From Streptomyces sp. NBC_00285 (GTDB taxonomy: Bacteria; Actinomycetota; Actinomycetes; Streptomycetales; Streptomycetaceae): a stretch of DNA of 64,000 nucleotides. Of this stretch, positions 1 through 64,000 are shown piece after piece. The DNA lies in NCBI RefSeq assembly GCF_036174265.1, contig NZ_CP108055.1, positions 7,874,001 to 7,938,000 on the forward strand, given 5' to 3'. The notes under the pieces are model-generated. The model made no database searches and had not been told where the DNA came from. It saw nothing but the letters and a program-made list of their open reading frames with translations. Position 1 is the stretch's first letter, and the number at the start of each line of letters is the position of its first letter. Made by a program: the position numbers and the translations under genes.

Positions 1-2877
1 TTCGAGGCCCGCGGTGTTCAGGAACAGGGCCTCCACGGGATCCGGCTGATGCTCCAGGGGCCGGAGCGGTTGTTCCGTCCAGATGCACTTGCCCGTGCGG
101 GTGTAGCGGGCGCCCCAGCGGGTGGTGAGGGCCGAGATGAGCTGCAGGCCCCGGCCGCCCTCGTCGGTCTCCGTTGCGCGGCGGATGCGGGGCATGGTCT
201 GGCTGCCGTCGTAGACCTCGCAGATCAGCTCGGCGCTGTGGAGGAGACGCAGGCGTATCGGGCCGCGGGCGTGCCGGACCACGTTGCCGACCAGCTCGCT
301 GACCAGCAGCTCCGAGGTGTGGGCCAGGTCGTCCAGGTCCCAGACCGCCAGCTGTTCCCGGACGTGGCGGCGGGCCTGACCCGCCGCCCTCGGGTCGTCC
401 GGCAGCGGCCAGGACGCCATCCGCTCGGCGGGCAGCGCGTGCAGCCGGGCCACCAGGAACGCCGCGTCGTCGGCCGCCTGCTGGTCCGTCGGCAGCAGAC
501 CGGCCGTCAGCGTGTCGCACAGGCGTTCAAGGTCTACGGTCGTCCCGTCGGCGTGTGCCGCGCTGAGCAGGCGGGCCAGGTCCGCCATGCCCTCGTCGAT
601 CTCCCGCTTCGCCGATTCCACCAGCCCGTCGGTGTACAGCACGAGCAGGCTGCCCTCGGGCACCTCCAGCTCGACCGTCTCGAAGGGCGGCTTCGCCGCG
701 CCCAGTGGCGGGTCGGCGTCCGGCTCCGGGAAGTACACGGTGCCGTCGGGCCGGACGAGCGCGGGCGGCGGATGGCCGGCCCGGGCGATGGAACAGACCT
801 GGGTCGTGGGGTCGTACAGCGCGTACAGGCAGGTGGCGTACGACGCCTCGCCCATGCCGCCGACGATGTCGTTGAGGTGGCCCAGGATCTCGTCGGGCGG
901 CAGTTCCAGGTCGGCCAGGGTGTGCACCGCGGTGCGCAGCCGGCCCATGGTGGCCGCCTCCGGCAGACCGTGGCCCATCACGTCGCCGACGACGAGGGCG
1001 ACCTGTCCGCCGGACAGCGGGATGATGTCGTACCAGTCGCCGCCCACGTCCGCACCCGGCCCGGCCGGCAGATAGCGTGCGGCCGCCGTGCACGCGGGAA
1101 GGTCGGGCAGCGCCTGGGGGAGCAGGCTGCGCTGGAGTTCCCGGGACCGGGTGTGCTCGGCGTCGTAGAGCCGGGCCCGCTCCAGGGACTGGGCGACGAG
1201 CGCGCTGATCGTGGTCAGCAGGGCGCGTTCCTCGTCGTTGAGCAGCCGCGGCCGGTCGAAGGCGACGACGCACACGCCGAAGGTGTGCCCGGACGCCGTC
1301 ATCGGCAGGAACGCCCAGGAGTTCTTGTTGCCGCGCGCGGGGAAGCCGGCCAGTGCGGGATAGCGGGCGGCGTACTCGTGCGCCGAGGACATGAACAGGG
1401 GGACGCCGGACGCGATCGTGTCCCAGGCGGGGTCCCCGGCTGACGACCGGGGGCGGCTGTCGAGGAGGGCGACGAATTCCTCGGGGTAACCGACCGCGCC
1501 GACATGGAGGAGCCGGTTGCCCTCGATGGCCTGGACCATGAGCCCCGCCGCCGCGAACGGGGGCAGCACCCGCCGGGCGACGGCCTCGACCACGTCCCGC
1601 GAGGTCGTCGCCTTCGCGAGATCCGTGGTCAGCTCGGCGATCCGGACCATCCGCTCGGCCGCGGCGCGTTCGGCCGCCTGCCGTTCCTCCGCCAGCCGGC
1701 GCTTCTCGGTGACGTCCTGGAAGTAGAGGGTGTGCCCATCGGGCCCCGGCACGAGACGGACGTGCAGCCGCCGTTCGCACGCCGCGAGGGGCACGTCGAA
1801 GCCGGCGGGCCGGTCCTCGGCCGCGGCCTCCAGACAGTTGTCCCGCACACCGGGGACCTCGCGCATGGCCGGCAGGTCCCACAGCAGCCGTCCGAACAGT
1901 TCCTCCTCGGAGAAGCCGAGGAAGCGTTCCGCCTCCAGGTTGGCGAAGGTGATCCGCCACTCGTCGTCCACTGCGAGGAAACCGTCGCTCATATGTCTGA
2001 GGGCCCGGCTGAGCGCGTCCAGGGCGCTGCGCGACTCGTCACTCTCCCAGCCGACGCCGATCATCCGGAGCGGCTCGCCCTGCTCGTCGTAGGTCGCCCG
2101 GCCGCGGGCCTGCGTCCAGCCCCAGGTGCCGTCCAGGCGCCGTACGCGGTACTCGGCCTCGTAGACGGAGTGGTCGAGGATCGCCTGCTGCGCCGCCGCG
2201 AGGGTGGGCGCCAGGTCGTCGGGGTGGACGATCCGCATCCAGTTGTCGATCCTGCCGGTGAAGTCGGCCTGCGGGGTGCCGTACAGCTCCAGTGCCGCCT
2301 CGTCCCAGATCAGGTCGCCGTTGCGGATGTCCCAGTCCCATGAACCGACCTGGACCTCCTTCAGGGCCTGCCGCAGCCGCTCACCGCTCAGCTCCGCCTG
2401 GGTGGGACCGGACGGCGGCGGTGCCTGCGTCATGCGGTCCTCGGTCCAGGAGACGACGTCCCGCAGGAAGTCCCAGTGCTCCGGGGTGGGTTCGCCCCGC
2501 TCACCGGCCAGGACGGTCAGCGCGCCGATGCTGCGCCGGCCGCTGAACACCGGGAGGGCGGCCAGGCCGGTGCCGGGCCAATGAACGTCCCGCTCCGCCT
2601 GGTCCGGGCCGGCCGCAACCCACACGCCCTTGCCCTGCTGGAGCGCGCGGGCCGGGGCCAACGGGCCCTCCTGATCGACGATCTCCCAGGACCGGGTGAG
2701 GGCGGGCGGCAGACCGACGGACGACACCAGACGCAGGGCGGACATCGGGCCGCGCAGGTGCATGGTCCCGCCGAGCGCGCCTAGTTCGCCGACCACGTGC
2801 CCGAGCGCGAGCCGGAAGACCTCGCTCTCCGTCGCGCCAGGGGCCACCGTGCCGAGAAGAGCGAGCCGCGCGTTCAT
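1..2877 (-). CDS. PAS/GAF-domain SpoIIE-type (PP2C) serine phosphatase with C-terminal HATPase, partial at left edge
   Basis: The reading frame is open from the ATG at 2877 to base 1, so 959 residues are visible and the C-terminus lies outside the window. Domain order by eye is an N-terminal GAF-like region (about 1-140), a PAS domain (about 170-275, around GSWDWDIRNG), a second PAS (about 285-395), a GAF (about 400-545), a PP2C/SpoIIE phosphatase (about 580-800, with GGDWYDII near 609 and GDVMGHG shortly after) and an anti-sigma-type HATPase (from about 840, SELVGNVVRHA). Such RsbU-like proteins dephosphorylate anti-anti-sigma factors, and the kinase-like tail can act as an anti-sigma domain. 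There is no transmembrane segment, so it is probably a cytoplasmic sensor. There is no Shine-Dalgarno sequence; a TAGGTT lies 6 nt before the ATG, suggesting a leaderless message. The partner is not visible. Confidence 0.9.
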   Translation of the reverse strand, partial: MNARLALLGTVAPGATESEVFRLALGHVVGELGALGGTMHLRGPMSALRLVSSVGLPPALTRSWEIVDQEGPLAPARALQQGKGVWVAAGPDQAERDVHWPGTGLAALPVFSGRRSIGALTVLAGERGEPTPEHWDFLRDVVSWTEDRMTQAPPPSGPTQAELSGERLRQALKEVQVGSWDWDIRNGDLIWDEAALELYGTPQADFTGRIDNWMRIVHPDDLAPTLAAAQQAILDHSVYEAEYRVRRLDGTWGWTQARGRATYDEQGEPLRMIGVGWESDESRSALDALSRALRHMSDGFLAVDDEWRITFANLEAERFLGFSEEELFGRLLWDLPAMREVPGVRDNCLEAAAEDRPAGFDVPLAACERRLHVRLVPGPDGHTLYFQDVTEKRRLAEERQAAERAAAERMVRIAELTTDLAKATTSRDVVEAVARRVLPPFAAAGLMVQAIEGNRLLHVGAVGYPEEFVALLDSRPRSSAGDPAWDTIASGVPLFMSSAHEYAARYPALAGFPARGNKNSWAFLPMTASGHTFGVCVVAFDRPRLLNDEERALLTTISALVAQSLERARLYDAEHTRSRELQRSLLPQALPDLPACTAAARYLPAGPGADVGGDWYDIIPLSGGQVALVVGDVMGHGLPEAATMGRLRTAVHTLADLELPPDEILGHLNDIVGGMGEASYATCLYALYDPTTQVCSIARAGHPPPALVRPDGTVYFPEPDADPPLGAAKPPFETVELEVPEGSLLVLYTDGLVESAKREIDEGMADLARLLSAAHADGTTVDLERLCDTLTAGLLPTDQQAADDAAFLVARLHALPAERMASWPLPDDPRAAGQARRHVREQLAVWDLDDLAHTSELLVSELVGNVVRHARGPIRLRLLHSAELICEVYDGSQTMPRIRRATETDEGGRGLQLISALTTRWGARYTRTGKCIWTEQPLRPLEHQPDPVEALFLNTAGLE

Positions 2878-2889
2878 GGTGGGAACCTA
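2878..2889 (-). promoter_or_regulatory. Predicted leaderless -10 element of the phosphatase gene
   Basis: Read on the minus strand, TAGGTT (2889-2884) is followed by six bases and then ATG. This places the predicted transcription start on the A of the start codon. The -35 is not clear. The call is inference from spacing and the absent ribosome-binding site. Confidence 0.5.
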
Positions 2890-3046
2890 TCGTTCCCGTT
2901 TCCGTTCGAAACCTCCTTCACCGTTTCCGACCGGCGGAGCTCTTCCGCTGCGGTGCCTCAACTGCCGTTGATGTGACGCAAGTTGTTGAAATCTCGACCG
3001 TGTACCGTGCGCATCGGACGGGCAGGTTCCGATTATGAGGAGCGGC

Positions 3047-4120
3047 GTGGACATCGGTGTCTTCATCCCCATCGGCAACAACGGCTGGCTCATCTCGAAG
3101 AGTTCACCGCAGTACCTGCCGACCTTCGAACTGAACAAGGCCGTCGTGCAGAAGGCCGAGGAGCACGGTTTCGACTTCGCCCTGTCCATGATCAAACTCA
3201 AGGGTTTCGGCGGCGAGACGGAGTTCTGGGACCACTGTCTGGAGTCGTTCACGCTGATGGCCGGTCTGGCCGCGGTGACCGAGCGGATCAGGCTGTACGC
3301 GTCCACGCCGATCCTCGCCCTGCCGCCGGCGATCGTCGCCCGCATGGCGGTCACCGTCGACTCCATCGCTCCCGGCCGCTTCGGCGTCAACATCGTCACC
3401 GGCTGGGCGCCCGGCGAGTACACGCAGATGGGCGTCTGGCCCGGCGACGAGCACTTCGGCAACCGCTACGCGCGGGCCGTCGAGTACGTGACGGTGATGA
3501 AGGAGCTGTGGAGCGAGGGCGTCAGCAACTTCAAGGGCGAGTTCTACGAGATGGACGACTGCGTGCTCTCACCGCGCCCGGCGGGCGGGCACATCGACAT
3601 CGTCGCCGCCGGGCAGAGCGGCACCGGCATGCGGTTCGCCGCAGGGCACGCGGACTACAACTTCATCCTGGGCAGCGGCGTCAACACCCCGCTCGCCTTC
3701 GCGGACAGCGCGGCCACGCTGGTGGACGCCGCGCGGGAGAGCGGCCGTGACGTCGGGGCGCTGTCGCTCTTCATGGTCATCGCCGACGAGACCGACGAGG
3801 CCGCCCGCGCGAAGTGGCAGGACTACCACGACAACGCCGACCGCGCGGCGCTGGCCTACATGGCGGGGGAGTCGGCCACGGACACCACCGCCGACGACTC
3901 CTCCACGGCCCGCACCATCGTGCTGCCGGAAGGCGCCGTGAACTTCAACATGGGCACGCTCGTCGGGTCGTACGAGAGTGTCGCGGGGATGCTCGACGAG
4001 ATCGCCGGGGTCGAGGGGACCAAGGGGATCATGCTGGTGTTCGACGACTTCCTCGACGGCATCGAGCAGTTCGGGACGCGGATCCAGCCGTTGATGACAT
4101 CGCGGGAGGGGCGGGCGTGA
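3047..4120 (+). CDS. rutA: RutA-like flavin-dependent pyrimidine monooxygenase (LLM family), orphan
   Basis: The 357-residue protein aligns by eye with E. coli RutA along its whole length ([51 protein letters not shown]). RutA is an FMN-dependent monooxygenase that opens the ring of uracil or thymine, using reduced flavin from RutF. None of rutB-G is nearby, so flavin reductase and downstream enzymes must come from elsewhere, or the substrate differs. I chose GTG 3047 rather than the in-frame ATG at 3035. The ATG overlaps the ribosome-binding site GAGGAG (3037-3042), and the GTG start gives an N-terminus that matches RutA. The gene is divergent from the phosphatase and convergent with argG, so it is probably a single-gene transcript. 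Other LLM monooxygenases are the alternative, but the similarity favours RutA. Confidence 0.82.
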
Positions 4121-4122
4121 GG

Positions 4123-4152
4123 AGAGGCCGGTGCTGTCCCGCACCGGCCTCT
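4123..4152. terminator. Bidirectional terminator between rutA and argG
   Basis: A perfect 12-bp stem (4123-4134 with 4141-4152) and 6-nt loop sit directly between the two convergent stop codons. There is no strong U-tract. Confidence 0.8.
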
Positions 4153-4175
4153 TCCCGCGAACCTCACCAGGTGGA

Positions 4176-5665
<1,490 letters not shown>

Positions 5666-5819
5666 AGTCCCTGATCGTCGTCCCTGGCGTGATTCAGGTC
5701 ATCCCCTCCGGCCGACCGGGCGTGCGCGGTGGGACAGGCCGGCCGCGTGGCCGATGGGGTAGCGCCCCGGTGAGTAGGGTCCCCGCCGGGTGCTGGGGGA
5801 GGGGTCTTCGCGCAACGCC

Positions 5820-5831
5820 TACCCTTGAGCC
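5820..5831 (+). promoter_or_regulatory. Predicted leaderless -10 element of miaB
   Basis: TACCCT (5820-5825) is followed by six bases and the miaB ATG at 5832. There is no Shine-Dalgarno sequence upstream. This predicts transcription starting at the initiation codon. Confidence 0.5.
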
Positions 5832-7358
5832 ATGACCAGCAGCAGCGACCGGAGCACGGCAGTGGACGTTTCATCTCCGAAAACGTACGAAGTGCGCACT
5901 TATGGGTGCCAGATGAACGTCCATGACTCCGAGCGATTGTCCGGACTGCTGGAGGAGGCGGGGTACGTAGCCGCGCCCGAGGGTTCCGACGGGGACGCGG
6001 ACGTCGTCGTCTTCAACACCTGCGCGGTCCGGGAGAACGCCGACAACCGGCTGTACGGCAACCTCGGCCGGCTCGCGCCGCGAAAGACCTCCCGGCCCGG
6101 TATGCAGATCGCGGTCGGCGGCTGTCTCGCCCAGAAGGACCGGGACACCATCGTGAAGAGGGCGCCCTGGGTGGACGTCGTCTTCGGTACGCACAACATC
6201 GGCAAGCTGCCGGTCCTGCTGGAACGCGCGCGCGTGCAGGAAGAGGCGCAGGTCGAGATCGCCGAGTCGCTGGAGGCGTTCCCCTCCACCCTGCCGACCC
6301 GGCGCGAGAGCGCCTACGCGGCCTGGGTGTCGGTCTCCGTCGGCTGCAACAACACCTGCACCTTCTGCATCGTCCCGGCCCTGCGTGGCAAGGAGAAGGA
6401 CCGTCGTACCGGCGACATCCTCGCGGAGATCGAGGCCCTGGTGGATGAGGGCGTCTCCGAGATCACGCTGCTCGGGCAGAACGTCAACGCGTACGGCTCC
6501 GACATCGGCGACCGCGAGGCCTTCAGCAAGCTCCTGCGGGCCTGCGGGACCATCGACGGCCTGGAGCGGGTCCGCTTCACCTCCCCGCACCCCCGTGACT
6601 TCACCGACGACGTCATCGCCGCGATGGCCGAGACACCGAACGTGATGCCGCAGCTGCACATGCCGATGCAGTCCGGCTCGGACACGGTCCTCAAGGCGAT
6701 GCGCCGCTCCTACCGGCAGGAGCGCTACCTCGGGATCATCGAGAAGGTCCGTGCCGCCATCCCGCACGCGGCGATCACCACCGACATCATCGTGGGCTTC
6801 CCGGGCGAGACCGAGGAGGACTTCGAGCAGACCATGCACGCGGTCCGCGAGGCCCGCTTCACCCAGGCGTTCACCTTCCAGTACTCCAAGCGCCCCGGCA
6901 CCCCGGCCGCGACCATGGAGAACCAGATCCCCAAGGAGGTCGTCCAGGCGCGCTACGAGCGCCTCGTCGCCCTCCAGGAGGAGATCTCCTGGGACGAGAA
7001 CAAGAAGCAGGTCGGCCGCACCCTGGAGCTGATGGTCGCCGAGGGCGAGGGCCGCAAGGACGGCGCCACCCACCGCCTCTCCGGCCGCGCCCCCGACAAC
7101 CGCCTGGTCCACTTCACGAAGCCCGACGAAGAGGTCCGCCCGGGCGACGTGGTCACGGTCGAGATCACCTACGCCGCTCCCCACCACCTCCTCGCCGAAG
7201 GGGCCGTCCTGGACGTGCGCCGCACGCGCGCGGGTGACGCCTGGGACAAGCGGAACGCGGCCGAGGCCGCCAAGCCCTCGGGTGTCATGCTGGGCCTCCC
7301 GAAGATCGGGATTCCCGAGCCGCTGCCTGCGGCCACGGGCGGCTGCGCGGCGCACTGA
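5832..7358 (+). CDS. miaB: tRNA-2-methylthio-N6-dimethylallyladenosine synthase MiaB
   Basis: The 508-residue radical-SAM methylthiotransferase adds a methylthio group to i6A37 of tRNAs that read UNN codons, acting after MiaA, which is encoded at 9286. The N-terminal UPF0004 domain has [15 protein letters not shown] and GGCLAQ, which supply the three cysteines for the auxiliary iron-sulfur cluster. The radical-SAM CxxxCxxC is at C172, C176 and C179 (GCNNTCTFC). The C-terminal TRAM region includes LVHFTKP. Length fits the family. Two small genes follow it on the same strand before a leftward gene pair. Confidence 0.97.
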
Positions 7359-7392
7359 GCGCTCGCCGTCGGTCATGCAGGAGGGGCGGGGC

Positions 7393-7689
7393 ATGGGGCG
7401 CTGGGTGATTCTGGTCGACCGCAGTATGGGGAACCACCGCGACGTCGATGAGGTGGCGCACTTCGAGGGCACCAGGGACGAGGCCAGGGCCCGCCTGTAC
7501 GAGCTCGCCTGCACCCACCGTCCGGGCGGCGGCCGGCGCCAGAAGCGCCGGCAGGTCTACCGGATCGGGGACGGGGACGCCTACTACGTGAGCATCGAGG
7601 CTCTGATGGCCACGATTCGCGTGGAATACCGGCTGGGTGAACTGGCGTGGAGCACTCATCCCGAGTCGTGGCCCTGGGCCTGGAAGTAG
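7393..7689 (+). CDS. Small conserved Streptomyces protein of unknown function downstream of miaB
   Basis: The 98-residue soluble protein starts MGRWVILVDRSMG and ends in a Trp-rich tail (WSTHPESWPWAWK). I chose ATG 7393 because AGGAGG (7379-7384) lies 8 nt before it; the ATG at 7375 precedes that site. No catalytic motif, signal peptide or membrane segment is visible. A basic patch (GGGRRQKRRQVYRI) near residues 50-62 could touch nucleic acid. It follows miaB by 34 nt and is probably cotranscribed. I cannot assign a function; it resembles a hypothetical protein I recall at this position in other streptomycetes. Confidence 0.75.
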   Translation: MGRWVILVDRSMGNHRDVDEVAHFEGTRDEARARLYELACTHRPGGGRRQKRRQVYRIGDGDAYYVSIEALMATIRVEYRLGELAWSTHPESWPWAWK

Positions 7690-7699
7690 GCTGCCGATC
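7687..7699 (+). promoter_or_regulatory. Predicted leaderless -10 that reuses the upstream stop codon
   Basis: TAGGCT (7687-7692) begins with the TAG stop codon of the preceding gene and lies 7 nt before the ATG at 7700. This would let the next gene be transcribed separately without a leader. Confidence 0.4.
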
Positions 7700-8413
7700 A
7701 TGCTTGTAGCAGCCGCTGTCTGCCCCTGTCCGCCCCTTCTCGTGCCGCAGGTCGCCGCCGGGGCCGCGGCCGAGCTCGCCGGGGCCAGGGCTGCCTGCGC
7801 CGACGCACTGGGCGTCCTCGCCGCGGCCCGGCCCGACCGCCTCGTCGTCGTGGGGCCCGCCGAACAGAGCGGGCGCGGCCCGCACCCCCAGGGCGCCAGG
7901 GGCTCGTTCAGCGGCTTCGGCGTGGACGTGGACGTACGGCTCGGACCGGAGCGGGGGCCGGCCCCGCAGCGCCCGCTGCCGACCTCTCTCGCCGTTGCCG
8001 CCTGGCTGCTGGAGCGCACCGGCTGGTCGGATGCCCCTATCGAGGGACTGGGCGTGGGGGAACCGCTGGAGGCCGAGCGGTGTATTGAGACCGGGAGAGG
8101 AATCGCCGCCCGGGCCGAGCGGGTGGCGCTGCTGGTGATGGGCGACGCCAGCGCCTGCCGCACGCTCAAGGCACCCGGCTATCTCGACGAGCGTGCGGCC
8201 CCCTTCGATGCGGAGGTCGCGCGTGCGCTGGGCGCGGCCGACGTGGCGGCCCTGCGTGCGCTGGACGCCGAGCTGGCGTACGAACTGAAGGCCTCCGGCC
8301 GGGCGCCCTGGCAGGTCCTCGCCGGCGCGGCAGAAGGCGCGGGCCTGGGCGGCTCGCTGCTGTACGCGGACGCCCCGTACGGCGTGGGGTACATAGTCGC
8401 GACCTGGTCCTGA
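7700..8413 (+). CDS. LigB-like class III extradiol dioxygenase-domain protein
   Basis: The 237-residue protein starts MLVAAAVCPCPPLLVPQV, and its layout resembles Streptomyces proteins annotated as class III extradiol dioxygenase (LigB/MEMO-like) domain proteins. The body carries a Rossmann-like DRLVVVGPAEQ near residue 48 and a small-residue-rich C-terminus (LYADAPYGVGYIVATW). The usual metal-binding His pair of true LigB enzymes is not obvious, so catalysis is doubtful. The nearest neighbour on the right is convergent. The start is supported by the TAGGCT-7 nt-ATG spacing and by the lack of upstream coding potential. Confidence 0.7.
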   Translation: MLVAAAVCPCPPLLVPQVAAGAAAELAGARAACADALGVLAAARPDRLVVVGPAEQSGRGPHPQGARGSFSGFGVDVDVRLGPERGPAPQRPLPTSLAVAAWLLERTGWSDAPIEGLGVGEPLEAERCIETGRGIAARAERVALLVMGDASACRTLKAPGYLDERAAPFDAEVARALGAADVAALRALDAELAYELKASGRAPWQVLAGAAEGAGLGGSLLYADAPYGVGYIVATWS

Positions 8414-8450
8414 GGGCTGTAGGAGTCCCGCCCCGGGAGCGTTCCGGAAA

Positions 8451-8491
8451 CGGCGGACGGCCGGGAGCGTGTGCCCCGCGGCCGTCCGCCG
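8451..8491. terminator. Convergent terminator hairpin
   Basis: A perfect 12-bp stem (8451-8462 with 8480-8491) with a 17-nt loop lies between the convergent LigB-like and antitoxin-like genes. Confidence 0.6.
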
Positions 8492-8508
8492 GTGTGCCGG
8501 GTCGTCGG

Positions 8509-8775
8509 TCAGGAAGCCGGCGGGGGTGAGGCCGGCGGCGTGCCGCCACCCGGCCCCTCCGTGCCGTCCTGGTGCGCGAGTCGGTCCATGGCGTCCTTGG
8601 CCTTGCCCGTTCCTGTCTGGATCCGGTCGCTGTACTTGCCCTTGGTTTTCTCGTCCACGACCTTCGCGGCCCTGTCGAGACCGTGCTGGATCTTGTCCCC
8701 GTGCTGCTGCGCGAGGCCGGAGACCTTGTCCTTCGCCGGGTGGAGCTTGGCCTTGAAACTGTCCAGGAGACCCAT
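8509..8775 (-). CDS. MT0933/Rv0909-type antitoxin-like protein
   Basis: The 88-residue protein opens MGLLDSFKAKLHPAKDKVSGL and continues with an amphipathic helix (GDKIQHGLDRAAKVVDEKTKGKY). It ends in a Gly/Pro-rich disordered tail. This is the layout of the actinobacterial MT0933-like antitoxin family. No toxin gene (the Rv0910-like SRPBCC partner) is adjacent; its only same-strand neighbour is the acidic protein 24 nt upstream. The assignment is therefore by family resemblance, and a toxin-antitoxin role here is unproven. It may act as a small helical stress or cell-surface protein instead. Confidence 0.7.
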   Translation of the reverse strand: MGLLDSFKAKLHPAKDKVSGLAQQHGDKIQHGLDRAAKVVDEKTKGKYSDRIQTGTGKAKDAMDRLAHQDGTEGPGGGTPPASPPPAS

Positions 8776-8799
8776 CGTGCACCTTTCCGAGCGGGGCGG

Positions 8800-9108
8800 T
8801 TATGTGCGGGCGCCCTCGCCGACCTCACGGTCGGCCGCTTCCTCGGCGGACTGCTGCTTGGGGATCTCGACGCCCTCGGCGGTGTCCCCGACGGCCTCCG
8901 TCGCCGTCGAGCCGTCCGCGTCCTTGGCTCCGGCCGCCTCAGCTCCCTCGGCCTCGCTGTCGGACCCGGCCTCGGCCTCGGTCGGCTCCTTCGCCTCCGC
9001 CGCCTCGTCCGCCGTGGGCTCCGCCGTCTGGGTGTCGGCCTGAGCCTCGGCGGTTGACGCCTCCTCCGTAGCCTTCGACCTCCGGAGAAGTCGTGCGAAA
9101 ACGCCCAT
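8800..9108 (-). CDS. Small acidic Ala/Glu-rich protein, unknown function
   Basis: The 102-residue protein has a short basic amphipathic start (MGVFARLLRRSKATEEAS) followed by about 80 residues that are almost entirely Ala, Glu, Asp, Thr and Ser. It is likely disordered. I chose ATG 9108; a GTG at 9114 would add two residues. Only a weak ribosome-binding site (GAGTG) is present. It is the first gene of a two-gene leftward operon with the antitoxin-like protein. Similar streptomycete proteins are sometimes labelled gliding-motility protein, a label I do not trust. The basic N-terminal helix could bind membrane or DNA. Confidence 0.65.
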   Translation of the reverse strand: MGVFARLLRRSKATEEASTAEAQADTQTAEPTADEAAEAKEPTEAEAGSDSEAEGAEAAGAKDADGSTATEAVGDTAEGVEIPKQQSAEEAADREVGEGART

Positions 9109-9285
9109 ATTCACTCTATATGTTACTCGTGCGGGGGAAATCCCGCGTCATCCGGTGCGCCCGTGTGCGCCACCCGGATCGCCGCCCCCTTGGGCAGGGC
9201 GGCGGAAACCACGCAACTGGCAACGACCCCCGGCCCGTGCCGTCACGTAACTCGTTCGAGGTGGTGCCCGGAGGTTTGCGAGACT

Positions 9286-10230
9286 GTGGCAGTGAGCAGC
9301 GCACCCCCCGCCCCCCGCGTCATCGCCGTCGTCGGACCCACTGCGGCCGGAAAGTCCGATCTGGGCGTTTTCCTCGCCCAGCGGCTGGGCGGCGAGGTCG
9401 TCAACGCCGACTCCATGCAGCTCTACCGAGGGATGGACATCGGCACCGCCAAGCTGACGCCCGAGGAACGCGACGGCGTCCCACACCACCTCCTGGACAT
9501 CTGGGACGTGACGGTCGCGGCGTCCGTCGCCGAGTACCAGCGGCTCGCCCGCGCCAGGATCGACGCACTGCTCGCCGAGGGCCGCTGGCCGATCCTCGTC
9601 GGCGGCTCCGGGCTGTACGTCCGCGGGGCCGTCGACAACCTGGAGTTCCCGGGCACCGACCCCGAGGTCAGGGCCCGTCTGGAGGAGGAACTCGTGCTGC
9701 GCGGCTCCGGCGCCCTGCACGCCCGCCTCGCCGCCGCCGACCCCGGGGCCGCGCAGGCGATCCTGCCCAGCAACGGCCGCCGGATCGTCCGGGCCCTCGA
9801 AGTGATCGAGATCACCGGCAAGCCCTTCACCGCCAACCTCCCGGGCCATGACTCCGTTTACGACACCCTCCAGATCGGCGTCGACGTCGCCCGGCCCGAG
9901 CTCGACGAGCGCATCGCCCGCAGAGTCGACCGGATGTGGGAGGCGGGTCTCGTGGACGAGGTGCGGGAGCTGGAGGCGCGAGGGCTCAGCGAGGGGCGCA
10001 CGGCCTCGCGCGCGCTCGGGTACCAACAGGTGCTCGCGGCGCTCGCGGGGGAGTGCACGATGGAAGCGGCGCGGGCCGAGACCGTCCGGGCCACCAAACG
10101 CTTCGCGCGCCGTCAGGATTCATGGTTCAGGCGCGATCCGCGGGTGCATTGGTTGAGTGGGGCTGCGGCACATCTCACAGAACTTCCGCAGCTCGCACTG
10201 GCGTTGGTCGAACGACCGGTCACAGCCTGA
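9286..10230 (+). CDS. miaA: tRNA dimethylallyltransferase MiaA
   Basis: The 314-residue enzyme transfers dimethylallyl to A37 of tRNA, making the substrate of MiaB. The P-loop GPTAAGKSDL lies near the N-terminus, followed by NADSMQLYRGMDIGTAKL, the ILVGGSGLYVRG block and the C-terminal ASRALGYQQVL and QDSWFRRD motifs. I chose GTG 9286, which has GGAGG (9270-9274) upstream. GTG 9292 is possible, and the frame is open to 9163 without coding character. The next gene, for a membrane protein, starts about 100 nt later on the same strand. Confidence 0.95.
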   Translation: MAVSSAPPAPRVIAVVGPTAAGKSDLGVFLAQRLGGEVVNADSMQLYRGMDIGTAKLTPEERDGVPHHLLDIWDVTVAASVAEYQRLARARIDALLAEGRWPILVGGSGLYVRGAVDNLEFPGTDPEVRARLEEELVLRGSGALHARLAAADPGAAQAILPSNGRRIVRALEVIEITGKPFTANLPGHDSVYDTLQIGVDVARPELDERIARRVDRMWEAGLVDEVRELEARGLSEGRTASRALGYQQVLAALAGECTMEAARAETVRATKRFARRQDSWFRRDPRVHWLSGAAAHLTELPQLALALVERPVTA

Positions 10231-10338
10231 TCACGTCATGGCATCGGGACGCTCCGGCCGTCATCCCGGCCTCCGGCGCCGTGCCATCATCGAGCTTCGA
10301 TCGACCAAGTGGAGTCCGAGTTGGGAGGGCGCGTGGCG

Positions 10339-10842
10339 ATGGAGGCCGGCCCTCGCGACACCGCACAAGGCACCGAGCCCCGCACCGTCGAGAGCGGTGA
10401 AACGGAGCAGGACGGCGACCGTCTGAGCCCCGACGGACCCGACGAGGTGCAGGGCGGTGTGACCGACGACGGTCCCACACCCGAGGAGATGTTCGCGGCC
10501 GGGGAAGAGGTCGAGGTCGAACTGCGCCCGCAGCGCCGCCTGCGGATCTGGCAGCTCGCCCCCATCGTGTCGCTGGCGGCCCTCGGCTCCCTGATGTTCG
10601 CCTTCCCGCTGGCCTTCGACTTCGGCGACAGCGGAGCGGTCATCGCGATGCTGGGCCTGCTGATCTGCTCCTGTGCGGCGGGCTGGGGAACGACGGCCGC
10701 ACGCCGCGTTGGTTACACGTGGCCCGGGCTGCCCTCGCGGGGCTCGGGAAGGCGCTCCGACTGGCGGGTCGTCCTCGCATACGTGCTTCTGGTGGCCGTG
10801 GTGGTCGTGCTCGCGGTCTGGCGGGTGGCGAGGTTGCGCTAG
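10339..10842 (+). CDS. Three-helix membrane protein, unknown function
   Basis: The 167-residue protein has a hydrophilic acidic N-terminal third (about 75 residues) followed by three hydrophobic segments: IWQLAPIVSLAALGSLMFAF, AVIAMLGLLICSCAAGWGTT and VVLAYVLLVAVVVVLAVW. It is predicted to sit in the cytoplasmic membrane with the acidic tail in the cytoplasm. The ribosome-binding site GGGAGG (10323-10328) serves either GTG 10333 or ATG 10339. It sits between miaA and dapF. No domain is recognised. Confidence 0.8.
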   Translation: MEAGPRDTAQGTEPRTVESGETEQDGDRLSPDGPDEVQGGVTDDGPTPEEMFAAGEEVEVELRPQRRLRIWQLAPIVSLAALGSLMFAFPLAFDFGDSGAVIAMLGLLICSCAAGWGTTAARRVGYTWPGLPSRGSGRRSDWRVVLAYVLLVAVVVVLAVWRVARLR

Positions 10843-11078
10843 GGCGGGTTTCGACACTCCCGCCCGCCCGGCGCGCACTCCGCCAGAGGGGGATTCCCGC
10901 CCCCGCCGGCGGCCTCGCCCTGTACTGGAGCCCTTCACCTCGCCGGCCGCCTCCGGCCCGTCCTGCGGCGGACGACGCCCCTGCCGAAATGCATCCTGGG
11001 GGCCTTCAGAGGCCGCCCGACCATGTCGAGGTGCGGCTCCGCCGTCCCAGCTCGACCGGGCCCCACCGGCCCGCGCCG

Positions 11079-11090
11079 TACGATCGACAC
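11079..11090 (+). promoter_or_regulatory. Predicted leaderless -10 element of dapF
   Basis: TACGAT (11079-11084), six bases, then ATG 11091, with no Shine-Dalgarno sequence. The same TACGAT-6 nt-start arrangement recurs at 33567. Confidence 0.5.
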
Positions 11091-11960
11091 ATGAGCACCC
11101 GGATCGCCTTCCTCAAGGGTCATGGCACCGAGAACGACTTCGTGATCGTCCCCGACCCCGAGAACACCCTCGACCTCTCACCGGCCGCCGTCGCCGCGAT
11201 CTGCGACCGCCGCGCCGGCATCGGCGGTGACGGTCTGCTCCACGTCGTGCGATCCGTGTCACACCCCGAGGCCGCCCACATGGCGTCCAAGGCCGAGTGG
11301 TTCATGGACTACCGCAACGGAGACGGCTCCATCGCCGAGATGTGCGGCAACGGCGTACGCGTCTTCGCCCGCTACCTCCAGCACGCCGGACACGTCACGG
11401 AGGGCGACCTCGCGGTGGCCACGCGCGGGGGCGTGAAGGCCGTGCACATCGACAAGGCCGGCGATGTCACCGTCGGCATGGGCAAGGCCCTGCTCCTCGA
11501 AGGGGACGTCACGGTGAGCGTCGGCGACCGTGACTGGCCCGCACGGAACGTGAACATGGGCAACCCGCACGCCGTCGCCTTCGTGGACGACCTCGCGCAC
11601 GCCGGTGACCTGTACTCCCCGCCGCCCTTCAGCCCGGCCGCCGCCTACCCGGACGGGGTGAACGTGGAGTTCGTGGTCGACCGCGGCCCCGGCCACGTCG
11701 CCATGCGCGTGCACGAGCGCGGCTCCGGCGAGACCCGTTCGTGCGGCACGGGCGCGTGCGCCGTCGCCGTCGCCACGGCCCGCAGGGACGGCGCCGACCC
11801 CACGGCCACCGGCACGCCGGCGACGTACACCGTGGATGTGCCCGGCGGCACACTGGTGATCACCGAGCGGTCGGACGGCGAGATCGAGATGACCGGCCCC
11901 GCGGTGATCCTCGCCGAGGGCGAGATCGACGCCGACTGGCTCGAAAACGCGGTTCGTTGA
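11091..11960 (+). CDS. dapF: Diaminopimelate epimerase
   Basis: The 289-residue PLP-independent epimerase converts LL- to meso-diaminopimelate. This is the last step before lysine; Streptomyces walls themselves contain the LL form. The two catalytic cysteines are C85 (MCGNGVR) and C218 (TRSCGTGACA), in the usual two-lobe layout, and the N-terminal GTENDFV block is present. The start is supported by the TACGAT spacing and by homology of the N-terminus (IAFLKGHGTENDF). It is a stand-alone gene; about 285 nt separate it from rshA. Confidence 0.96.
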   Translation: MSTRIAFLKGHGTENDFVIVPDPENTLDLSPAAVAAICDRRAGIGGDGLLHVVRSVSHPEAAHMASKAEWFMDYRNGDGSIAEMCGNGVRVFARYLQHAGHVTEGDLAVATRGGVKAVHIDKAGDVTVGMGKALLLEGDVTVSVGDRDWPARNVNMGNPHAVAFVDDLAHAGDLYSPPPFSPAAAYPDGVNVEFVVDRGPGHVAMRVHERGSGETRSCGTGACAVAVATARRDGADPTATGTPATYTVDVPGGTLVITERSDGEIEMTGPAVILAEGEIDADWLENAVR

Positions 11961-12245
11961 CCATATGAATCACGGCACTGGGAGCATCGGAGGCGTGGAA
12001 GCGCAGCCTCCGTCGTCCTGTGTGGTGCGAAAACATGGTCGTCCGCGGTTAAGACGGCGCGAAATCGTAAACCTGTAAACCTTCGCTCGAATGGGTGATC
12101 CGTTTCACGCTCGCCGAGAGGCGGTCAGCCGGGCGTGATGGGCTCGGTAGCATCAAGCACCGGCCCGGACGGGGGACAGATGCCATCCCCTGAGCCGTGT
12201 CCGCCATGGGGCACCCCGTCCGCCGGTCCACAGCCGGAGGTGCCC
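11961..12245. other. Non-coding interval upstream of rshA
   Basis: About 285 nt without a convincing gene. It includes an AT-richer patch (about 12035-12105) that probably holds the rshA promoter. A short 6-bp hairpin (GGAGGC/GCCTCC, about 12010) is too weak to call a terminator. Confidence 0.4.
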
Positions 12246-14492
12246 ATGAGTGCGGAGGCCACGAACCCCGCGACCCCAGGTCCGGTGACCGGTGCGGCCG
12301 CTCGCTGGCGGGCGCGGATCGACCTGCGCCGCCTGGGCCGCGCCGCGCTGCTCGGCCCCGCCGCCCGCGACCGGATGCCCGACGCCATCGGCCATGTCGC
12401 CGAGGCCCACCGCGCTCACCACCCTGACGCCGATCTAGAGCCCCTGCGCCGCGCCTACGTCCTGGCCGAGTCCTCGCACCGCGGCCAGATGCGCAAGAGC
12501 GGTGAGCCGTACATCACACACCCGCTCGCCGTGACGTTGATCCTGGCCGAACTCGGCGCCGAGACCACCACGTTGACGGCCTCCCTGCTGCACGACACCG
12601 TCGAGGACACCGAGGTGACACTCGACCAGGTCGGCGAGGAGTTCGGCGCGGAGGTCCGCTTCCTCGTCGACGGCGTCACGAAGCTGGAGAAGGTCGACTA
12701 CGGCGCCGCCGCCGAGCCCGAGACCTTCCGCAAGATGCTCGTCGCCACCGGCAACGACGTCCGCGTGATGTCGATCAAACTCGCCGACCGGCTGCACAAC
12801 ATGCGCACCCTCGGTGTGATGCGCCCCGAGAAACAGGCCCGCATCGCCAAGGTCACCCGCGATGTCCTCATCCCGCTCGCCGAGCGGCTCGGCGTCCAGG
12901 CGCTCAAGACCGAACTGGAGGACATGGTCTTCGCGATCCTCCACCCGGAGGAATACGAGCACACGCGGGAGTTGATCGTCGACAACGCCTCCCGCGCGGA
13001 CGACCCGCTCGCCGAGGTCGCCGACGAGGTACGGGGGGTGCTGCGCGAGGCCGGTATCCAGGCCGAGGTCGTCATCCGGCCACGCCACTTCGTCTCCGTG
13101 CACCGGACGGGCCGCAAGCGCGGCCGGCTGCGCGGCGCGGACTTCGGCCGCCTGCTGGTCCTGGTCGGCGAGGACGCGGACTGTTACGGCGTCCTGGGCG
13201 AACTTCACACCTGTCTGACGCCCGTCGTCTCGGAGTTCAAGGACTTCATCGCCGTACCGAAGTTCAACCTGTACCAGTCACTGCACACCGCTGTGGCCCG
13301 TGGCGACGGCCAGGTCGTCGAAGTCCTCATCCGCACCCACCAGATGCACAAGGTCGCCGAGGCGGGAGTGGTCGCTCTCGGCAATCCGTACGCTTCCCCC
13401 TCGGACCCCTCGGAGGAGCAGGGCGCGAGCCCCGACGAGGAGCGGGTGGACCCCACCCGGCCCGGCTGGCTCTCGCGTCTCCTCGACTGGCAGGCGGCCG
13501 CCCCCGACGCCGACACCTTCTGGTCCACCCTCCGCGAGGACCTCGCCCAGGACCGTGAAATCACCGTGTTCCGGCCCGACGGCGGCACCCTGGGTCTGCC
13601 CGAGGGCGCGACCTGTGTGGACGCCGCGTACGAGCAGTACGGCGAGGACGCGCATGCGTGCCTCGGCGCCCGCGTCAACGGCCGTCTGGCGACCCTGAGC
13701 ACCGTTCTGAAGGACGGCGACACCGTTCAGCTCCTCATGGGACAGGACCCGGCCGCCGAGCCCTCCAAGGAGTGGCTGGAGCACGCGCACACGGCTGCGG
13801 CCCGGATCGCGATCCAGCGGTGGATCGCGACGCATCCCACGCCCCGGGCCCCGCACGACCCCGAGGAGCGGAACGGGGCGGAAGCGCTGACCGTCGAGGA
13901 GGTGCAGGCCGCGCGAGGGGAGGCGGAGCGCGCGAAGCTCTCCCGGCCGGCCGCCGCCGAGGCACCCGCGGGCGACACGCCCGACCGCGCGGGCCGGAGC
14001 ACCGCGGAATCACCGGTCCTCGACGACCCGTCCGCCCGCCCCGGCACCGCCAACGCCCTCGTCGACCAGCCCGGAGCGACCGTACGCCTGGCCGGCTGCT
14101 GCACGCCCGTACCGCCCGACGAGATCACCGGCTTCGCCGTGCGCGGGGGAGTGGTCACCGTGCACCGCGTGGAGTGCGCCGCGGTGGCGCGTATGAAAGA
14201 CGTGGGGCGCAAGGAGGTCGACGTGCGCTGGGGTGACGCCGCCGAGTGCCGGGTCACGCTGTTCGCGGAATCGTTCGGCCGCCCGCATCTCCTCGCCGAC
14301 CTCACCGAGGCCATGGCGGGCGAGGGCGCCGAGATCGTCTCGGCGACCGTCGAACCCCCCAGCCAGCAGCGGGTGCGTCACACGTACACCGTCCAACTGC
14401 CGGACGCGGCCCTGCTGCCGTCCCTGATGCGGGCGATGCGGAACGTGGCCGGGGTGTACGACGTGAGCAGGGCCCAGACGCCCGGGGCCTGA
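12246..14492 (+). CDS. rshA: RelA/SpoT homologue RshA, (p)ppGpp hydrolase/synthetase with altered synthetase motif
   Basis: The 748-residue protein has the RSH layout: N-terminal HD hydrolase (THPLAVTLILAEL, LLHDTVEDT), synthetase domain (about 270-390), TGS (ITVFRPDGGTLGLPEGAT), a Cys-containing linker (GCCTPV) and a C-terminal ACT domain. The hydrolase motifs look intact. In the synthetase domain the usual RxKH..S motif reads RPRHFVS, so the Lys is R280. The FD aspartate expected to bind Mg is G301 (DFGRLLVL). The EVLIRT glutamate is kept. Synthesis may be weak or conditional. The start is ATG 12246 with GGAGG 5 nt upstream; the open frame extends to 12135 but those residues look non-conserved. 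S. coelicolor has a RelA plus this second RshA, and I recall RshA being linked to phosphate limitation. Confidence 0.92.
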   Translation: MSAEATNPATPGPVTGAAARWRARIDLRRLGRAALLGPAARDRMPDAIGHVAEAHRAHHPDADLEPLRRAYVLAESSHRGQMRKSGEPYITHPLAVTLILAELGAETTTLTASLLHDTVEDTEVTLDQVGEEFGAEVRFLVDGVTKLEKVDYGAAAEPETFRKMLVATGNDVRVMSIKLADRLHNMRTLGVMRPEKQARIAKVTRDVLIPLAERLGVQALKTELEDMVFAILHPEEYEHTRELIVDNASRADDPLAEVADEVRGVLREAGIQAEVVIRPRHFVSVHRTGRKRGRLRGADFGRLLVLVGEDADCYGVLGELHTCLTPVVSEFKDFIAVPKFNLYQSLHTAVARGDGQVVEVLIRTHQMHKVAEAGVVALGNPYASPSDPSEEQGASPDEERVDPTRPGWLSRLLDWQAAAPDADTFWSTLREDLAQDREITVFRPDGGTLGLPEGATCVDAAYEQYGEDAHACLGARVNGRLATLSTVLKDGDTVQLLMGQDPAAEPSKEWLEHAHTAAARIAIQRWIATHPTPRAPHDPEERNGAEALTVEEVQAARGEAERAKLSRPAAAEAPAGDTPDRAGRSTAESPVLDDPSARPGTANALVDQPGATVRLAGCCTPVPPDEITGFAVRGGVVTVHRVECAAVARMKDVGRKEVDVRWGDAAECRVTLFAESFGRPHLLADLTEAMAGEGAEIVSATVEPPSQQRVRHTYTVQLPDAALLPSLMRAMRNVAGVYDVSRAQTPGA

Positions 14493-14684
14493 CGCAGGCG
14501 GCGGACGCGGGTGCCCGTCGATCTCCGCTCCGCCTCTGCCGGCGGCGCCCGCGGACCGCGCCACGCGCGTGTGGCGACCCGCAGGACCTTGTCGCGTCGC
14601 CGCGACAGGGCCGGAGGACCCCGTTCGAGTGGGCTGATCGCGCGTCGCCGCCGCGGCACCCGCGCACGCTGCTAACGGTGGTGC

Positions 14685-16235
14685 ATGCCGCTCACCGCCC
14701 GCACCCACGCCGGCCCCGCCCACGTCCATCCCACCCCCTCCGGCCTGCCAGGCCCCGACGCCGCCCGCCGCCGTACCGGAACCGTCCGGCGGCGCAAGGC
14801 GGCCGCGCTGCTCGCCTCGGCCGTCTCCGTCTGCCTGCTCGCCGCGAGCGCCCCGGCCGCGCCGCTCGGCATCGGGGACCGGCTCTTCCCGCACCTGGGC
14901 AACCCGGGCTACGACGTGGCGTCGTACGACCTCTCCTTCACCTATTCCGGCAGCAACAGCAAGCCGCTCACGGCCGTCACCACCATCGACGCCTGGACGA
15001 CCACCGAACTCGACCGCATCAACCTCGACTTCGCCCACGGCGACGTCCAGTCGGTCGAGGTCGACGGCCGGCCCGCGGCGTTCGCCGGCGCCGACGAGGA
15101 CCTCGTGATCACCCCCGACGAACCGCTGCCCGGCGGCAGTTGGATGCGGATCACCGTCCGGCACACCAGTGACCCCGTCTCCGCCGACGACCGCGACGGC
15201 GGCTGGGTGCGCACCACTGACGGGCTCGCCATGGCCAACCAGGCGGACGTCGCTCACCTGGTCTTCCCCTGCAACGACCACCCCTCCGACAAGGCGATGT
15301 TCACCATCCGGGTCACCGCGCCCGACGGCTACACAGCCGTGGCCAACGGTCTGCCCACCGACGTGGACCGGGCCGGCCGGGCGACCACGTGGACATACCG
15401 CACCCAGCACCCCATGGCCACCGAGCTCGCGCAGGTCTCCATCGGCCGCTCCACCGTGCTGCGGCGCGGCGGCCCGCACGGACTGCCCGTCCGGGACGTC
15501 GTGCCCACCAAGGACCGTGCCGAGCTGGAGCCCTGGCTGAAGAAGACTCCGGAGCAGATCGCCTGGATGGAGGGCAAGGTCGGCCCGTACCCGTTCGAGA
15601 CGTACGGCATCCTCATGGCGGCCGCCGACACCGGCTTCGAGCTGGAGACCCAAACCCTCTCCCTCTTCGAGAAGGACCTCTTCACCGAGCCCGCCTACCC
15701 CAAGTGGTACGTCGAGTCGATCATGGTCCATGAGCTCGCCCACCAGTGGTTCGGCGACAGCGTCAGTCCCCGCACCTGGTCCGACCTGTGGCTCAACGAA
15801 GGCCACGCCACCTGGTACGAGGCCCTGTACGCGGAGGAGAAGTCCGGCCGCACCCTGGAGGCCCGCATGAAGGCCGCGTACGGCGTCTCCGACCGCTGGC
15901 GTGCCGCGGGCGGACCGCCCGCCGCCCCCAACCCGCCCAAGCCCGGCCAGAAGATCGGCATCTTCCGCCCGAACGTCTACGACGGCGCCGCACTCGTCCT
16001 GTACGCCCTGCGCCAGGAGATCGGCCGCAGGTCCTTCGAGAACCTGGAGCGGGCCTGGGTGCAGCAGCACCGGGACGGCACGGCGTCGACCGCCGACTTC
16101 GTGCGGCTCGCCTCCGAGATCTCCGGGCGCGACCTCGGCGGCTTCCTCCAGGACTGGCTCTACGGCGAGCAGACCCCGCCGATGCCCGGCCACCCGGACT
16201 GGAAGGCCGTGGGGCCCGCCGCACCGGTGAAATAA
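14685..16235 (+). CDS. Secreted M1-family zinc aminopeptidase
   Basis: The 516-residue protein has an N-terminal RRRKAAALLASAVSVCLLAA signal segment with an extended basic leader, then an APA-type cleavage region near residue 58. The M1 motif HELAH at 349-353 with E372 (HExxH-18-E) binds zinc. The exopeptidase GAMEN equivalent reads GFELE. The protein is shorter than aminopeptidase N because the C-terminal ERAP-like domain is absent, as in other bacterial single-core M1 enzymes. It probably releases N-terminal amino acids outside the cell. It follows rshA by about 190 nt. TAACGG lies 6 nt before the ATG and no ribosome-binding site is seen. Confidence 0.92.
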   Translation: MPLTARTHAGPAHVHPTPSGLPGPDAARRRTGTVRRRKAAALLASAVSVCLLAASAPAAPLGIGDRLFPHLGNPGYDVASYDLSFTYSGSNSKPLTAVTTIDAWTTTELDRINLDFAHGDVQSVEVDGRPAAFAGADEDLVITPDEPLPGGSWMRITVRHTSDPVSADDRDGGWVRTTDGLAMANQADVAHLVFPCNDHPSDKAMFTIRVTAPDGYTAVANGLPTDVDRAGRATTWTYRTQHPMATELAQVSIGRSTVLRRGGPHGLPVRDVVPTKDRAELEPWLKKTPEQIAWMEGKVGPYPFETYGILMAAADTGFELETQTLSLFEKDLFTEPAYPKWYVESIMVHELAHQWFGDSVSPRTWSDLWLNEGHATWYEALYAEEKSGRTLEARMKAAYGVSDRWRAAGGPPAAPNPPKPGQKIGIFRPNVYDGAALVLYALRQEIGRRSFENLERAWVQQHRDGTASTADFVRLASEISGRDLGGFLQDWLYGEQTPPMPGHPDWKAVGPAAPVK

Positions 16236-16380
16236 GGCCGTGACGAGACGCCCCGTACCGTGCGACCATCATCGGGTCGGAGCGGCACGGGGCGCGGGAA
16301 TCTCACGGGGTACTCGTGCGTTGGAAGACATGACCGCCGAATCGGAATCACCGACGACGTATCGACGACGTAAGGACCCA

Positions 16381-17874
16381 ATGACCTCCTCTTCATCCCC
16401 TTCCCAGGACACGCAGCGACTCGCGCACACCTACGCCGAAGGTCTTCGGGCCGATGCCCTGATGGAAGAGGACGTCGCCTGGAGCCACGAGATCGACGGA
16501 GAGCGGGACGGCGACCAGTTCGACCGCTCCGACCGCGCGGCACTGCGCCGCGTAGCCGGCCTCTCCACCGAACTCGAGGACGTCACCGAGGTCGAGTACC
16601 GCCAGCTCCGTCTGGAGCAGGTCGTGCTCGTCGGCGTCTGGACCACCGGGACCGTGCAGGACGCGGACAACTCCCTCGCGGAGCTCGCCGCCCTCGCCGA
16701 GACCGCGGGCGCGGTCGTCCTGGACGGCGTGACCCAGCGTCGCGACAAGCCCGACGCGGCCACCTACATCGGTTCCGGCAAGGCAAACGAGCTGCGGGAC
16801 ATCGTCCTGGAGACCGGCGCGGACACCGTCATCTGCGACGGAGAGCTCAGCCCGGGCCAGCTCATCCACCTCGAAGACGTCGTCAAGGTCAAGGTCATCG
16901 ACCGTACGGCCCTGATCCTCGACATCTTCGCCCAGCACGCCAAGTCCCGTGAGGGCAAGGCGCAGGTCGCGCTCGCGCAGATGCAGTACATGCTGCCGAG
17001 GCTGCGCGGCTGGGGCCAGTCGCTGTCCCGTCAGATGGGCGGCGGCAAGGGCGGCGGCCTCGCCACCCGTGGTCCCGGTGAGACCAAGATCGAGACTGAC
17101 CGGCGTCGGATCCGCGAGAAGATGGCGAAGATGCGCCGGGAGATCGCGGACATGAAGACCGGCCGCGAGATCAAGCGCCAGGAACGCAAGCGCCACAAGG
17201 TGCCGTCCGTCGCCATCGCGGGCTACACCAACGCCGGTAAGTCCTCCCTGCTCAACCGCCTCACGGGCGCGGGAGTCCTGGTCGAGAACGCCCTGTTCGC
17301 GACCCTGGACCCGACCGTCCGCAGGGCGGAGACCCCGAGCGGCCGCCTGTACACGCTGGCCGACACCGTCGGTTTTGTACGGCACCTGCCGCACCACCTG
17401 GTCGAGGCGTTCCGCTCCACCATGGAGGAGGTCGGCGAGTCCGACCTGATCCTGCACGTGGTGGACGGCTCGCACCCGACCCCTGAGGAGCAGCTGGCCG
17501 CTGTCCGCGAGGTGATCAGGGACGTCGGTGCCACCGGCGTGCCCGAGATCGTCGTGATCAACAAGGCCGACGCGGCTGACCCGTTGACGCTCCAGCGGCT
17601 GATGCGGATCGAGACCCGCTCCATCGCGATCTCGGCCCGTACGGGGCAGGGCATCACCGAGCTGCTCGCCCTGATCGACAACGAACTGCCCAGGCCGTCC
17701 GTCGAGATCGAGGCGCTTGTGCCGTACACCCACGGCAAGCTGGTCGCCCGCGCCCACGACGAGGGCGAGGTGATCTCCGAGGAGCACACGGCGGAGGGCA
17801 CCCTGCTCAAGGCGCGGGTGCACGAGGAACTGGCCGCGGACCTTTCCCCGTACGTGCCGGCACCGGTGGCCTGA
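16381..17874 (+). CDS. hflX: GTPase HflX
   Basis: The 497-residue GTPase has the HflX nucleotide-binding N-domain (GAVVLDGVTQRRDKPDAATYIGSGK), a long helical linker (GGGLATRGPGETKIETDRR) and the G domain with G1 GYTNAGKSS, G3 DTVGF and G4 NKAD. HflX splits stalled or hibernating 70S ribosomes after heat or antibiotic stress. I chose ATG 16381 because AAGGA lies just upstream. The frame is open back to 16240, and ATG 16330 is a less likely start. A strong hairpin follows the stop codon. Confidence 0.95.
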   Translation: MTSSSSPSQDTQRLAHTYAEGLRADALMEEDVAWSHEIDGERDGDQFDRSDRAALRRVAGLSTELEDVTEVEYRQLRLEQVVLVGVWTTGTVQDADNSLAELAALAETAGAVVLDGVTQRRDKPDAATYIGSGKANELRDIVLETGADTVICDGELSPGQLIHLEDVVKVKVIDRTALILDIFAQHAKSREGKAQVALAQMQYMLPRLRGWGQSLSRQMGGGKGGGLATRGPGETKIETDRRRIREKMAKMRREIADMKTGREIKRQERKRHKVPSVAIAGYTNAGKSSLLNRLTGAGVLVENALFATLDPTVRRAETPSGRLYTLADTVGFVRHLPHHLVEAFRSTMEEVGESDLILHVVDGSHPTPEEQLAAVREVIRDVGATGVPEIVVINKADAADPLTLQRLMRIETRSIAISARTGQGITELLALIDNELPRPSVEIEALVPYTHGKLVARAHDEGEVISEEHTAEGTLLKARVHEELAADLSPYVPAPVA

Positions 17875-17892
17875 GCGCCGTAGCACTCCTGA

Positions 17893-17925
17893 GAGGCCCG
17901 CCCCCTTTTGACGGGGGCGGGCCTC
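17893..17925 (+). terminator. hflX terminator
   Basis: A perfect 13-bp GC-rich stem (17893-17905 with 17913-17925) with a TTTTGAC loop begins 19 nt after the hflX stop. Confidence 0.85.
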
Positions 17926-18046
17926 CGGCATGTCCCGGGCCGCCGGCCACTGGTGACCGGCCGCAGGTCACCGCCATCGTCACCTGGCGCTGCGGTCGGA
18001 GGCGGATTTCGGGGGCGGGCGAGGTCAGAGAACGGGCCGGGAACGG

Positions 18047-19282
18047 TCAGCGACCCGCGAACTTCCCGCTGACCGAGTCGTACACGCCCTCGGCCACCTC
18101 ACCCAGCCGTGGTCCCGCCAGCCAGCCCGCGCTCACCGGGCCGATCGAGGTGTTGGACACCAGCGCCGGCTTACCGTCCGCACCCGCCGCGACCCAGCCT
18201 CCACCCGAGGAACCACCGGTCATCGTGCAGCCGATGCGGTACATCGTCGGTTCCGAGGCGTTGATCGACAGCCGTCCCGGCCTGTCCTGGCACTGGTAGA
18301 GCGTCTCCCCGTCGAACGGCGCCGCCGCCGGATACCCGGATGCCGTGATGCGCTCGACCCGCGGCACCGCCGGAGCGCTGAAGTTCACCGGCAGGGCCGA
18401 ACCGACCGTCTCCTCCAGCGACTTGCCGGTGCCGCCTTCCTCCGGTGTCACATGAATGACGGCGAAGTCGTACGGGGCGCCGTCCCCACCGGTCGGACCC
18501 CCCTGCCCGATCCACTGATCCGAGGTCTGGGCCCAGTCGGCCCACCAGACGCCGTAAGGAGCCAGCTCTTTCGCGGTCGCTCCCGCCAACTGCCCGGCAG
18601 ACAGGGCCTGGTCGTTGTACGACGGGACGAAGGCGATGTTGCGGTACCAGCCCCCGCTGCGGCCCGCGTGCACACAATGCCCCGCCGTCCACGCCAGGTT
18701 GGACTTCCCCGGGTGGGCCGGGTCCTGCACGACAGTCGCCGAGCAGACCATCGTGCCCTCCGGGGAGTCGAAGAACACCTTGCCCGCTTCGGGGACGCTG
18801 TCGTGGTAGGCGGGCGACGCGGCCTTCGCGTCCACCGGTGCCGGCTCCGGGTCGGTGACACCCTGGTCGCCGGAGAGGTCGCTCTCCCGGACACCCCGGT
18901 CGGGATCCTCCGCCCCGCGCATTCGGTCTGGGTCCCACAGCCCCTCGATGATCGGGTTGATGTAGTCCTGGGCCTCCCGCAGCCAGTCGTCCCTGTCCCA
19001 GTTCTTCCAGGCGCCGTCCTTCCACTCGTCGACGTCGATCCCGTGCTCTTTGAGCCGGTCCCTGATGTCGTCGGGAATCGTGATCTTGCCGTCGCCCCCG
19101 GACGCGGCGGGGGCGGAGGGGGAGGCCTGCACTTTCGGGTCCGTGGCGTCCGAGCCGCAGGCGGTGGCGGTCAGGGTCAGCAGCGAGGTGAAGGCCAAGG
19201 CGGCCAGCACGGGGGAGATTCTGCGGCGCGCGCCCCTTTGGCTCTCGCCGCGAGCGGTCAACGACAGCGGTTCGGATCGCAT
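18047..19282 (-). CDS. Secreted trypsin-like serine peptidase lipoprotein
   Basis: The 411-residue protein has a basic start, a hydrophobic segment and a lipobox (LTATACGS, Cys near 42), so it is predicted to be lipid-anchored outside the membrane. An acidic, Trp-rich stretch (about 70-130) precedes a chymotrypsin-fold domain with TAGHC, the Asp in PYDFAVIHV and the serine in TGGSSGGG. The Ser context (GSSGGGW) is like Streptomyces V8/glutamyl-type peptidases rather than GDSGGP trypsins. A strong GGGGGAGG ribosome-binding site precedes the ATG. It is transcribed away from the siderophore genes. Confidence 0.9.
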   Translation of the reverse strand: MRSEPLSLTARGESQRGARRRISPVLAALAFTSLLTLTATACGSDATDPKVQASPSAPAASGGDGKITIPDDIRDRLKEHGIDVDEWKDGAWKNWDRDDWLREAQDYINPIIEGLWDPDRMRGAEDPDRGVRESDLSGDQGVTDPEPAPVDAKAASPAYHDSVPEAGKVFFDSPEGTMVCSATVVQDPAHPGKSNLAWTAGHCVHAGRSGGWYRNIAFVPSYNDQALSAGQLAGATAKELAPYGVWWADWAQTSDQWIGQGGPTGGDGAPYDFAVIHVTPEEGGTGKSLEETVGSALPVNFSAPAVPRVERITASGYPAAAPFDGETLYQCQDRPGRLSINASEPTMYRIGCTMTGGSSGGGWVAAGADGKPALVSNTSIGPVSAGWLAGPRLGEVAEGVYDSVSGKFAGR

Positions 19283-19676
19283 GCTCTGCCTCCCCCTGGT
19301 GTGGGCGAACAGGGCGCCAGGGCCTGCGACTTACCGCAGACCTCCCGCGAGTTCGCCTTGCGGCACCGCGCCTTGGAACGGCATCACACACTATGCGCCC
19401 GCTGTGGGTGACTTCCGACGGAATCGCAACAGTTTCGTCACGCCAAAGATCTCCGGACAACCCGTAACCCGGTGAGCGGTCCGGGGTTGGTAGCGGTGGG
19501 GGCCTGCTGCCGAGCAGACGGGTCGATCCTCCGCGCCCCAATCCCCGGAGATTTCCAGACATCAGGGCATCGGAGCGCCGAGATGTCGAGCAAAGCCTCG
19601 CGGGGTTCCGTATGCCGGGGCGGGTGAGTCCGCGAAGGAACCGCTTGACCCTGCACAGCGCGACGACGGGAGAACC
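19283..19676. other. 394-nt divergent intergenic region (peptidase / siderophore operon)
   Basis: It holds promoters for both directions. I looked for the 19-bp iron box typical of DmdR/DtxR regulators (TTAGGTTAGGCT... inverted repeat) and did not find one. No small gene or long palindrome stands out. Confidence 0.4.
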
Positions 19677-21251
19677 ATGGCCGTGACCGAGACCGCGCCC
19701 GGGGAGGCCATGACGGGACACACATCCGTCGAGCATCCATCGGCCACCCGCGCCGCCCACGAGGGGATCCTGCGGCGCCAGTCGGCCCGTGAGTCGGCGG
19801 CCCGCACTTACGCCCGAGCCCTCCCGATCGTCCCCGTCCGCGCACGCGGGCTGACCATCGAGGGCGCCGACGGACGCCGCTACCTGGACTGCCTCTCGGG
19901 TGCGGGCACCCTGGCCCTGGGACACAACCACCCCGTCGTCCTCGAAGCGATCCGCAAGGTCCTCGACTCGGGCGCGCCTCTGCACGTCCTCGACCTCGCC
20001 ACCCCGGTCAAGGACGCCTTCACCACCGAACTGTTCCGCACCCTGCCACCCGGTCTCGCCGACCACGCACGCGTGCAGTTCTGCGGGCCGGCCGGCACGG
20101 ACGCGGTGGAGGCCGCCTTCACACTGGTACGGGCCGCGACCGGCCGCAACGGACTGCTTGCCTTCGCCGGCGCCTACCACGGGATGACCTCCGGAGCACT
20201 TGAAGCATCCGGCGACGCCCTTGACGTACGGGTTGCCCGGCTGCCCTATCCACAGGAGTACCGCTGCCCCTTCCGCATCGGCGGCCGGCTCGGCGCCGAA
20301 CTCTCCGCTCGCTGGACCGAATCCGTCCTCGACGATCCCAAGTCCGGCGTACCGCTGCCCGCCGGGATGATCCTCGAACCCGTGCAGGGCGAGGGCGGGG
20401 TCCTGCCGGCCCCGGACGAATGGATGCGGCGCATCCGGCAGATCACGGCGGACCGCTCGATCCCGCTGATCGTCGACGAGGTCCAGACGGGAGTCGGCCG
20501 CACCGGCGCCTTCTGGGCCGTGGACCACAGCGGCATCACCCCCGACGTGATGGTCCTCTCCAAGGCCATCGGCGGCAGCCTGCCCCTCGCCGTCGTGGTC
20601 TACCGCGACGATCTCGACGTCTGGGAGCCCGGCGCCCACGCCGGTACCTTCCGCGGCAACCAACTCGCCATGGCCGCGGGTACGGCCACCATGGCCTACG
20701 TCCGCGAGAACGCCCTCACCGAACGTGCGGCCACACTCGGCGCACGCATGCTGGACCAACTGCGCGGGCTGGGCCGGGACTTCACTGTGATCGGTGATGT
20801 GCGAGGGCGGGGCTTGATGATCGGCGTGGAGATGGTGGAGCCGGAGGGGCGGGGCCCCGCCAGGACCGGTGAGTCCGGTGAGTCCGGTGGGGCTGGTGGG
20901 AGTGACGGCTCTGGTGAGTTGGGAAGCCCGGTGGGGCTGGGGGGTGCTGGTGTTGTGGAGGCCGCGGTGATGAGGGGCACTGCCCCCTCGCCTCGCCCTG
21001 CTTCTCCGGAGCTTGCCGCCGCCGTCCAGCGGGAGTGCCTGCGGCGGGGACTGATCGTCGAACTCGGTGGCCGTCACGCGAGCGTTGTGCGCCTCCTCCC
21101 GCCCTTGACCATCACCGACGAACAGGCGACCGCTGTCCTCGACCGGCTCGCCGACGCCGTGGCAGCGGTGGCCCGTGGCGGTGGTCCTGGTGGTGGTCCT
21201 GGTGGTGGTTCGGGTGGTGCTTCTGGCGGTGGTTCCTGTGGCGGGAGGTGA
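19677..21251 (+). CDS. Diaminobutyrate-2-oxoglutarate aminotransferase-like class III PLP enzyme (siderophore precursor)
   Basis: The 524-residue fold-type I aminotransferase has the PLP lysine K296 (LSKAIGGSLPL), the EVQTGVGRTG block and GPAGTDAVEAAF, and resembles RhbA/DAT-type enzymes making 2,4-diaminobutyrate. Two oddities make it long. One is a Gly/Ser-rich insert near residues 398-425 in the small domain; the other is a Gly-rich tail of about 25 residues at the C-terminus. The start is ATG 19677 with GGGAGA upstream. It is first in the operon with the IucA/IucC synthetase and an acyltransferase. A different omega-amino donor substrate is possible. Confidence 0.88.
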   Translation: MAVTETAPGEAMTGHTSVEHPSATRAAHEGILRRQSARESAARTYARALPIVPVRARGLTIEGADGRRYLDCLSGAGTLALGHNHPVVLEAIRKVLDSGAPLHVLDLATPVKDAFTTELFRTLPPGLADHARVQFCGPAGTDAVEAAFTLVRAATGRNGLLAFAGAYHGMTSGALEASGDALDVRVARLPYPQEYRCPFRIGGRLGAELSARWTESVLDDPKSGVPLPAGMILEPVQGEGGVLPAPDEWMRRIRQITADRSIPLIVDEVQTGVGRTGAFWAVDHSGITPDVMVLSKAIGGSLPLAVVVYRDDLDVWEPGAHAGTFRGNQLAMAAGTATMAYVRENALTERAATLGARMLDQLRGLGRDFTVIGDVRGRGLMIGVEMVEPEGRGPARTGESGESGGAGGSDGSGELGSPVGLGGAGVVEAAVMRGTAPSPRPASPELAAAVQRECLRRGLIVELGGRHASVVRLLPPLTITDEQATAVLDRLADAVAAVARGGGPGGGPGGGSGGASGGGSCGGR

Positions 21252-21711
21252 TAGCAGCGTCGAGGCCGGAACCTGCGTGACGGGGACGAGCGGGCGCAGT
21301 AGCCGACGGATGGTGCTTGCTGCCGGTGCCGGTGCCGGTGCCGGTGCCGGAGCCGGAGCCGGTGTTTGTTGGTCTCCCAGGGCTGAGGGCCAAGGCGCTG
21401 ACGTTTCCTGGAGTCGGGGTGTTAGGGGATGAAGAGGCAGCAGCGGCCGGTGCGTTGGCGGCATCGGCGTGGGAAACCAGGGCCGTAGCCACACCTTCAG
21501 CCGGAGTGGCGGTTCCTCTCGAAACCGATTGGTCAGCCGCATGCGGCTGCGCATGCCGCGTACCGGTGCCTCTGAACATGCGCTGTCTTCACGCTGGTTG
21601 TCCAACGAGCCCATCCCGACCACCACTCACCTCCACTCACCTGCTCATCCGCCGTCGGCCCCTCCGAGGCGGAACCACCCCGAAGCTGAACCACCCCGAG
21701 GAACTCCGAAC
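21252..21711. other. 460-nt repeat-rich gap inside the siderophore operon
   Basis: No convincing gene was found. Frames here encode only low-complexity peptides. A run of seven GCCGGT-type hexamers occupies 21322-21363. Such a long untranslated gap inside an operon is unusual, and an internal promoter is possible. Confidence 0.5.
21322..21363 (+). repeat. Hexanucleotide tandem repeat (GCCGGT)x7, two variant units
   Basis: Seven consecutive 6-nt units: five GCCGGT and two GCCGGA (fifth and sixth). This simple repeat lies in the untranslated part of the siderophore operon and could vary in copy number between strains. Confidence 0.85.
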
Positions 21712-23694
21712 TTGAACACCACCCCCGCCGCCGAGGGCCGCGCCTCCACACACCCGAGCAACTTCTCCGGCACCGTCCCCTCTTCGCAGCGACTCCCTCG
21801 ACCCCACCACACCCCGTCCCAGGGTGGCCCGCCTGAACAGGAGCGCTTGAGTAGCGTCACCGCCGACCTCCTGGATCACCCCGATCCGCACACCGTGGCC
21901 GAAGCTGCGACCGTGGAGAACCTGCTGCGCTGCTGGGTCCGCGAAGCCGGCTTCCCTGCGCCCGACAACGGCACCCTCCGCATCCCCCTCCCCGCGAGCG
22001 GCATCACCCTTCTCGTCCCCGTCCGCTACTGGTCCCCGACGGGGTGGCACCGCTTCGGCCTCCCTCGTCTCGCCGGTGCCCCGGAGCAGGCCCCGTCGGC
22101 CGACGCGGTCACCGTCGCAGCGCTGCTGACCCGTGAGTCAGCGGTGGCGTCCACTGCCACCTCGGGCACCGAACTCACTGCCCGCGTCGCCGACTCCGTC
22201 CGCCGCACTGCCACCTTCGTCCGCGAACGCCGCAAGTACCCCGACGACGGCCCGGATCTCTTCCTGACCGCCGAGCAGGCACTCGTCCTCGGCCACCCGC
22301 TGCACCCGGCCCCGAAGAGCCGCGAAGGCCTCTCCGAAGCCGAAGGTGCTTCCTACTCACCCGAGTTGCGAGGCTCCTTTCCTCTGCACTGGCTCGCAGT
22401 CGATCCCTCCCTCCTCGCCGCGGACTCGGCCTGGACCGAACGTGGTCGACCCGTCACCGCCGCTCAGCTCACCCGGCGCCTGGCCGGACCCGACCTGCAA
22501 TTGCCCGACGGCCACACCGCTCTGCCGCTGCATCCCTGGCAGCTCCGGGAGGTCCGGCACCGCCCCGAAACCGCCCCGCTGTTCGATGCCGGGCTGCTCC
22601 GGGACCTCGGTGCCCATGGCTCCTCGTGGCATCCGACCTCCTCCGTCCGCACGGTCCATCGCTCCGGTGCCCCTGCCATGCTCAAACTCTCGCTGGGCCT
22701 GCGCATCACCAATTCCCGCCGTGAGAACCTCCGCAAAGAGCTACACCGTGGTGTCGAGGTGCACCGGCTCCTGCGGGCGGGTCTGTCCACGGAGTGGCAG
22801 GCGGTCCACCCCGCATTCGACATCGTCCGCGACCCTGCTTGGCTTGCCGTCGACGTGCCGGACGGCAACCCCGCACCGGGTCTCGACGTGATGATCCGGC
22901 ACAACCCGTTCCTCCTGTCGAGCGACGCCTCCTGCATCGCCGGTCTGGTGTCTCCCCGTCCCCAAGCCCGCCTTGGTGCCACTGCTGGTCGCCCGGAAAC
23001 GGACCGCCCAGAAACAAACCGTGTGGACGCGGACCGTCAGGCCACGGACCGGGCGAACTCGAATCCCCTGGTCTGGCGGTCCCGGCTCTCCGAGGTCGTC
23101 GGGCGTCTCACCGCCCGGACTGGCCGCCCGCGGGGAGCCGTCGCCGCCGAGTGGTTCCTGCGCTATCTCGAACAGGTCGTCCGCCCGGTGCTGTGGCTCG
23201 ACGGGGAGGCCGGGATCGCGCTGGAAGCGCACCAGCAGAACACCTTGGTCCTGCTGGACGCCGACGGCTGGCCCGTAGGCGGTCGCTATCGCGACAACCA
23301 GGGCTACTACTTCCGCGAGTCCCGACGCGCGGAGCTGGAGGCCCGGCTGCCCGGTATCGGCGAGCACAGCGACACCTTCGTCTCCGACGAGGTCTCTGAC
23401 GAGCGCTTCGCCTACTACCTGGCGATCAACAACGTCCTCGGCCTCATCGGAGCCTTCGGCTCCCAGCGTCTGGCCGACGAACGGCTGCTGCTCGCAGCCT
23501 TCCGTCGCTTTCTCGGCGATGCGGCCTCCGGGCCCACCCGACTGCGCACCACCCTCCCCGGCCGTCTGCTCGACTCGCCCGTCCTGCGCTGCAAGGCCAA
23601 TCTGCTGACCCGCGTCCACGGCCTGGACGAACTCGTCGGCCCGGTCGACACCCAGTCCGTCTACGTCACCATCGCCAACCCCCTTCACATCTGA
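21712..23694 (+). CDS. NIS siderophore synthetase, IucA/IucC family
   Basis: The protein has 660 residues from the proposed TTG start. Adenylation motifs are intact: HPWQ (about 274-277), HPTSSVRTV, KLSLGLRITNSR (from about 325), EAHQQN (505-510) and RDNQGYYFRES. NIS synthetases activate a carboxylic acid such as citrate or succinate with ATP and condense it with an amine or hydroxylamine. TTG 21712 has GAGGAA 8 nt upstream; the frame is open to 21469, but that stretch is Pro/Arg-rich and unlike the family. A polar insert (PETDRPETNRVDADRQATD, about 424-442) looks disordered. The start position is the main uncertainty. Confidence 0.88.
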   Translation: MNTTPAAEGRASTHPSNFSGTVPSSQRLPRPHHTPSQGGPPEQERLSSVTADLLDHPDPHTVAEAATVENLLRCWVREAGFPAPDNGTLRIPLPASGITLLVPVRYWSPTGWHRFGLPRLAGAPEQAPSADAVTVAALLTRESAVASTATSGTELTARVADSVRRTATFVRERRKYPDDGPDLFLTAEQALVLGHPLHPAPKSREGLSEAEGASYSPELRGSFPLHWLAVDPSLLAADSAWTERGRPVTAAQLTRRLAGPDLQLPDGHTALPLHPWQLREVRHRPETAPLFDAGLLRDLGAHGSSWHPTSSVRTVHRSGAPAMLKLSLGLRITNSRRENLRKELHRGVEVHRLLRAGLSTEWQAVHPAFDIVRDPAWLAVDVPDGNPAPGLDVMIRHNPFLLSSDASCIAGLVSPRPQARLGATAGRPETDRPETNRVDADRQATDRANSNPLVWRSRLSEVVGRLTARTGRPRGAVAAEWFLRYLEQVVRPVLWLDGEAGIALEAHQQNTLVLLDADGWPVGGRYRDNQGYYFRESRRAELEARLPGIGEHSDTFVSDEVSDERFAYYLAINNVLGLIGAFGSQRLADERLLLAAFRRFLGDAASGPTRLRTTLPGRLLDSPVLRCKANLLTRVHGLDELVGPVDTQSVYVTIANPLHI

Positions 23695-23733
23695 GGAACA
23701 TGACCCACCCCGCCTCTTGAGAGGAGCGCCCCC

Positions 23734-24582
23734 GTGTCTCCCACCGACGCGCGTGCAGACGCCCATTCCACCCCCTTCGCCGACGTCGGCATCCGAACCG
23801 GTACCTCTCCGGACCGCACAGCGGACAGCCAGGCCCGGGGTACCGGTCGCGGCTCCTACAACGAGGACACCCTGGACCTGCGTCTGCCCGAGGATCTCCT
23901 CGCACTCGTCAAGACCGACGGCCCAGGCCCAGGTCCAGGTTCAGGAGGAAGCGGGTTCCAGAGCTGGGGCGTCGGCACCGCCCCGCCCGGCTCGCTCGAC
24001 CCGACCGACGGTGACCTCCTCGACGGCATCGTCGACTGGGGACCGATCACCACCCCGGCAGGCGCGTTCCAACTCGTGCCCGTAACCGTCGAGCGGGATG
24101 TGCCACTCGTCTGCCGTTGGATGAACGACCCTGTCGTCACCAGGTTCTGGGAGCTGGCCGGGCCCCAGCACGTGACGGAGAACCATCTGCGACCCCAGCT
24201 CGCCGGGGACGGCCGCAGCATGCCCTGCCTCGGAGTGCTGGAGGGCAACCCGATGAGCTACTGGGAGATCTACCGGGCAGACCTCGATCCGTTGGCCCGC
24301 CACTATCCGGCCAGACCGCACGACACCGGTATCCACCTCCTCATCGGTACCGGCACCGATCGCGGGCGCGGTCTCGGCAGCACCCTTGTGAAAGCTGTCG
24401 CCGATCTCGTCCTCGACAAGCGACCGGCCTGTGCCCGCGTCGTCGCGGAGCCCGACCTTCGCAACATCCTGTCCATCGCCGCCTTTCTGAGCGCAGGTTT
24501 CCGTCTCTCCGCCGAGGTGGACCTGCCCGACAAGCGGGCGGCCCTCTTGGTCCGAGACCGGTCTCTGCGCGATCTGATATAG
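23734..24582 (+). CDS. IucB/RhbD-like siderophore N-acyltransferase (GNAT)
   Basis: The 282-residue protein has a disordered N-terminal third, including a GPGPGPGSGGSG linker near residue 63. A GNAT domain follows (FQLVPVTVERDVPLVCRWMNDPVV ... GRGLGSTLVKAVADL acetyl-CoA loop ... AEPDLRNILSIAAFLSAGFR). It resembles the acyltransferases that acylate N-hydroxylated diamines in aerobactin and rhizobactin synthesis. The GTG start is preceded by GAGAGGAG, and the gene begins 39 nt after the synthetase. No hydroxylase accompanies it here, so the acceptor may be a non-hydroxylated amine or come from another locus. Confidence 0.85.
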   Translation: MSPTDARADAHSTPFADVGIRTGTSPDRTADSQARGTGRGSYNEDTLDLRLPEDLLALVKTDGPGPGPGSGGSGFQSWGVGTAPPGSLDPTDGDLLDGIVDWGPITTPAGAFQLVPVTVERDVPLVCRWMNDPVVTRFWELAGPQHVTENHLRPQLAGDGRSMPCLGVLEGNPMSYWEIYRADLDPLARHYPARPHDTGIHLLIGTGTDRGRGLGSTLVKAVADLVLDKRPACARVVAEPDLRNILSIAAFLSAGFRLSAEVDLPDKRAALLVRDRSLRDLI

Positions 24583-24895
24583 CCGTGCGTCATCGTGCAA
24601 TCACTTTTGGTACACCGCTCGCGTCGAATTGGTTCCGGTCTCGGAAGAAGTTTTTTTTGCGACGCCATCGGAGTCCCTGACTCTCACTGCCCTCTGGTGA
24701 GATATCGGTCATTTACGGCCAACAAGGGACTGGTCTCGGTACCGGCCGGATCGGGCCCGGTCCAAAGCGAGCCAAGTCGCCCCGGACCGGCACCCCCATC
24801 CGCTACCCCACCACGGAGCTCCCGGTCTTGATCCCGCTCGTCGTCACCGCCTTGATCACCCTGATGTCAGTGCCGGGCCGTAGGGTGGTCGCGCT
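24583..24895. other. 313-nt interval downstream of the siderophore genes
   Basis: No gene is apparent. A run of eight T (about 24650-24657) could end the siderophore transcript, though no long stem precedes it. A TAGGGT (24881-24886) lies 9 nt before the helicase ATG. Confidence 0.4.
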
Positions 24896-26914
24896 ATGAC
24901 GAAGCCCTCACTCCCCGAACTCCTGCATGCTGCCGTCACTGCCGTCGGCGGTGCGGAGCGCCCCGGCCAGGTGACCATGGCCGAATCCGTTGCGGACGCG
25001 ATCGACGACAGTTCCCACCTGCTCGTGCAGGCCGGCACCGGTACCGGAAAGTCGCTGGGCTATCTCGTGCCCGCGCTTGCACACGGGGAGCGGGTCGTCG
25101 TCGCGACGGCGACCCTGGCCCTCCAGAGACAGCTGGTAGAGCGCGACCTGCCGCGCACGGTCGAGGCGCTGCACCCGCTGCTGCGCCGCCGCCCGGAGTT
25201 CGCGATGCTCAAGGGCCGGTCGAACTACCTGTGTCTGCACCGGCTTCACGAGGGTGTGCCGCAGGACGAGGAGGAGGGACTCTTCGACCAGTTCGAGGCG
25301 GCTGCCCCCACCAGCAAGTTGGGCCAGGATCTGCTCCGGCTGCGGGACTGGTCGCAGGACACCGAGACCGGTGACCGTGACGACCTCACGCCGGGCGTGT
25401 CCGACCGAGCCTGGGCGCAGATCTCCGTGTCCTCCCGCGAGTGTCTGGGCGCCACGAAGTGCGCCTACGGCGCCGAGTGCTTCGCCGAGATGGCCCGCGA
25501 GCGCGCCAAGCTCGCCGAGGTCGTCGTCACCAATCACGCGCTGCTTGCGATCGACGCCATCGAAGGTGCGCCGGTCCTGCCGCAGCACGAGGTATTGATC
25601 GTCGACGAGGCGCACGAGCTGGTCTCCCGGGTCACCGGCGTCGCCACCGGTGAACTCACTCCCGGCCAGGTCAACCGGGCGGTCCGCCGCGCCGCGAAAC
25701 TTGTCAACGAGAAGGCCGCCGACCAGCTCCAGACAGCCGCCGAGGGCTTCGAACGGCTGATGGAACTCGCCCTGCCCGGTCGACTCGAGGAGATCCCGGA
25801 GGACCTCGGGTATGCGCTCATGGCGCTGCGCGATGCCGCCCGCACGGTCATCTCCGCGATCGGCGCGACCCGCGACAAGTCGGTCCAGGACGAGGACGCG
25901 GTCCGCAAACAGGCCCTGGCCTCCGTGGAGTCGGTGCACGACGTGGCGGAGCGGATCACGAACGGCTCGGAGTGGGACGTCGTCTGGTACGAACGGCATG
26001 ACCGTTTCGGAGCCTCCTTGCGGGTGGCTCCCATGTCGGTCTCAGGTCTGCTGCGGGAGAAGTTGTTCGCGGACCGCTCAGTGGTCCTCACCTCGGCGAC
26101 GTTGAAGCTGGGCGGCGACTTCAACGGCGTGGGCGCGTCCCTGGGTCTCGCCCCGGAGGGGACCGAGGGCGAGGACCTGCCGAAGTGGAAGGGGCTCGAC
26201 GTGGGTTCGCCCTTCGACTACCCCAGGCAGGGCATCCTCTACGTCGCCAAGCATCTGTCGCGCCCTGCGCGCGACGGCGACCGCGTGGACATGCTCGACG
26301 AACTGACCGAGCTCATCCAGGCGGCCGGCGGTCGAACCCTGGGCTTGTTCTCGTCCATGAAGGCCGCCCAGTTGGCCGCGGAGGAACTGCGGTCCCGCAT
26401 TCCGGAGTTCCCGATCCTCCTCCAGGGCGAGGAGACCCTCGGTGAGCTGATCAAGAACTTCGCGGCCGACCCTAAGACCTGTCTCTTCGGCACGCTGTCG
26501 CTCTGGCAGGGCGTCGACGTCCCCGGCCCCAGCTGTCAGCTGGTCGTCATGGACAAGATCCCGTTCCCGCGCCCCGACGACCCTCTGATGAGCGCTCGTC
26601 AGAAGGCGGTGGAAGAGGCGGGCGGCAACGGCTTCATGGCGGTCGCGGCCACCCACGCCGCCCTGCTGATGGCCCAGGGCGCAGGCCGCCTGGTCCGCGC
26701 CACGGGAGACCGTGGCGTCGTCGCCGTACTGGACCAGCGGCTGGCCACCGCGCGATACGGCAGCTATCTGAAGGCGTCCCTGCCGGACTTCTGGTACACC
26801 ACGGACCGTAACCAGGTCCGCAGGTCGCTCACGGCGATCGATGCCGCGGCGAAGTCGATCGAGGCGGCGGACCTTGTGGCCGAAGCCGAGAAGGCGCAGG
26901 CGGAAACAGAATGA
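24896..26914 (+). CDS. DinG/XPD-type Fe-S ATP-dependent DNA helicase
   Basis: The 672-residue superfamily 2 helicase has Walker A AGTGTGKSLGY near the N-terminus, DEAH (IVDEAHELVSR), motif III LTSATLK and motif VI-like QGAGRLVRATGDRG. Four cysteines, C113, C183, C189 and C195, are placed as in the iron-sulfur domain of DinG/XPD 5'-3' helicases. These unwind R-loops and damaged DNA and are often SOS-induced, but I see no SOS box upstream. It is convergent with lexA. There is no ribosome-binding site; TAGGGT 9 nt before the ATG suggests a leaderless or nearly leaderless message. Confidence 0.93.
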   Translation: MTKPSLPELLHAAVTAVGGAERPGQVTMAESVADAIDDSSHLLVQAGTGTGKSLGYLVPALAHGERVVVATATLALQRQLVERDLPRTVEALHPLLRRRPEFAMLKGRSNYLCLHRLHEGVPQDEEEGLFDQFEAAAPTSKLGQDLLRLRDWSQDTETGDRDDLTPGVSDRAWAQISVSSRECLGATKCAYGAECFAEMARERAKLAEVVVTNHALLAIDAIEGAPVLPQHEVLIVDEAHELVSRVTGVATGELTPGQVNRAVRRAAKLVNEKAADQLQTAAEGFERLMELALPGRLEEIPEDLGYALMALRDAARTVISAIGATRDKSVQDEDAVRKQALASVESVHDVAERITNGSEWDVVWYERHDRFGASLRVAPMSVSGLLREKLFADRSVVLTSATLKLGGDFNGVGASLGLAPEGTEGEDLPKWKGLDVGSPFDYPRQGILYVAKHLSRPARDGDRVDMLDELTELIQAAGGRTLGLFSSMKAAQLAAEELRSRIPEFPILLQGEETLGELIKNFAADPKTCLFGTLSLWQGVDVPGPSCQLVVMDKIPFPRPDDPLMSARQKAVEEAGGNGFMAVAATHAALLMAQGAGRLVRATGDRGVVAVLDQRLATARYGSYLKASLPDFWYTTDRNQVRRSLTAIDAAAKSIEAADLVAEAEKAQAETE

Positions 26915-26957
26915 TCGCGGTTGGTCTGTCCCTTACCGGCGACAGACCAACCGCGAT
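26914..26957. terminator. Terminator hairpin after the helicase gene
   Basis: A perfect 17-bp stem (26914-26930 with 26941-26957) and 10-nt loop begin at the end of the helicase stop codon. Confidence 0.85.
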
Positions 26958-27007
26958 GAGCGCCTGCCCGGTGACAGAGCCATCCGTCACCGGGGCCGGA
27001 CAGCGCA

Positions 27008-27041
27008 GGGCCCCGGAACCGGCGCAGGGGTTCCGGGGCCC
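27008..27041. terminator. lexA-side terminator hairpin
   Basis: A perfect 13-bp stem (27008-27020 with 27029-27041) with an 8-nt loop lies 30 nt beyond the lexA stop. It is the second hairpin in this convergent gap. Confidence 0.8.
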
Positions 27042-27070
27042 GGTCGAATCGGCGAGGCCTGTTGCGGTGC

Positions 27071-27850
27071 TCAGATGCGCCGCAGTACTGCCACTACCTT
27101 GCCGAGGATGGTCGCGTCGTCGCCGGGGATGGGCTCGTACGCGGAGTTGTGGGGGAGGAGCCAGACGTGGCCGTCCTCGCGCTTGAAGCGCTTGACGGTG
27201 GCCTCGCCGTCGAGCATCGCGGCCACGATGTCGCCGTTCTCGGCGACGGGCTGGCGGCGGACGGTGACCCAGTCGCCGTCGCAGATCGCGGCCTCGATCA
27301 TCGAGTCACCGACCACCTTGAGGACGAACAGCTCACCATCGCCGACGAGCTGACGGGGAAGGGGGAACACGTCCTCGACGGATTCCTCGGCGAGGATCGG
27401 TCCACCGGCGGCGATCCGGCCGACCAGCGGGACGTACGACGCGGCGGGCTTGCCCGCGGTGTCCGTGGGCTGCGCCGACGTGCCCTGGTCGGAGCCGCGC
27501 ACCTCGTACGCGCGTGGGCGATGCGGGTCGCGGCGCAGGAAGCCCTTGCGTTCCAGTGCCATCAGCTGGTGTGCGACCGAGGAGGTGCTGGACAGGCCCA
27601 CTGCCTGGCCGATCTCCCGCATGGACGGCGGGTAGCCGCGCCGCTGCACGGAGTCCCTGATGACCTCGATCACCCGTCGCTGCCGGTCGGTGAGTCCCGA
27701 GCTGTCTGCACGGATGCCTGGAGGCCGCCCCGGCAGGGAGCGCTTTTGTCCCTCGGGATTCGCGGCTTCATTCATCGCATGCACCGGCTCGAGTCGGCCC
27801 TGGGAACGGTCCTGGGCAGTGATGGTGGCACTGTCTGCGGTCGTGGTCAC
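27071..27850 (-). CDS. lexA: LexA SOS repressor
   Basis: The 259-residue repressor has an N-terminal winged helix (about 47-115: [40 protein letters not shown]) and a C-terminal S24 self-cleavage domain. The cleavage site is A148-G149, the nucleophile S183 (GDSM) and the general base K220 (ATVKRF). RecA filaments trigger self-cleavage and SOS induction. The GTG start at 27850 follows GAGAGGGG. The frame is open to 27919, but that extra stretch runs into the SOS box at 27911-27924. It is divergent from nrdR. Confidence 0.97.
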
Positions 27851-27910
27851 GTCGGCCCCTCTCGATGGTCTCCCTGCTGGACAACGGTAGTTGCTTTCGA
27901 AAGGTTGCGC

Positions 27911-27924
27911 CAAACACACGTTCG
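27911..27924 (-). promoter_or_regulatory. SOS box (LexA operator) upstream of lexA
   Basis: On the minus strand CGAAC-GTGT-GTTTG fits the actinobacterial consensus CGAAC(R/N)4GTTYG at every position. It lies 61 nt upstream of the lexA GTG, as expected for autoregulation. Confidence 0.9.
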
Positions 27925-28412
27925 AGTGAAAAATCGCGAAGCGTCTTACGCGATCACATGTCTGGGTGTATGGCTGACGCGCCGCCTACCGAAGAAAAGG
28001 GCCTATTGCTGTACTCTTCACCGCCGGATGGCGCCCTCGCGGGGTGTCGCCCCAGTCTGCCACCCGGTGACCAGCCAACCGGGTACCGGCTCCCATCTCT
28101 GCGGGAATCCCACGTCCCCTCCTTGTGGCGCCCACGGTATCTCCGCATGCGGGGCAGCGATACGGCTGCGCGTCGTGTTCGCCGGGGGTCGGAGCGGTCG
28201 TACGGCACAGGGTCATACATGCGCGACACGCGTGTACGGCGTGTATGCCGTGCCAATCCCTACATGTAGTGCTTGGATTGCTACAGCAGCCCAGAAGTTG
28301 TGGTCCCCCGGGTCTCCACGCCCGCTGCGATCGCCTATGCTGGGGGCTGCTTCGAGGGGCCCATGGGGCTCAGCGAGGCTATTGAGTCTGCTGTGAGGAG
28401 GGTTGGGAGTTC
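27925..28412. other. Long lexA-nrdR intergenic region with palindromes
   Basis: Together with the lexA leader this gap is 562 nt. Besides the SOS box and NrdR box it holds a 10-bp palindrome ACACGCGTGT (28226-28235) and nearby direct repeats CGTGTA (28232-28237, 28240-28245). No gene is convincing: minus-strand frames at about 27954-28256 lack a ribosome-binding site and family resemblance. Confidence 0.5.
28260..28290 (+). promoter_or_regulatory. Putative NrdR box(es)
   Basis: A perfect palindrome CTACATGTAG (28260-28269) and a half-matching CTACAGCAG (28281-28289) start 21 bp apart, two helical turns. NrdR operators are paired AT-centred palindromes of this kind upstream of ribonucleotide reductase genes. 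The second box is poor, so the pair is tentative. Confidence 0.5.
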
Positions 28413-28991
28413 ATGCACTGCCCCTTCTGCAGGCACCCCGACAGCCGTGTCGTCGACAGTCGTACGACCGACGACGGCACGTCGATTCGCAGGCGCCGCC
28501 AGTGCCCGGACTGCTCCCGTCGTTTCACGACCGTGGAGACGTGCTCGCTGATGGTGGTCAAGCGGTCCGGAGTCACCGAGCCGTTCAGCCGTACCAAGGT
28601 CATCAACGGTGTGCGCAAGGCATGCCAGGGGCGACCTGTCACCGAGGACGCGCTCGCGCAGCTCGGCCAGCGGGTCGAGGAGGCGGTGCGGGCCACCGGG
28701 AGCGCCGAGTTGACCACCCATGACGTGGGGCTGGCCATACTCGGCCCGCTGCAAGAGCTCGATCTCGTCGCGTATCTGCGATTCGCCTCCGTCTACCGGG
28801 CGTTCGACTCGCTCGAGGACTTCGAGGCCGCGATCACGGAACTGAGGGACGAGACGGGACCCCCCACCGCGGACGACGAGGACCGCGGAGAGGCTGTGGA
28901 CGGCGAAGAGGCCGTCGGGGGGAGCCAAGAAGACGATCGCGGGCCCGGAGGGACTGTTCAGGTCCCCGTGCCCGCCCGCGCCGCCGACTGA
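28413..28991 (+). CDS. nrdR: Transcriptional repressor NrdR
   Basis: The 192-residue ATP-cone repressor has a zinc ribbon with CPFC near the start and CPDC around 31-34 ([11 protein letters not shown]), then an ATP-cone ([24 protein letters not shown]). It senses dATP/ATP and represses ribonucleotide reductase genes. The tail beyond residue 150 is acidic and longer than in enteric NrdR. A strong AGGAGG precedes the ATG. It is 163 nt upstream of nrdJ, and the two are very likely one operon, as in other streptomycetes. Confidence 0.97.
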
Positions 28992-29154
28992 TCGGCGGGC
29001 CGGACCGGGCCAAGCCCCCGGAGCGGCCGGACGGCGGCGAACCAAGACCTGTTGCGGGCGGTAGCGAGTGGGTGCCCGCGACACCAGACAGAACACCGTG
29101 CCCACGGGAACATCCGGGCACTTCAGGGCGTTTTAGCCCGTACAGGGAGGCGGC

Positions 29155-32049
29155 ATGACAGAGACGGCGAGCGGTCCGGCACGGAGTTCCCGCGCCAAGA
29201 CCACGAAGGCGACCAAGGGCCTGCGTATCGAGCGCATCCACACCACCCCCGGCGTGCATCCGTACGACGAGGTGGTCTGGGAGCGCCGTGACGTCGTCAT
29301 GACCAACTGGCGCGACGGCTCGGTCAACTTCGAGCAGCGCGGCGTCGAGTTCCCCGGCTTCTGGTCGGTGAACGCGGTCAACATCGTCACCAGCAAGTAC
29401 TTCCGCGGTGCCGTCGGCACCCCCCAGCGCGAGGTGAGCCTCAAGCAGCTCATCGACCGCATCGTGAAGACGTACCGGAAGGCCGGCGAGGACTACAAGT
29501 ACTTCGCCTCGCCCGCCGACGCGGAGATCTTCGAGCACGAACTGGCGTACGCCCTCCTGCACCAGATCTTCAGCTTCAACAGCCCCGTGTGGTTCAACGT
29601 GGGTACGCCCCAGCCGCAGCAGGTCTCGGCCTGCTTCATCCTGGCCGTCGACGACTCCATGGAGTCGATCCTCGACTGGTACAAGGAAGAGGGCATGATC
29701 TTCAAGGGCGGCTCCGGCGCCGGCCTGAACCTCTCCCGCATCCGCTCCTCCAAGGAGCTGCTGTCCTCGGGCGGTAACGCCTCCGGTCCGGTCTCCTTCA
29801 TGCGTGGTGCCGACGCCTCCGCAGGAACGATCAAGTCGGGTGGCGCCACGCGTCGCGCCGCCAAGATGGTCATCCTCGACGTCGACCACCCCGACATCGA
29901 GGACTTCATCGAGACCAAGGTGAAGGAGGAGGAGAAGATCCGCGCCCTGCGTGACGCGGGCTTCGACATGGACCTGGGCGGCGACGACATCACGTCCGTC
30001 CAGTACCAGAACGCCAACAACTCGGTCCGCGTGAACGACACGTTCATGAAGGCCGTGGAGACGGGCGCCAAGTTCGGCCTGACGTCCCGCATGACCGGCG
30101 AGGTCATCGAGGAGGTCGAGGCCAAGACCCTGTTCCGCAAGATGGCCGAGGCCGCCTGGGCCTGCGCCGACCCGGGCATTCAGTACGACGACACCATCAA
30201 CCACTGGCACACCTGCCCGGAGTCCGGCCGCATCAACGGCTCGAACCCGTGCAGCGAGTACATGCACCTGGACAACACGTCCTGCAACCTCGCCTCGCTG
30301 AACCTGATGAAGTTCCTCAAGGACGACAGCAAGGGCCACCAGTCCTTCGAGGTCGAGCGCTTCGCGAAGGTCGTCGAACTCGTCATCACCGCGATGGACA
30401 TCTCCATCTGCTTCGCGGACTTCCCGACCCAGAAGATCGGCGAGAACACGCGCGCGTTCCGCCAGCTCGGCATCGGCTACGCCAACCTCGGCGCCCTGCT
30501 GATGGCGACCGGCCACGCGTACGACTCGGACGGCGGCCGCGCCCTGGCCGGCTCCATCACCTCCCTGATGACCGGCACGTCGTACAAGCGTTCCGCCGAA
30601 CTCGCCGCTGTCGTCGGCGCGTACGACGGCTACGCGCGCAACGCGCAGCCGCACCTGCGCGTCATGAAGCAGCACGCTGACGAGAACACCAAGGCCGTCC
30701 GCATCGACGACCTGGACTCGCCGATCTGGGCCGCCGCCACGGAGGCCTGGCAGGACGTGGTCCGCCTCGGTGAGAAGAACGGCTTCCGCAACGCGCAGGC
30801 GTCGGTCATCGCCCCGACCGGCACCATCGGTCTCGCGATGTCCTGCGACACCACCGGTCTTGAGCCCGACCTGGCACTGGTCAAGTTCAAGAAGCTGGTC
30901 GGCGGCGGCTCGATGCAGATCGTCAACGGCACGGTTCCGCAGGCCCTGCGCCGCCTGGGCTACCAGGAGGAGCAGATCGAGGCGGTCGTCGCCCACATCG
31001 CCGAGAACGGCAACGTGATCGACGCCCCCGGCCTCAAGCACGAGCACTACGAGGTGTTCGACTGCGCCATGGGCGAGCGCTCCATCTCCGCGATGGGCCA
31101 CGTCCGCATGATGGCCGCCATCCAGCCGTGGATCTCCGGAGCCCTGTCCAAGACGGTCAACCTGCCGGAGACGGCGACGGTCGAGGACGTCGAAGAGGTC
31201 TACTTCGAGGCATGGAAGATGGGCGTCAAGGCGCTCGCCATCTACCGTGACAACTGCAAGGTCGGCCAGCCTCTCTCCGCCAAGACCAAGGAGAAGGAGA
31301 AGACCGCGGTCACGGCGAAGGCCGAGGAGACGATCCGTAGCGCGGTCGAGAAGGTCGTCGAGTACCGTCCGGTCCGCAAGCGCCTCCCCAAGGGCCGTCC
31401 CGGCATCACGACGTCCTTCACGGTCGGCGGCGCCGAGGGCTACATGACGGCCAACTCCTACCCGGACGACGGTCTCGGCGAGGTCTTCCTGAAGATGTCC
31501 AAGCAGGGCTCCACCCTCGCGGGCATGATGGACGCTTTCTCCATCGCCGTCTCGGTGGGCCTGCAGTACGGCGTGCCGCTGGAGACGTACGTCTCGAAGT
31601 TCACCAACATGCGCTTCGAGCCGGCCGGTATGACGGATGACCCGGACGTGCGGATGGCGCAGTCGATCGTCGACTACATCTTCCGCCGCCTGGCGCTGGA
31701 CTTCCTTCCCTTCGAGACGCGCTCCGCGCTCGGCATCCACTCCGCCGAAGAGCGTCAGCGCCACCTTGAGACCGGCTCCTACGAGCCGACCGAGGAGGAG
31801 GTCGACGTCGAGGGGCTGGCCCAGTCGGCGCCGCGCACCCAGGAGCTGAAGGCCGTCGTCACCCCGAAGGTTGAGGTCGTGGCGGCCGAACCGGCTCCGA
31901 AGCAGGTCCACACCAGCGCTGAGCTGGTGGAGATGCAGTTGGGCATCCAGGCCGACGCCCCGCTGTGCTTCTCGTGCGGTACGAAGATGCAGCGGGCCGG
32001 TTCCTGCTACATCTGCGAGGGCTGCGGCTCGACCAGTGGTTGCAGCTGA
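29155..32049 (+). CDS. nrdJ: Class II adenosylcobalamin-dependent ribonucleotide reductase
   Basis: The 964-residue vitamin B12-dependent enzyme reduces ribonucleotides regardless of oxygen. Recognisable blocks are FNSPVWFNVG, QQVSACFILAVDDS, SGGNASGPVSFM, the NPCSEYMHLDNTSCNLASLNL active-site region and VIAPTGTIGLAMSCDTTG. A C-terminal Cys-rich tail (CFSCGTKMQRAGSCYICEGCGSTSGCS over residues 940-964) is expected to shuttle electrons and may bind zinc. GGGAGG lies upstream of the ATG. It is controlled with nrdR. A 15-bp hairpin follows. Confidence 0.97.
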   Translation: MTETASGPARSSRAKTTKATKGLRIERIHTTPGVHPYDEVVWERRDVVMTNWRDGSVNFEQRGVEFPGFWSVNAVNIVTSKYFRGAVGTPQREVSLKQLIDRIVKTYRKAGEDYKYFASPADAEIFEHELAYALLHQIFSFNSPVWFNVGTPQPQQVSACFILAVDDSMESILDWYKEEGMIFKGGSGAGLNLSRIRSSKELLSSGGNASGPVSFMRGADASAGTIKSGGATRRAAKMVILDVDHPDIEDFIETKVKEEEKIRALRDAGFDMDLGGDDITSVQYQNANNSVRVNDTFMKAVETGAKFGLTSRMTGEVIEEVEAKTLFRKMAEAAWACADPGIQYDDTINHWHTCPESGRINGSNPCSEYMHLDNTSCNLASLNLMKFLKDDSKGHQSFEVERFAKVVELVITAMDISICFADFPTQKIGENTRAFRQLGIGYANLGALLMATGHAYDSDGGRALAGSITSLMTGTSYKRSAELAAVVGAYDGYARNAQPHLRVMKQHADENTKAVRIDDLDSPIWAAATEAWQDVVRLGEKNGFRNAQASVIAPTGTIGLAMSCDTTGLEPDLALVKFKKLVGGGSMQIVNGTVPQALRRLGYQEEQIEAVVAHIAENGNVIDAPGLKHEHYEVFDCAMGERSISAMGHVRMMAAIQPWISGALSKTVNLPETATVEDVEEVYFEAWKMGVKALAIYRDNCKVGQPLSAKTKEKEKTAVTAKAEETIRSAVEKVVEYRPVRKRLPKGRPGITTSFTVGGAEGYMTANSYPDDGLGEVFLKMSKQGSTLAGMMDAFSIAVSVGLQYGVPLETYVSKFTNMRFEPAGMTDDPDVRMAQSIVDYIFRRLALDFLPFETRSALGIHSAEERQRHLETGSYEPTEEEVDVEGLAQSAPRTQELKAVVTPKVEVVAAEPAPKQVHTSAELVEMQLGIQADAPLCFSCGTKMQRAGSCYICEGCGSTSGCS

Positions 32050-32065
32050 CATGAGCTAGCGGTCC

Positions 32066-32100
32066 AGGGCGGTGCAGTCGGAACACGACTGTGCCGCCCT
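32066..32100 (+). terminator. nrdJ terminator
   Basis: A 15-bp stem with two G-U pairs (32066-32080 with 32086-32100) and a 5-nt loop, followed by CGGCTTTT, lies 17 nt past the nrdJ stop. Confidence 0.75.
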
Positions 32101-32190
32101 CGGCTTTTCCGATTCTCCACAAGGCGATCACGGGTTAGGCTCCCCCAGCGCACGACCGGCGCGTAGAGCAGGGTGGGGGACACGGGGAAC

Positions 32191-32901
32191 ATGGCCGAGC
32201 AGCAGATCGCCGATGCCGTAACGGGTGGGGGACAGTCCGACAAGGGCCCCAGCGAGTGGGGTCAGGCCCTCGCCGCACTGGTGGTGGTCGGGGGGCTCGC
32301 AGCTCTTCTGTTGTCAGGGACCTTTCAGCAAAAGTCCAGCGACCCCGAGCCGGCCATGTGTGACGCCACGGATGACGCGAGGCCCTCGAAGCCCGTATCC
32401 GGAGCGCAGTTGTGCACGGCGCTGAACCGGACGGACCTCCCCACGCTGCTCGGCACACCGACCGAGTCCGCGATGAACGCCAGCGGCAACGAGAGCGCGA
32501 GTACCTGGGCCGACGGGACCAAGTCCGTCACACCCGAGGCGGAGGTCCAACTGGCCACCTACTCCGTGAAACTCTCGACGTCGGACGACGACATTGCGGT
32601 GGCCGACATGGCCGCCTTCCTGGGGAGTACCGCGCAGGCCAGGACCATAGGCGGGCACCCGGCGGTCCTCTACTCGGACCGGACCATCGCCTTGAAATTC
32701 ACCTTCGGTGGTAGCGGCAAGGTCGACACCGGTCCCGGCGGCATCGCCCGCAGCCTGCTGGTCGCCAAGGACATCAAGGACGGCGGCGGCTTCTACGAAG
32801 TCGCCATATGGCGCCAGGACGATGTCGTGCCCGATGACGTCGCGTTGCTCCGTGTCGCCGAGACGGTGCTGCCGACGGTCCCCGGATGGACCGTCGGCTG
32901 A
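32191..32901 (+). CDS. Membrane-anchored DUF6215-like protein
   Basis: The 236-residue protein has a single N-terminal membrane segment (ALAALVVVGGLAALLLSG, about 27-44) and an extracytoplasmic domain. It resembles streptomycete DUF6215 proteins (SGAQLCTALNR, LLGTPTESAMNASG, TIGGHPAVLYSDRTIAL). I chose ATG 32191, with GGGGA just before it; a GTG at 32173 would add six residues. Only 4 nt separate its stop from that of the convergent TerD gene. Function unknown. Confidence 0.78.
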   Translation: MAEQQIADAVTGGGQSDKGPSEWGQALAALVVVGGLAALLLSGTFQQKSSDPEPAMCDATDDARPSKPVSGAQLCTALNRTDLPTLLGTPTESAMNASGNESASTWADGTKSVTPEAEVQLATYSVKLSTSDDDIAVADMAAFLGSTAQARTIGGHPAVLYSDRTIALKFTFGGSGKVDTGPGGIARSLLVAKDIKDGGGFYEVAIWRQDDVVPDDVALLRVAETVLPTVPGWTVG

Positions 32902-32905
32902 CGGG

Positions 32906-33430
32906 TCACGCCCGGCCCATTTCCCTGGTGAAGGTCGCCGGGTCGTCGTCGAAGCCGTTGATCCCGGGGTGGAAGTCCCAACTGCCGGATTCCTGGCGTA
33001 GGAACTCCCCGATCGTCGCGGCCGTCGCGCCGAGAACGCTGCCGAAGTCGTCCTCGGCCAGGACCGTGTAGCCCTCACGGATGCGCAGAGCCGGGTTGGC
33101 CACGCCGACGAAGGTGCGGTGCGCGGAGCGCTGCTGGATGACCGCGCCGACCACCACACGCGTGTACCGGGCGTCCAGCCGCTCGAGTTCGAGGGTCATC
33201 ACCTCGTCCCACCCGAAGCCCTTGCCGTCCTTGCTGTCCCGGTTGAGATAGATGGTGCCGTCGGGGGATCGGCTGTCGAAGTGCACCACATAGGCGGGAT
33301 CGCCGTACGGATCGCCCGCCACGTAGGTCGCGGCGACGATGTCCAGGTCGGTGTCCGGCTGCCCCGTCGGACTCGGATCCCACTTGAGTGCGACTTCGAC
33401 CTTGCGGATCCCCTTGTTGATCGCGCTCAC
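32906..33430 (-). CDS. TerD-family stress protein
   Basis: The 174-residue TerD-fold protein (KVEVALKWDPSPTG, DLDIVAATY, HFDSRSPDGTIYLNRDSKDGKGFGWDE) has the acidic calcium-binding positions of the tellurite-resistance family. TerD proteins bind calcium and are linked to stress, surface and developmental phenotypes in Streptomyces. I chose GTG 33430, which has AGGGGA 6 nt upstream, over a start at 33457. It is transcribed alone and convergently with the DUF6215 gene. Confidence 0.88.
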   Translation of the reverse strand: MSAINKGIRKVEVALKWDPSPTGQPDTDLDIVAATYVAGDPYGDPAYVVHFDSRSPDGTIYLNRDSKDGKGFGWDEVMTLELERLDARYTRVVVGAVIQQRSAHRTFVGVANPALRIREGYTVLAEDDFGSVLGATAATIGEFLRQESGSWDFHPGINGFDDDPATFTREMGRA

Positions 33431-33566
33431 CAGATGTCCCCTTCCCCCTGTGTCCACGGCCCGAACTGCCGGTCAGGCAAGACCGGTTGTCCATCCTGCC
33501 ATGCGTGTCTGTCACATGCGGGTCACCGCTGCCGCCGAGCGTGACCGCCGCCACGCTCCGTGGCCT

Positions 33567-33578
33567 TACGATGGCGCG
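33567..33578 (+). promoter_or_regulatory. Predicted leaderless -10 element
   Basis: TACGAT (33567-33572), six bases, then GTG 33579. No Shine-Dalgarno sequence is present. The hexamer and spacing equal those of dapF. Confidence 0.5.
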
Positions 33579-34184
33579 GTGCTGGTCAAGTGGATTCGCT
33601 GCACCGTGGTGGACCGCCGCGGCTTCGAGCGGGGGCAGCGAAAGTGGGCGGGGCTTCTGGGAGAGCCGGGGTTTCGGGGACAGGGCGGAGGCTGGAGCCG
33701 GGGGCGACAGGGTGTGGCGCACGTCTTCTCCTTCTGGGAGAGCCGTTCCTTCTACGACTCCTTCATGGCGCGTTCCCATGACCGGCTCGCGGCGACTCAG
33801 TCGGGAACGTTCAAGGACATCCAGGTCAAGTTGTTCGACCATCGCTTCGATGTGAAGACAGGCTTCGAGCCGCGCTTCACCGACACCGACCTGGTGCGGT
33901 TCGCCCACTGTCGTGTCCACGAGGAGCGTGCGGAGCACTTCGCGCTGATGCAGGAGAAGGTCTGGAACCCTGCGATGGCCGGTTCGCCCGGCATGATCCG
34001 CGGACTGTTCGGCGAGGCCCCGGGGCACGAGTTCCTGGTGCTCTCCATGTGGAGGTCGGCCGCAGAGCATGGCAAGTACCGCACCGAACGGGTGGAACGG
34101 CTCACTCTGCGCGCCCAGACGGAGGCCGACGTCGCCGCCCTCACAGGCGACATCGTGGATCTCGAACCGGCCTGGACAGTTTGA
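33579..34184 (+). CDS. YdbC-like (DUF4937) protein
   Basis: The 201-residue soluble protein (VLVKWIRCTVVDRRGFERGQRKW, HVFSFWESRSFYDSFMARSHDRLA, FVLSMW-like VLSMWRSAAEHGKY) has two repeated ferredoxin-like halves, each with a beta strand and an aromatic-rich helix. This matches monooxygenase-like YdbC/DUF4937 proteins. No catalytic motif is certain. GTG 33579 is chosen from the leaderless spacing and the conserved LVKWIRCTV start; the frame is open to 33339. It is followed by two further single-gene units on the same strand. Confidence 0.75.
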   Translation: MLVKWIRCTVVDRRGFERGQRKWAGLLGEPGFRGQGGGWSRGRQGVAHVFSFWESRSFYDSFMARSHDRLAATQSGTFKDIQVKLFDHRFDVKTGFEPRFTDTDLVRFAHCRVHEERAEHFALMQEKVWNPAMAGSPGMIRGLFGEAPGHEFLVLSMWRSAAEHGKYRTERVERLTLRAQTEADVAALTGDIVDLEPAWTV

Positions 34185-34302
34185 GATCCGGACTCGCTAC
34201 GACCTCGACACGAGTGCTCCCATATGTGGCTCGTGGTACAGAAACTGTGTGACCTACGCCGTATGGAGCCCCTACGAGTGCTCGATCCGGGCTCACTCGA
34301 TC

Positions 34303-34314
34303 TAGGGTTTTGGC
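34303..34314 (+). promoter_or_regulatory. Predicted leaderless -10 element of the histidine phosphatase gene
   Basis: TAGGGT (34303-34308), six bases, then ATG 34315; no Shine-Dalgarno sequence. Confidence 0.5.
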
Positions 34315-34974
34315 ATGGCACGACCACGGCGCATCGTCCTTGTCCGGCACGGGGAGTCAACGGGCAATGTTGATGACACTGTGTATGAACGCGAACCCGA
34401 CCACGCCCTGGCCCTGACTGAGCAGGGCTGGAGGCAGGCCGAGGAGGCCGGTAAACGGCTCCGCGAGGTCTTCGGCAGTGAACGTGTCAGCGTGTACGTC
34501 TCCCCGTACCGCCGTACACACGAGACACTTCGGGCCTTCCATCTGGACCCCGATCTCATACGGGTCCGCGAGGAACCTCGCCTGCGGGAGCAGGACTGGG
34601 GAAACTGGCAGGACCGCGACGACGTACGCCTCCAGAAGACCTACCGGGACGCCTACGGGCATTTCTTCTACCGGTTCGCCCAGGGCGAGTCCGGGGCCGA
34701 CGTGTACGACCGGGTCGGCGGCTTCCTGGAGAGCCTGTTCCGCAGCTTCGAGGCCCCCGACCATCCGCCGAACGTTCTGATCGTGACGCACGGCCTGGCC
34801 ATGCGGCTGTTCTGCATGCGCTGGTTCCACTGGACGGTCGCGGAATCCGAGTCCCTGGCGAACCCGGGGAACGCGGAGATGCGGATGCTCGTTCTCGGGG
34901 ACGACGGCAAGTACGCACTGGACCGGCCATTCGAACGCTGGCGAGATCCGGAACCGTACGGGATCACCGACTAG
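34315..34974 (+). CDS. Histidine phosphatase (phosphoglycerate mutase-like) family protein
   Basis: The 219-residue protein has the RHGES phosphohistidine motif with H12, a second catalytic arginine (SPYRRTHET), a Glu in REQDWGNW and the late His in VTHGLAMR. That is the complete catalytic set of the branch 1 histidine phosphatases. The tryptophan-rich REQDWGNWQ and RWFHWTV blocks are typical of the fungal/actinobacterial PGM-like group. Substrate is unknown; true glycolytic mutase activity is unlikely. The stop codon TAG is also the first half of a -10-like TAGAGT for the next gene. Confidence 0.88.
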   Translation: MARPRRIVLVRHGESTGNVDDTVYEREPDHALALTEQGWRQAEEAGKRLREVFGSERVSVYVSPYRRTHETLRAFHLDPDLIRVREEPRLREQDWGNWQDRDDVRLQKTYRDAYGHFFYRFAQGESGADVYDRVGGFLESLFRSFEAPDHPPNVLIVTHGLAMRLFCMRWFHWTVAESESLANPGNAEMRMLVLGDDGKYALDRPFERWRDPEPYGITD

Positions 34975-34986
34975 AGTGGCAGACCG
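34972..34986 (+). promoter_or_regulatory. Predicted leaderless -10 that reuses the upstream stop codon
   Basis: TAGAGT (34972-34977) contains the TAG stop of the phosphatase gene and lies 9 nt before ATG 34987. Confidence 0.4.
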
Positions 34987-35892
34987 ATGACCGCTGACTC
35001 CACTCCCGACGGGCGGCTGGAGCGCGCCCTGGCCAGCCTGCGCGGTCTGGCCGTGGGGGACGCGCTGGGCTCGCAGTTCTTCGTGCCGGTGAACTATCCC
35101 CTGCTGAAGGACCGCGAGGTGCCGCCCGGCCGCTGGCAGTGGACGGACGACACCGAGATGGCCTGCTCCGTGGTGGCCGTCCTGGCCACCCACCACCGCA
35201 TCGACCAGGACGCACTGGCCCACTCGTTCGCCGATCACCACGACTTCGACCGGGGTTACGGCCCCGCCGTGAACCGTTTGCTGCGACTGGTCCGGGAGGG
35301 CGGCGACTGGCGCGAGCTCGCCGCGGCCCTCTTCAACGGGCAGGGATCCTGGGGCAACGGTGCCGCGATGCGTATCCCGCCCCTTGGGGCCTACTACGCC
35401 GACGACCCGGAGCAGGCGACCCACCAGGCGGAGATCTCGGCGTACCCCACGCACCAGCACCGTGAGGCCGTCGTCGGTGCCATGGCCGTCGCCGCGGCCG
35501 CCGCGCTGGCGGCCGGTCCCGATGGTCCGCCAAGCCCCGGAGCGCTTCTCGACGGCGTCATCGCGCTCGTCCCGAAGAGTGCCGTCGGGGCGGGCCTGCG
35601 GCGGGCCCGGGACATGCTGGACTACGGAGACGCCTCCACCGTCGCGGCCGTGCTGGGCTGCGGGCGCCGGACGACAGCCCACGACACTGTGCCTTTCGCC
35701 CTCTGGTCGGCCGCAAGGTCCCTCGGCGACTACGAAGCGGCGTTCTGGACGACCGCCCAGGTCGGTGGGGACGTGGACACGACCTGCGCCATCGTGGGCG
35801 GTGTGGTCGCCGCGGGGAAGGCCGGGACGCCGCCCGCCGAGTGGATGGAGCGGACCGAGGTCTTTCCCGAATGGCTGCGATTGCGGGTGTAA
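34987..35892 (+). CDS. ADP-ribosylglycohydrolase family protein
   Basis: The 301-residue DraG/ARH-fold protein has LRGLAVGDALGSQ at the start, WTDDTEM for metal binding and GGDVDTTCAIVGGVVAA at the end, so the two-metal active site is intact. Family members remove ADP-ribose from proteins or small molecules. No nitrogenase or ADP-ribosyltransferase gene is near, so the target is unknown. It begins 12 nt after the phosphatase and may be cotranscribed or use its own leaderless promoter. Confidence 0.9.
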   Translation: MTADSTPDGRLERALASLRGLAVGDALGSQFFVPVNYPLLKDREVPPGRWQWTDDTEMACSVVAVLATHHRIDQDALAHSFADHHDFDRGYGPAVNRLLRLVREGGDWRELAAALFNGQGSWGNGAAMRIPPLGAYYADDPEQATHQAEISAYPTHQHREAVVGAMAVAAAAALAAGPDGPPSPGALLDGVIALVPKSAVGAGLRRARDMLDYGDASTVAAVLGCGRRTTAHDTVPFALWSAARSLGDYEAAFWTTAQVGGDVDTTCAIVGGVVAAGKAGTPPAEWMERTEVFPEWLRLRV

Positions 35893-36166
35893 GGACCCCA
35901 CGACCGCATCGTCGGAACTCTCCGTGCATGTCGGGAACTCTGCGTGACCGCCTGATCGTTGTCGTGGCAGTTGCCGTGCGACGCATGAGCTGGTGCGCGC
36001 AGAAGTCACGCGGGAGGCGGGAGGTGTGGTCATGGGGTTGTCGTGGGTGGTCGTGTTCGTCTGCTCGCTGTCGCTGTTGTCCGTGTGGATGGCCGGGCCG
36101 TCGTCCTCGTGGCCGGTCCCCCAGGCCCGGCCCGGCCATCCGCGGCTCGTCGTGAGCTCGGCCGGA

Positions 36167-37714
36167 TCAGCCGAGACCCGGACCGGCCGTGCCGGCGAGC
36201 GCATCGAGGTCGCTCTTGCGGACCTTGATCACCAACCCGGCGCTGACCAGGGCGAGTACGGCCATCGCGGCAGCCGCGATGAAACCCGTCGAGATGCCCT
36301 GAGCGAGCACTTCATGCCCCCACGGAGCGGGGAGCTGGTGCGTCTTGGCGAACTCCGCCTTCTGCTCCGCCGAACCGTCGGCCATGAAGTGCGGCAGTTG
36401 CTTCTCCGCCTCGTCCCTGCTGGCCGATCCGAACACCGTCGTCAGAATGGACAGGCCAAGGGAACCGCCCACCTGCTGCGTTGCGTTGAGCAGGCCGGAG
36501 GCGGCACCCGCCTCGTGCGGGGCGACGCCGGAGACCGCCGTGATCGTCAGTGTCACGAAGTTCAGGCCCATGCCGAAACCGAAGATCAGCATGGGGCCCA
36601 GTACCCCGCCCGCGTAGGAACTGTCGGAGCTGATGAGCGCCTGCCAGGCGAGCCCGGTCATCGCGAGCGCAGAGCCCGTGAGCATGAACGGCTTGGGGCC
36701 GAGCACCGGCAGGAACCGCTGCGACAGGCCCGCACCCAGCGCGATCACAACGGTCACGGGCAGGAAGGCGAGGCCGGCCTGGATCGGGCTGTAGTCCAGC
36801 ACGTTCTGCACGAAGAGCACGATGTAGAAGAACATGCCGAACATCGCGGCAGCCAGGCTCAGCATGATCACGTACGTGCCCGAGCGGTTACGGTCGGCGA
36901 ACATCCGCAGGGGAGTGATCGGCTCCTTGGCGCGCGACTCGATGAATGCGAAGGCGAGCAGGAGTACCACGGCGATACCGAAGGACCCGATCGTCAGGCT
37001 GTCCTGCCAGCCCTCGTCGGCGGCCCGGATGAAGCCGTAGACGAGCAGGGCCATGCCTCCGGTGGAGGTGAGGGCACCTGCGATGTCGAAGCGGCCGGTG
37101 TGTCGCTCGGACTCGTTGATGTACAGCGGGGCCAGTACCGCGATCAGTACACCGATCGGGACGTTGACGAAGAGCACCCACCGCCAGTCGAGCCATTCAG
37201 TGAGCATGCCTCCCGCCAGCAGGCCGATGGCGCCACCGCCCGCGGAGACGGCGGCGAAGACGCCGAAGGCCCGGTTCCGCTCGGGCCCTTCGGGGAACGT
37301 GGTGGTGATCAGGGCCAGCGAGGTGGGCGATGCGATCGCGCCTCCCATGCCCTGGAGGACACGTGCGGCCAAGAGCTGCCAGGGCTCCTGGGCGAGTCCG
37401 CCGAGCAGCGAGGCGAAGGTGAACAGCAGGATGCCGGTCATGAAGACCCGGCGGCGCCCGAGGATGTCACCTGCCCGGCCGCCCAGGAGGAGCAGGCCGC
37501 CGAACGTGAGCGTGTAGGCGCTGACGACCCAAGTGAGGTCGGTGGTGCTGAACTTGAGCGCGTCTTGAATGTGCGGCAGAGCGATGTTCACAATCGTTGC
37601 GTCGAGGACCACCATGAGTTGGCAGGCCGCGATGACAGCGAGCGCGATGCCGGGATGTCCTTCCCGGCGGGCCGCACCTGGTTTCTGATTTTTGATCAAC
37701 TGAGAGGTAGTCAC
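36167..37714 (-). CDS. DHA2-family (EmrB/QacA) drug efflux transporter
   Basis: The 515-residue major facilitator has 14 predicted membrane helices. Family motifs include motif C-like GGAIGLLAGGMLTEWLDWRWVLF near residues 160-182, motif A GGRAGDILGRRRVF and the start LMVVLDATIVNIALPHI. Such pumps export drugs, dyes or antibiotics using the proton gradient. The divergent TetR gene and two identical-arm operators in the 187-nt gap indicate repression released by a substrate. A 20-bp palindrome lies 24 nt before the ATG. Confidence 0.94.
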   Translation of the reverse strand: MTTSQLIKNQKPGAARREGHPGIALAVIAACQLMVVLDATIVNIALPHIQDALKFSTTDLTWVVSAYTLTFGGLLLLGGRAGDILGRRRVFMTGILLFTFASLLGGLAQEPWQLLAARVLQGMGGAIASPTSLALITTTFPEGPERNRAFGVFAAVSAGGGAIGLLAGGMLTEWLDWRWVLFVNVPIGVLIAVLAPLYINESERHTGRFDIAGALTSTGGMALLVYGFIRAADEGWQDSLTIGSFGIAVVLLLAFAFIESRAKEPITPLRMFADRNRSGTYVIMLSLAAAMFGMFFYIVLFVQNVLDYSPIQAGLAFLPVTVVIALGAGLSQRFLPVLGPKPFMLTGSALAMTGLAWQALISSDSSYAGGVLGPMLIFGFGMGLNFVTLTITAVSGVAPHEAGAASGLLNATQQVGGSLGLSILTTVFGSASRDEAEKQLPHFMADGSAEQKAEFAKTHQLPAPWGHEVLAQGISTGFIAAAAMAVLALVSAGLVIKVRKSDLDALAGTAGPGLG

Positions 37715-37737
37715 TATGGGTCCCCCACAAGCGCGTT

Positions 37738-37757
37738 AGTGAACGCTGGCGTTCACT
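37738..37757. promoter_or_regulatory. TetR-type operator 1
   Basis: AGTGAACGCTGGCGTTCACT has perfect 9-bp arms with a 2-bp centre. It is nearest to the efflux gene, and its arms equal those of operator 2. Confidence 0.85.
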
Positions 37758-37785
37758 GTTACGGCCACGGTAGTGAGTCCCCAGT

Positions 37786-37805
37786 AGTGAACGCAAGCGT
37801 TCACT
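37786..37805. promoter_or_regulatory. TetR-type operator 2
   Basis: AGTGAACGCAAGCGTTCACT differs from operator 1 only in the 2-bp centre. The centres are 48 bp apart. It is nearest to the TetR gene, so each promoter seems to have its own site. Confidence 0.85.
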
Positions 37806-37901
37806 TAAGTTTGATGGCGCGTGGCGTATCCCCCTATGGCGCCGTGCGATGTCCCTTCCGTCCCCGGAATTCCCGCTTCCCTGTTCGCTGGAGACACTCA
37901 G

Positions 37902-38525
37902 ATGGTTACCTCGCGGTGGTCGGCCGCCCCTGCCCGGACGGCATCCCTCCGTCGGCGCGGCGCCGTGCTGGAGAGCGCGATCCTCGATGCCGCGCTGGAG
38001 CAGCTCAGCACGGTCGGCTGGAACGGCCTCACGATGGAAGGTGTGGCAGCCGGAGCCCAGACGGGCAAGGCCGCGGTCTATCGCCGCTGGCCGTCCAAGG
38101 AGGACCTCGTCGCGGATGCCCTTCGGGCCGGACTGCCGCGTTTCGAGGAGATTCCCGACCTCGGCGGCGTGCGCGAGGATCTGCTCGAACTGTGCCGACT
38201 GGCCCGCGAAGCGATGTTCTCGCGCCCCGGCTTCGCACTGCGCTCCGTCATTCACGAATGCGATCAAGTCCAGGCGGAGCGCTTCCATGCGGTGATCTTC
38301 AACGGGGTCGTGGAGCCAAGTGTCAAACTGCTGCGTGAGATCGTCACCCGAGGTATTGAGCGGGGTGAGGTGCGGCCGGATGCGGCCAACGACTATGTGT
38401 TCGATGCCATTCCCGCCATGATGATGTATCGCTCCAAGATGCGCGGCAGCGAATGGGGTGACGGGGATGTCGAGGAAATGATCGACCAGTTCGTCCTGCC
38501 GCTGCTGCGGTCCACCGGTCCGTGA
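37902..38525 (+). CDS. TetR-family repressor of the divergent efflux gene
   Basis: The 207-residue protein has a TetR helix-turn-helix (ILDAALEQLSTVGWNGLTMEGVAAGAQTGKAAVYRRWPSKEDLVADAL, residues about 25-70) and a helical ligand-binding C-domain of TetR_C type. I chose ATG 37902 with GGAG 9 nt upstream; the frame is open to 37821. It almost certainly binds the two palindromes at 37738 and 37786, controlling itself and the pump. The inducer is unknown. Confidence 0.92.
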   Translation: MVTSRWSAAPARTASLRRRGAVLESAILDAALEQLSTVGWNGLTMEGVAAGAQTGKAAVYRRWPSKEDLVADALRAGLPRFEEIPDLGGVREDLLELCRLAREAMFSRPGFALRSVIHECDQVQAERFHAVIFNGVVEPSVKLLREIVTRGIERGEVRPDAANDYVFDAIPAMMMYRSKMRGSEWGDGDVEEMIDQFVLPLLRSTGP

Positions 38526-38607
38526 TCGCTGATCGTCCGGGTTTCGGTACCGCCCTGGGAGGTCATGGTGCCGCCGGGTGATCCGGGCGGCGTAAGCTAT
38601 GGGCGCC

Positions 38608-39309
38608 ATGCCGTACGAACCGCCTACTCACGCCGTCGAGCGCTCCCTGCGCGCCACCACCGGAGCAAAGATCATTGCCGGTGTCGACGAGGTGGGGCGA
38701 GGTGCCTGGGCCGGCCCTGTCACCGTCTGTGCGGCGGTCACCGGACTGCGCCGACCGCCCCAAGGTCTCACCGACTCCAAGCTGCTCAGAGTCAAGCGCC
38801 GCACGGAACTTGCCGCGGAACTGCGGACATGGGTGACGTCGTATGCCCTGGGGCACGCGACTCCGGAGGAGATCGACGACCTGGGGATGACGGCCGCTCT
38901 GCGGATCGCCGCCGTGCGCGCCCTGGAGACTCTTCCGGTCCGCCCCGACGCGGTGATCCTCGACGGGAAGCACGACTACCTCGGGTCGCCGTGGAAGGTC
39001 AGGACCGTCATCAAGGGCGACCAGTCCTGTGTGTCGGTCGCGGCGGCCTCGGTGATCGCCAAGGTTCAGCGCGACAAAATGATGGCCGAACTGGGTGTCG
39101 ACCATGCAGACTTCGCTTTTGCGGCCAACGCCGGGTATCCGTCACCCGTGCACAAGGCCGCCTTGGAGGTTCGGGGCCCCACCCCGTACCACCGGTTGTC
39201 GTGGGCGTATCTTGATGCGCTGCCCCAGTGGCAGCACCTCAAGAAGGCCCGCAGTTGGGCGAACGGAAGCGCTCCGAAGATCGAGGGTCAGCTCGGCTTC
39301 GACTTCTGA
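38608..39309 (+). CDS. rnhB: Ribonuclease HII
   Basis: The 233-residue enzyme nicks RNA in RNA-DNA hybrids, including single misincorporated ribonucleotides. The acidic pair D27-E28 ([14 protein letters not shown]) and further aspartates in [10 protein letters not shown] and the [14 protein letters not shown] block are present, along with the conserved [11 protein letters not shown] region. I chose ATG 38608. A TAAGCT ends 9 nt before it and no ribosome-binding site is seen, so the message may be leaderless. An ATG at 38599 would add three residues. Confidence 0.93.
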
Positions 39310-39377
39310 CGATTCCGTTCGCACTGATGTGCCACCCGCTGACGCGAGCCGCACGAACGTTTGATAGACATCAGCCC

Positions 39378-40019
39378 ATGCCTCTCATTCCCGAGGAGTC
39401 TCAGATTCACGAGAGTGCCCAGGGTCCCCGCACCGCGCCGACCCCCCGTCCCGTACCCGGTCCCCGCCCCGTGGCTCCGCCGCGCCCCGGTCGTCCCGGC
39501 CCCCTGCGGCCCACGCCGCCGGTGCAACGGACGCCGCACGACGTGGCCGTGGCCAAGCCCGGACTGCCGGGCCCCGCTGCCTCCGCAGCCACCACTGCCC
39601 CCGCCACCTCCGTTCCGGCTCCGGTTTCGGTGACTCCGCAGATCCAGCTCATCCCGGCCTCGGCCGCTGGTGCGCTCGATGCTGCCGAGGAAGCCGTCGA
39701 CCTGCTGCTGGAGTCGGGCCGTGCCCCCGGTGACGTGCTGGTGATCACCACCGGCGAACGCCATCCGTGGGCCGCACACGAACTGTCCTTCGGTGAAGCC
39801 GCCTACTGGGCGCAGCACGACGCCGGTGACGACGTGTTCTACGCGGACGCCACCACGGCCTCGCGTGCCGCGTCGCGGCCCGTGGTAGTGGTCGCCGTGA
39901 ACGGCGATTCCGTCGCTCTCGCCGATGCGCTGCCTCTGGCCCGCGCGCGAGCCGGCGCCCTGTTGATCGTCTGTGGCGAACCGCAGAAGATCAACTCGGC
40001 GCTGGGCGCCGGGGTCTGA
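39378..40019 (+). CDS. Unknown protein with Pro-rich N-terminus and Rossmann-like C-terminus
   Basis: The 213-residue protein has about 85 Pro/Ala/Arg-rich, probably disordered residues. A compact alpha/beta domain follows (AAEEAVDLLLESGRAPGDVLVITTGERHPWAAHEL ... RPVVVVAVNGDSVALADALPLARARAGALLIVCG). The alternation of hydrophobic strands and Gly turns suggests a nucleotide- or nucleic-acid-related fold. It slightly resembles the C-terminal domain of UvrD-like helicases, but no Walker motif is visible. I do not recognise the family. It follows rnhB by 68 nt and is convergent with the next gene. Confidence 0.7.
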   Translation: MPLIPEESQIHESAQGPRTAPTPRPVPGPRPVAPPRPGRPGPLRPTPPVQRTPHDVAVAKPGLPGPAASAATTAPATSVPAPVSVTPQIQLIPASAAGALDAAEEAVDLLLESGRAPGDVLVITTGERHPWAAHELSFGEAAYWAQHDAGDDVFYADATTASRAASRPVVVVAVNGDSVALADALPLARARAGALLIVCGEPQKINSALGAGV

Positions 40020-40060
40020 GCCGGTTCCGGTACGACTGGGGGACGCCGGGGGGTGAGGAA

Positions 40061-40082
40061 AGGTGCCGCATGCGCGGCACCT
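40061..40082. terminator. Convergent terminator hairpin 1
   Basis: A perfect 9-bp stem (40061-40069 with 40074-40082) with an ATGC loop lies 42 nt past the stop of the plus-strand gene. Confidence 0.65.
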
Positions 40083-40187
40083 GCTCGGCGAGACTTCCGG
40101 CATGCCCGCGCCCACGGGCCGGTGCATGCCTCGCGATTCACGCCCTGCCCCTTCCAGGACGCACGCCCGGTGCGCCATGAAGTCGTG

Positions 40188-40212
40188 GGCCGTACGTCGG
40201 GGACGTACGGCC
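40188..40212. terminator. Convergent terminator hairpin 2
   Basis: A perfect 11-bp stem (40188-40198 with 40202-40212) and GGG loop lie 34 nt past the stop of the minus-strand gene. Confidence 0.7.
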
Positions 40213-40245
40213 GCGGAACGGCGACCTGGGACGCCTCTGGGGTCT

Positions 40246-40878
40246 TCAGCGGGCCGCCGCGCGGCGCAGGACCTCCGAGGCGACGCCACCGGTACGCGGT
40301 AGCAGGGGCGGTGACTCGGACGTCGCGAAGGGCTCCGGCGCGGAGTCGGCGTTCGGCCGACGACCGCCGCGTCCTTCGCCGAGGACCTGCCAGCCGTCGC
40401 GCGTCAACGTGATGTACGCCCCGCAGCGCAGCCCATGCAGGGTGCAGGCATCACGCAGGCCCCACATCCACGCGCCGTCCTCTTCCGTCCAACGCGCGTC
40501 GCCCTCACGGCAGTAGAGAAGCACGGCGGTGCGCACAGGGGTGCGGCGCCGCAGATCGTGCGGGATCACCCGGCGCAGCTGGGCGAGCAGGGTGTTCCGG
40601 AACATCCAGCCGTCGGCCGGTGCCGGGCGGCGCGTGAACGAGGCGCTCGCCCGCAATCGTTCGTCCGGGTCGAGGACCGCCACGATCGCGGTCGCCGGCT
40701 TGGGGCGGTGCCGTGAGTGCAGCCCGCTGACGACCTCGCGCGGATTGCGCAGCAGTGGGATGCCGGCCTCGGCCCACTCCGAGGGTTCGAGCAGACGGGC
40801 CAGAGGGTTGACGGATGCGGCGGACAGGTCGGCTGACGACATGGACGCCGCAGAGGACGGAGCGAATCCGAAGGTCAC
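40246..40878 (-). CDS. Conserved hypothetical protein, unknown function
   Basis: The 210-residue soluble protein starts from GTG 40878, chosen because AAGGGAGG lies directly upstream. A conserved-looking core reads AGIPLLRNPREVVSGLHSRH and RTAVLLYCREGDARWTEEDGAWMWGLRDAC, followed by GAYITLTRDGWQVLGEGRGG. The tail is polar and disordered. No catalytic motif is certain. It is divergent from the RecQ-type helicase across a 570-nt gap. Confidence 0.65.
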   Translation of the reverse strand: MTFGFAPSSAASMSSADLSAASVNPLARLLEPSEWAEAGIPLLRNPREVVSGLHSRHRPKPATAIVAVLDPDERLRASASFTRRPAPADGWMFRNTLLAQLRRVIPHDLRRRTPVRTAVLLYCREGDARWTEEDGAWMWGLRDACTLHGLRCGAYITLTRDGWQVLGEGRGGRRPNADSAPEPFATSESPPLLPRTGGVASEVLRRAAAR

Positions 40879-41448
40879 GGTCCTCCCTTCGGCTACGCGC
40901 CCATACTGCGGGCGGGGTCGGATTCGGGGGAGCGCGCACCGCAGCAGAGCCCTACCGGTCCACGGACGAGCCGTGCGGGGAGCGGACCTCAATTCTTCCT
41001 GTCGAACTTGGTTGCGGCAACGAGCAATTGGGCCTGCCGACCCGAATCAGATGGTTAGTGGCTTATATCCCTACCCAGTGTTTTGCCGGACGATGCCTGA
41101 GGCTTCCGAGCCCGGCCCTTCGCGGCCCGAACCGGCACACGCGTGTGGAGCGATATCGCCTCTGGTGCTTCTCCGTCCCGTACCGCCCGTGCCAGAAGGC
41201 ACAGCGGCGGGATGCCTGACCGCGCACCCGCCCGGCGCCTGACCGCAACACCCGCCGGGCGGCGACCGGCGTGCATCGAGGGGGACACGGAGGGGCCTAC
41301 GGAGCTGTCCGTGTGCAGGTGAGGACCCGAGGAGCGGGGTACGGCGATCTCGCTGTTGTGGAGCGTTGGGCATGGACATGGAGGCCGGGGAGCCGACACC
41401 AAGTCTGCGGGTTCGCGCGGTGTCAGTGCTGTGGGGTTGCATGGAGGC
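40879..41448. other. 570-nt divergent gap before the RecQ-type gene
   Basis: There is no convincing gene. An AT-richer patch at about 40990-41085 (with CAATTCTTCC and TTATATCCC) is a likely promoter zone. Immediately before the helicase start a three-codon frame (ATG GAG GCA TGA, 41441-41452) overlaps the helicase ATG. Confidence 0.4.
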
Positions 41449-43605
41449 ATGAGCGACTTGGATTTGCGTGCCGAGGCTGATGCTGTGCTGGCCCGTCTGG
41501 TGGACGGGGGTGGCGGGGCCCGTCTGCGTGAGGATCAGTGGCAGGCGATCGAGGCACTGGTGGTGGGGCATCGGCGTGCGTTGGTGGTGCAGCGGACAGG
41601 GTGGGGGAAGTCTGCCGTGTACTTCGTCGCCACGTCGCTGCTGCGGCGGCGGGGCGCGGGCCCGACGGTGATCATTTCGCCGTTGCTGGCGTTGATGCGG
41701 AACCAGGTGGAGTCGGCGGCACGGGCCGGTATTGCCGCGCGGACGATCAACTCGGCCAATCCCGAGGAGTGGGACGCGATCCAGACCGAGGTCGCGGCGG
41801 GGACCGTGGACGTCTTGCTGGTCAGTCCGGAGCGCTTGAACTCGCCTGATTTCCGTGAGGCGGTGCTGCCGCGGCTGGCGGCGACGACCGGCCTGCTGGT
41901 GGTCGACGAGGCGCACTGCATCTCGGACTGGGGGCATGACTTCCGGCCCGACTACCGGCGGTTGCGCACAATGCTGGTGGAGTTGCCTGCGGGTGTGCCG
42001 GTGCTGGCCACGACGGCGACCGCGAACGCGCGAGTGACTGCGGATGTGGCCGAGCAGTTGGGTACCGGGGGCGGTGAGGCCCTGGTTCTGCGAGGTCCGC
42101 TGGACCGGGAGAGCCTGCGCCTGGGAACGCTGCAACTGCCGGACGCGGCGCACCGGCTGGCGTGGCTGGGGGAGCGGCTGGGGGATCTGCCGGGTTCAGG
42201 GATCATCTACACGTTGACGGTGGCGGCGGCTGAGGAGGTCGCGGCGTTCCTGCGGCAGCGCGGGTACCCGGTGGCTTCCTACACGGGAAAGACGGAGAAC
42301 GCCGACCGGTTGCAGGCGGAGGAGGACCTGCTGGCGAACCGGGTGAAGGCGCTCGTGGCGACCTCGGCCCTGGGGATGGGCTTCGACAAGCCGGATCTGG
42401 GATTCGTCGTGCATCTGGGGTCACCCTCGTCTCCGATCGCCTATTACCAGCAGGTGGGGCGCGCGGGGCGTGGTGTGGACAACGCGGATGTGCTGCTGCT
42501 GCCCGGTCGGGAGGACGAGGCGATCTGGGCGTACTTCGCCTCGGTGGGCTTCCCTCCCGAGGAGCAGGTGCGGCGCACGCTGGCGGTCCTGGAGGAGGCG
42601 GGTCGTCCGTTGTCGCTGCCGGCGCTGGAGCCGCTGGTGGATCTTCGGCGCTCGCGCCTGGAGTCGATGTTGAAGGTCCTGGACGTGGACGGGGCGGTCA
42701 AGAGGGTGAAGGGTGGCTGGACCGCCACCGGGCAGCCGTGGGCGTACGACGCGGAGCGGTACGCCTGGGTCGCGAAGCAACGGGAGGCGGAGCAGCAGGC
42801 CATGCGGGACTACGTGGCGACCACGGGGTGCCGCATGGAGTTCCTGCAGCGGCAGCTCGACGACGAGAAGGCGGCCCCCTGTGGGCGCTGCGACAACTGC
42901 GCCGGACCCTGGCTCGATCTTGCCGTCTCCTCCGGTGCCCTCGCGGGCGCGGCCGGTGAGCTGGACCGGCCGGGGGTCGAGGTCGACCCTCGTCGCATGT
43001 GGCCCACGGGCATGGCGGCGGTCGGCGTCGACCTCAAGGGCCGTATCCCCGCGGGCCAGCAGGCGGCCGTGGGACGGGCGCTGGGCAGGTTGTCGGACAT
43101 CGGCTGGGGCAACCGTCTGCGTCCGCTGCTGTCGGCGCAGGCGCCGGACGGGCCGGTCCCGGACGAGGTGCTGGCAGCCGTGGTGACGGTGGTGGCCGAC
43201 TGGGCGCGTTCGCCGGGCGGCTGGGCCAGCGGTGCCCCCGACGCGGTGGCGCGGCCGGTGGGGATCGTCGCCATGCCGTCCCGCACCCGGCCGCAACTGG
43301 TCGCCTCCCTGGCCGAGGGAGTGGCCCGGGTCGGCAGGCTTCCGCTGCTGGGCAGCCTGGTCTACACCCCGCAGGCTGAGGAGTATGCGGCGCACCGCAG
43401 CAATTCGGCCCAGCGGCTGCGTGCCCTGGCCGCCTCCTTCACTGTGCCCGACGAACTCGCCGCTGCCCTGGCCGGCGCCTCCGGCCCGGTGCTGTTGATC
43501 GACGACTACACCGACTCCGGCTGGACCCTGGCTGTTGGCGCACGCCTTCTGAGTCAGGCCGGTGCGGACCGGGTGCTCCCTCTGGTCCTTGCCCTGGCCG
43601 GATAG
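41449..43605 (+). CDS. RecQ-family DNA helicase with phosphoribosyltransferase-like C-terminal domain
   Basis: The 718-residue protein has an N-terminal RecQ helicase core: Walker A-like RTGWGKSAVYF, DEAH at VVDEAHCISDWGHDFRPDY near 148-166, TTATAN and QQVGRAGRG. The zinc-binding cysteines are in CRMEFLQRQLDDEKAAPCGRCDNC. A third part follows: FIVAMPSRTRP-like then VLLIDDYTDSGWTLAVGARLL near 682-702, which matches the PRPP-binding loop of phosphoribosyltransferases (ComF-like). There is no HRDC domain. Walker A GWGKS replaces the usual GGGKS. RecQ helicases act in recombination and fork repair. The start has GGAGG only 1 nt upstream, so translation may be coupled to the 3-codon frame. Confidence 0.9.
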   Translation: MSDLDLRAEADAVLARLVDGGGGARLREDQWQAIEALVVGHRRALVVQRTGWGKSAVYFVATSLLRRRGAGPTVIISPLLALMRNQVESAARAGIAARTINSANPEEWDAIQTEVAAGTVDVLLVSPERLNSPDFREAVLPRLAATTGLLVVDEAHCISDWGHDFRPDYRRLRTMLVELPAGVPVLATTATANARVTADVAEQLGTGGGEALVLRGPLDRESLRLGTLQLPDAAHRLAWLGERLGDLPGSGIIYTLTVAAAEEVAAFLRQRGYPVASYTGKTENADRLQAEEDLLANRVKALVATSALGMGFDKPDLGFVVHLGSPSSPIAYYQQVGRAGRGVDNADVLLLPGREDEAIWAYFASVGFPPEEQVRRTLAVLEEAGRPLSLPALEPLVDLRRSRLESMLKVLDVDGAVKRVKGGWTATGQPWAYDAERYAWVAKQREAEQQAMRDYVATTGCRMEFLQRQLDDEKAAPCGRCDNCAGPWLDLAVSSGALAGAAGELDRPGVEVDPRRMWPTGMAAVGVDLKGRIPAGQQAAVGRALGRLSDIGWGNRLRPLLSAQAPDGPVPDEVLAAVVTVVADWARSPGGWASGAPDAVARPVGIVAMPSRTRPQLVASLAEGVARVGRLPLLGSLVYTPQAEEYAAHRSNSAQRLRALAASFTVPDELAAALAGASGPVLLIDDYTDSGWTLAVGARLLSQAGADRVLPLVLALAG

Positions 43606-43907
43606 ACGTTCACGGGCCTCCGGTCCTGGGCATCCTGGGGGCTCAGGTGGCGGCTGTCGAGTTCGCCCATCTGCTCATCAAGCATCCCGCACACCTGGCC
43701 CCCTCCATGGCCACGGGTCGTCCCGTCGGCGCCTTCGCCCAACTCCGCCCTGTTCGTGTGCGTCATGCCTACAGACAAGCGGACGCCATCGACATCGGGG
43801 TGCTCCGGCGGCCGACCTGTGGACGAAGGAATGCCCGTTGTCGTGGCCCTGATCGGACTTATCCACAGGGCCAACCGGAACATCGCGATCCGCGAGATCG
43901 TCTGCGC
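43606..43907. other. 302-nt gap before the DUF4192 gene
   Basis: No gene is convincing; the plus-strand frame from 43647 is open but lacks a ribosome-binding site and codon bias. No clear hairpin. No Shine-Dalgarno sequence precedes ATG 43908. Confidence 0.4.
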
Positions 43908-45629
43908 ATGACGAATCACAGCGAAACGACCGGATCCGCAGCAAACGGCAACGACGGCGGACGGGGCAGTGGTGGGAAGCGCAGCGACGGACGGGACGGT
44001 GAAGGCTCGGGGATCGGCGACCGCATCGGAATCGACGCACACGGCGCCGAACATCAGGTCACCCTGCGGACCCCGGGTGAGCTGGCCGACGCCTTGCCCT
44101 ACTTGCTGGGATACCGCCCCGAAGACAGCATCGTCCTTGTCGCCCTGCACGACCGGGGCGGTCGCGGGCGGTTCGGCGGGCGGGCCCGGCTCGGCATTCC
44201 CGCCAACGAGGACGACTGGGCGGCCGTGGCCCGGCAGTTGGCCCACGGACTGATCACCGGCAGCGAGCGCAGGGGCGCCCACCCCGAGCAGATGGTCGCC
44301 TACCTCTGTCAGGAACCGGCTGCCGGTGAGACCGGACGGCAGATCACGGACAGGCTTGCCCCGCTCGCCGCGCTGCTGCGTACCGAGTGCGGTCGACTCG
44401 ACGTTCCTGTGATCGAGGCGTTGTGCATCTCCGACGGCCGCTATTGGTCGTACTGCTGTCCGAGTGAGGCGTGCTGCCCTGCGGAGGGACTCCCGATGGG
44501 TCTGCCCGGTACCTCGGTACTCGCCGCCGCGGCCACCTACGCCGGGCTACAGGTACGTGGCACGCTGCGGGAGTTGCGGGCCAGGCTGCAACCCTGGGAG
44601 ACCGCTGCCGCACTGGAACAGGAAGTCGCCCTGGACACCGCCGGCATGGCGCTGGTCCCCAGGATGCTCGACTTGACTAGCCGGGTCGAGGTGGCTGAGG
44701 AGACACTGCGGTCGGCCCGGCGCACCATGACACGTTTCGCCGAAGCGCCCCTCATGCCGGGCAACCTTCGGGCGGACCTGCGGGACGACGAACTGCTGGG
44801 GCACGACGAAGCGGCGAAACTCATCCTCGGCCTCCAGGACCGTACGACCCGGGACCGCGCCGCCGAGTGGATGGAAGCCGAGGAAGCCGGACCGGCCCTG
44901 CGGTTGTGGCGCGCGCTGGCCCGTCGGTGCGTCGGGCCCTACGGCGAACATGCGGCGGCCCCGCTCACTCTCGCCGGATGGGTCGCGTGGTCCATGGGCG
45001 ACGAGATCGAGGCCAGGGAAGCGCTGGCCATGGCCCTGGGCGCGGATCCCAGCTATCTCTTCGCCAGGCTCCTGCACCAGGCCTGCAACGAAGGGCTGGA
45101 CCCGGAGTCGATCCGCAGCTGCCTGCGTGCGGAACGAGAGGGGCGCCATCGCGAAGAACACGCGTGCTCGGCGTCCGCGCAATCTTCCGACGCGGAGAGG
45201 GCCGACGGCCTGGCCCTGCCGCCCAATGCGAGCTGCGACGGGGACCAGGCGGCATCCTCGCTCGGTACCGCGGGGGCGCTACCGGCGTTGCCGTCCCTTG
45301 CCGACGGGGCGCTGTCGCCATGCCCGGCTGAAATCGTTGGGGCAATTCCGGCGCCCGCACCCGATGCCGACAAGCCCCTTCCGGCATCCCCGTCCGCCAC
45401 AACTTCCCGCCGCCGCAAGCGGGTACGTCCCGGCGCTCGCGCTGACGCCCGTCCGAACCCGGCGGAACGGGAAAAGCGAGCGTCCAGCATGGAGGAAGCC
45501 CACCCGCGCTCGCGGCCGGTCGGCAGCGCGCGCCCCGGCGCCGTCCGTCGACGCGCCATGGGCCAGGACGACGCGCACCGCCCCGAGGGTGCACGGCCCG
45601 GGGGTAGCGCCGCAGAGGAGGAGGGATGA
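43908..45629 (+). CDS. DUF4192 protein
   Basis: The 573-residue protein has a DUF4192 core (about 45-400: RTPGELADALPYLLGYRPEDSIVLVALHD, ALCISDGRYWSYCCPSEACCPAEG, GWVAWSMGDEIEAREALAMAL). A long disordered, Ala/Pro/Arg-rich tail of about 170 residues is then followed by an acidic end. DUF4192 proteins are actinobacterial and uncharacterised. The C-terminal end overlaps the next start by 4 nt (ATGA), so the two are translationally coupled. No catalytic motif is recognised. Confidence 0.85.
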   Translation: MTNHSETTGSAANGNDGGRGSGGKRSDGRDGEGSGIGDRIGIDAHGAEHQVTLRTPGELADALPYLLGYRPEDSIVLVALHDRGGRGRFGGRARLGIPANEDDWAAVARQLAHGLITGSERRGAHPEQMVAYLCQEPAAGETGRQITDRLAPLAALLRTECGRLDVPVIEALCISDGRYWSYCCPSEACCPAEGLPMGLPGTSVLAAAATYAGLQVRGTLRELRARLQPWETAAALEQEVALDTAGMALVPRMLDLTSRVEVAEETLRSARRTMTRFAEAPLMPGNLRADLRDDELLGHDEAAKLILGLQDRTTRDRAAEWMEAEEAGPALRLWRALARRCVGPYGEHAAAPLTLAGWVAWSMGDEIEAREALAMALGADPSYLFARLLHQACNEGLDPESIRSCLRAEREGRHREEHACSASAQSSDAERADGLALPPNASCDGDQAASSLGTAGALPALPSLADGALSPCPAEIVGAIPAPAPDADKPLPASPSATTSRRRKRVRPGARADARPNPAEREKRASSMEEAHPRSRPVGSARPGAVRRRAMGQDDAHRPEGARPGGSAAEEEG

Positions 45630-48298
45630 ACGACCGCTGGAAACGTGTCGCACGAGCGTGGTCCCACCTGCGCAGTCGGGCGGCGACTCCGACCCGCCGC
45701 CATTCGGTCGGCTTCCATGCCGGCGGGCGTGACCCTGAACAGGCCCGTCCCGTTCACCTGAGTGGCGGAACACCCGACTGGGCCGTGCCGTCGTCCTGCC
45801 CTTCTCCTTCAGGAGCCCGGCATCGGGTGCCGAACACGCCCGAGCCGCGCAGAGCGCAGAGGAAGCGTCCCTTGCATCAGCCGACTCCGCCCTCCGCAGA
45901 CAACGGTCGCCCCGCCCTCGGCGCCCCGACGACGGCTCGGAGCGGAAGTGCGGGTCCGCCGTCGTGGGCCGCGGACCTCGGTATGCCCGAGCCAGATTTC
46001 CCGACCGGAACCCAGCGCACCTCGGTGACACCGGAGCGCAGCCGGGGCACGGCTCAGGGAACGGGTGGCAGGGCCCCCGTTGCCTCGGCGCCGTGGGAGC
46101 GTGAGCCGTCACCGTCAGCGGCGGCGTCGTGGGACGGAGAGTCGTCACCGTCGGCGTCGTGGCACCACGGGCCGTCTCCCTCGGCGGACCGCGTACCGCT
46201 CTCGCAGACACCGACGGGGCAGAGCCGGACGCAGCCTTCGCCCATGCGCCGTCCCGCTCGCCCGCCTTCGGCCGGCAGGCCCGGCCCGCCGTTGCAGAAC
46301 GGCTCCGCAAGTCCCCCAGGACACTCAGGTCCTCCAGCAGCCCGCAACCCAGCCGACCTGCCTCCGGTGCACTCGGCCATCATCTGCGTGGCCCTTCCCG
46401 GCCTCGCCATCTCCACGGATCAAGGGCAGTTGACCGGTCAGGGGCTGGAAGGCTTCTACCGCACTGGCCGACGTGTGCTTTCCCGGTGTCAGGTTCGTGT
46501 AGCCGGCCGCGAGCCGCTCGCCGTCCAGGCGTGGGCGACGGCGGCGGATCGCGCACGTTTCGTGGCCACCCTGCGCGTCTCGCCGGGTGGAGGCCCGGAT
46601 CCCGATGTCGTCGTCGAACGCACACGCCACGCCGACGGGACGGAATGCATCACACTGCACAGCGCGGTCTCCCGGCCACTCCGGCTGCCGGTGGAGGTGA
46701 CGCTCGGCACGGACCTTGCGGACCTGGGCGCCATCGCCTCGGGCCGAGCGGGACCCGACCTGCCGGCGAGCGTCTACGACTCCGGCCTTCGCTGGTCCTG
46801 TGCCGCCGGCGGGGCGTCGGTCACGGCCGATCCACCACCGGCCGACGCGCTGGCGTCGGCGGGCCTCCTGCGCTGGGAGTTCGACCTGCCCCCCGGTGGC
46901 ACGGCCGGCTTGGAGCTGCGCGTCCGCATGGACTGGTCGGGCTCCGGCCGGGCAGCGGGGCGCGCGGCGACCAGCCCCCTGGCTCCCGCGCGCGCGACAG
47001 GAGACCATCCCGGGGTCGAGCTTCTCCTGCGCACAAGCATCGACGACCTCCAGTCCTTACTGCTGCGCGACCCGGCACACCCCACCGACACTCACATCGC
47101 GGCAGGAGTCCCCTGGCGCTGCGGCCTGGCCCCGGCCGACGCCCTCGTCGCAGCCCGGATGGCACTGGCGCTCGGAACCCGGCTCGCCGCCGGGACACTC
47201 CGCACCCTCGCGCGCACCCAACTCCGGGGGCCGACAGCACAGTCCGGGATGATCCCTGGCCCACGCCGCGATGCGGGGGCACACCTGCCGGCCGGGTGCA
47301 CGGGTACCGAGGCCACCCTGCTCTTCCCCGTACTCCTCGCGGAGGCCTATCGGTGGGGGCTCTCGCGGCAGGAGACGGAAGGGCTGCTCCCGACGGCCGA
47401 GCGTTGTCTGGGATGGCTGAGGGCGGCCGTGGGGGAGGGGACGTATCTGTGCGACCCACAGCCCGGTGGCCCGGTCCGCTGCGAGACACAGGCCCATGCT
47501 CACCGCGCGGCCGTCCTCGGCGCCGACCTGCTTGACGCGTTCGACCGGCCGGGCGGCGCGGTACTGCGGCACTGGGCCCGCGAACTGCGGACTGCCTTCC
47601 GTGAGGACTTCTGGGTCGAGGACCGCAGCGGCGGTCGCCCAGCGGCAGGGCGTGCTTCGGACGGACGCCTCGTGTCACACCTCGGGGCCACGGCCGCCCA
47701 TCTCCTGGACACCGGCCTGCTCAGCGGGGGCGAGCAAGCACCCGGGCTGCTCGACAGGGTGCAGACCGAGCAGCTCGCCCGGCTGCTCGGAGGCCCGGCC
47801 ATGGACTCGGGCTGGGGGTTGCGCGGGCTGGGCGCGAAGGAGGCGGGTTACAACCCGTTCGGGCACCGCACGGGGGCGGTACGGGTCCACGAGACAGCGG
47901 TAGCCGTTGCGGGGCTGGCCGCCGCCGGGTACGAGAAGGAGGCAGGCTCGCTCCTGCGGGGTCAGCTCGCGGCGGCCGAGGCTTTCGGCTACCGACTCCC
48001 CGAGATGTTCGCCGGACAGCAGCGCACTGAAGGAAGCCCTCCCCTTCCCCATCCGGCGGCGTGCCGTCCCGCGGCCACGGCAGCGGCCGCGGGAGTCCTG
48101 CTGCTGACCACCCTGGCGGGTATCCGGCCCGACGCTCCGGCAGGGACGGTCGCACTGCGTCCCGTGCGCAGTGCGCCCCTCGGCGAGATCGGTCTGACCG
48201 GACTGAGGATCGCGGGTGAGCCGTTCTCGGTACGTGTCAGCCGGCTGGGCCTCGCCATGGTCGAGGAGGCCGCCGAAGGGCTGCAACTGGGTTCGTGA
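45626..48298 (+). CDS. Glycogen-debranching-enzyme-like protein with long disordered N-terminus
   Basis: The 890-residue protein has about 250 low-complexity Pro/Ser/Arg residues. A debranching-enzyme N-terminal-like beta domain follows (IICVALPGLAISTDQGQLTGQGLEGFYRTGRRVLSRCQV, about 252-290), then a helical glycosidase-like toroid (GCTGTEATLLFPVLLAEAYRWGL ... GWGLRGLGAKEAGYNPFGHRTGAVRVHETAVAVAGLAAAGYE). Enzymes of this kind debranch glycogen or act on sugars in stress and sporulation glycogen turnover. No obvious signal peptide is seen. It starts at an ATGA overlap with the DUF4192 gene, with GAGGAGGAGG upstream. Confidence 0.85.
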   Translation: MNDRWKRVARAWSHLRSRAATPTRRHSVGFHAGGRDPEQARPVHLSGGTPDWAVPSSCPSPSGARHRVPNTPEPRRAQRKRPLHQPTPPSADNGRPALGAPTTARSGSAGPPSWAADLGMPEPDFPTGTQRTSVTPERSRGTAQGTGGRAPVASAPWEREPSPSAAASWDGESSPSASWHHGPSPSADRVPLSQTPTGQSRTQPSPMRRPARPPSAGRPGPPLQNGSASPPGHSGPPAARNPADLPPVHSAIICVALPGLAISTDQGQLTGQGLEGFYRTGRRVLSRCQVRVAGREPLAVQAWATAADRARFVATLRVSPGGGPDPDVVVERTRHADGTECITLHSAVSRPLRLPVEVTLGTDLADLGAIASGRAGPDLPASVYDSGLRWSCAAGGASVTADPPPADALASAGLLRWEFDLPPGGTAGLELRVRMDWSGSGRAAGRAATSPLAPARATGDHPGVELLLRTSIDDLQSLLLRDPAHPTDTHIAAGVPWRCGLAPADALVAARMALALGTRLAAGTLRTLARTQLRGPTAQSGMIPGPRRDAGAHLPAGCTGTEATLLFPVLLAEAYRWGLSRQETEGLLPTAERCLGWLRAAVGEGTYLCDPQPGGPVRCETQAHAHRAAVLGADLLDAFDRPGGAVLRHWARELRTAFREDFWVEDRSGGRPAAGRASDGRLVSHLGATAAHLLDTGLLSGGEQAPGLLDRVQTEQLARLLGGPAMDSGWGLRGLGAKEAGYNPFGHRTGAVRVHETAVAVAGLAAAGYEKEAGSLLRGQLAAAEAFGYRLPEMFAGQQRTEGSPPLPHPAACRPAATAAAAGVLLLTTLAGIRPDAPAGTVALRPVRSAPLGEIGLTGLRIAGEPFSVRVSRLGLAMVEEAAEGLQLGS

Positions 48299-48415
48299 CC
48301 TCGCATGACACAGCATTCGGCAGTGCCGGGAGCGACGGTGCGTCGTGCTGCGGACCGCAGTGGGTCAGCCATGGGTGCGGCCGACGAAGGGAGTGTTTAT
48401 CGTCAGGCAGACGAC

Positions 48416-48427
48416 TATGATCACCGC
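48416..48427 (+). promoter_or_regulatory. Predicted leaderless -10 element of the Nudix gene
   Basis: TATGAT (48416-48421), six bases, then ATG 48428; no Shine-Dalgarno sequence. This is the best -10 match among the predicted leaderless set. Confidence 0.6.
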
Positions 48428-49186
48428 ATGCCCTACGACCCGTCAGCCTTCCCGCCCTTCGCCGTCACCGTGGACCTGGTCGTACTGACCGTGCGCCGCC
48501 ACGCCCTGTGCGCGCTCGCGGTGCGCAGGGGCGAGGCGCCGTTCCAGGGGCGCTGGGCACTCCCGGGTGGCTTCGTACGGGACGACGAGGACCTGGCGCA
48601 GGCAGCAGCGCGTGAGCTGGCCGAAGAGACCGGCCTGCGCGCCCACGACCCCGCTGTCCCTGTCCATGACAACGGAGCACACCTGGAACAGCTGGCGACC
48701 TACGGTGACCCCAAGCGTGATCCCAGGATGCGCGTGGTGAGCGTCGCTCACCTCGCTCTCGCCCCCGACCTGCCGGCCCCCCGGGCGGGCGGCGACGCCA
48801 GCAACGCGCGCTGGGCGCCCGTCGACGAGCTGCTGCAGCAGGCTGGGTACGGCCGGGACGGGGAAGCGGTCGCACCCCTCGCCTTCGACCACGCGCAGAT
48901 CCTGTCGGACGGCGTGGAGCGCGCCCGCTCGAAGATCGAGTACTCCTCGCTGGCCACCGCGTTCTGCCCGCCCGAATTCACCGTGGGCGAGCTGCGCCGC
49001 GTCTACGAGGCGGTATGGGGCGTGGCACTCGACCCGCGCAACTTCCATCGCAAGGTGACGGGGACACCAGGCTTCCTGGTCCCCACCGGCGGCACGACAA
49101 CGCGGCAGGGCGGCCGCCCAGCCCAGCTCTTCCGGGCCGGCGGCGCCACTCTGCTCAACCCGCCGATGCTGCGCCCCGAAGTGTGA
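48428..49186 (+). CDS. NrtR-like Nudix-winged helix protein
   Basis: The 252-residue protein has an N-terminal Nudix domain with a fully intact Nudix box (G-x5-E-x7-RELAEETGL, near residues 46-69). A C-terminal winged-helix region follows (FTVGELRRVYEAVWGVALDPRNFHRKV), the layout of NrtR regulators. NrtR represses NAD-synthesis genes and responds to ADP-ribose, but many members are simply ADP-ribose hydrolases. No NAD gene is adjacent. ATG 48428 is chosen from the TATGAT spacing and the conserved YDPSAFPPFAVTVDLV start. Confidence 0.88.
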   Translation: MPYDPSAFPPFAVTVDLVVLTVRRHALCALAVRRGEAPFQGRWALPGGFVRDDEDLAQAAARELAEETGLRAHDPAVPVHDNGAHLEQLATYGDPKRDPRMRVVSVAHLALAPDLPAPRAGGDASNARWAPVDELLQQAGYGRDGEAVAPLAFDHAQILSDGVERARSKIEYSSLATAFCPPEFTVGELRRVYEAVWGVALDPRNFHRKVTGTPGFLVPTGGTTTRQGGRPAQLFRAGGATLLNPPMLRPEV

Positions 49187-49213
49187 CGCCATAGAAAGCC
49201 GGATATAACGCGC

Positions 49214-49226
49214 TATCTTGCTGCGG
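49214..49226 (+). promoter_or_regulatory. Predicted leaderless -10 element of the ABC gene
   Basis: TATCTT (49214-49219), seven bases, then GTG 49227; no Shine-Dalgarno sequence. Confidence 0.45.
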
Positions 49227-51257
49227 GTGATCCAGGCCTTCGGACTGACCAGCAACTCCCGCAAGGACCTCCCGCCCACAGTCGACGACGTGTCCTTCGA
49301 AGCGCGCGCGGGCCGTGTCAACGCGCTTCTCGGAGCGCCGGGTGCCGGCAAGACCACGGTGCTCAGACTGATGCTCGAACTCCAACACGGCCGTGGCCTC
49401 ACCTACTTCAGAGGGCGCCCGCTGCACCGCATCGCGCACCCCTCGCGCGAGGTCGGCGTCCTCATGGGCGATGTGCCGGGCCACCCCGCGCGCACGGTCC
49501 GCGGCCATCTGCGGATGCTGAGCGCCGCGGCCGGCGTGCCGGTCCGGCGATCCGACGAGGTGCTCGAAGTGGTGGGCCTCGTCAGTCTGCGCGACGAGCG
49601 GCTCGGCACCCTGTCACGCGGCATGGACCGTCGCCTGGGCCTGGCCTGCGCTCTCTTGGCGGACCCGCACACCCTCGTGTTGGACGATCCCGCCGATGGG
49701 CTCTCCACCCGCGAGAGCCACTGGCTGCACGGCATGCTGCGAGCACACGCCGCCCAGGGGGGCACGGTCCTGTTCACCACACCCGAGCCCAAGGAAGCCG
49801 CGCGCGCCGCAGATCACGTCATCACCCTCGAACAGGGCAGACTCGTCGCCGACCAGGAAGCCAGGGAGTTCGCCCGTACCAGGCTGCGCTCCCGTGTCGC
49901 CGTCCGCACCCCTCATGCCGCCCGCCTCGCAGCCCTGCTTGCCCAAGAGGCCCGCACGGCACATCGCTCCGTCGAAGTCGTCCAGGAAGGCGGCAACCGT
50001 CTGTCCGTGTACGGCAGTACGTGCGCCGACATCGGTGAGACCGCCTTTCGGCACGGCGTCCTGGTGCACCAACTCGCCGACGAGACCGGGGACATGGGTC
50101 CGGGAGCGGGATTGTTTCCCGGCGAGGCCGCGCAAGCAGTTGAGGACAAGCAGACGGACGCCACAGGGTCGGAGTCCGGTGAACTCCTCGCAACCGCGGA
50201 AAGCGCGAAAATCGCGGAAAGCGGGGGAATGGCGGCCGCCGAGACAAAGACGCGGCCCGACCAAGTCGTACGCCACGACATCGAATCGCAGAGTGGCTCG
50301 GGGACACGTGGCGACCAGGCGGTGCATGCCGCCCGGAAAGCACACGGCGACCCGGCATCGTTCAGGCATCAGGAAACACACAGCGGCCCTGCGGCCGAAA
50401 GAGGCCGGACTGCTTCCCCCTCGGTCACGGACTCCACAGCCTCAGTTCCCCGGTCCCCCCTCCCGCCCCCCATCTCCGTCAGGTCCGCCCCCAGTCCTTT
50501 GCGTCCCTTGCGTTACGAACTGCGCCGCGCGGCAGGGATCGGTACCGGGTTCATCACCGGCGCCGCAGTCCTCGTCGCCTCCGCCTTCACCGCCGTACTC
50601 CTGGCGCGAATCGGTCACACTCCGCAGGCGCGTCTGCTGGCCGCATGGCCCAGGGAGCTGCCGCTGCCACCGGCGGCGCTCGGCGCAGGGCTGCTGGGCG
50701 CGCTCGCGTTCGGCGACGAGTTCCGTCACCCTGCCCTGGCGGTGGACCGCGGCAGCGTCCCCCGCAGGTTGGGGCTGCTCACCGCGAAACTCCTCGTCGC
50801 CGCGGTCACCGCCCTCACGCTGGCATTTCTCACGGTGGGCTGTAACGCCGAGGTGCTCTACCTCGTCTACGGGCGGGAACTCGCGGAAGTTCCCACCGAC
50901 TGGTTTTCGCTGAGCGCGAGTTGGTTCGGGCTAGTGGTCGGGTGCGCCTGGGCCGGTGTCCTGGCAGCGGGCATCTTCCGGTCCACCACGGCCGGGCTCG
51001 CTGCGGTGGTCGCTGTCCCAGTCGCCGTCGTACCCCTCGTACAGAAAGCCTTGGAGGGGGCGTCCGTGCGAGCGGCGACCGGACTTCCCGCGCGGCTGCG
51101 CGAGGTCCTGCTGCTGCAATGGCCGTTCGGAGGGGAGCGCTATCTCGCCGGAGCGGTACGGGTGATCGCCCAACCTGTGGGCGGCGCACTGACGTTGTCG
51201 CTGACCGCCCTGCTGTGTGCATATCTGCTCACCAGCCTGCGCAGCAGGGTCCGATGA
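49227..51257 (+). CDS. ABC-2 type ATPase-permease fusion with altered catalytic residues
   Basis: The 676-residue protein has an ABC ATPase (about 1-225) with Walker A GAPGAGKTT. The signature reads LSRGM, Walker B LVLDDP has Asp where the catalytic Glu is usual, and the H-loop reads FTTPEP with no His. A disordered stretch of about 170 residues follows, then six or so membrane segments of an ABC-2 permease (FITGAAVLVASAFTAVLLAR ... LTLSLTALLCAYLLTSL). ATPase activity may be slow or regulatory. It lies just upstream of whiH on the same strand. The substrate is unknown. GTG 49227 is chosen from the spacing to TATCTT. Confidence 0.85.
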   Translation: MIQAFGLTSNSRKDLPPTVDDVSFEARAGRVNALLGAPGAGKTTVLRLMLELQHGRGLTYFRGRPLHRIAHPSREVGVLMGDVPGHPARTVRGHLRMLSAAAGVPVRRSDEVLEVVGLVSLRDERLGTLSRGMDRRLGLACALLADPHTLVLDDPADGLSTRESHWLHGMLRAHAAQGGTVLFTTPEPKEAARAADHVITLEQGRLVADQEAREFARTRLRSRVAVRTPHAARLAALLAQEARTAHRSVEVVQEGGNRLSVYGSTCADIGETAFRHGVLVHQLADETGDMGPGAGLFPGEAAQAVEDKQTDATGSESGELLATAESAKIAESGGMAAAETKTRPDQVVRHDIESQSGSGTRGDQAVHAARKAHGDPASFRHQETHSGPAAERGRTASPSVTDSTASVPRSPLPPPISVRSAPSPLRPLRYELRRAAGIGTGFITGAAVLVASAFTAVLLARIGHTPQARLLAAWPRELPLPPAALGAGLLGALAFGDEFRHPALAVDRGSVPRRLGLLTAKLLVAAVTALTLAFLTVGCNAEVLYLVYGRELAEVPTDWFSLSASWFGLVVGCAWAGVLAAGIFRSTTAGLAAVVAVPVAVVPLVQKALEGASVRAATGLPARLREVLLLQWPFGGERYLAGAVRVIAQPVGGALTLSLTALLCAYLLTSLRSRVR

Positions 51258-51300
51258 CGACTGTCCGGACCCTTCCGGTCTCGACTTGCGCACAACTTCC

Positions 51301-51327
51301 TGACGAAAGCGCATTTCTTTCCGATAA
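51301..51327 (+). promoter_or_regulatory. Putative sigma-WhiG promoter of whiH
   Basis: TGACGAAA (51301-51308), 11 nt, then TCCGATAA (51320-51327). The -10 differs from the FliA/WhiG consensus GCCGATAA at one base, and the spacing fits; the -35 is weak. WhiG control of whiH is established in S. coelicolor. The predicted start is about 85 nt before the GTG. Confidence 0.65.
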
Positions 51328-51419
51328 GGCGTCAATTGCGACGGGGTGAGCGATCACCCTTTCGTGTGCTTTTCACCAAAGACCTCAAGGGAGTTGGAGG
51401 CGACGCCGACAAAGGATCC

Positions 51420-52307
51420 GTGAGTACCCTTGCGCACACCATGATGACCGCCGCCCGCTCCGCCGACTCCGGTCTGGCCGGCCCGGGCGAACTCGACCGC
51501 TACCCCTTTGCCGAGGCCCCGGCCACAGGCCGGATCGGATCCTCCGTCTGGGACAACTCGGACCAGGAGCTGGGCCGCGTGGGCCGACGTGCCGCCGGCA
51601 GCCGCGGGCGCGGGCTGCACGGCCAACTCGTCCAGCAGCTCGGCCAGATGATCGTCTCCGGCGACCTGGGAGCCGACCGGCCGCTGGTCCCCGAGGAGAT
51701 CGGCCAGCGTTTCGAGGTGTCCCGTACCGTCGTCCGCGAGTCGCTCCGTGTTCTGGAGGCCAAGGGCCTGGTCAGCGCTCGCCCGAACGTCGGCACGCGC
51801 GTGCGTCCCGTCAGCGACTGGAACCTCCTGGACCCGGACATCATCGAATGGCGGGCTTTCGGGCCGCAGCGAGACGACCAGCGCCGTGAGCTGGCCGAGC
51901 TGCGCTGGACGATCGAACCGCTCGCCGCGCGCCTGGCCGCGGGGCACGGCCGTGAGGACGTCCAGCAGCGCCTCGGGGACATGGTCGAGATCATGGGCCA
52001 CGCCATGAACCAGGGCGACGCGCTCACCTTCTCCCGCGCCGACGCGGAATTCCACTCCCTGCTCATCCAGCTGGCGGGCAACCGCATGCTGGAGCACCTT
52101 TCCGGGATCGTCTCGTCCGCGCTTCAGGTCTCCGGGAGTCCGGTCACCGGCTGTGACCGCCCGAACGAGTCGTCGCTGGCACACCACGGCCGGATCGTCG
52201 ACGCCATTGTCGCCGGTGACAGCACGGCGGCCGAGACCGCCATGCGCCAGCTGCTCACCGTCCACCCCGAGGTGGAGCGCGTGGTGCCCGCGCCGCGCGA
52301 GCACTGA
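51420..52307 (+). CDS. whiH: GntR/FadR-family sporulation regulator WhiH
   Basis: The 295-residue protein is recognisable as WhiH from its start (STLAHTMMTAARSADSGLAGPGELDRYP), its winged helix (QLGQMIVSGDLGADRPLVPEEIGQRFEVSRTVVRESLRVLEAKGLVSARP) and the FCD domain with three histidines for metal or ligand. WhiH is needed for septation of aerial hyphae and is expressed from a WhiG-dependent promoter. GTG 51420 is chosen with AAGGA just upstream. A 24-bp hairpin follows, then hrdB. Confidence 0.95.
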   Translation: MSTLAHTMMTAARSADSGLAGPGELDRYPFAEAPATGRIGSSVWDNSDQELGRVGRRAAGSRGRGLHGQLVQQLGQMIVSGDLGADRPLVPEEIGQRFEVSRTVVRESLRVLEAKGLVSARPNVGTRVRPVSDWNLLDPDIIEWRAFGPQRDDQRRELAELRWTIEPLAARLAAGHGREDVQQRLGDMVEIMGHAMNQGDALTFSRADAEFHSLLIQLAGNRMLEHLSGIVSSALQVSGSPVTGCDRPNESSLAHHGRIVDAIVAGDSTAAETAMRQLLTVHPEVERVVPAPREH

Positions 52308-52373
52308 CCGCGCACCGCGGGCGGCGCGGCCGGGGGTGTCCTTCTTCTGCGGCATCGCGCGGTCGTCGAATCG

Positions 52374-52425
52374 GCGCCGTCGGACCCCGCAGGATCGCTG
52401 GCGATCCTGCGGGGTCCGACGGCGC
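52374..52425 (+). terminator. 24-bp perfect hairpin downstream of whiH
   Basis: The stem (52374-52397 with 52402-52425) is perfect over 24 bp with a CTGG loop. It is the longest inverted repeat I found in the window and should block whiH read-through into hrdB. Confidence 0.85.
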
Positions 52426-52611
52426 GGCGCAATGGCGACAACCTCCCAACGGCGGCATCCCTCTCGGCGAGGGCGGCCGGAATGGCTGACTGACCTCGTA
52501 TGGGCATGTCTGACCGTTTTTGATTGCTTACGGGGTGTGACTCGGGCCACGCAGATTGGGCGTAACGCTCGTGGGAGCAGCGCGATGACCTAAGAGGTGA
52601 TAGCCGCGGAA

Positions 52612-52637
52612 GGAATACGGACGCCGTTTCAGGCGCT
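52612..52637 (+). promoter_or_regulatory. Possible sigma-R-like promoter of hrdB
   Basis: GGAAT (52612-52616), 18 nt, then GCT (52635-52637); the sigma-R consensus is GGAAT-N18-GTT, so there is one mismatch. A sigma-R-dependent hrdB promoter is reported in S. coelicolor, as I recall. Tentative. Confidence 0.4.
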
Positions 52638-52750
52638 GTGCATCTTCCCGGCCCCCGCCCGCGCCGTCGGCCCTTCACAGGCCGATGGTCGGCTCCTGTC
52701 CGCCGTGGACGGGGCCGAAAGCCGTTTTCCAACGTTCCGAGAGGTTGTTC

Positions 52751-54289
52751 GTGTCGGCCAGCACATCCCGTACGCTCCCGCCGGAGATCGCCGAGTCCGT
52801 CTCTGTCATGGCTCTCATTGAGCGGGGAAAGGCCGATGGGCAGATCGCCGGCGATGACGTGCGTCGGGCCTTCGAAGCTGACCAGATTCCGGCCACTCAG
52901 TGGAAGAACGTACTGCGCAGCCTCAACCAGATCCTCGAGGAAGAGGGTGTGACGCTGATGGTCAGTGCCGCGGAGCCCAAGCGCACCCGAAAGAGCGTCG
53001 CAGCGAAGAGTCCGGCCAAGCGCACCGCCACCAAGACGGTCGCGGCGAAGACGGTGACCACGAAGAGGGCCACCGCCACCGCCACCCCGGCGGCTCCTGT
53101 CGCCGAACCCGCCGTCGAGGACGAGACGCCTGCCAAGAAGGCAGCAGCAAAGAAGACGACGACCGCCAAGAAGGCGGCCGCGAAGAAGACCGTCGCCACC
53201 AAGAAGACGGCGGCGAAGAAGACGACCGCGGGCAAGGACGACGCCGAGGCCTCCGAGGACGAGGTCGTCGAGGACGGCAAGCCCGGCGAAGAGGAAGAGG
53301 AGGGGGCCGAGAACAAGGGCTTCGTCCTCTCCGACGACGACGAGGACGACGCGCCGGCCCAGCAGGTCGCCGTGGCGGGTGCCACCGCCGACCCGGTCAA
53401 GGACTACCTCAAGCAGATCGGCAAGGTCCCGCTGCTCAACGCCGAGCAGGAGGTCGAGCTCGCCAAGCGCATCGAGGCCGGTCTGTTCGCCGAGGACAAG
53501 CTGGCCAACGCCGACAAGCTCGCGCCGAAGCTCAAGCGTGAGCTGGAGATCATCGCCGAGGACGGCCGCCGCGCCAAGAACCACCTGCTGGAGGCCAACC
53601 TCCGTCTGGTCGTCTCCCTGGCCAAGCGCTACACCGGCCGCGGCATGCTCTTCCTGGACCTCATCCAGGAGGGCAACCTCGGTCTGATCCGCGCGGTCGA
53701 GAAGTTCGACTACACCAAGGGCTACAAGTTCTCCACGTACGCCACCTGGTGGATCCGTCAGGCGATCACCCGCGCGATGGCCGACCAGGCCCGCACCATC
53801 CGTATCCCGGTGCACATGGTCGAGGTCATCAACAAGCTCGCGCGCGTGCAGCGCCAGATGCTCCAGGACCTGGGCCGCGAGCCCACCCCGGAGGAGCTGG
53901 CCAAGGAACTCGACATGACCCCCGAGAAGGTCATCGAGGTCCAGAAGTACGGCCGCGAGCCCATCTCGCTGCACACGCCGCTGGGCGAGGACGGTGACAG
54001 CGAGTTCGGCGACCTCATCGAGGACTCCGAGGCCGTGGTGCCGGCCGACGCCGTCAGCTTCACGCTCCTCCAGGAGCAGCTGCACTCCGTCCTGGACACG
54101 CTGTCCGAGCGTGAGGCGGGCGTGGTCTCGATGCGCTTCGGTCTCACCGACGGTCAGCCGAAGACTCTCGACGAGATCGGCAAGGTGTACGGCGTCACGC
54201 GTGAGCGCATCCGCCAGATCGAGTCGAAGACCATGTCGAAGCTGCGTCACCCGTCGCGCTCGCAGGTTCTGCGCGACTACCTCGACTAG
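52751..54289 (+). CDS. hrdB: Principal sigma factor HrdB
   Basis: The 512-residue housekeeping sigma-70 is almost identical by eye to S. coelicolor HrdB ([30 protein letters not shown] ... [14 protein letters not shown]). It has region 1.1 (about 10-70), a Lys/Ala-rich repeat stretch followed by an acidic linker (about 75-205), region 2 ([55 protein letters not shown]) and region 4 with the final helix-turn-helix. GTG 52751 is preceded by GAGAGG. The [11 protein letters not shown] repeats vary between species. A terminator follows the stop codon. Confidence 0.98.
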
Positions 54290-54308
54290 GGCGTAGTCGT
54301 ACGACGCA

Positions 54309-54344
54309 GAAGGCCCGGTTCCTCTGCAGGGGAACCGGGCCTTC
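54309..54344 (+). terminator. hrdB terminator
   Basis: A 14-bp stem (54309-54322 with 54331-54344) with an 8-nt loop begins 20 nt after the hrdB stop. Confidence 0.85.
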
Positions 54345-54412
54345 GTGCTGCGCGCACGGGCACCCTGCGTGACTCTGGGTTTCCGATCACCATCCTGGAG
54401 TGAGGAGTACGT

Positions 54413-55297
54413 ATGCGTCGTCCCATTGCCCGGGCGCTGGCCCGGCCGCTGGTTCTGGCGGCCATGGCAGCGGCCATACCGCTGGTGTCGGCCGCCCCTG
54501 TTGCTGCCGACAGCATCGTCGTCGGGGGTTTCCCGGTCGATGTGTCCCAGGCGCCCTGGACGGTGGCCCTGTCCAGCCGTGACCGGTTCGGAGGTACGCG
54601 CGCCGGGCAGTTCTGCGGCGGTGTCGCCGTCGGCCGGACCACGGTGCTCACCGCGGCCCACTGCATGGGCGAGGACGTCCTGGGGGCGCCACCTGAGCAG
54701 GTGCGTGACTTCCGGGTCATCGAGGGCCGCACGGACCTGCTCTCGGCGCAGGGAGCGGAGATCGCCGTACGAGACGTCTGGGTGAATCCGGGATACGACC
54801 CTCAGAGCAACGCGGGAGACTTCGCAGTCCTCACGCTCGCGGAGCCGCTGCCGCAGAGCGCCGTCGTCGTCATGGCGGCCGCTGGTGATCCCGCATACAG
54901 GTCGGGAACCCCTGCGACCGTCTACGGGTGGGGTGACGTCACGGGCGGCGGCGACTACGCCCGGAGTCTGCGGGCGGCACATGTGCATGTGATGTCTGAC
55001 ACACGTTGCCAGGAGGCCTACCCGGGCAATGCCGACGGCACCTACCTCGCCGACAGCATGCTGTGCGCAGGGGAGGAGCGTGGTGGCCGTGACTCCTGTC
55101 AGGGGGACAGCGGTGGACCCCTGGTCGCCCAGGGGAAACTGATCGGGCTCGTGTCCTGGGGGAGCGGCTGTGGACGAGCGGGCTGGCCCGGCGTCTACGC
55201 CCGTGTGGCCGACGTCATCCGGACGCTGGCCTGGGACAGCCGAAAGACGACCGACCCGGTGCCACAGGGGCACGTGGGCTCGCCTCAACGGCGCTGA
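54413..55297 (+). CDS. Secreted trypsin-like serine protease (S1)
   Basis: The 294-residue protein has a signal peptide (MRRPIARALARPLVLAAMAA..., cleavage near AAPVAADS) and an activation-type start IVVGG near 35-39. The catalytic triad is H83, D136 and S233. D227, six residues before the serine, predicts cleavage after Arg or Lys. Disulfide cysteines are in place. It is the classical trypsin family, unlike the V8-like lipoprotein at 18047. The ATG follows GAGGAG. It is a lone gene whose end is convergent with the DUF7455 gene. Confidence 0.95.
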   Translation: MRRPIARALARPLVLAAMAAAIPLVSAAPVAADSIVVGGFPVDVSQAPWTVALSSRDRFGGTRAGQFCGGVAVGRTTVLTAAHCMGEDVLGAPPEQVRDFRVIEGRTDLLSAQGAEIAVRDVWVNPGYDPQSNAGDFAVLTLAEPLPQSAVVVMAAAGDPAYRSGTPATVYGWGDVTGGGDYARSLRAAHVHVMSDTRCQEAYPGNADGTYLADSMLCAGEERGGRDSCQGDSGGPLVAQGKLIGLVSWGSGCGRAGWPGVYARVADVIRTLAWDSRKTTDPVPQGHVGSPQRR

Positions 55298-55323
55298 ACG
55301 AGTTCACGCAGAGCCATGAGCAA

Positions 55324-55357
55324 GGGCGGCTGCCCCTGGGAACAGGGGCAGCCGCCC
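55324..55357. terminator. Convergent terminator hairpin
   Basis: A perfect 15-bp stem (55324-55338 with 55343-55357) and GGAA loop lie between the protease and the DUF7455 gene. Confidence 0.85.
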
Positions 55358-55402
55358 TCATGCCGACCTGAATCGGCGCCGGCTCGTCGTGGACGCGAGG
55401 TG

Positions 55403-55633
55403 TCAGCGCTCTTCTTCTGAGGCGGATACCGGAACGGTTGTGAGCCGCTCCGTCTCGTCCTGTATCTCAGCGGCGATCTTCTTGAGTTCCGGCTCGAACT
55501 TGCGACCGTGGTGGGCGCAGAAGAGCAGTTCTCCGCCGCTGAGCAGGACGACGCGTACGTACGCCTGGGCGCCACAGCGGTCGCAGCGGTCGGCGGCCGT
55601 CATCGGGCTCGCGGGGGTCAGAACAGTAGTCAC
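55403..55633 (-). CDS. DUF7455 zinc-ribbon-like small protein
   Basis: The 76-residue protein has CDRCGA and CAHHG, a probable Cys2/Cys-His zinc site, in the sequence DRCDRCGAQAYVRVVLLSGGELLFCAHHGRKFEPELKKIA. The family is widespread in actinobacteria and close to hrdB and parE in streptomycetes, with no known role. The GTG start has AGAGGCGAC upstream. It is divergent from parE across 444 nt. Confidence 0.85.
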   Translation of the reverse strand: MTTVLTPASPMTAADRCDRCGAQAYVRVVLLSGGELLFCAHHGRKFEPELKKIAAEIQDETERLTTVPVSASEEER

Positions 55634-56077
55634 GTCGCCTCTTCTCTAGCTCGACGAGCTGTCGTACCAGGGTCAACATCCAACCAGCCTCAAAACGTTC
55701 CCGCTCGGGGCTTCACCGAGAGAGAAATTTTCCGGGGCGGCTGCCTGCTGCCGGTTTGGCGGCGAATGTGCCGTATTGCGTGTCTGTGTGTCTTACGGTT
55801 TCGCACTGTGTCGGTCAAGGTCGGTCCTCCCGGCTGGGTTGCCGGTTGTTGATGAGGACGTGCCCGGAGCCTAAATGGTTCATGCCCCGAAGGGAACGTG
55901 ATATGTACTTCACCCCATCGAGGGATCGAACAGGCATACGACTGTGGATTACTGTGTGTTTTGCACGAGGGTGGCGTTACAACGGCTCTACCAGGCCTCG
56001 GTACCCTCTTGGCGGCGACCGATGCCGCGCCCTTACCCAGAAGGGCCCCACCTGAAATTCAGCGAGGAGCGAACCGC
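55634..56077. other. 444-nt divergent gap before parE
   Basis: The gap is AT-richer than average in places (about 55720-55830 and 55940-55990), as expected for promoters, but no strong -10/-35 pair could be fixed. The frame upstream of parE is open to 55898 but not conserved. Confidence 0.4.
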
Positions 56078-58201
56078 GTGACCGCCGAGACGTCCGTGCC
56101 GTCCACAGCTCTGCTGCCAGGAGCAGACCGGGACGGGTCCAACTACACCGCGCGGCACCTGCTCGTCCTCGAAGGGCTCGAGGCCGTACGCAAGCGCCCA
56201 GGTATGTATATCGGCTCGACCGACAGCCGTGGCCTGATGCACTGCCTGTGGGAGATCATCGACAACTCCGTCGACGAGGCCCTGGGCGGATACGGCGACC
56301 GCATCGAAGTGATCCTCCATGACGACGCCTCCGTGGAGGTCCGGGACAACGGCCGGGGCATCCCGGTCGACGTCGAGCCCAAGACCGGCCTGTCCGGTGT
56401 CGAGGTCGTCATGACAAAGCTGCACGCCGGCGGCAAGTTCGGCGGTGGCTCGTATGCCGCCTCCGGCGGTCTGCACGGCGTGGGCGCCTCCGTGGTGAAC
56501 GCCCTCTCTGCTCGGCTGGACGTCGAGGTGGACCGGAGCGGCCACACGCACGCGATCAGCTTCCGGCGCGGTGTGCCGGGTGCCTTCGCGGCGAACGGTC
56601 CCGAGGCCGAGTTCGATGCCACGAGCGGCCTGCGCAAGGCCAAGAAGATCCCCAGGACCCGGACCGGCACACGCGTGCGGTACTGGGCAGACCGCCAGAT
56701 CTTCCTCAAGGACGCCAAACTCTCCCTGGAGCATCTCCACCAGCGCGCCCGTCAGACCGCGTTTTTGGTGCCTGGCCTGACCATCGTCGTGCGCGACGAG
56801 TTCGGTCTCGGTGAGGGCGGCAGCAAGGGCGAGGAGTCCTTCCGCTTCGACGGCGGCATCAGTGAGTTCTGCGAGTACCTGGCCACCGACAAACCCGTCA
56901 ACGACGTCCTGCGATTCTCCGGCCAGGGCATCTTCAAGGAGACCGTCCCGGTCCTCGACGACCACGGCCAGATGACGCCCACAGAGGTCACCCGTGAGCT
57001 CGGTGTGGACGTCGCGATGCGCTGGGGCACCGGCTACGACACGATCCTGAAGTCGTTCGTGAACATCATCGCCACCCCCAAGGGCGGCACCCATGTCGCC
57101 GGTTTCGAGCAGGCCGTCGTCAAGACGATGAACGAGGTGCTGCGCACCAAGAAGATGCTGCGGGTGGCCGAGGACGACATCGTCAAGGACGACGCCCTGG
57201 AAGGCCTCACCGCGGTCGTCACCGTCCGTCTGGCCGAACCGCAGTTCGAGGGCCAGACCAAGGAGGTCCTGGGCACCTCGGCGGCCCGCCGCATCGTGAG
57301 CACCGTGATCGCCAAGGAGCTCAAGGAGTTCCTGACATCCACGAGGCGGGACGCCGCGGCCCAGGCCCGGGTCGTCATGGAGAAGGCGGTCGCCGCCGCG
57401 CGCACGCGTATCGCGGCCCGCCAGCACAAGGACGCACAGCGCCGGAAGACGGCCCTGGAGTCCTCCTCGCTGCCCGCCAAGCTCGCCGACTGCCGTAGCG
57501 ACGACGTCGACCGCAGCGAGCTGTTCATCGTCGAGGGCGACTCCGCGCTGGGAACCGCGAAACTCGCCCGGAACTCCGAGTTCCAGGCGCTGCTGCCCAT
57601 TCGGGGCAAGATCCTCAACGTTCAGAAGTCGTCCGTCACGGACATGCTCAAGAATGTCGAGTGCGGCGCGATCATCCAGGTCATAGGAGCGGGGTCGGGC
57701 CGGACCTTCGACATCGACGCGGCCCGCTACGGCAAGATCATCATGATGACCGACGCAGATGTCGACGGCTCGCACATCCGGTGCCTGCTGTTGACGCTGT
57801 TCCAGCGCTACATGCGGCCCATGGTCGAGGCGGGGCGGGTGTTCGCCGCGGTGCCACCCTTGCACCGGATCGAGCTCGTCCAGCCGAAGAAGGGGCAGGA
57901 CAAGTACGTCTACACGTACTCGGACCGTGAACTGCGCGAGAAGCTGCTGGAGTTCCAGAGCAAGGGGGTCCGCTACAAGGACTCCATCCAGCGGTACAAG
58001 GGGCTGGGCGAGATGGACGCCGACCAGCTGGCGGAGACGACCATGGATCCGCGGCACCGGACGCTGCGACGGATCAACCTCGCCGATCTCGAGGCTGCCG
58101 AGCAGGTCTTCGATCTGCTGATGGGCAATGACGTGGCGCCGCGGAAGGAGTTCATCTCGGGGTCCGCCGCGACGCTGGATCGGTCGCGCATCGATGCGTA
58201 G
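56078..58201 (+). CDS. parE: DNA topoisomerase IV subunit B (type IIA, GyrB/ParE)
   Basis: The 707-residue ATPase subunit has the GHKL site (EIIDNSVDEALGGYGD, VRDNGRGIPVD, GGLHGVGASVVNALS), the transducer, and a TOPRIM domain with EGDSALGTAKLARNSEFQALLPIRGK and DADVDGSHIRCLLLTL. Length suits ParE without the extra GyrB insert. ParE pairs with ParC to decatenate chromosomes; its gene is expected elsewhere. It could be called GyrB2, but the location next to hrdB and DUF7455 fits Streptomyces parE. GTG 56078 has GAGGAG 8 nt upstream. Confidence 0.93.
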   Translation: MTAETSVPSTALLPGADRDGSNYTARHLLVLEGLEAVRKRPGMYIGSTDSRGLMHCLWEIIDNSVDEALGGYGDRIEVILHDDASVEVRDNGRGIPVDVEPKTGLSGVEVVMTKLHAGGKFGGGSYAASGGLHGVGASVVNALSARLDVEVDRSGHTHAISFRRGVPGAFAANGPEAEFDATSGLRKAKKIPRTRTGTRVRYWADRQIFLKDAKLSLEHLHQRARQTAFLVPGLTIVVRDEFGLGEGGSKGEESFRFDGGISEFCEYLATDKPVNDVLRFSGQGIFKETVPVLDDHGQMTPTEVTRELGVDVAMRWGTGYDTILKSFVNIIATPKGGTHVAGFEQAVVKTMNEVLRTKKMLRVAEDDIVKDDALEGLTAVVTVRLAEPQFEGQTKEVLGTSAARRIVSTVIAKELKEFLTSTRRDAAAQARVVMEKAVAAARTRIAARQHKDAQRRKTALESSSLPAKLADCRSDDVDRSELFIVEGDSALGTAKLARNSEFQALLPIRGKILNVQKSSVTDMLKNVECGAIIQVIGAGSGRTFDIDAARYGKIIMMTDADVDGSHIRCLLLTLFQRYMRPMVEAGRVFAAVPPLHRIELVQPKKGQDKYVYTYSDRELREKLLEFQSKGVRYKDSIQRYKGLGEMDADQLAETTMDPRHRTLRRINLADLEAAEQVFDLLMGNDVAPRKEFISGSAATLDRSRIDA

Positions 58202-58564
58202 CGCTGGGGCTGGTCTTCCGACCGGCCTCGGCTTTCCCCCGGCGCGGGTTGTTCCTGGCGTGCGGGCCGCCTGTGCGGCGTGGTGCCGCGGCTCTGGTGG
58301 GCGGGTCTGAACCGCCTTCGCGTGGCTGTCTCGCCCTTGGCGGCAGTCGGCCGTTGTGAGCCCTGGCGACCTCGGGCCGGGGCAGCGGTGGGTCCGGTGG
58401 TCGCCGGACTGGGTCTCTCCACCCACGGGTGGAGAGACCCAGTGCTTGGGAATCCACCCGTGATCCACCCTGGCTCCGATCTCCCGACCTGCGGATTTCC
58501 GTAGCTTCGAAGGTGTCGGCGGCATCCGCATCCGGCAGATCCTTCTTCGCTCACGGAGGCTGTG
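58202..58564. other. 363-nt interval between parE and the DUF1453 gene
   Basis: No gene. It holds the parE terminator (58408-58443) and the upstream region of the two-component operon. Confidence 0.5.
58408..58443 (+). terminator. parE terminator hairpin
   Basis: Seventeen perfect base pairs (58408-58424 with 58427-58443) leave only 2 nt between the arms, so the real loop is probably 4 nt. It lies 207 nt after the stop codon. Confidence 0.7.
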
Positions 58565-59089
58565 ATGTCCGGGCTTGTCGACGCGTTGCTGATCGTGGTC
58601 GCGGTGATCGTGGTGATCGCCCGGCAGTTCCGGGCAAGCCGGATCGACACCGGGCGTCGCTGGTGGCTGCTGCCCGTCGTTCTCGCTGTTGTGGCGCTCC
58701 GTGAGCCGGGACTCGTGGACGCCCATCACCGCACGGCATCGGTCGTCCTGCTCACCACCGAGCTGATCACCGGCTTGGCGATCGGAGCCGGCTGGGCTTG
58801 GACGAGCCGAATATGGACAGAGCAGGACGGCACGCTGTGGAGCAGGAGCACCAAGGCGAGCGGGGCCGTCTGGGGCGTCGGGATCGCACTGCGCGTCGGC
58901 CTCTTCGCCCTCGGCGCGGCGCTCGGTGTCCGCCAGGCCTCCTCCGCACTGCTGTTGGCACTGGCAGCCACCCTGCTGGTGCGCTCCGGGACTCTGGCCT
59001 GGCGGGCGCATTCCCTGCGGCCTGCCTCCGCACCTGCCCCGGCGTACGGTGAGCCCATCTTCCGGTCCACGGGGAAGGAACGTGTGTGA
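58565..59089 (+). CDS. DUF1453 (CcdC-like) membrane protein
   Basis: The 174-residue protein has about four hydrophobic segments (ALLIVVAVIVVIA; RWWLLPVVLAVVAL; ASVVLLTTELITGLAIGAGWAW; WGVGIALRVGLFALGAALGV with LLLALAATLLV). A cytoplasmic tail follows. ATG 58565 has GGAGG 5 nt upstream. The stop TGA overlaps the kinase GTG by four bases, so expression is coupled. Its role in the two-component system is unknown; it may sense membrane state. Confidence 0.85.
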   Translation: MSGLVDALLIVVAVIVVIARQFRASRIDTGRRWWLLPVVLAVVALREPGLVDAHHRTASVVLLTTELITGLAIGAGWAWTSRIWTEQDGTLWSRSTKASGAVWGVGIALRVGLFALGAALGVRQASSALLLALAATLLVRSGTLAWRAHSLRPASAPAPAYGEPIFRSTGKERV

Positions 59090-60237
59090 CGGCGAACGCC
59101 TGGACCCGCTGGCCTTCCAGGGAGGCGCTAGGGCGTGAGGCCGCCACGCGTCCCCGCCGCCTGCTCAGCTGGGCGGTGCGTTCGCTGGTGCTGGCCATGC
59201 TCCTCTGGGGCGTGCTCAGCGACAAACACGTCCGCGGATGGGGCGTGCTCGGGGCAGCAGCCGGAATTCTCCTGACCGCGGTCGTCGCCTGGGCACTCTT
59301 CCGCACCACTCTGGCGCACCGTCTGTGGCCCTCCCTGGCGCTCTACGGTGTCCTCCTGGCGATCGCGGTCGCCGCCCAGGCCGCCGACTTCAGGGTCGTC
59401 GCCCTCGTCCTGTGGTGCGGTTGTGCCATCACGGCCCTGGAACGGCTGCCCATCGCCGCCGCGCTGCCAGTGACGGTGGTCGCACTCGCCCTGTACGCAG
59501 TGGTCAACGACGACGTATGGCTGACCACCCTGGCCACGACGGCAGGCCTCGCGCTGGCCGGTTATGTCCTGCGGCTGGATGCAGAGGCCCGGGGCACCGC
59601 TCAGCGGCTGCTCACCCAGGAGCGGGCGGCACGGGCGGCCGAGGCGGAGTCGGCGGCGCTCGCGGAGCGTGCCCGTATCGCGCGCGAGATCCACGACGTG
59701 CTGGCGCACAGCCTCTCGGCGCAGCTCGTGCACCTGGAGGCGGCCCGGCTGCTGATCGAGAGGGGCGCGGACCGGGACCAGATCCTCGAAAGGGTGGTGG
59801 CAGCACGGGGGATGGCACGTGACGGACTCGCCGAGACCCGGCAGGCGCTGTCGGCCCTGCGGGGAGACATGACTCCGCTGGAGGACTTCCTGAGTCAGCT
59901 CGTGGACACGGCCGACGGAGCTGAGGCCACCATTTCGGGTGAGCGCAGACCGCTGCCGGCCGAGGCGTCGCAAGCCGTTCGCAGGGTTGCCCAGGAGGCT
60001 CTGACGAACGTCCGAAAGCATGCGCCTGGGGCCCGGGTCCGAATGCGGCTCGAGTACGGCAAGGACCAGGTGACCCTGGTCGTGCGGGACTCGGGCGGTT
60101 CGCCGGGTGAACTCACCACTACCGGAGGCGGGTACGGTCTCCTGGGGATGCGGGAGCGGGCCGAACTGCTGGGCGGTTCGCTGGACGTGGGGCCGGACGA
60201 CGAGGGGTTCGTGGTGACGTTGAAGGTGCCGGTATGA
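59086..60237 (+). CDS. NarL-type sensor histidine kinase
   Basis: The 383-residue kinase has about five membrane segments in residues 30-160, no large extracytoplasmic loop, then a HisKA_3 dimerisation domain (ERARIAREIHDVLAHSLSAQLVHLE, the His in REIHDVLAH) and an HATPase domain (RVAQEALTNVRKHA, DSGGSPG, GGYGLLGMRERAELLGG). It presumably phosphorylates the regulator encoded next. It overlaps both neighbours by four bases (GTGA upstream, ATGA downstream), forming one operon. Confidence 0.93.
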   Translation: MTANAWTRWPSREALGREAATRPRRLLSWAVRSLVLAMLLWGVLSDKHVRGWGVLGAAAGILLTAVVAWALFRTTLAHRLWPSLALYGVLLAIAVAAQAADFRVVALVLWCGCAITALERLPIAAALPVTVVALALYAVVNDDVWLTTLATTAGLALAGYVLRLDAEARGTAQRLLTQERAARAAEAESAALAERARIAREIHDVLAHSLSAQLVHLEAARLLIERGADRDQILERVVAARGMARDGLAETRQALSALRGDMTPLEDFLSQLVDTADGAEATISGERRPLPAEASQAVRRVAQEALTNVRKHAPGARVRMRLEYGKDQVTLVVRDSGGSPGELTTTGGGYGLLGMRERAELLGGSLDVGPDDEGFVVTLKVPV

Positions 60238-60917
60238 CGGAGGCGGCGGAGACGAAGCCCGCGCGGGTGGTGGTCGCGGACGACCAGACCGTGGTTCGCG
60301 AAGGCATCGTGATGCTGCTCGGCCTTCTGCCCGGCATCGAGGTCGTCGGTGCCGCGGGGGACGGGGAGGAGGCGGTGAAGCTCGTCGCGGAACTCGCTCC
60401 AGACGTCGTACTGATGGACCTGCGCATGCCTCGCTGCGACGGAGTGGAGGCGACCCGGCGGATCCGGACCGAGCACCCCGGGACCCAGGTCGTCGTGCTG
60501 ACGACGTACGCCGACGACGATTCGCTGTTCCCCGCGCTCAAGGCGGGTGCGCGTGGCTACCTCACCAAGGACGCGGGAGGCGACGAGATCGTGCGGGCCG
60601 TGCACAACGTGCTCTCCGGGGACGCGGGACTGTCGCCGAGCATCCAACGGCGGCTTCTGGAGCGGCTGTCGGACCCCGAGCCGCCGCAGCCGGCGGTGTC
60701 CGCGGAGGCGCCCGACGGGCTCACCACCCGGGAGGTCGAGGTGCTGGAGCAGATCGCCGAGGGACTCAGCAACCAGGAGATCGCCCGCCGACTTCATGTC
60801 TCCCCCGCCACGGTGAAGACCCACATCAACAACCTCTTCGCCAAGACCGGACTCAAGGACCGCGCACAGGCGGTGCGTTACGCCTATGCGAAGGGACTTG
60901 TGCGGCCACCGACCTGA
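60234..60917 (+). CDS. LuxR/NarL-type response regulator
   Basis: The 227-residue regulator has a receiver domain with acid pair D16-D17, phospho-acceptor D62 (VLMDLRMP) and the late Lys in YLTKDAGGDE. A linker and a GerE helix-turn-helix follow (LTTREVEVLEQIAEGLSNQEIARRLHVSPATVKTHINNLFAK). It starts inside the kinase stop codon (ATGA). The target genes are not obvious; the downstream DUF485/symporter pair is a candidate by position. Confidence 0.95.
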   Translation: MTEAAETKPARVVVADDQTVVREGIVMLLGLLPGIEVVGAAGDGEEAVKLVAELAPDVVLMDLRMPRCDGVEATRRIRTEHPGTQVVVLTTYADDDSLFPALKAGARGYLTKDAGGDEIVRAVHNVLSGDAGLSPSIQRRLLERLSDPEPPQPAVSAEAPDGLTTREVEVLEQIAEGLSNQEIARRLHVSPATVKTHINNLFAKTGLKDRAQAVRYAYAKGLVRPPT

Positions 60918-60989
60918 GGAATCACCTGATGGGGTGAAGAGCGGGGGGAAGAAGAGTCGGGGATCTTCCCGTTCTGTCCATCCTTGGGC

Positions 60990-61553
60990 ATGCAGTCAAG
61001 CAACGCTCGTCCCCGCGGAAGCGGGGGTGATGCCGAGAGTTCGGCCGAGAACCACGACGGGCACGATTCGGCTCGCCCCGAGGTGTCCACCGGGGTGCGG
61101 TACGACGACCCCTGGTATGACGCGCTTGCCTCCGGTTGGGGAGAGACGGGCGGTGGCGGCACACCCATGACCCCGGTCGCGACCGAGCAGGCGGAGCGCG
61201 AGAACAGGGCGGCCGCCGCGGCCGACGTGTATCTCGAAGTGCAGCGCAGCGCGGCCTTCCAGGAGGTGCGCAGCCGGTACCGGAGGTTCGTGGTGCCGGC
61301 GGGCATCGGGTTCTTCGTCTGGTATCTGGCCTACGTCGTGACGGCGACGAGCGCGCCCGGACTGATGGCGCGGCCCGTGGCGGGCGCGGTGAACGTGGCG
61401 ATGCTCGCGGGACTCGGGCAGTTCCTGACCACTTTCCTGCTCACCTGGGCCTACGCCCGGCACGCGAGGCTGCGCCGGGACCGGGCAGCGCTCGAACTGC
61501 GGTGGGACACCCAGGAACTGACGCGTACGGCCCGGGGCGGTGTGTCGTCGTGA
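60990..61553 (+). CDS. DUF485 membrane protein, partner of the solute symporter
   Basis: The 187-residue protein has a hydrophilic N-terminal half (about 75 residues) and a DUF485 domain with two helices (AGIGFFVWYLAYVVTATSA; GAVNVAMLAGLGQFLTTFLLTWAYA) ending in YARHARLRRDR. DUF485 proteins (YjcH in E. coli) are encoded directly before acetate/solute symporters. The stop TGA overlaps the symporter GTG by four bases. No good ribosome-binding site precedes ATG 60990. Confidence 0.88.
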   Translation: MQSSNARPRGSGGDAESSAENHDGHDSARPEVSTGVRYDDPWYDALASGWGETGGGGTPMTPVATEQAERENRAAAAADVYLEVQRSAAFQEVRSRYRRFVVPAGIGFFVWYLAYVVTATSAPGLMARPVAGAVNVAMLAGLGQFLTTFLLTWAYARHARLRRDRAALELRWDTQELTRTARGGVSS

Positions 61554-63142
61554 CGGGAGACCACCAGACACTGGCGTTGCTGCTGTTCAGCGTCTTCGTC
61601 GCGGTCACGTTGGGGATCACGACGTGGGTGAGCCGAAACCGACACGGTTCGGCGGAGGAGTTCTACGCGGGAGGCCGGCTGTTCTCTCCGATGGAGAATG
61701 GTTTTGCCATCGCGGGCGACTACATGTCGGCCGCGTCCTTCCTCGGTATCTCCGGGCTCATCGCCCTCTTCGGCTACGACGGACTGCTCTACTCGGTTGG
61801 GTTTCTCGTGGCCTGGCTCGTGGTGCTGTTCCTGGTCGCCGAACTGGTGCGCAACTGCGGGAGGTTCACGCTCGCCGACGTGGTCGCCGCGCGGATGAGT
61901 GAGCGGCCGGTGCGGATCGCGGCGGGAACTTCCTCGGTCACCGTGTCCGTTCTGTATCTGGTGGCGCAGATGGTGGGTGCGGGCAGCCTGGTCGCGCTGC
62001 TCCTGGGCGGCACCAGCCAGGCGGCGCAGGCCTGGACCGTCATCGCCGTCGGGGCGCTCATGGTGATCTATGTGTCCCTGGGAGGGATGCGGGCGACCAC
62101 ATGGATCCAGATCGTCAAAGCGGTCCTGCTGCTCGGCGGGACCGTCGTGCTGACCGTGCTCGTGCTGGTGCGGTTCCACGGAGACTTCAACCAGTTGCTG
62201 TTCACGGCTGCGAAGCGCAGCGGTCACGGCGAATCGTTCCTGGCGCCGGGTCTGAAGTACGGCGGTGACCTGACCGCACGCCTGGACTTCATCAGCCTGG
62301 GACTCGCCCTTGTACTCGGTACGGCGGGGCTGCCGCACATCCTGTCCCGCTTCTACACCGTGCCCACGGCACGCGCCGCACGGCGCTCGGTGGTGTGGTC
62401 GATCGGGCTCATCGGCGGCTTCTATCTGATGACGATCGTCCTCGGGTTCGGTGCCGCCGCGATCGTGGGGCCGGAGGCCGTACGAGGATCGAACGCCGCG
62501 GGAAACACCGCGGTCCCCCTTCTGGCCCTCGACCTGGGCGGCGGTGCCGACTCCACGGGAGGAACGGTTCTGTTCGCGATCGTCGCAGCCATCGCCTTCG
62601 CTACGATCCTCGCCGTGGTCGCGGGCATCACGCTCGCTTCCTCGGCCTCCGTCGCCCATGACCTGTATGCCTCACTGCGGCGTCGGCGGGCCAAGCCGCA
62701 CAGCGAGGTGGCCGTGGCGAGGACCGCCGCCGTGGGGATCGGCGTGATCGCGATCGCCCTCGGCCTGCTGGCCCGGGACCTCAACGTCGCCTTCCTGGTG
62801 GGCCTCGCCTTCGCCGTCGCCGCGTCCGCGAATCTGCCCGTGCTGCTCTACTCGCTGTTCTGGCGCGGATTCACCACCCGGGGCGCCGTCTGGTCCGTGT
62901 ACGGCGGCCTGATCCCGGCCATGACCCTGGTGCTGTTGTCGCCGGTGGTGTCCGGCAGTCCCGAGTCGCTTTTCCCCGGTGTCGACTTCCAGTACTTCCC
63001 GCTGCAGAACCCCGGGCTGGTCTCCATCCCGCTGGGCTTCGTCGCGGGTTGGCTGGGCACAGTCACCTCGTCAGAGGTCGCAGACGAGGCCAAACACGCG
63101 GAGACCGAGGTGCGGTCGCTGACGGGGGCCGGGGCGGTGTGA
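61550..63142 (+). CDS. Acetate/monocarboxylate sodium:solute symporter (ActP-like)
   Basis: The 530-residue transporter of the SSS family has 13 or so helices. Its motifs are GGRLFSPMENGFAIAGDYMSAASFLGISG near the start, the sodium-site region and LPHILSRFYTVPTARAARRS, the ActP-type signature. It probably takes up acetate or a related short-chain acid. The GTG start overlaps the DUF485 stop codon, so the two are translationally coupled. It is convergent with the CitB-type regulator. Confidence 0.92.
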   Translation: MTGDHQTLALLLFSVFVAVTLGITTWVSRNRHGSAEEFYAGGRLFSPMENGFAIAGDYMSAASFLGISGLIALFGYDGLLYSVGFLVAWLVVLFLVAELVRNCGRFTLADVVAARMSERPVRIAAGTSSVTVSVLYLVAQMVGAGSLVALLLGGTSQAAQAWTVIAVGALMVIYVSLGGMRATTWIQIVKAVLLLGGTVVLTVLVLVRFHGDFNQLLFTAAKRSGHGESFLAPGLKYGGDLTARLDFISLGLALVLGTAGLPHILSRFYTVPTARAARRSVVWSIGLIGGFYLMTIVLGFGAAAIVGPEAVRGSNAAGNTAVPLLALDLGGGADSTGGTVLFAIVAAIAFATILAVVAGITLASSASVAHDLYASLRRRRAKPHSEVAVARTAAVGIGVIAIALGLLARDLNVAFLVGLAFAVAASANLPVLLYSLFWRGFTTRGAVWSVYGGLIPAMTLVLLSPVVSGSPESLFPGVDFQYFPLQNPGLVSIPLGFVAGWLGTVTSSEVADEAKHAETEVRSLTGAGAV

Positions 63143-63250
63143 GGGCGGTACCGGCCATCGAGCGGCGCGTTCGTCAACGAGGGCGTGTTGGTCGAGGAGC
63201 GGGGCGTTCGTCGTCGTACGGCGTCCGTGGTCCAGGTGTCGGCGTACGGC

Positions 63251-63943
63251 CTAGGGGGTCACCCATGCGTACCGGTGCTCTGGTCGCCCGGTGTCGCCGT
63301 ATCTGAGGGAGAGGCGGAGGCGGCCGGCCTGTTCGAGATGGCGGAGGTAGCGCTGGGCGGTGGAGCGGCTCAGGCCGGTCTCGGCGGCGACCTCGTGGGC
63401 GGAGAGCGGGTGGTCGGCGTGGTGCAGGACGTGGCAGATGAGGTCCGTCGTCGGTTCTGAGTGGCCGCTCGGCAGGCCGGGGGAGGCCGGGACCGGTGTG
63501 GTGCGCAGGGCGCTGAAGATCCGGTCGACCTGCTCCTGGCCGGCGATGCCGCGGCCGCCGACCCGGTCGACGGTGCGGCGCAGGGCGGCGTAGGAATCCA
63601 GGCGGGTGCGCAGGGCCGCGAAGGTGAAGGGCTTGACCAGGTAGTGGAGGGCGCCGAGGCGCATCGCGGCCTGGATGGTCGCCACGTCCCCCGCCGCCGT
63701 GATCATGATGACGTCGGTGCCGTGGCCCTGTTCGCGCATGCGGTGGATGAGTTCGAGGCCGGTCTGGTCGGGCAGGTAGTGGTCGAGCAGGACCAGGTCG
63801 ATGGTCCCGCACTGCACAATGGCCAGCGCCTGGGCGGCGCTGTGCGCGCGGGAGGCCACCCGGAATCCGGGAACCTTGCCCACGTACTTGGCGTTGATCT
63901 CGGCGACACGGAAGTCGTCGTCCACAACCAGGACGTCAATCAT
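63251..63943 (-). CDS. CitB/DcuR-type response regulator
   Basis: The 230-residue regulator has a receiver (D8-D10, D54 in VLLDHYLPDQTG; late Lys in YLVKPFTFAAL) and a C-terminal winged helix (LSAHEVAAETGLSRSTAQRYLRHLEQAG), the layout of CitB and DcuR. These usually control carboxylate uptake, which suits the neighbouring convergent symporter. I chose ATG 63943 over 63961 because GGGAAGAGG lies close upstream. The kinase gene should lie just to its right, off the window end. Confidence 0.92.
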   Translation of the reverse strand: MIDVLVVDDDFRVAEINAKYVGKVPGFRVASRAHSAAQALAIVQCGTIDLVLLDHYLPDQTGLELIHRMREQGHGTDVIMITAAGDVATIQAAMRLGALHYLVKPFTFAALRTRLDSYAALRRTVDRVGGRGIAGQEQVDRIFSALRTTPVPASPGLPSGHSEPTTDLICHVLHHADHPLSAHEVAAETGLSRSTAQRYLRHLEQAGRLRLSLRYGDTGRPEHRYAWVTP

Positions 63944-63957
63944 GGGGCCTCTTCCCC

Positions 63958-64000
63958 TCAAGGCCTGACGGGCGGCAAGCCCATGTTCGGCTCCGCTGTT
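63958..64000 (-). CDS. C-terminal tail of an upstream gene, probably the sensor kinase (partial)
   Basis: An open frame enters from base 64000 and ends with TGA at 63960-63958, 14 nt before the CitB-type regulator ATG, giving the last 13 or so residues (AEPNMGLPPVRP). Such regulators are normally downstream of a CitA-type kinase, so this fits, but the tail is too short to prove it. Confidence 0.4.
   Translation of the reverse strand, partial: TAEPNMGLPPVRP

Follow-up and report, generated by a model that had tools for sequence, protein, structure and literature searches.

The three genes analysed here encode an aminotransferase (AT), an IucA-like synthetase (NIS) and an acyltransferase (GNAT), lie at 19677-24582 of the window, i.e., the whole stretch of 64 kb that was analysed (C1:7874001-7938000), and are probably (with a probability of about 0.8) one half of a rhizobactin/schizokinen-type pathway that is now encoded in two places. 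The other half would be a distant unit of a decarboxylase (DDC) and an N-hydroxylase (MO), and the predicted product is composed of citrate and N-acyl-N-hydroxy-1,3-diaminopropane.

The trio and its surroundings

AT reaches 462.2 bits with the NCBIfam model TIGR00709 for L-2,4-diaminobutyrate (DABA) transaminases, above the cut-off of 401.6, the PDB sequences nearest to it belong to diaminobutyrate transaminases (1.4e-75 for the best) and its C-terminal tail is glycine-rich. By its resemblance to IucA, NIS is assigned to the type A synthetases: IucA is its closest PDB match (4.3e-52), followed by AcsD (2.3e-20) and IucC (9.1e-10). The motifs aligning with IucA are present (GHPLHPAPKS, LHPWQ, PTSSVRT, KLSLGLRITNSRREN, EAHQQNTLV and YRDNQG), as the initial annotation had stated in calling the synthetase motifs intact. 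The true start of NIS is probably later than the first base of its open reading frame, perhaps at the TTG at 21847. GNAT starts 39 bases past the end of NIS and has MbtK as nearest PDB sequence (4.6e-36).

The locus is bordered by hflX, which adjoins it in relatives also, and by a YoaA/DinG-type helicase gene, which stands beside it in 79 of the 80 named Streptomyces loci (those ranking highest among 572 confirmed, with flanks of up to 10 kb per side). No transporter was identified at the trio locus or at the DDC-MO locus, and beside the split set of this genome neither a regulator nor a receptor gene was recognised.

Table 1. Positions of the trio, its landmarks (window coordinates) and the distant pair
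Feature	Assignment	Position	Strand	Evidence
AT	class III aminotransferase, L-2,4-diaminobutyrate type (RhbA-like)	19677..21251	+	Pfam Aminotran_3 2.6e-82
NIS	IucA/RhbC-like synthetase	21469..23694 (ORF)	+	IucA_IucC 3.6e-64, FhuF 4.8e-34
GNAT	IucB/RhbD/MbtK-type N-acyltransferase	23734..24582	+	Acetyltransf_8 3.6e-45
hflX	left landmark, outside pathway	16240..17874	+	NCBIfam TIGR03156 432 bits
YoaA/DinG-type helicase	right landmark, outside pathway	24896..26914	+	NF053712 471 bits, below cut-off 680
DDC-MO, two overlapping genes	RhbB-like decarboxylase and diamine N-hydroxylase	C1:2853053-2855865 = L022:10053-12865

The distant decarboxylase and hydroxylase genes

Profile searches of the whole genome gave nine matches for PF13434 (hydroxylase) and four for PF00282 (decarboxylase), none of them inside the window, which bears out the earlier description of a three-gene siderophore locus lacking both enzymes nearby; by the same searches the window holds no gene of the DesA/DesB family. 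The genome-wide search for these enzymes that had been proposed led to the DDC-MO pair, located ~5 Mb from the trio in the same complete genome. The best NCBIfam model for DDC is RhbB-like, with 287 bits and thus under the strict cut-off of 900, and its best PDB match is a DABA decarboxylase (9.2e-64), while the nearest PDB match of MO is a putrescine N-hydroxylase (1.9e-92). MO is found next to DDC in 29 of 30 Streptomyces loci, the thirtieth being interrupted by a contig end. An additional DDC-MO pair standing alone was seen in L146.

Unsplit and differently split operons in other genera

At the hflX-yoaA site, four other genera (L207, L209, L210 and L220) carry a six-gene operon of the order AT-DDC-NIS-GNAT-MO-NIS2, where NIS2 is a second, type C synthetase, and L208 carries a five-gene form without NIS2. 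The six-gene order is that of the annotated genes rhbA-rhbB-rhbC-rhbD-basC-rhbF. Ten of the fetched loci have neither DDC nor MO at the site, and each of these ten genomes carries a DDC-MO pair in another place. In further genera the set is split differently, with AT-DDC-MO (L236, L237) or AT-DDC (L241) located apart from the rest, and these sets are complementary; in L217, AT, NIS and GNAT share an operon with DDC and MO of the pair type. Because of the unsplit operon at the site, the complementary splits and the operon of L217, the trio most likely represents one half, in reduced form, of a rhizobactin/schizokinen-type pathway. It had been left open whether the product is a different amine conjugate or another locus supplies the missing steps; the latter is well supported by the DDC-MO pair, the unsplit operons and the identities to the rhb genes, and the former gained no support.

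Proposed pathway and the second synthetase

AT would supply L-2,4-diaminobutyrate, the distant DDC would convert it to 1,3-diaminopropane and the distant MO would hydroxylate one amine of the latter; GNAT would then acylate the hydroxylamine to the hydroxamate, and the IucA-like NIS would couple the free amine to citrate. The substrate specificities and the joint working of both halves in this genome we infer from the enzyme families and from the operons of relatives. The second arm would be attached by the RhbF-like NIS2, which is present in 81 of the 150 Streptomyces sampled and has no match in this genome (G000). Since it is absent here, DesD would have to act in trans or NIS to act twice, or the product would be a mono-amide. 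Apart from NIS, the IucA/IucC proteins of this genome comprise DesD and a short pair of divergent sequence. A second NIS pair, at C1:8497147-8499275, was a candidate for the absent type C synthetase; it was set aside, the one protein compared matching only AsbB (4.6e-10) and IucA (1.3e-06) in the PDB.

Iron boxes and shared regulation

With an iron box consensus and up to three mismatches, no site was found in the 64 kb window, in agreement with the initial annotation, which saw none upstream, and none in L022, while the same scan gave two sites at the des locus of this genome. Allowing up to five mismatches, sites were found in none of 69 Streptomyces trio loci, in one of 33 pair loci, in four of five five- or six-gene loci and in one of 1500 random windows. 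Almost all of the Streptomyces examined are without an iron box at either half. No motif shared upstream of AT and DDC was found, the commonest 8-mers being different, and the sequence conserved upstream of AT may be that of the divergent gene at 18047-19282. Scans of 19200-25000 gave no promoters and two terminators, compared with 1.4 in shuffles.

It is conceivable, if rather doubtful, that the Streptomyces pathway, split in two, without iron boxes and in this lineage without the second synthetase, is no longer controlled by iron and has been drawn into development. In that case a new mono-substituted citrate hydroxamate would be made in late growth and have a role other than scavenging under iron starvation, e.g., in signalling or in the handling of metals by spores and aerial mycelium.

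Conservation and alternative explanations

A synthetase match is found in 140 of the 150 Streptomyces sampled and in all 121 family genomes, which cover 17 genera. Among the 80 named Streptomyces loci, GNAT is present in all and AT in 70, five loci being without AT though hflX is in view; neither DDC nor MO lies beside the trio, within flanks of up to 10 kb per side, in any of these best 80 of 572. Median dN/dS values against eight chosen relatives are 0.16 for AT, 0.18 for NIS and 0.36 for GNAT, the highest of the set; AT, NIS, DDC and MO together span 0.16-0.28. By these values, the remaining pathway genes are under purifying selection.

By first counts, each of the 10 genomes that gave no synthetase match was also without the decarboxylase, but inspection of the sites does not bear out a clear co-loss. 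In G028, G050, G130 and G139 the contig ends at the site, and in G014 and G032 the synthetase is gone at an intact site and MO is kept. Furthermore, a synthetase but no pair-type MO is present in G008, G079, G081 and G121, and MO but no DDC match in G131 and G051. On an nrdJ tree of 30 chosen genomes (the 19 of 150 without a decarboxylase match below 1e-80 and 11 of the 131 with one), co-loss of trio and pair is not significant (five independent pairs, median p 0.625), with three genomes excluded as unknown, G130 scored as lacking both, its site not being in view, and the 78% complete G079 scored as lacking MO.

The MO genes kept in the two genomes that have lost the synthetase, the missing common upstream motif and the lone pair of L146 would suit a DDC-MO pair serving another pathway, e.g., toward a compound derived from N-hydroxy-diaminopropane, the trio then receiving its hydroxylated amine otherwise or making something else. 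This is improbable, as other genera have homologues of DDC and MO within one operon at this site, and the differently split sets complement each other. Still less probable is a supply of N-hydroxycadaverine by DesA and DesB, from which GNAT and the synthetase of the window would form a compound of the aerobactin or arthrobactin kind: this genome has the whole of desABCD and a few genomes have the trio without the pair, but this route has no need of diaminobutyrate, the predicted product of AT, a dedicated RhbB-like decarboxylase is present and the unsplit operon has its own DDC and MO.

There is just as little to expect from the trio being a decaying relic without product. The loss of iron box and NIS2 here, the five loci without AT, the two genomes with MO and no DDC and the dN/dS value of GNAT, the highest of the set, point in this direction; against it, open frames and motifs are intact, the dN/dS values of the other four genes are low and the synthetase is conserved throughout nearly all genomes sampled. 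The initial annotation's view that the locus is probably not a relic is strengthened by purifying selection and has to be qualified in one respect, as the trio is, judged from the operons compared, a shortened form of the six-gene operon, yet with its genes under such selection. That the trio on its own joins an amine to citrate or some other acid without forming a hydroxamate, as its lack of an iron box and of an adjacent hydroxylase in the 80 best loci might suggest, is hardly credible given that other genera have hydroxylase and decarboxylase at this site and that this genome keeps the two as one unit.

With the pair named as partner locus of the split pathway, the trio gains a full predicted pathway and genes to consider together with it. 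Genome mining that proceeds cluster by cluster can overlook a pathway whose operon is split. The differently split operons over the genera form a compact natural series of a biosynthetic operon coming apart and losing its regulator site.

Comparison with known siderophore systems

The window trio is, by synteny, probably the same locus as sco5799-sco5801 of S. coelicolor, for which the initial annotation had named an equivalent three-gene locus; a putative siderophore locus there is on record, and its sameness with the trio depends on this synteny. In the available text of two papers, sco5799-sco5801 appears only as a putative siderophore locus of three genes and of the siderophore-synthetase type, and this text gives neither product nor partner locus (PMC7324645, PMC3224560). 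A description of the partner locus was not found in the accessible part of the open-licence literature.

The desferrioxamine genes desABCD, present here with iron boxes, likewise encode a decarboxylase, a hydroxylase, an acyltransferase and a NIS synthetase, and this system is described as building on lysine and cadaverine and using a type C synthetase (PMC9854754, PMC6011815). In contrast, the synthetase of the window resembles type A IucA and is accompanied by a diaminobutyrate aminotransferase, and DesD is not among its PDB matches. IucA of the aerobactin system (iucABCD) is the closest solved relative of this synthetase; aerobactin synthesis uses lysine and is not known to involve an aminotransferase or decarboxylase. 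Schizokinen consists of citrate and two N-acetyl-N-hydroxy-1,3-diaminopropane arms and thereby has building block and citrate core in common with the product predicted here, whereas the second condensation is without a dedicated enzyme in this genome.

Closest is the rhizobactin 1021 operon rhbABCDEF of Sinorhizobium meliloti (L227, NZ_CP021821.1). The resemblance to rhbA, rhbC and rhbD noticed at the outset is confirmed by identities to the annotated genes of 50% for AT, 37% for NIS and 36% for GNAT, to which 41% for DDC and 39% for MO can be added; rhbF shares 40% identity with the NIS2 of L155. This genome encodes AT, DDC, MO and GNAT as well as a NIS that is of type A by sequence. A single operon in rhbABCDEF order was not found here: the set is split over two loci 5 Mb apart and is without iron boxes and without an RhbF-like second synthetase. 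The order of rhbABCDEF is, however, identical to that of the unsplit form in the four other genera, and for each of the six enzyme kinds of the rhizobactin operon a relative exists in this genome or in sister genera.

Gene content of the locus in the window

The aminotransferase (AT), the IucA-like NIS synthetase (NIS) and the RhbD-type acyltransferase (GNAT) lie as a trio between hflX and yoaA. The initial annotation had described a siderophore locus that encodes neither hydroxylase nor decarboxylase nearby; this is real, and as the genome (NBC_00285; 10.3 Mb, two contigs) is 100% complete an assembly gap is ruled out as the cause. Comparison with PDB sequences revealed diaminobutyrate transaminases as nearest solved relatives of the AT. 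The synthetase is nearest to IucA (4.3e-52), followed by AcsD (2.3e-20) and far more weakly IucC (9.1e-10), which points to a type A enzyme. Type A NIS synthetases use citrate. As approximately 600 bases (21251-21847) with runs of GGTGCC/GGAGCC-like repeats separate the end of the AT from the likely synthetase start, both genes may be transcribed separately. The divergent gene encodes 411 residues with a lipoprotein-like start and, by eye, a GGSSGGG stretch reminiscent of trypsin-like proteases; genes of this type adjoin the locus in 69/80 Streptomyces relatives (the best 80 of 572 confirmed; hereafter named loci), and some genomes carry duplicates.

Features of the window, of contig NZ_CP108055.1 (C1) and of further stretches (L handles)
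Feature	Position	Strand	Remark
hflX	window 16240-17874		left landmark
Divergent protein	window 18047-19282	minus	no known Pfam family
AT	window 19677-21251		TIGR00709, 462.2 bits (cut-off 401.6)
NIS synthetase	window 21469-23694 (ORF)		start uncertain
GNAT	window 23734-24582		
YoaA/DinG-type helicase	window 24896-26914		
nrdJ	window 29155-32049		
Decarboxylase-hydroxylase pair	C1:2853053-2855865 = L022:10053-12865	minus	two genes, 4-base overlap
IucA/IucC-FhuF protein, 495 aa	L024:8652-10139 (C1 ~8.497-8.500 Mb)	minus	
IucA/IucC-FhuF protein, 517 aa	L024:10214-11767 (C1 ~8.497-8.500 Mb)	plus	adjacent, divergent
Amidase-acetyltransferase fusion	L026:7985-10756	minus	923 aa

A distant pair supplies candidates for the missing steps

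Family searches of the whole genome gave nine hydroxylase matches, three of them strong (<1e-100), and four decarboxylase matches. One of each lies in the des locus (C1:4169044-4173254). Besides des, a single place combines both families, and it carries no synthetase or acyltransferase: the N-monooxygenase and decarboxylase genes, for which a genome-wide search had been proposed, form a two-gene unit there, with genes for a nucleotidase and pyruvate kinase as neighbours at one end and for an M1 aminopeptidase at the opposite end (names by eye). Of the NCBIfam models, that of RhbB, a diaminobutyrate decarboxylase, fits the decarboxylase (DDC) best (287 bits, under the cut-off of 900), and its top PDB match is annotated likewise (9.2e-64), with the desferrioxamine enzyme behind (1.2e-55). 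The hydroxylase (MO) is nearest to diamine hydroxylases (putrescine, 1.9e-92), ornithine and lysine hydroxylases being much further. The missing steps of the trio are best explained by this second locus, of which no description was found in the open-licence literature searched.

The same genome encodes two adjacent short IucA/IucC-FhuF proteins, the first weakly AsbB-like by PDB comparison, near which no hydroxylase or decarboxylase family match was found. A penicillin-amidase/Acetyltransf_8 fusion encoded in L026, with a two-mismatch iron box just upstream (10773), resembles the desferrioxamine-tailoring desG/desH.

Arrangement of the set across genera

Among 18 synthetase loci from 16 other genera of the family (a second NIS copy from one genome and a 10-base stub being kept apart), four carry AT-DDC-NIS-GNAT-MO-NIS2 between hflX and yoaA (L207, L209, L210, L220), NIS2 being a second synthetase with DesD as nearest PDB sequence (1.9e-98); in L207 a carbon-nitrogen hydrolase gene follows (14892-15722). 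This is the gene order annotated as rhbA-rhbB-rhbC-rhbD-basC-rhbF in Sinorhizobium meliloti. At the same site L208 carries the first five genes, and L219 and L215 carry NIS-GNAT-MO-NIS2 (the L215 contig stops beyond NIS). L217 is a five-gene operon, AT-DDC-MO-NIS-GNAT, with hflX and yoaA absent. L208 and L217 have no NIS2 beside them, which shows that the one-synthetase arrangement recurs. The remaining ten loci lack both DDC and MO: AT-NIS-GNAT-NIS2 (L211, L212, L213, L218), NIS-GNAT-NIS2 (L214, L216, L223) and AT-NIS-GNAT (L221, L222, L224). All ten genomes carry the DDC-MO pair elsewhere. There the distant pair adjoins pyk in L229-L235, is preceded by an AT in L236 and L237 (one genus), and in L238 has neither within the stretch examined. 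Two further loci, L239 and L243, likewise show the pair beside pyk. One genome (G261) divides the set differently, with NIS-GNAT-MO-NIS2 at the site (L242) and AT-DDC elsewhere (L241), where a second MO lies 1.4 kb away in opposite direction.

Of 93 genomes of other genera searched, 86 had a listed synthetase place; in 43 of them the best hydroxylase was no more than 10 kb from that place, in 41 it lay elsewhere (G187 with a 45% match only), and in two it was unlisted, one of which (G163) has it in place in L220. MO adjoins DDC in 29/30 Streptomyces loci, a contig end cutting the 30th. Quick trees, for which DesA and DesB were chosen as roots, place the pair-type genes in a single clade per enzyme (SH-aLRT 100; 27/48 DDC and 26/51 MO rows). 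L217 and L146 fall into both clades; L147 and L245, both near NIS, join that of DDC, and the second MO of L241 joins that of MO.

Separate, unlinked operons occur in Streptomyces. Some, for example L138 and L139, belong to a group of iron-boxed operons (L137-L140, L147, L240) that hold AT, DDC, NIS, MO and NIS2 together with ornithine-decarboxylase-like and glutamine-synthetase-like genes, which in these two stand first and last; the group gave no GNAT match and possibly makes a different product, unacylated or otherwise acylated. Others read NIS2-DDC-NIS-GNAT-MO (L142, L144, L145).

Second synthetase, iron boxes and selection

NIS2 (at least 67% identity) was found in 81/150 Streptomyces genomes; of 75 with a listed synthetase place it lies within 6 kb in 70 and on another contig in five. 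It stands beside GNAT in 7/80 named loci (the L073 stretch is too short to tell), and the same search did not find it in NBC_00285.

With up to five mismatches in approximately 500 upstream bases, iron boxes precede 4/5 five- or six-gene loci, whereas none was found upstream of 69 Streptomyces trio loci; absence of the box thus accompanies the split of the set. None was seen upstream of NIS in the Streptomyces trio loci (0/77), nor at the site in eight loci of trio or four-gene type, of which seven belong to other genera and one is the Streptomyces plasmid record L228. Boxes precede 2/3 AT-DDC(-MO) loci, 1/33 Streptomyces pair loci and 1/10 loci labelled as other genera, including L243, so labelled in the trees too but actually a Streptomyces genome; random windows gave 1/1500. 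All 11 stretches L137-L147 hold at least one site (up to four mismatches).

Median dN/dS against eight chosen relatives without NIS2 was 0.16 (AT), 0.18 (NIS) and 0.36 (GNAT), with 0.18 (hflX) and 0.05 (YoaA) for the flanks, and 0.28 for both DDC and MO against seven relatives. Relaxed selection on NIS was not seen (0.18 vs 0.24 against NIS2-bearing relatives).

Linkage of the two loci within Streptomyces

The synthetase was matched in 140/150 Streptomyces genomes and the decarboxylase (<1e-80) in 131, although in G043, G044 and G114 the best decarboxylase matches (51-53%) sit in separate operons. The trio is gone between intact flanks in G014, G027, G032, G132 and G142, and G092 retains an AT-like gene only; four of these six lack the pair-type MO, while G014 and G032 keep it. 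Conversely, G008, G079 (78% complete), G081 and G121 have the synthetase without pair-type MO, G121 showing a 53% MO match near a 54% NIS2 match. In G131 and G051 MO is kept between its usual neighbours (L201:8369-8501; L200:8468-9401) with no DDC match, an apparent partial loss. The pair stretch is partly masked in G010 and ends at contig edges in G097 and G099. Co-loss of the two loci was not significant in an independent-pairs test. AT is missing despite hflX in view in 5/80 named loci (L031, L056, L057, L083, L096) and short or weakly matched in three more (L055, L095, L106).

For S. coelicolor, Table 4 of PMC3610822 compares second with first mycelium: at 24, 48 and 72 h the log2 change was 0.4, 1.3 and 1.8 for SCO5799 and 0.8, 1.8 and 1.3 for SCO5801, whereas the des-cluster gene SCO2782 showed 1.1, -3.7 and -3.2. 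This fits lost iron control, the data comparing mycelium stages, not iron. Against it, PMC7324645 reports that over-expression of SCO3201 lowered sco5799-sco5801 together with coelichelin and desferrioxamine genes. SCO5800 and SCO5799 are among the genes that changed in a copper study (PMC6414726).

Proposed pathway and comparison with rhizobactin 1021

The steps are predicted from family membership and from the order shared with the rhb operon. AT would convert aspartate semialdehyde to diaminobutyrate, DDC would yield 1,3-diaminopropane, and MO would form N-hydroxy-diaminopropane; 1,3-diaminopropane is the substrate listed for the rhb hydroxylase RhbE in PMC7347517. GNAT would give the N-acyl hydroxamate, which NIS would join to citrate as an amide. 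For the second condensation DesD might act in trans or NIS twice, or the product may be a mono-amide. With these reservations the locus probably works like a member of the rhb type, but it is not a strict member, because two features are absent: all rhb genes stand in one operon, whereas NBC_00285 divides the set between two loci, and it lacks the dedicated type C synthetase of rhb.
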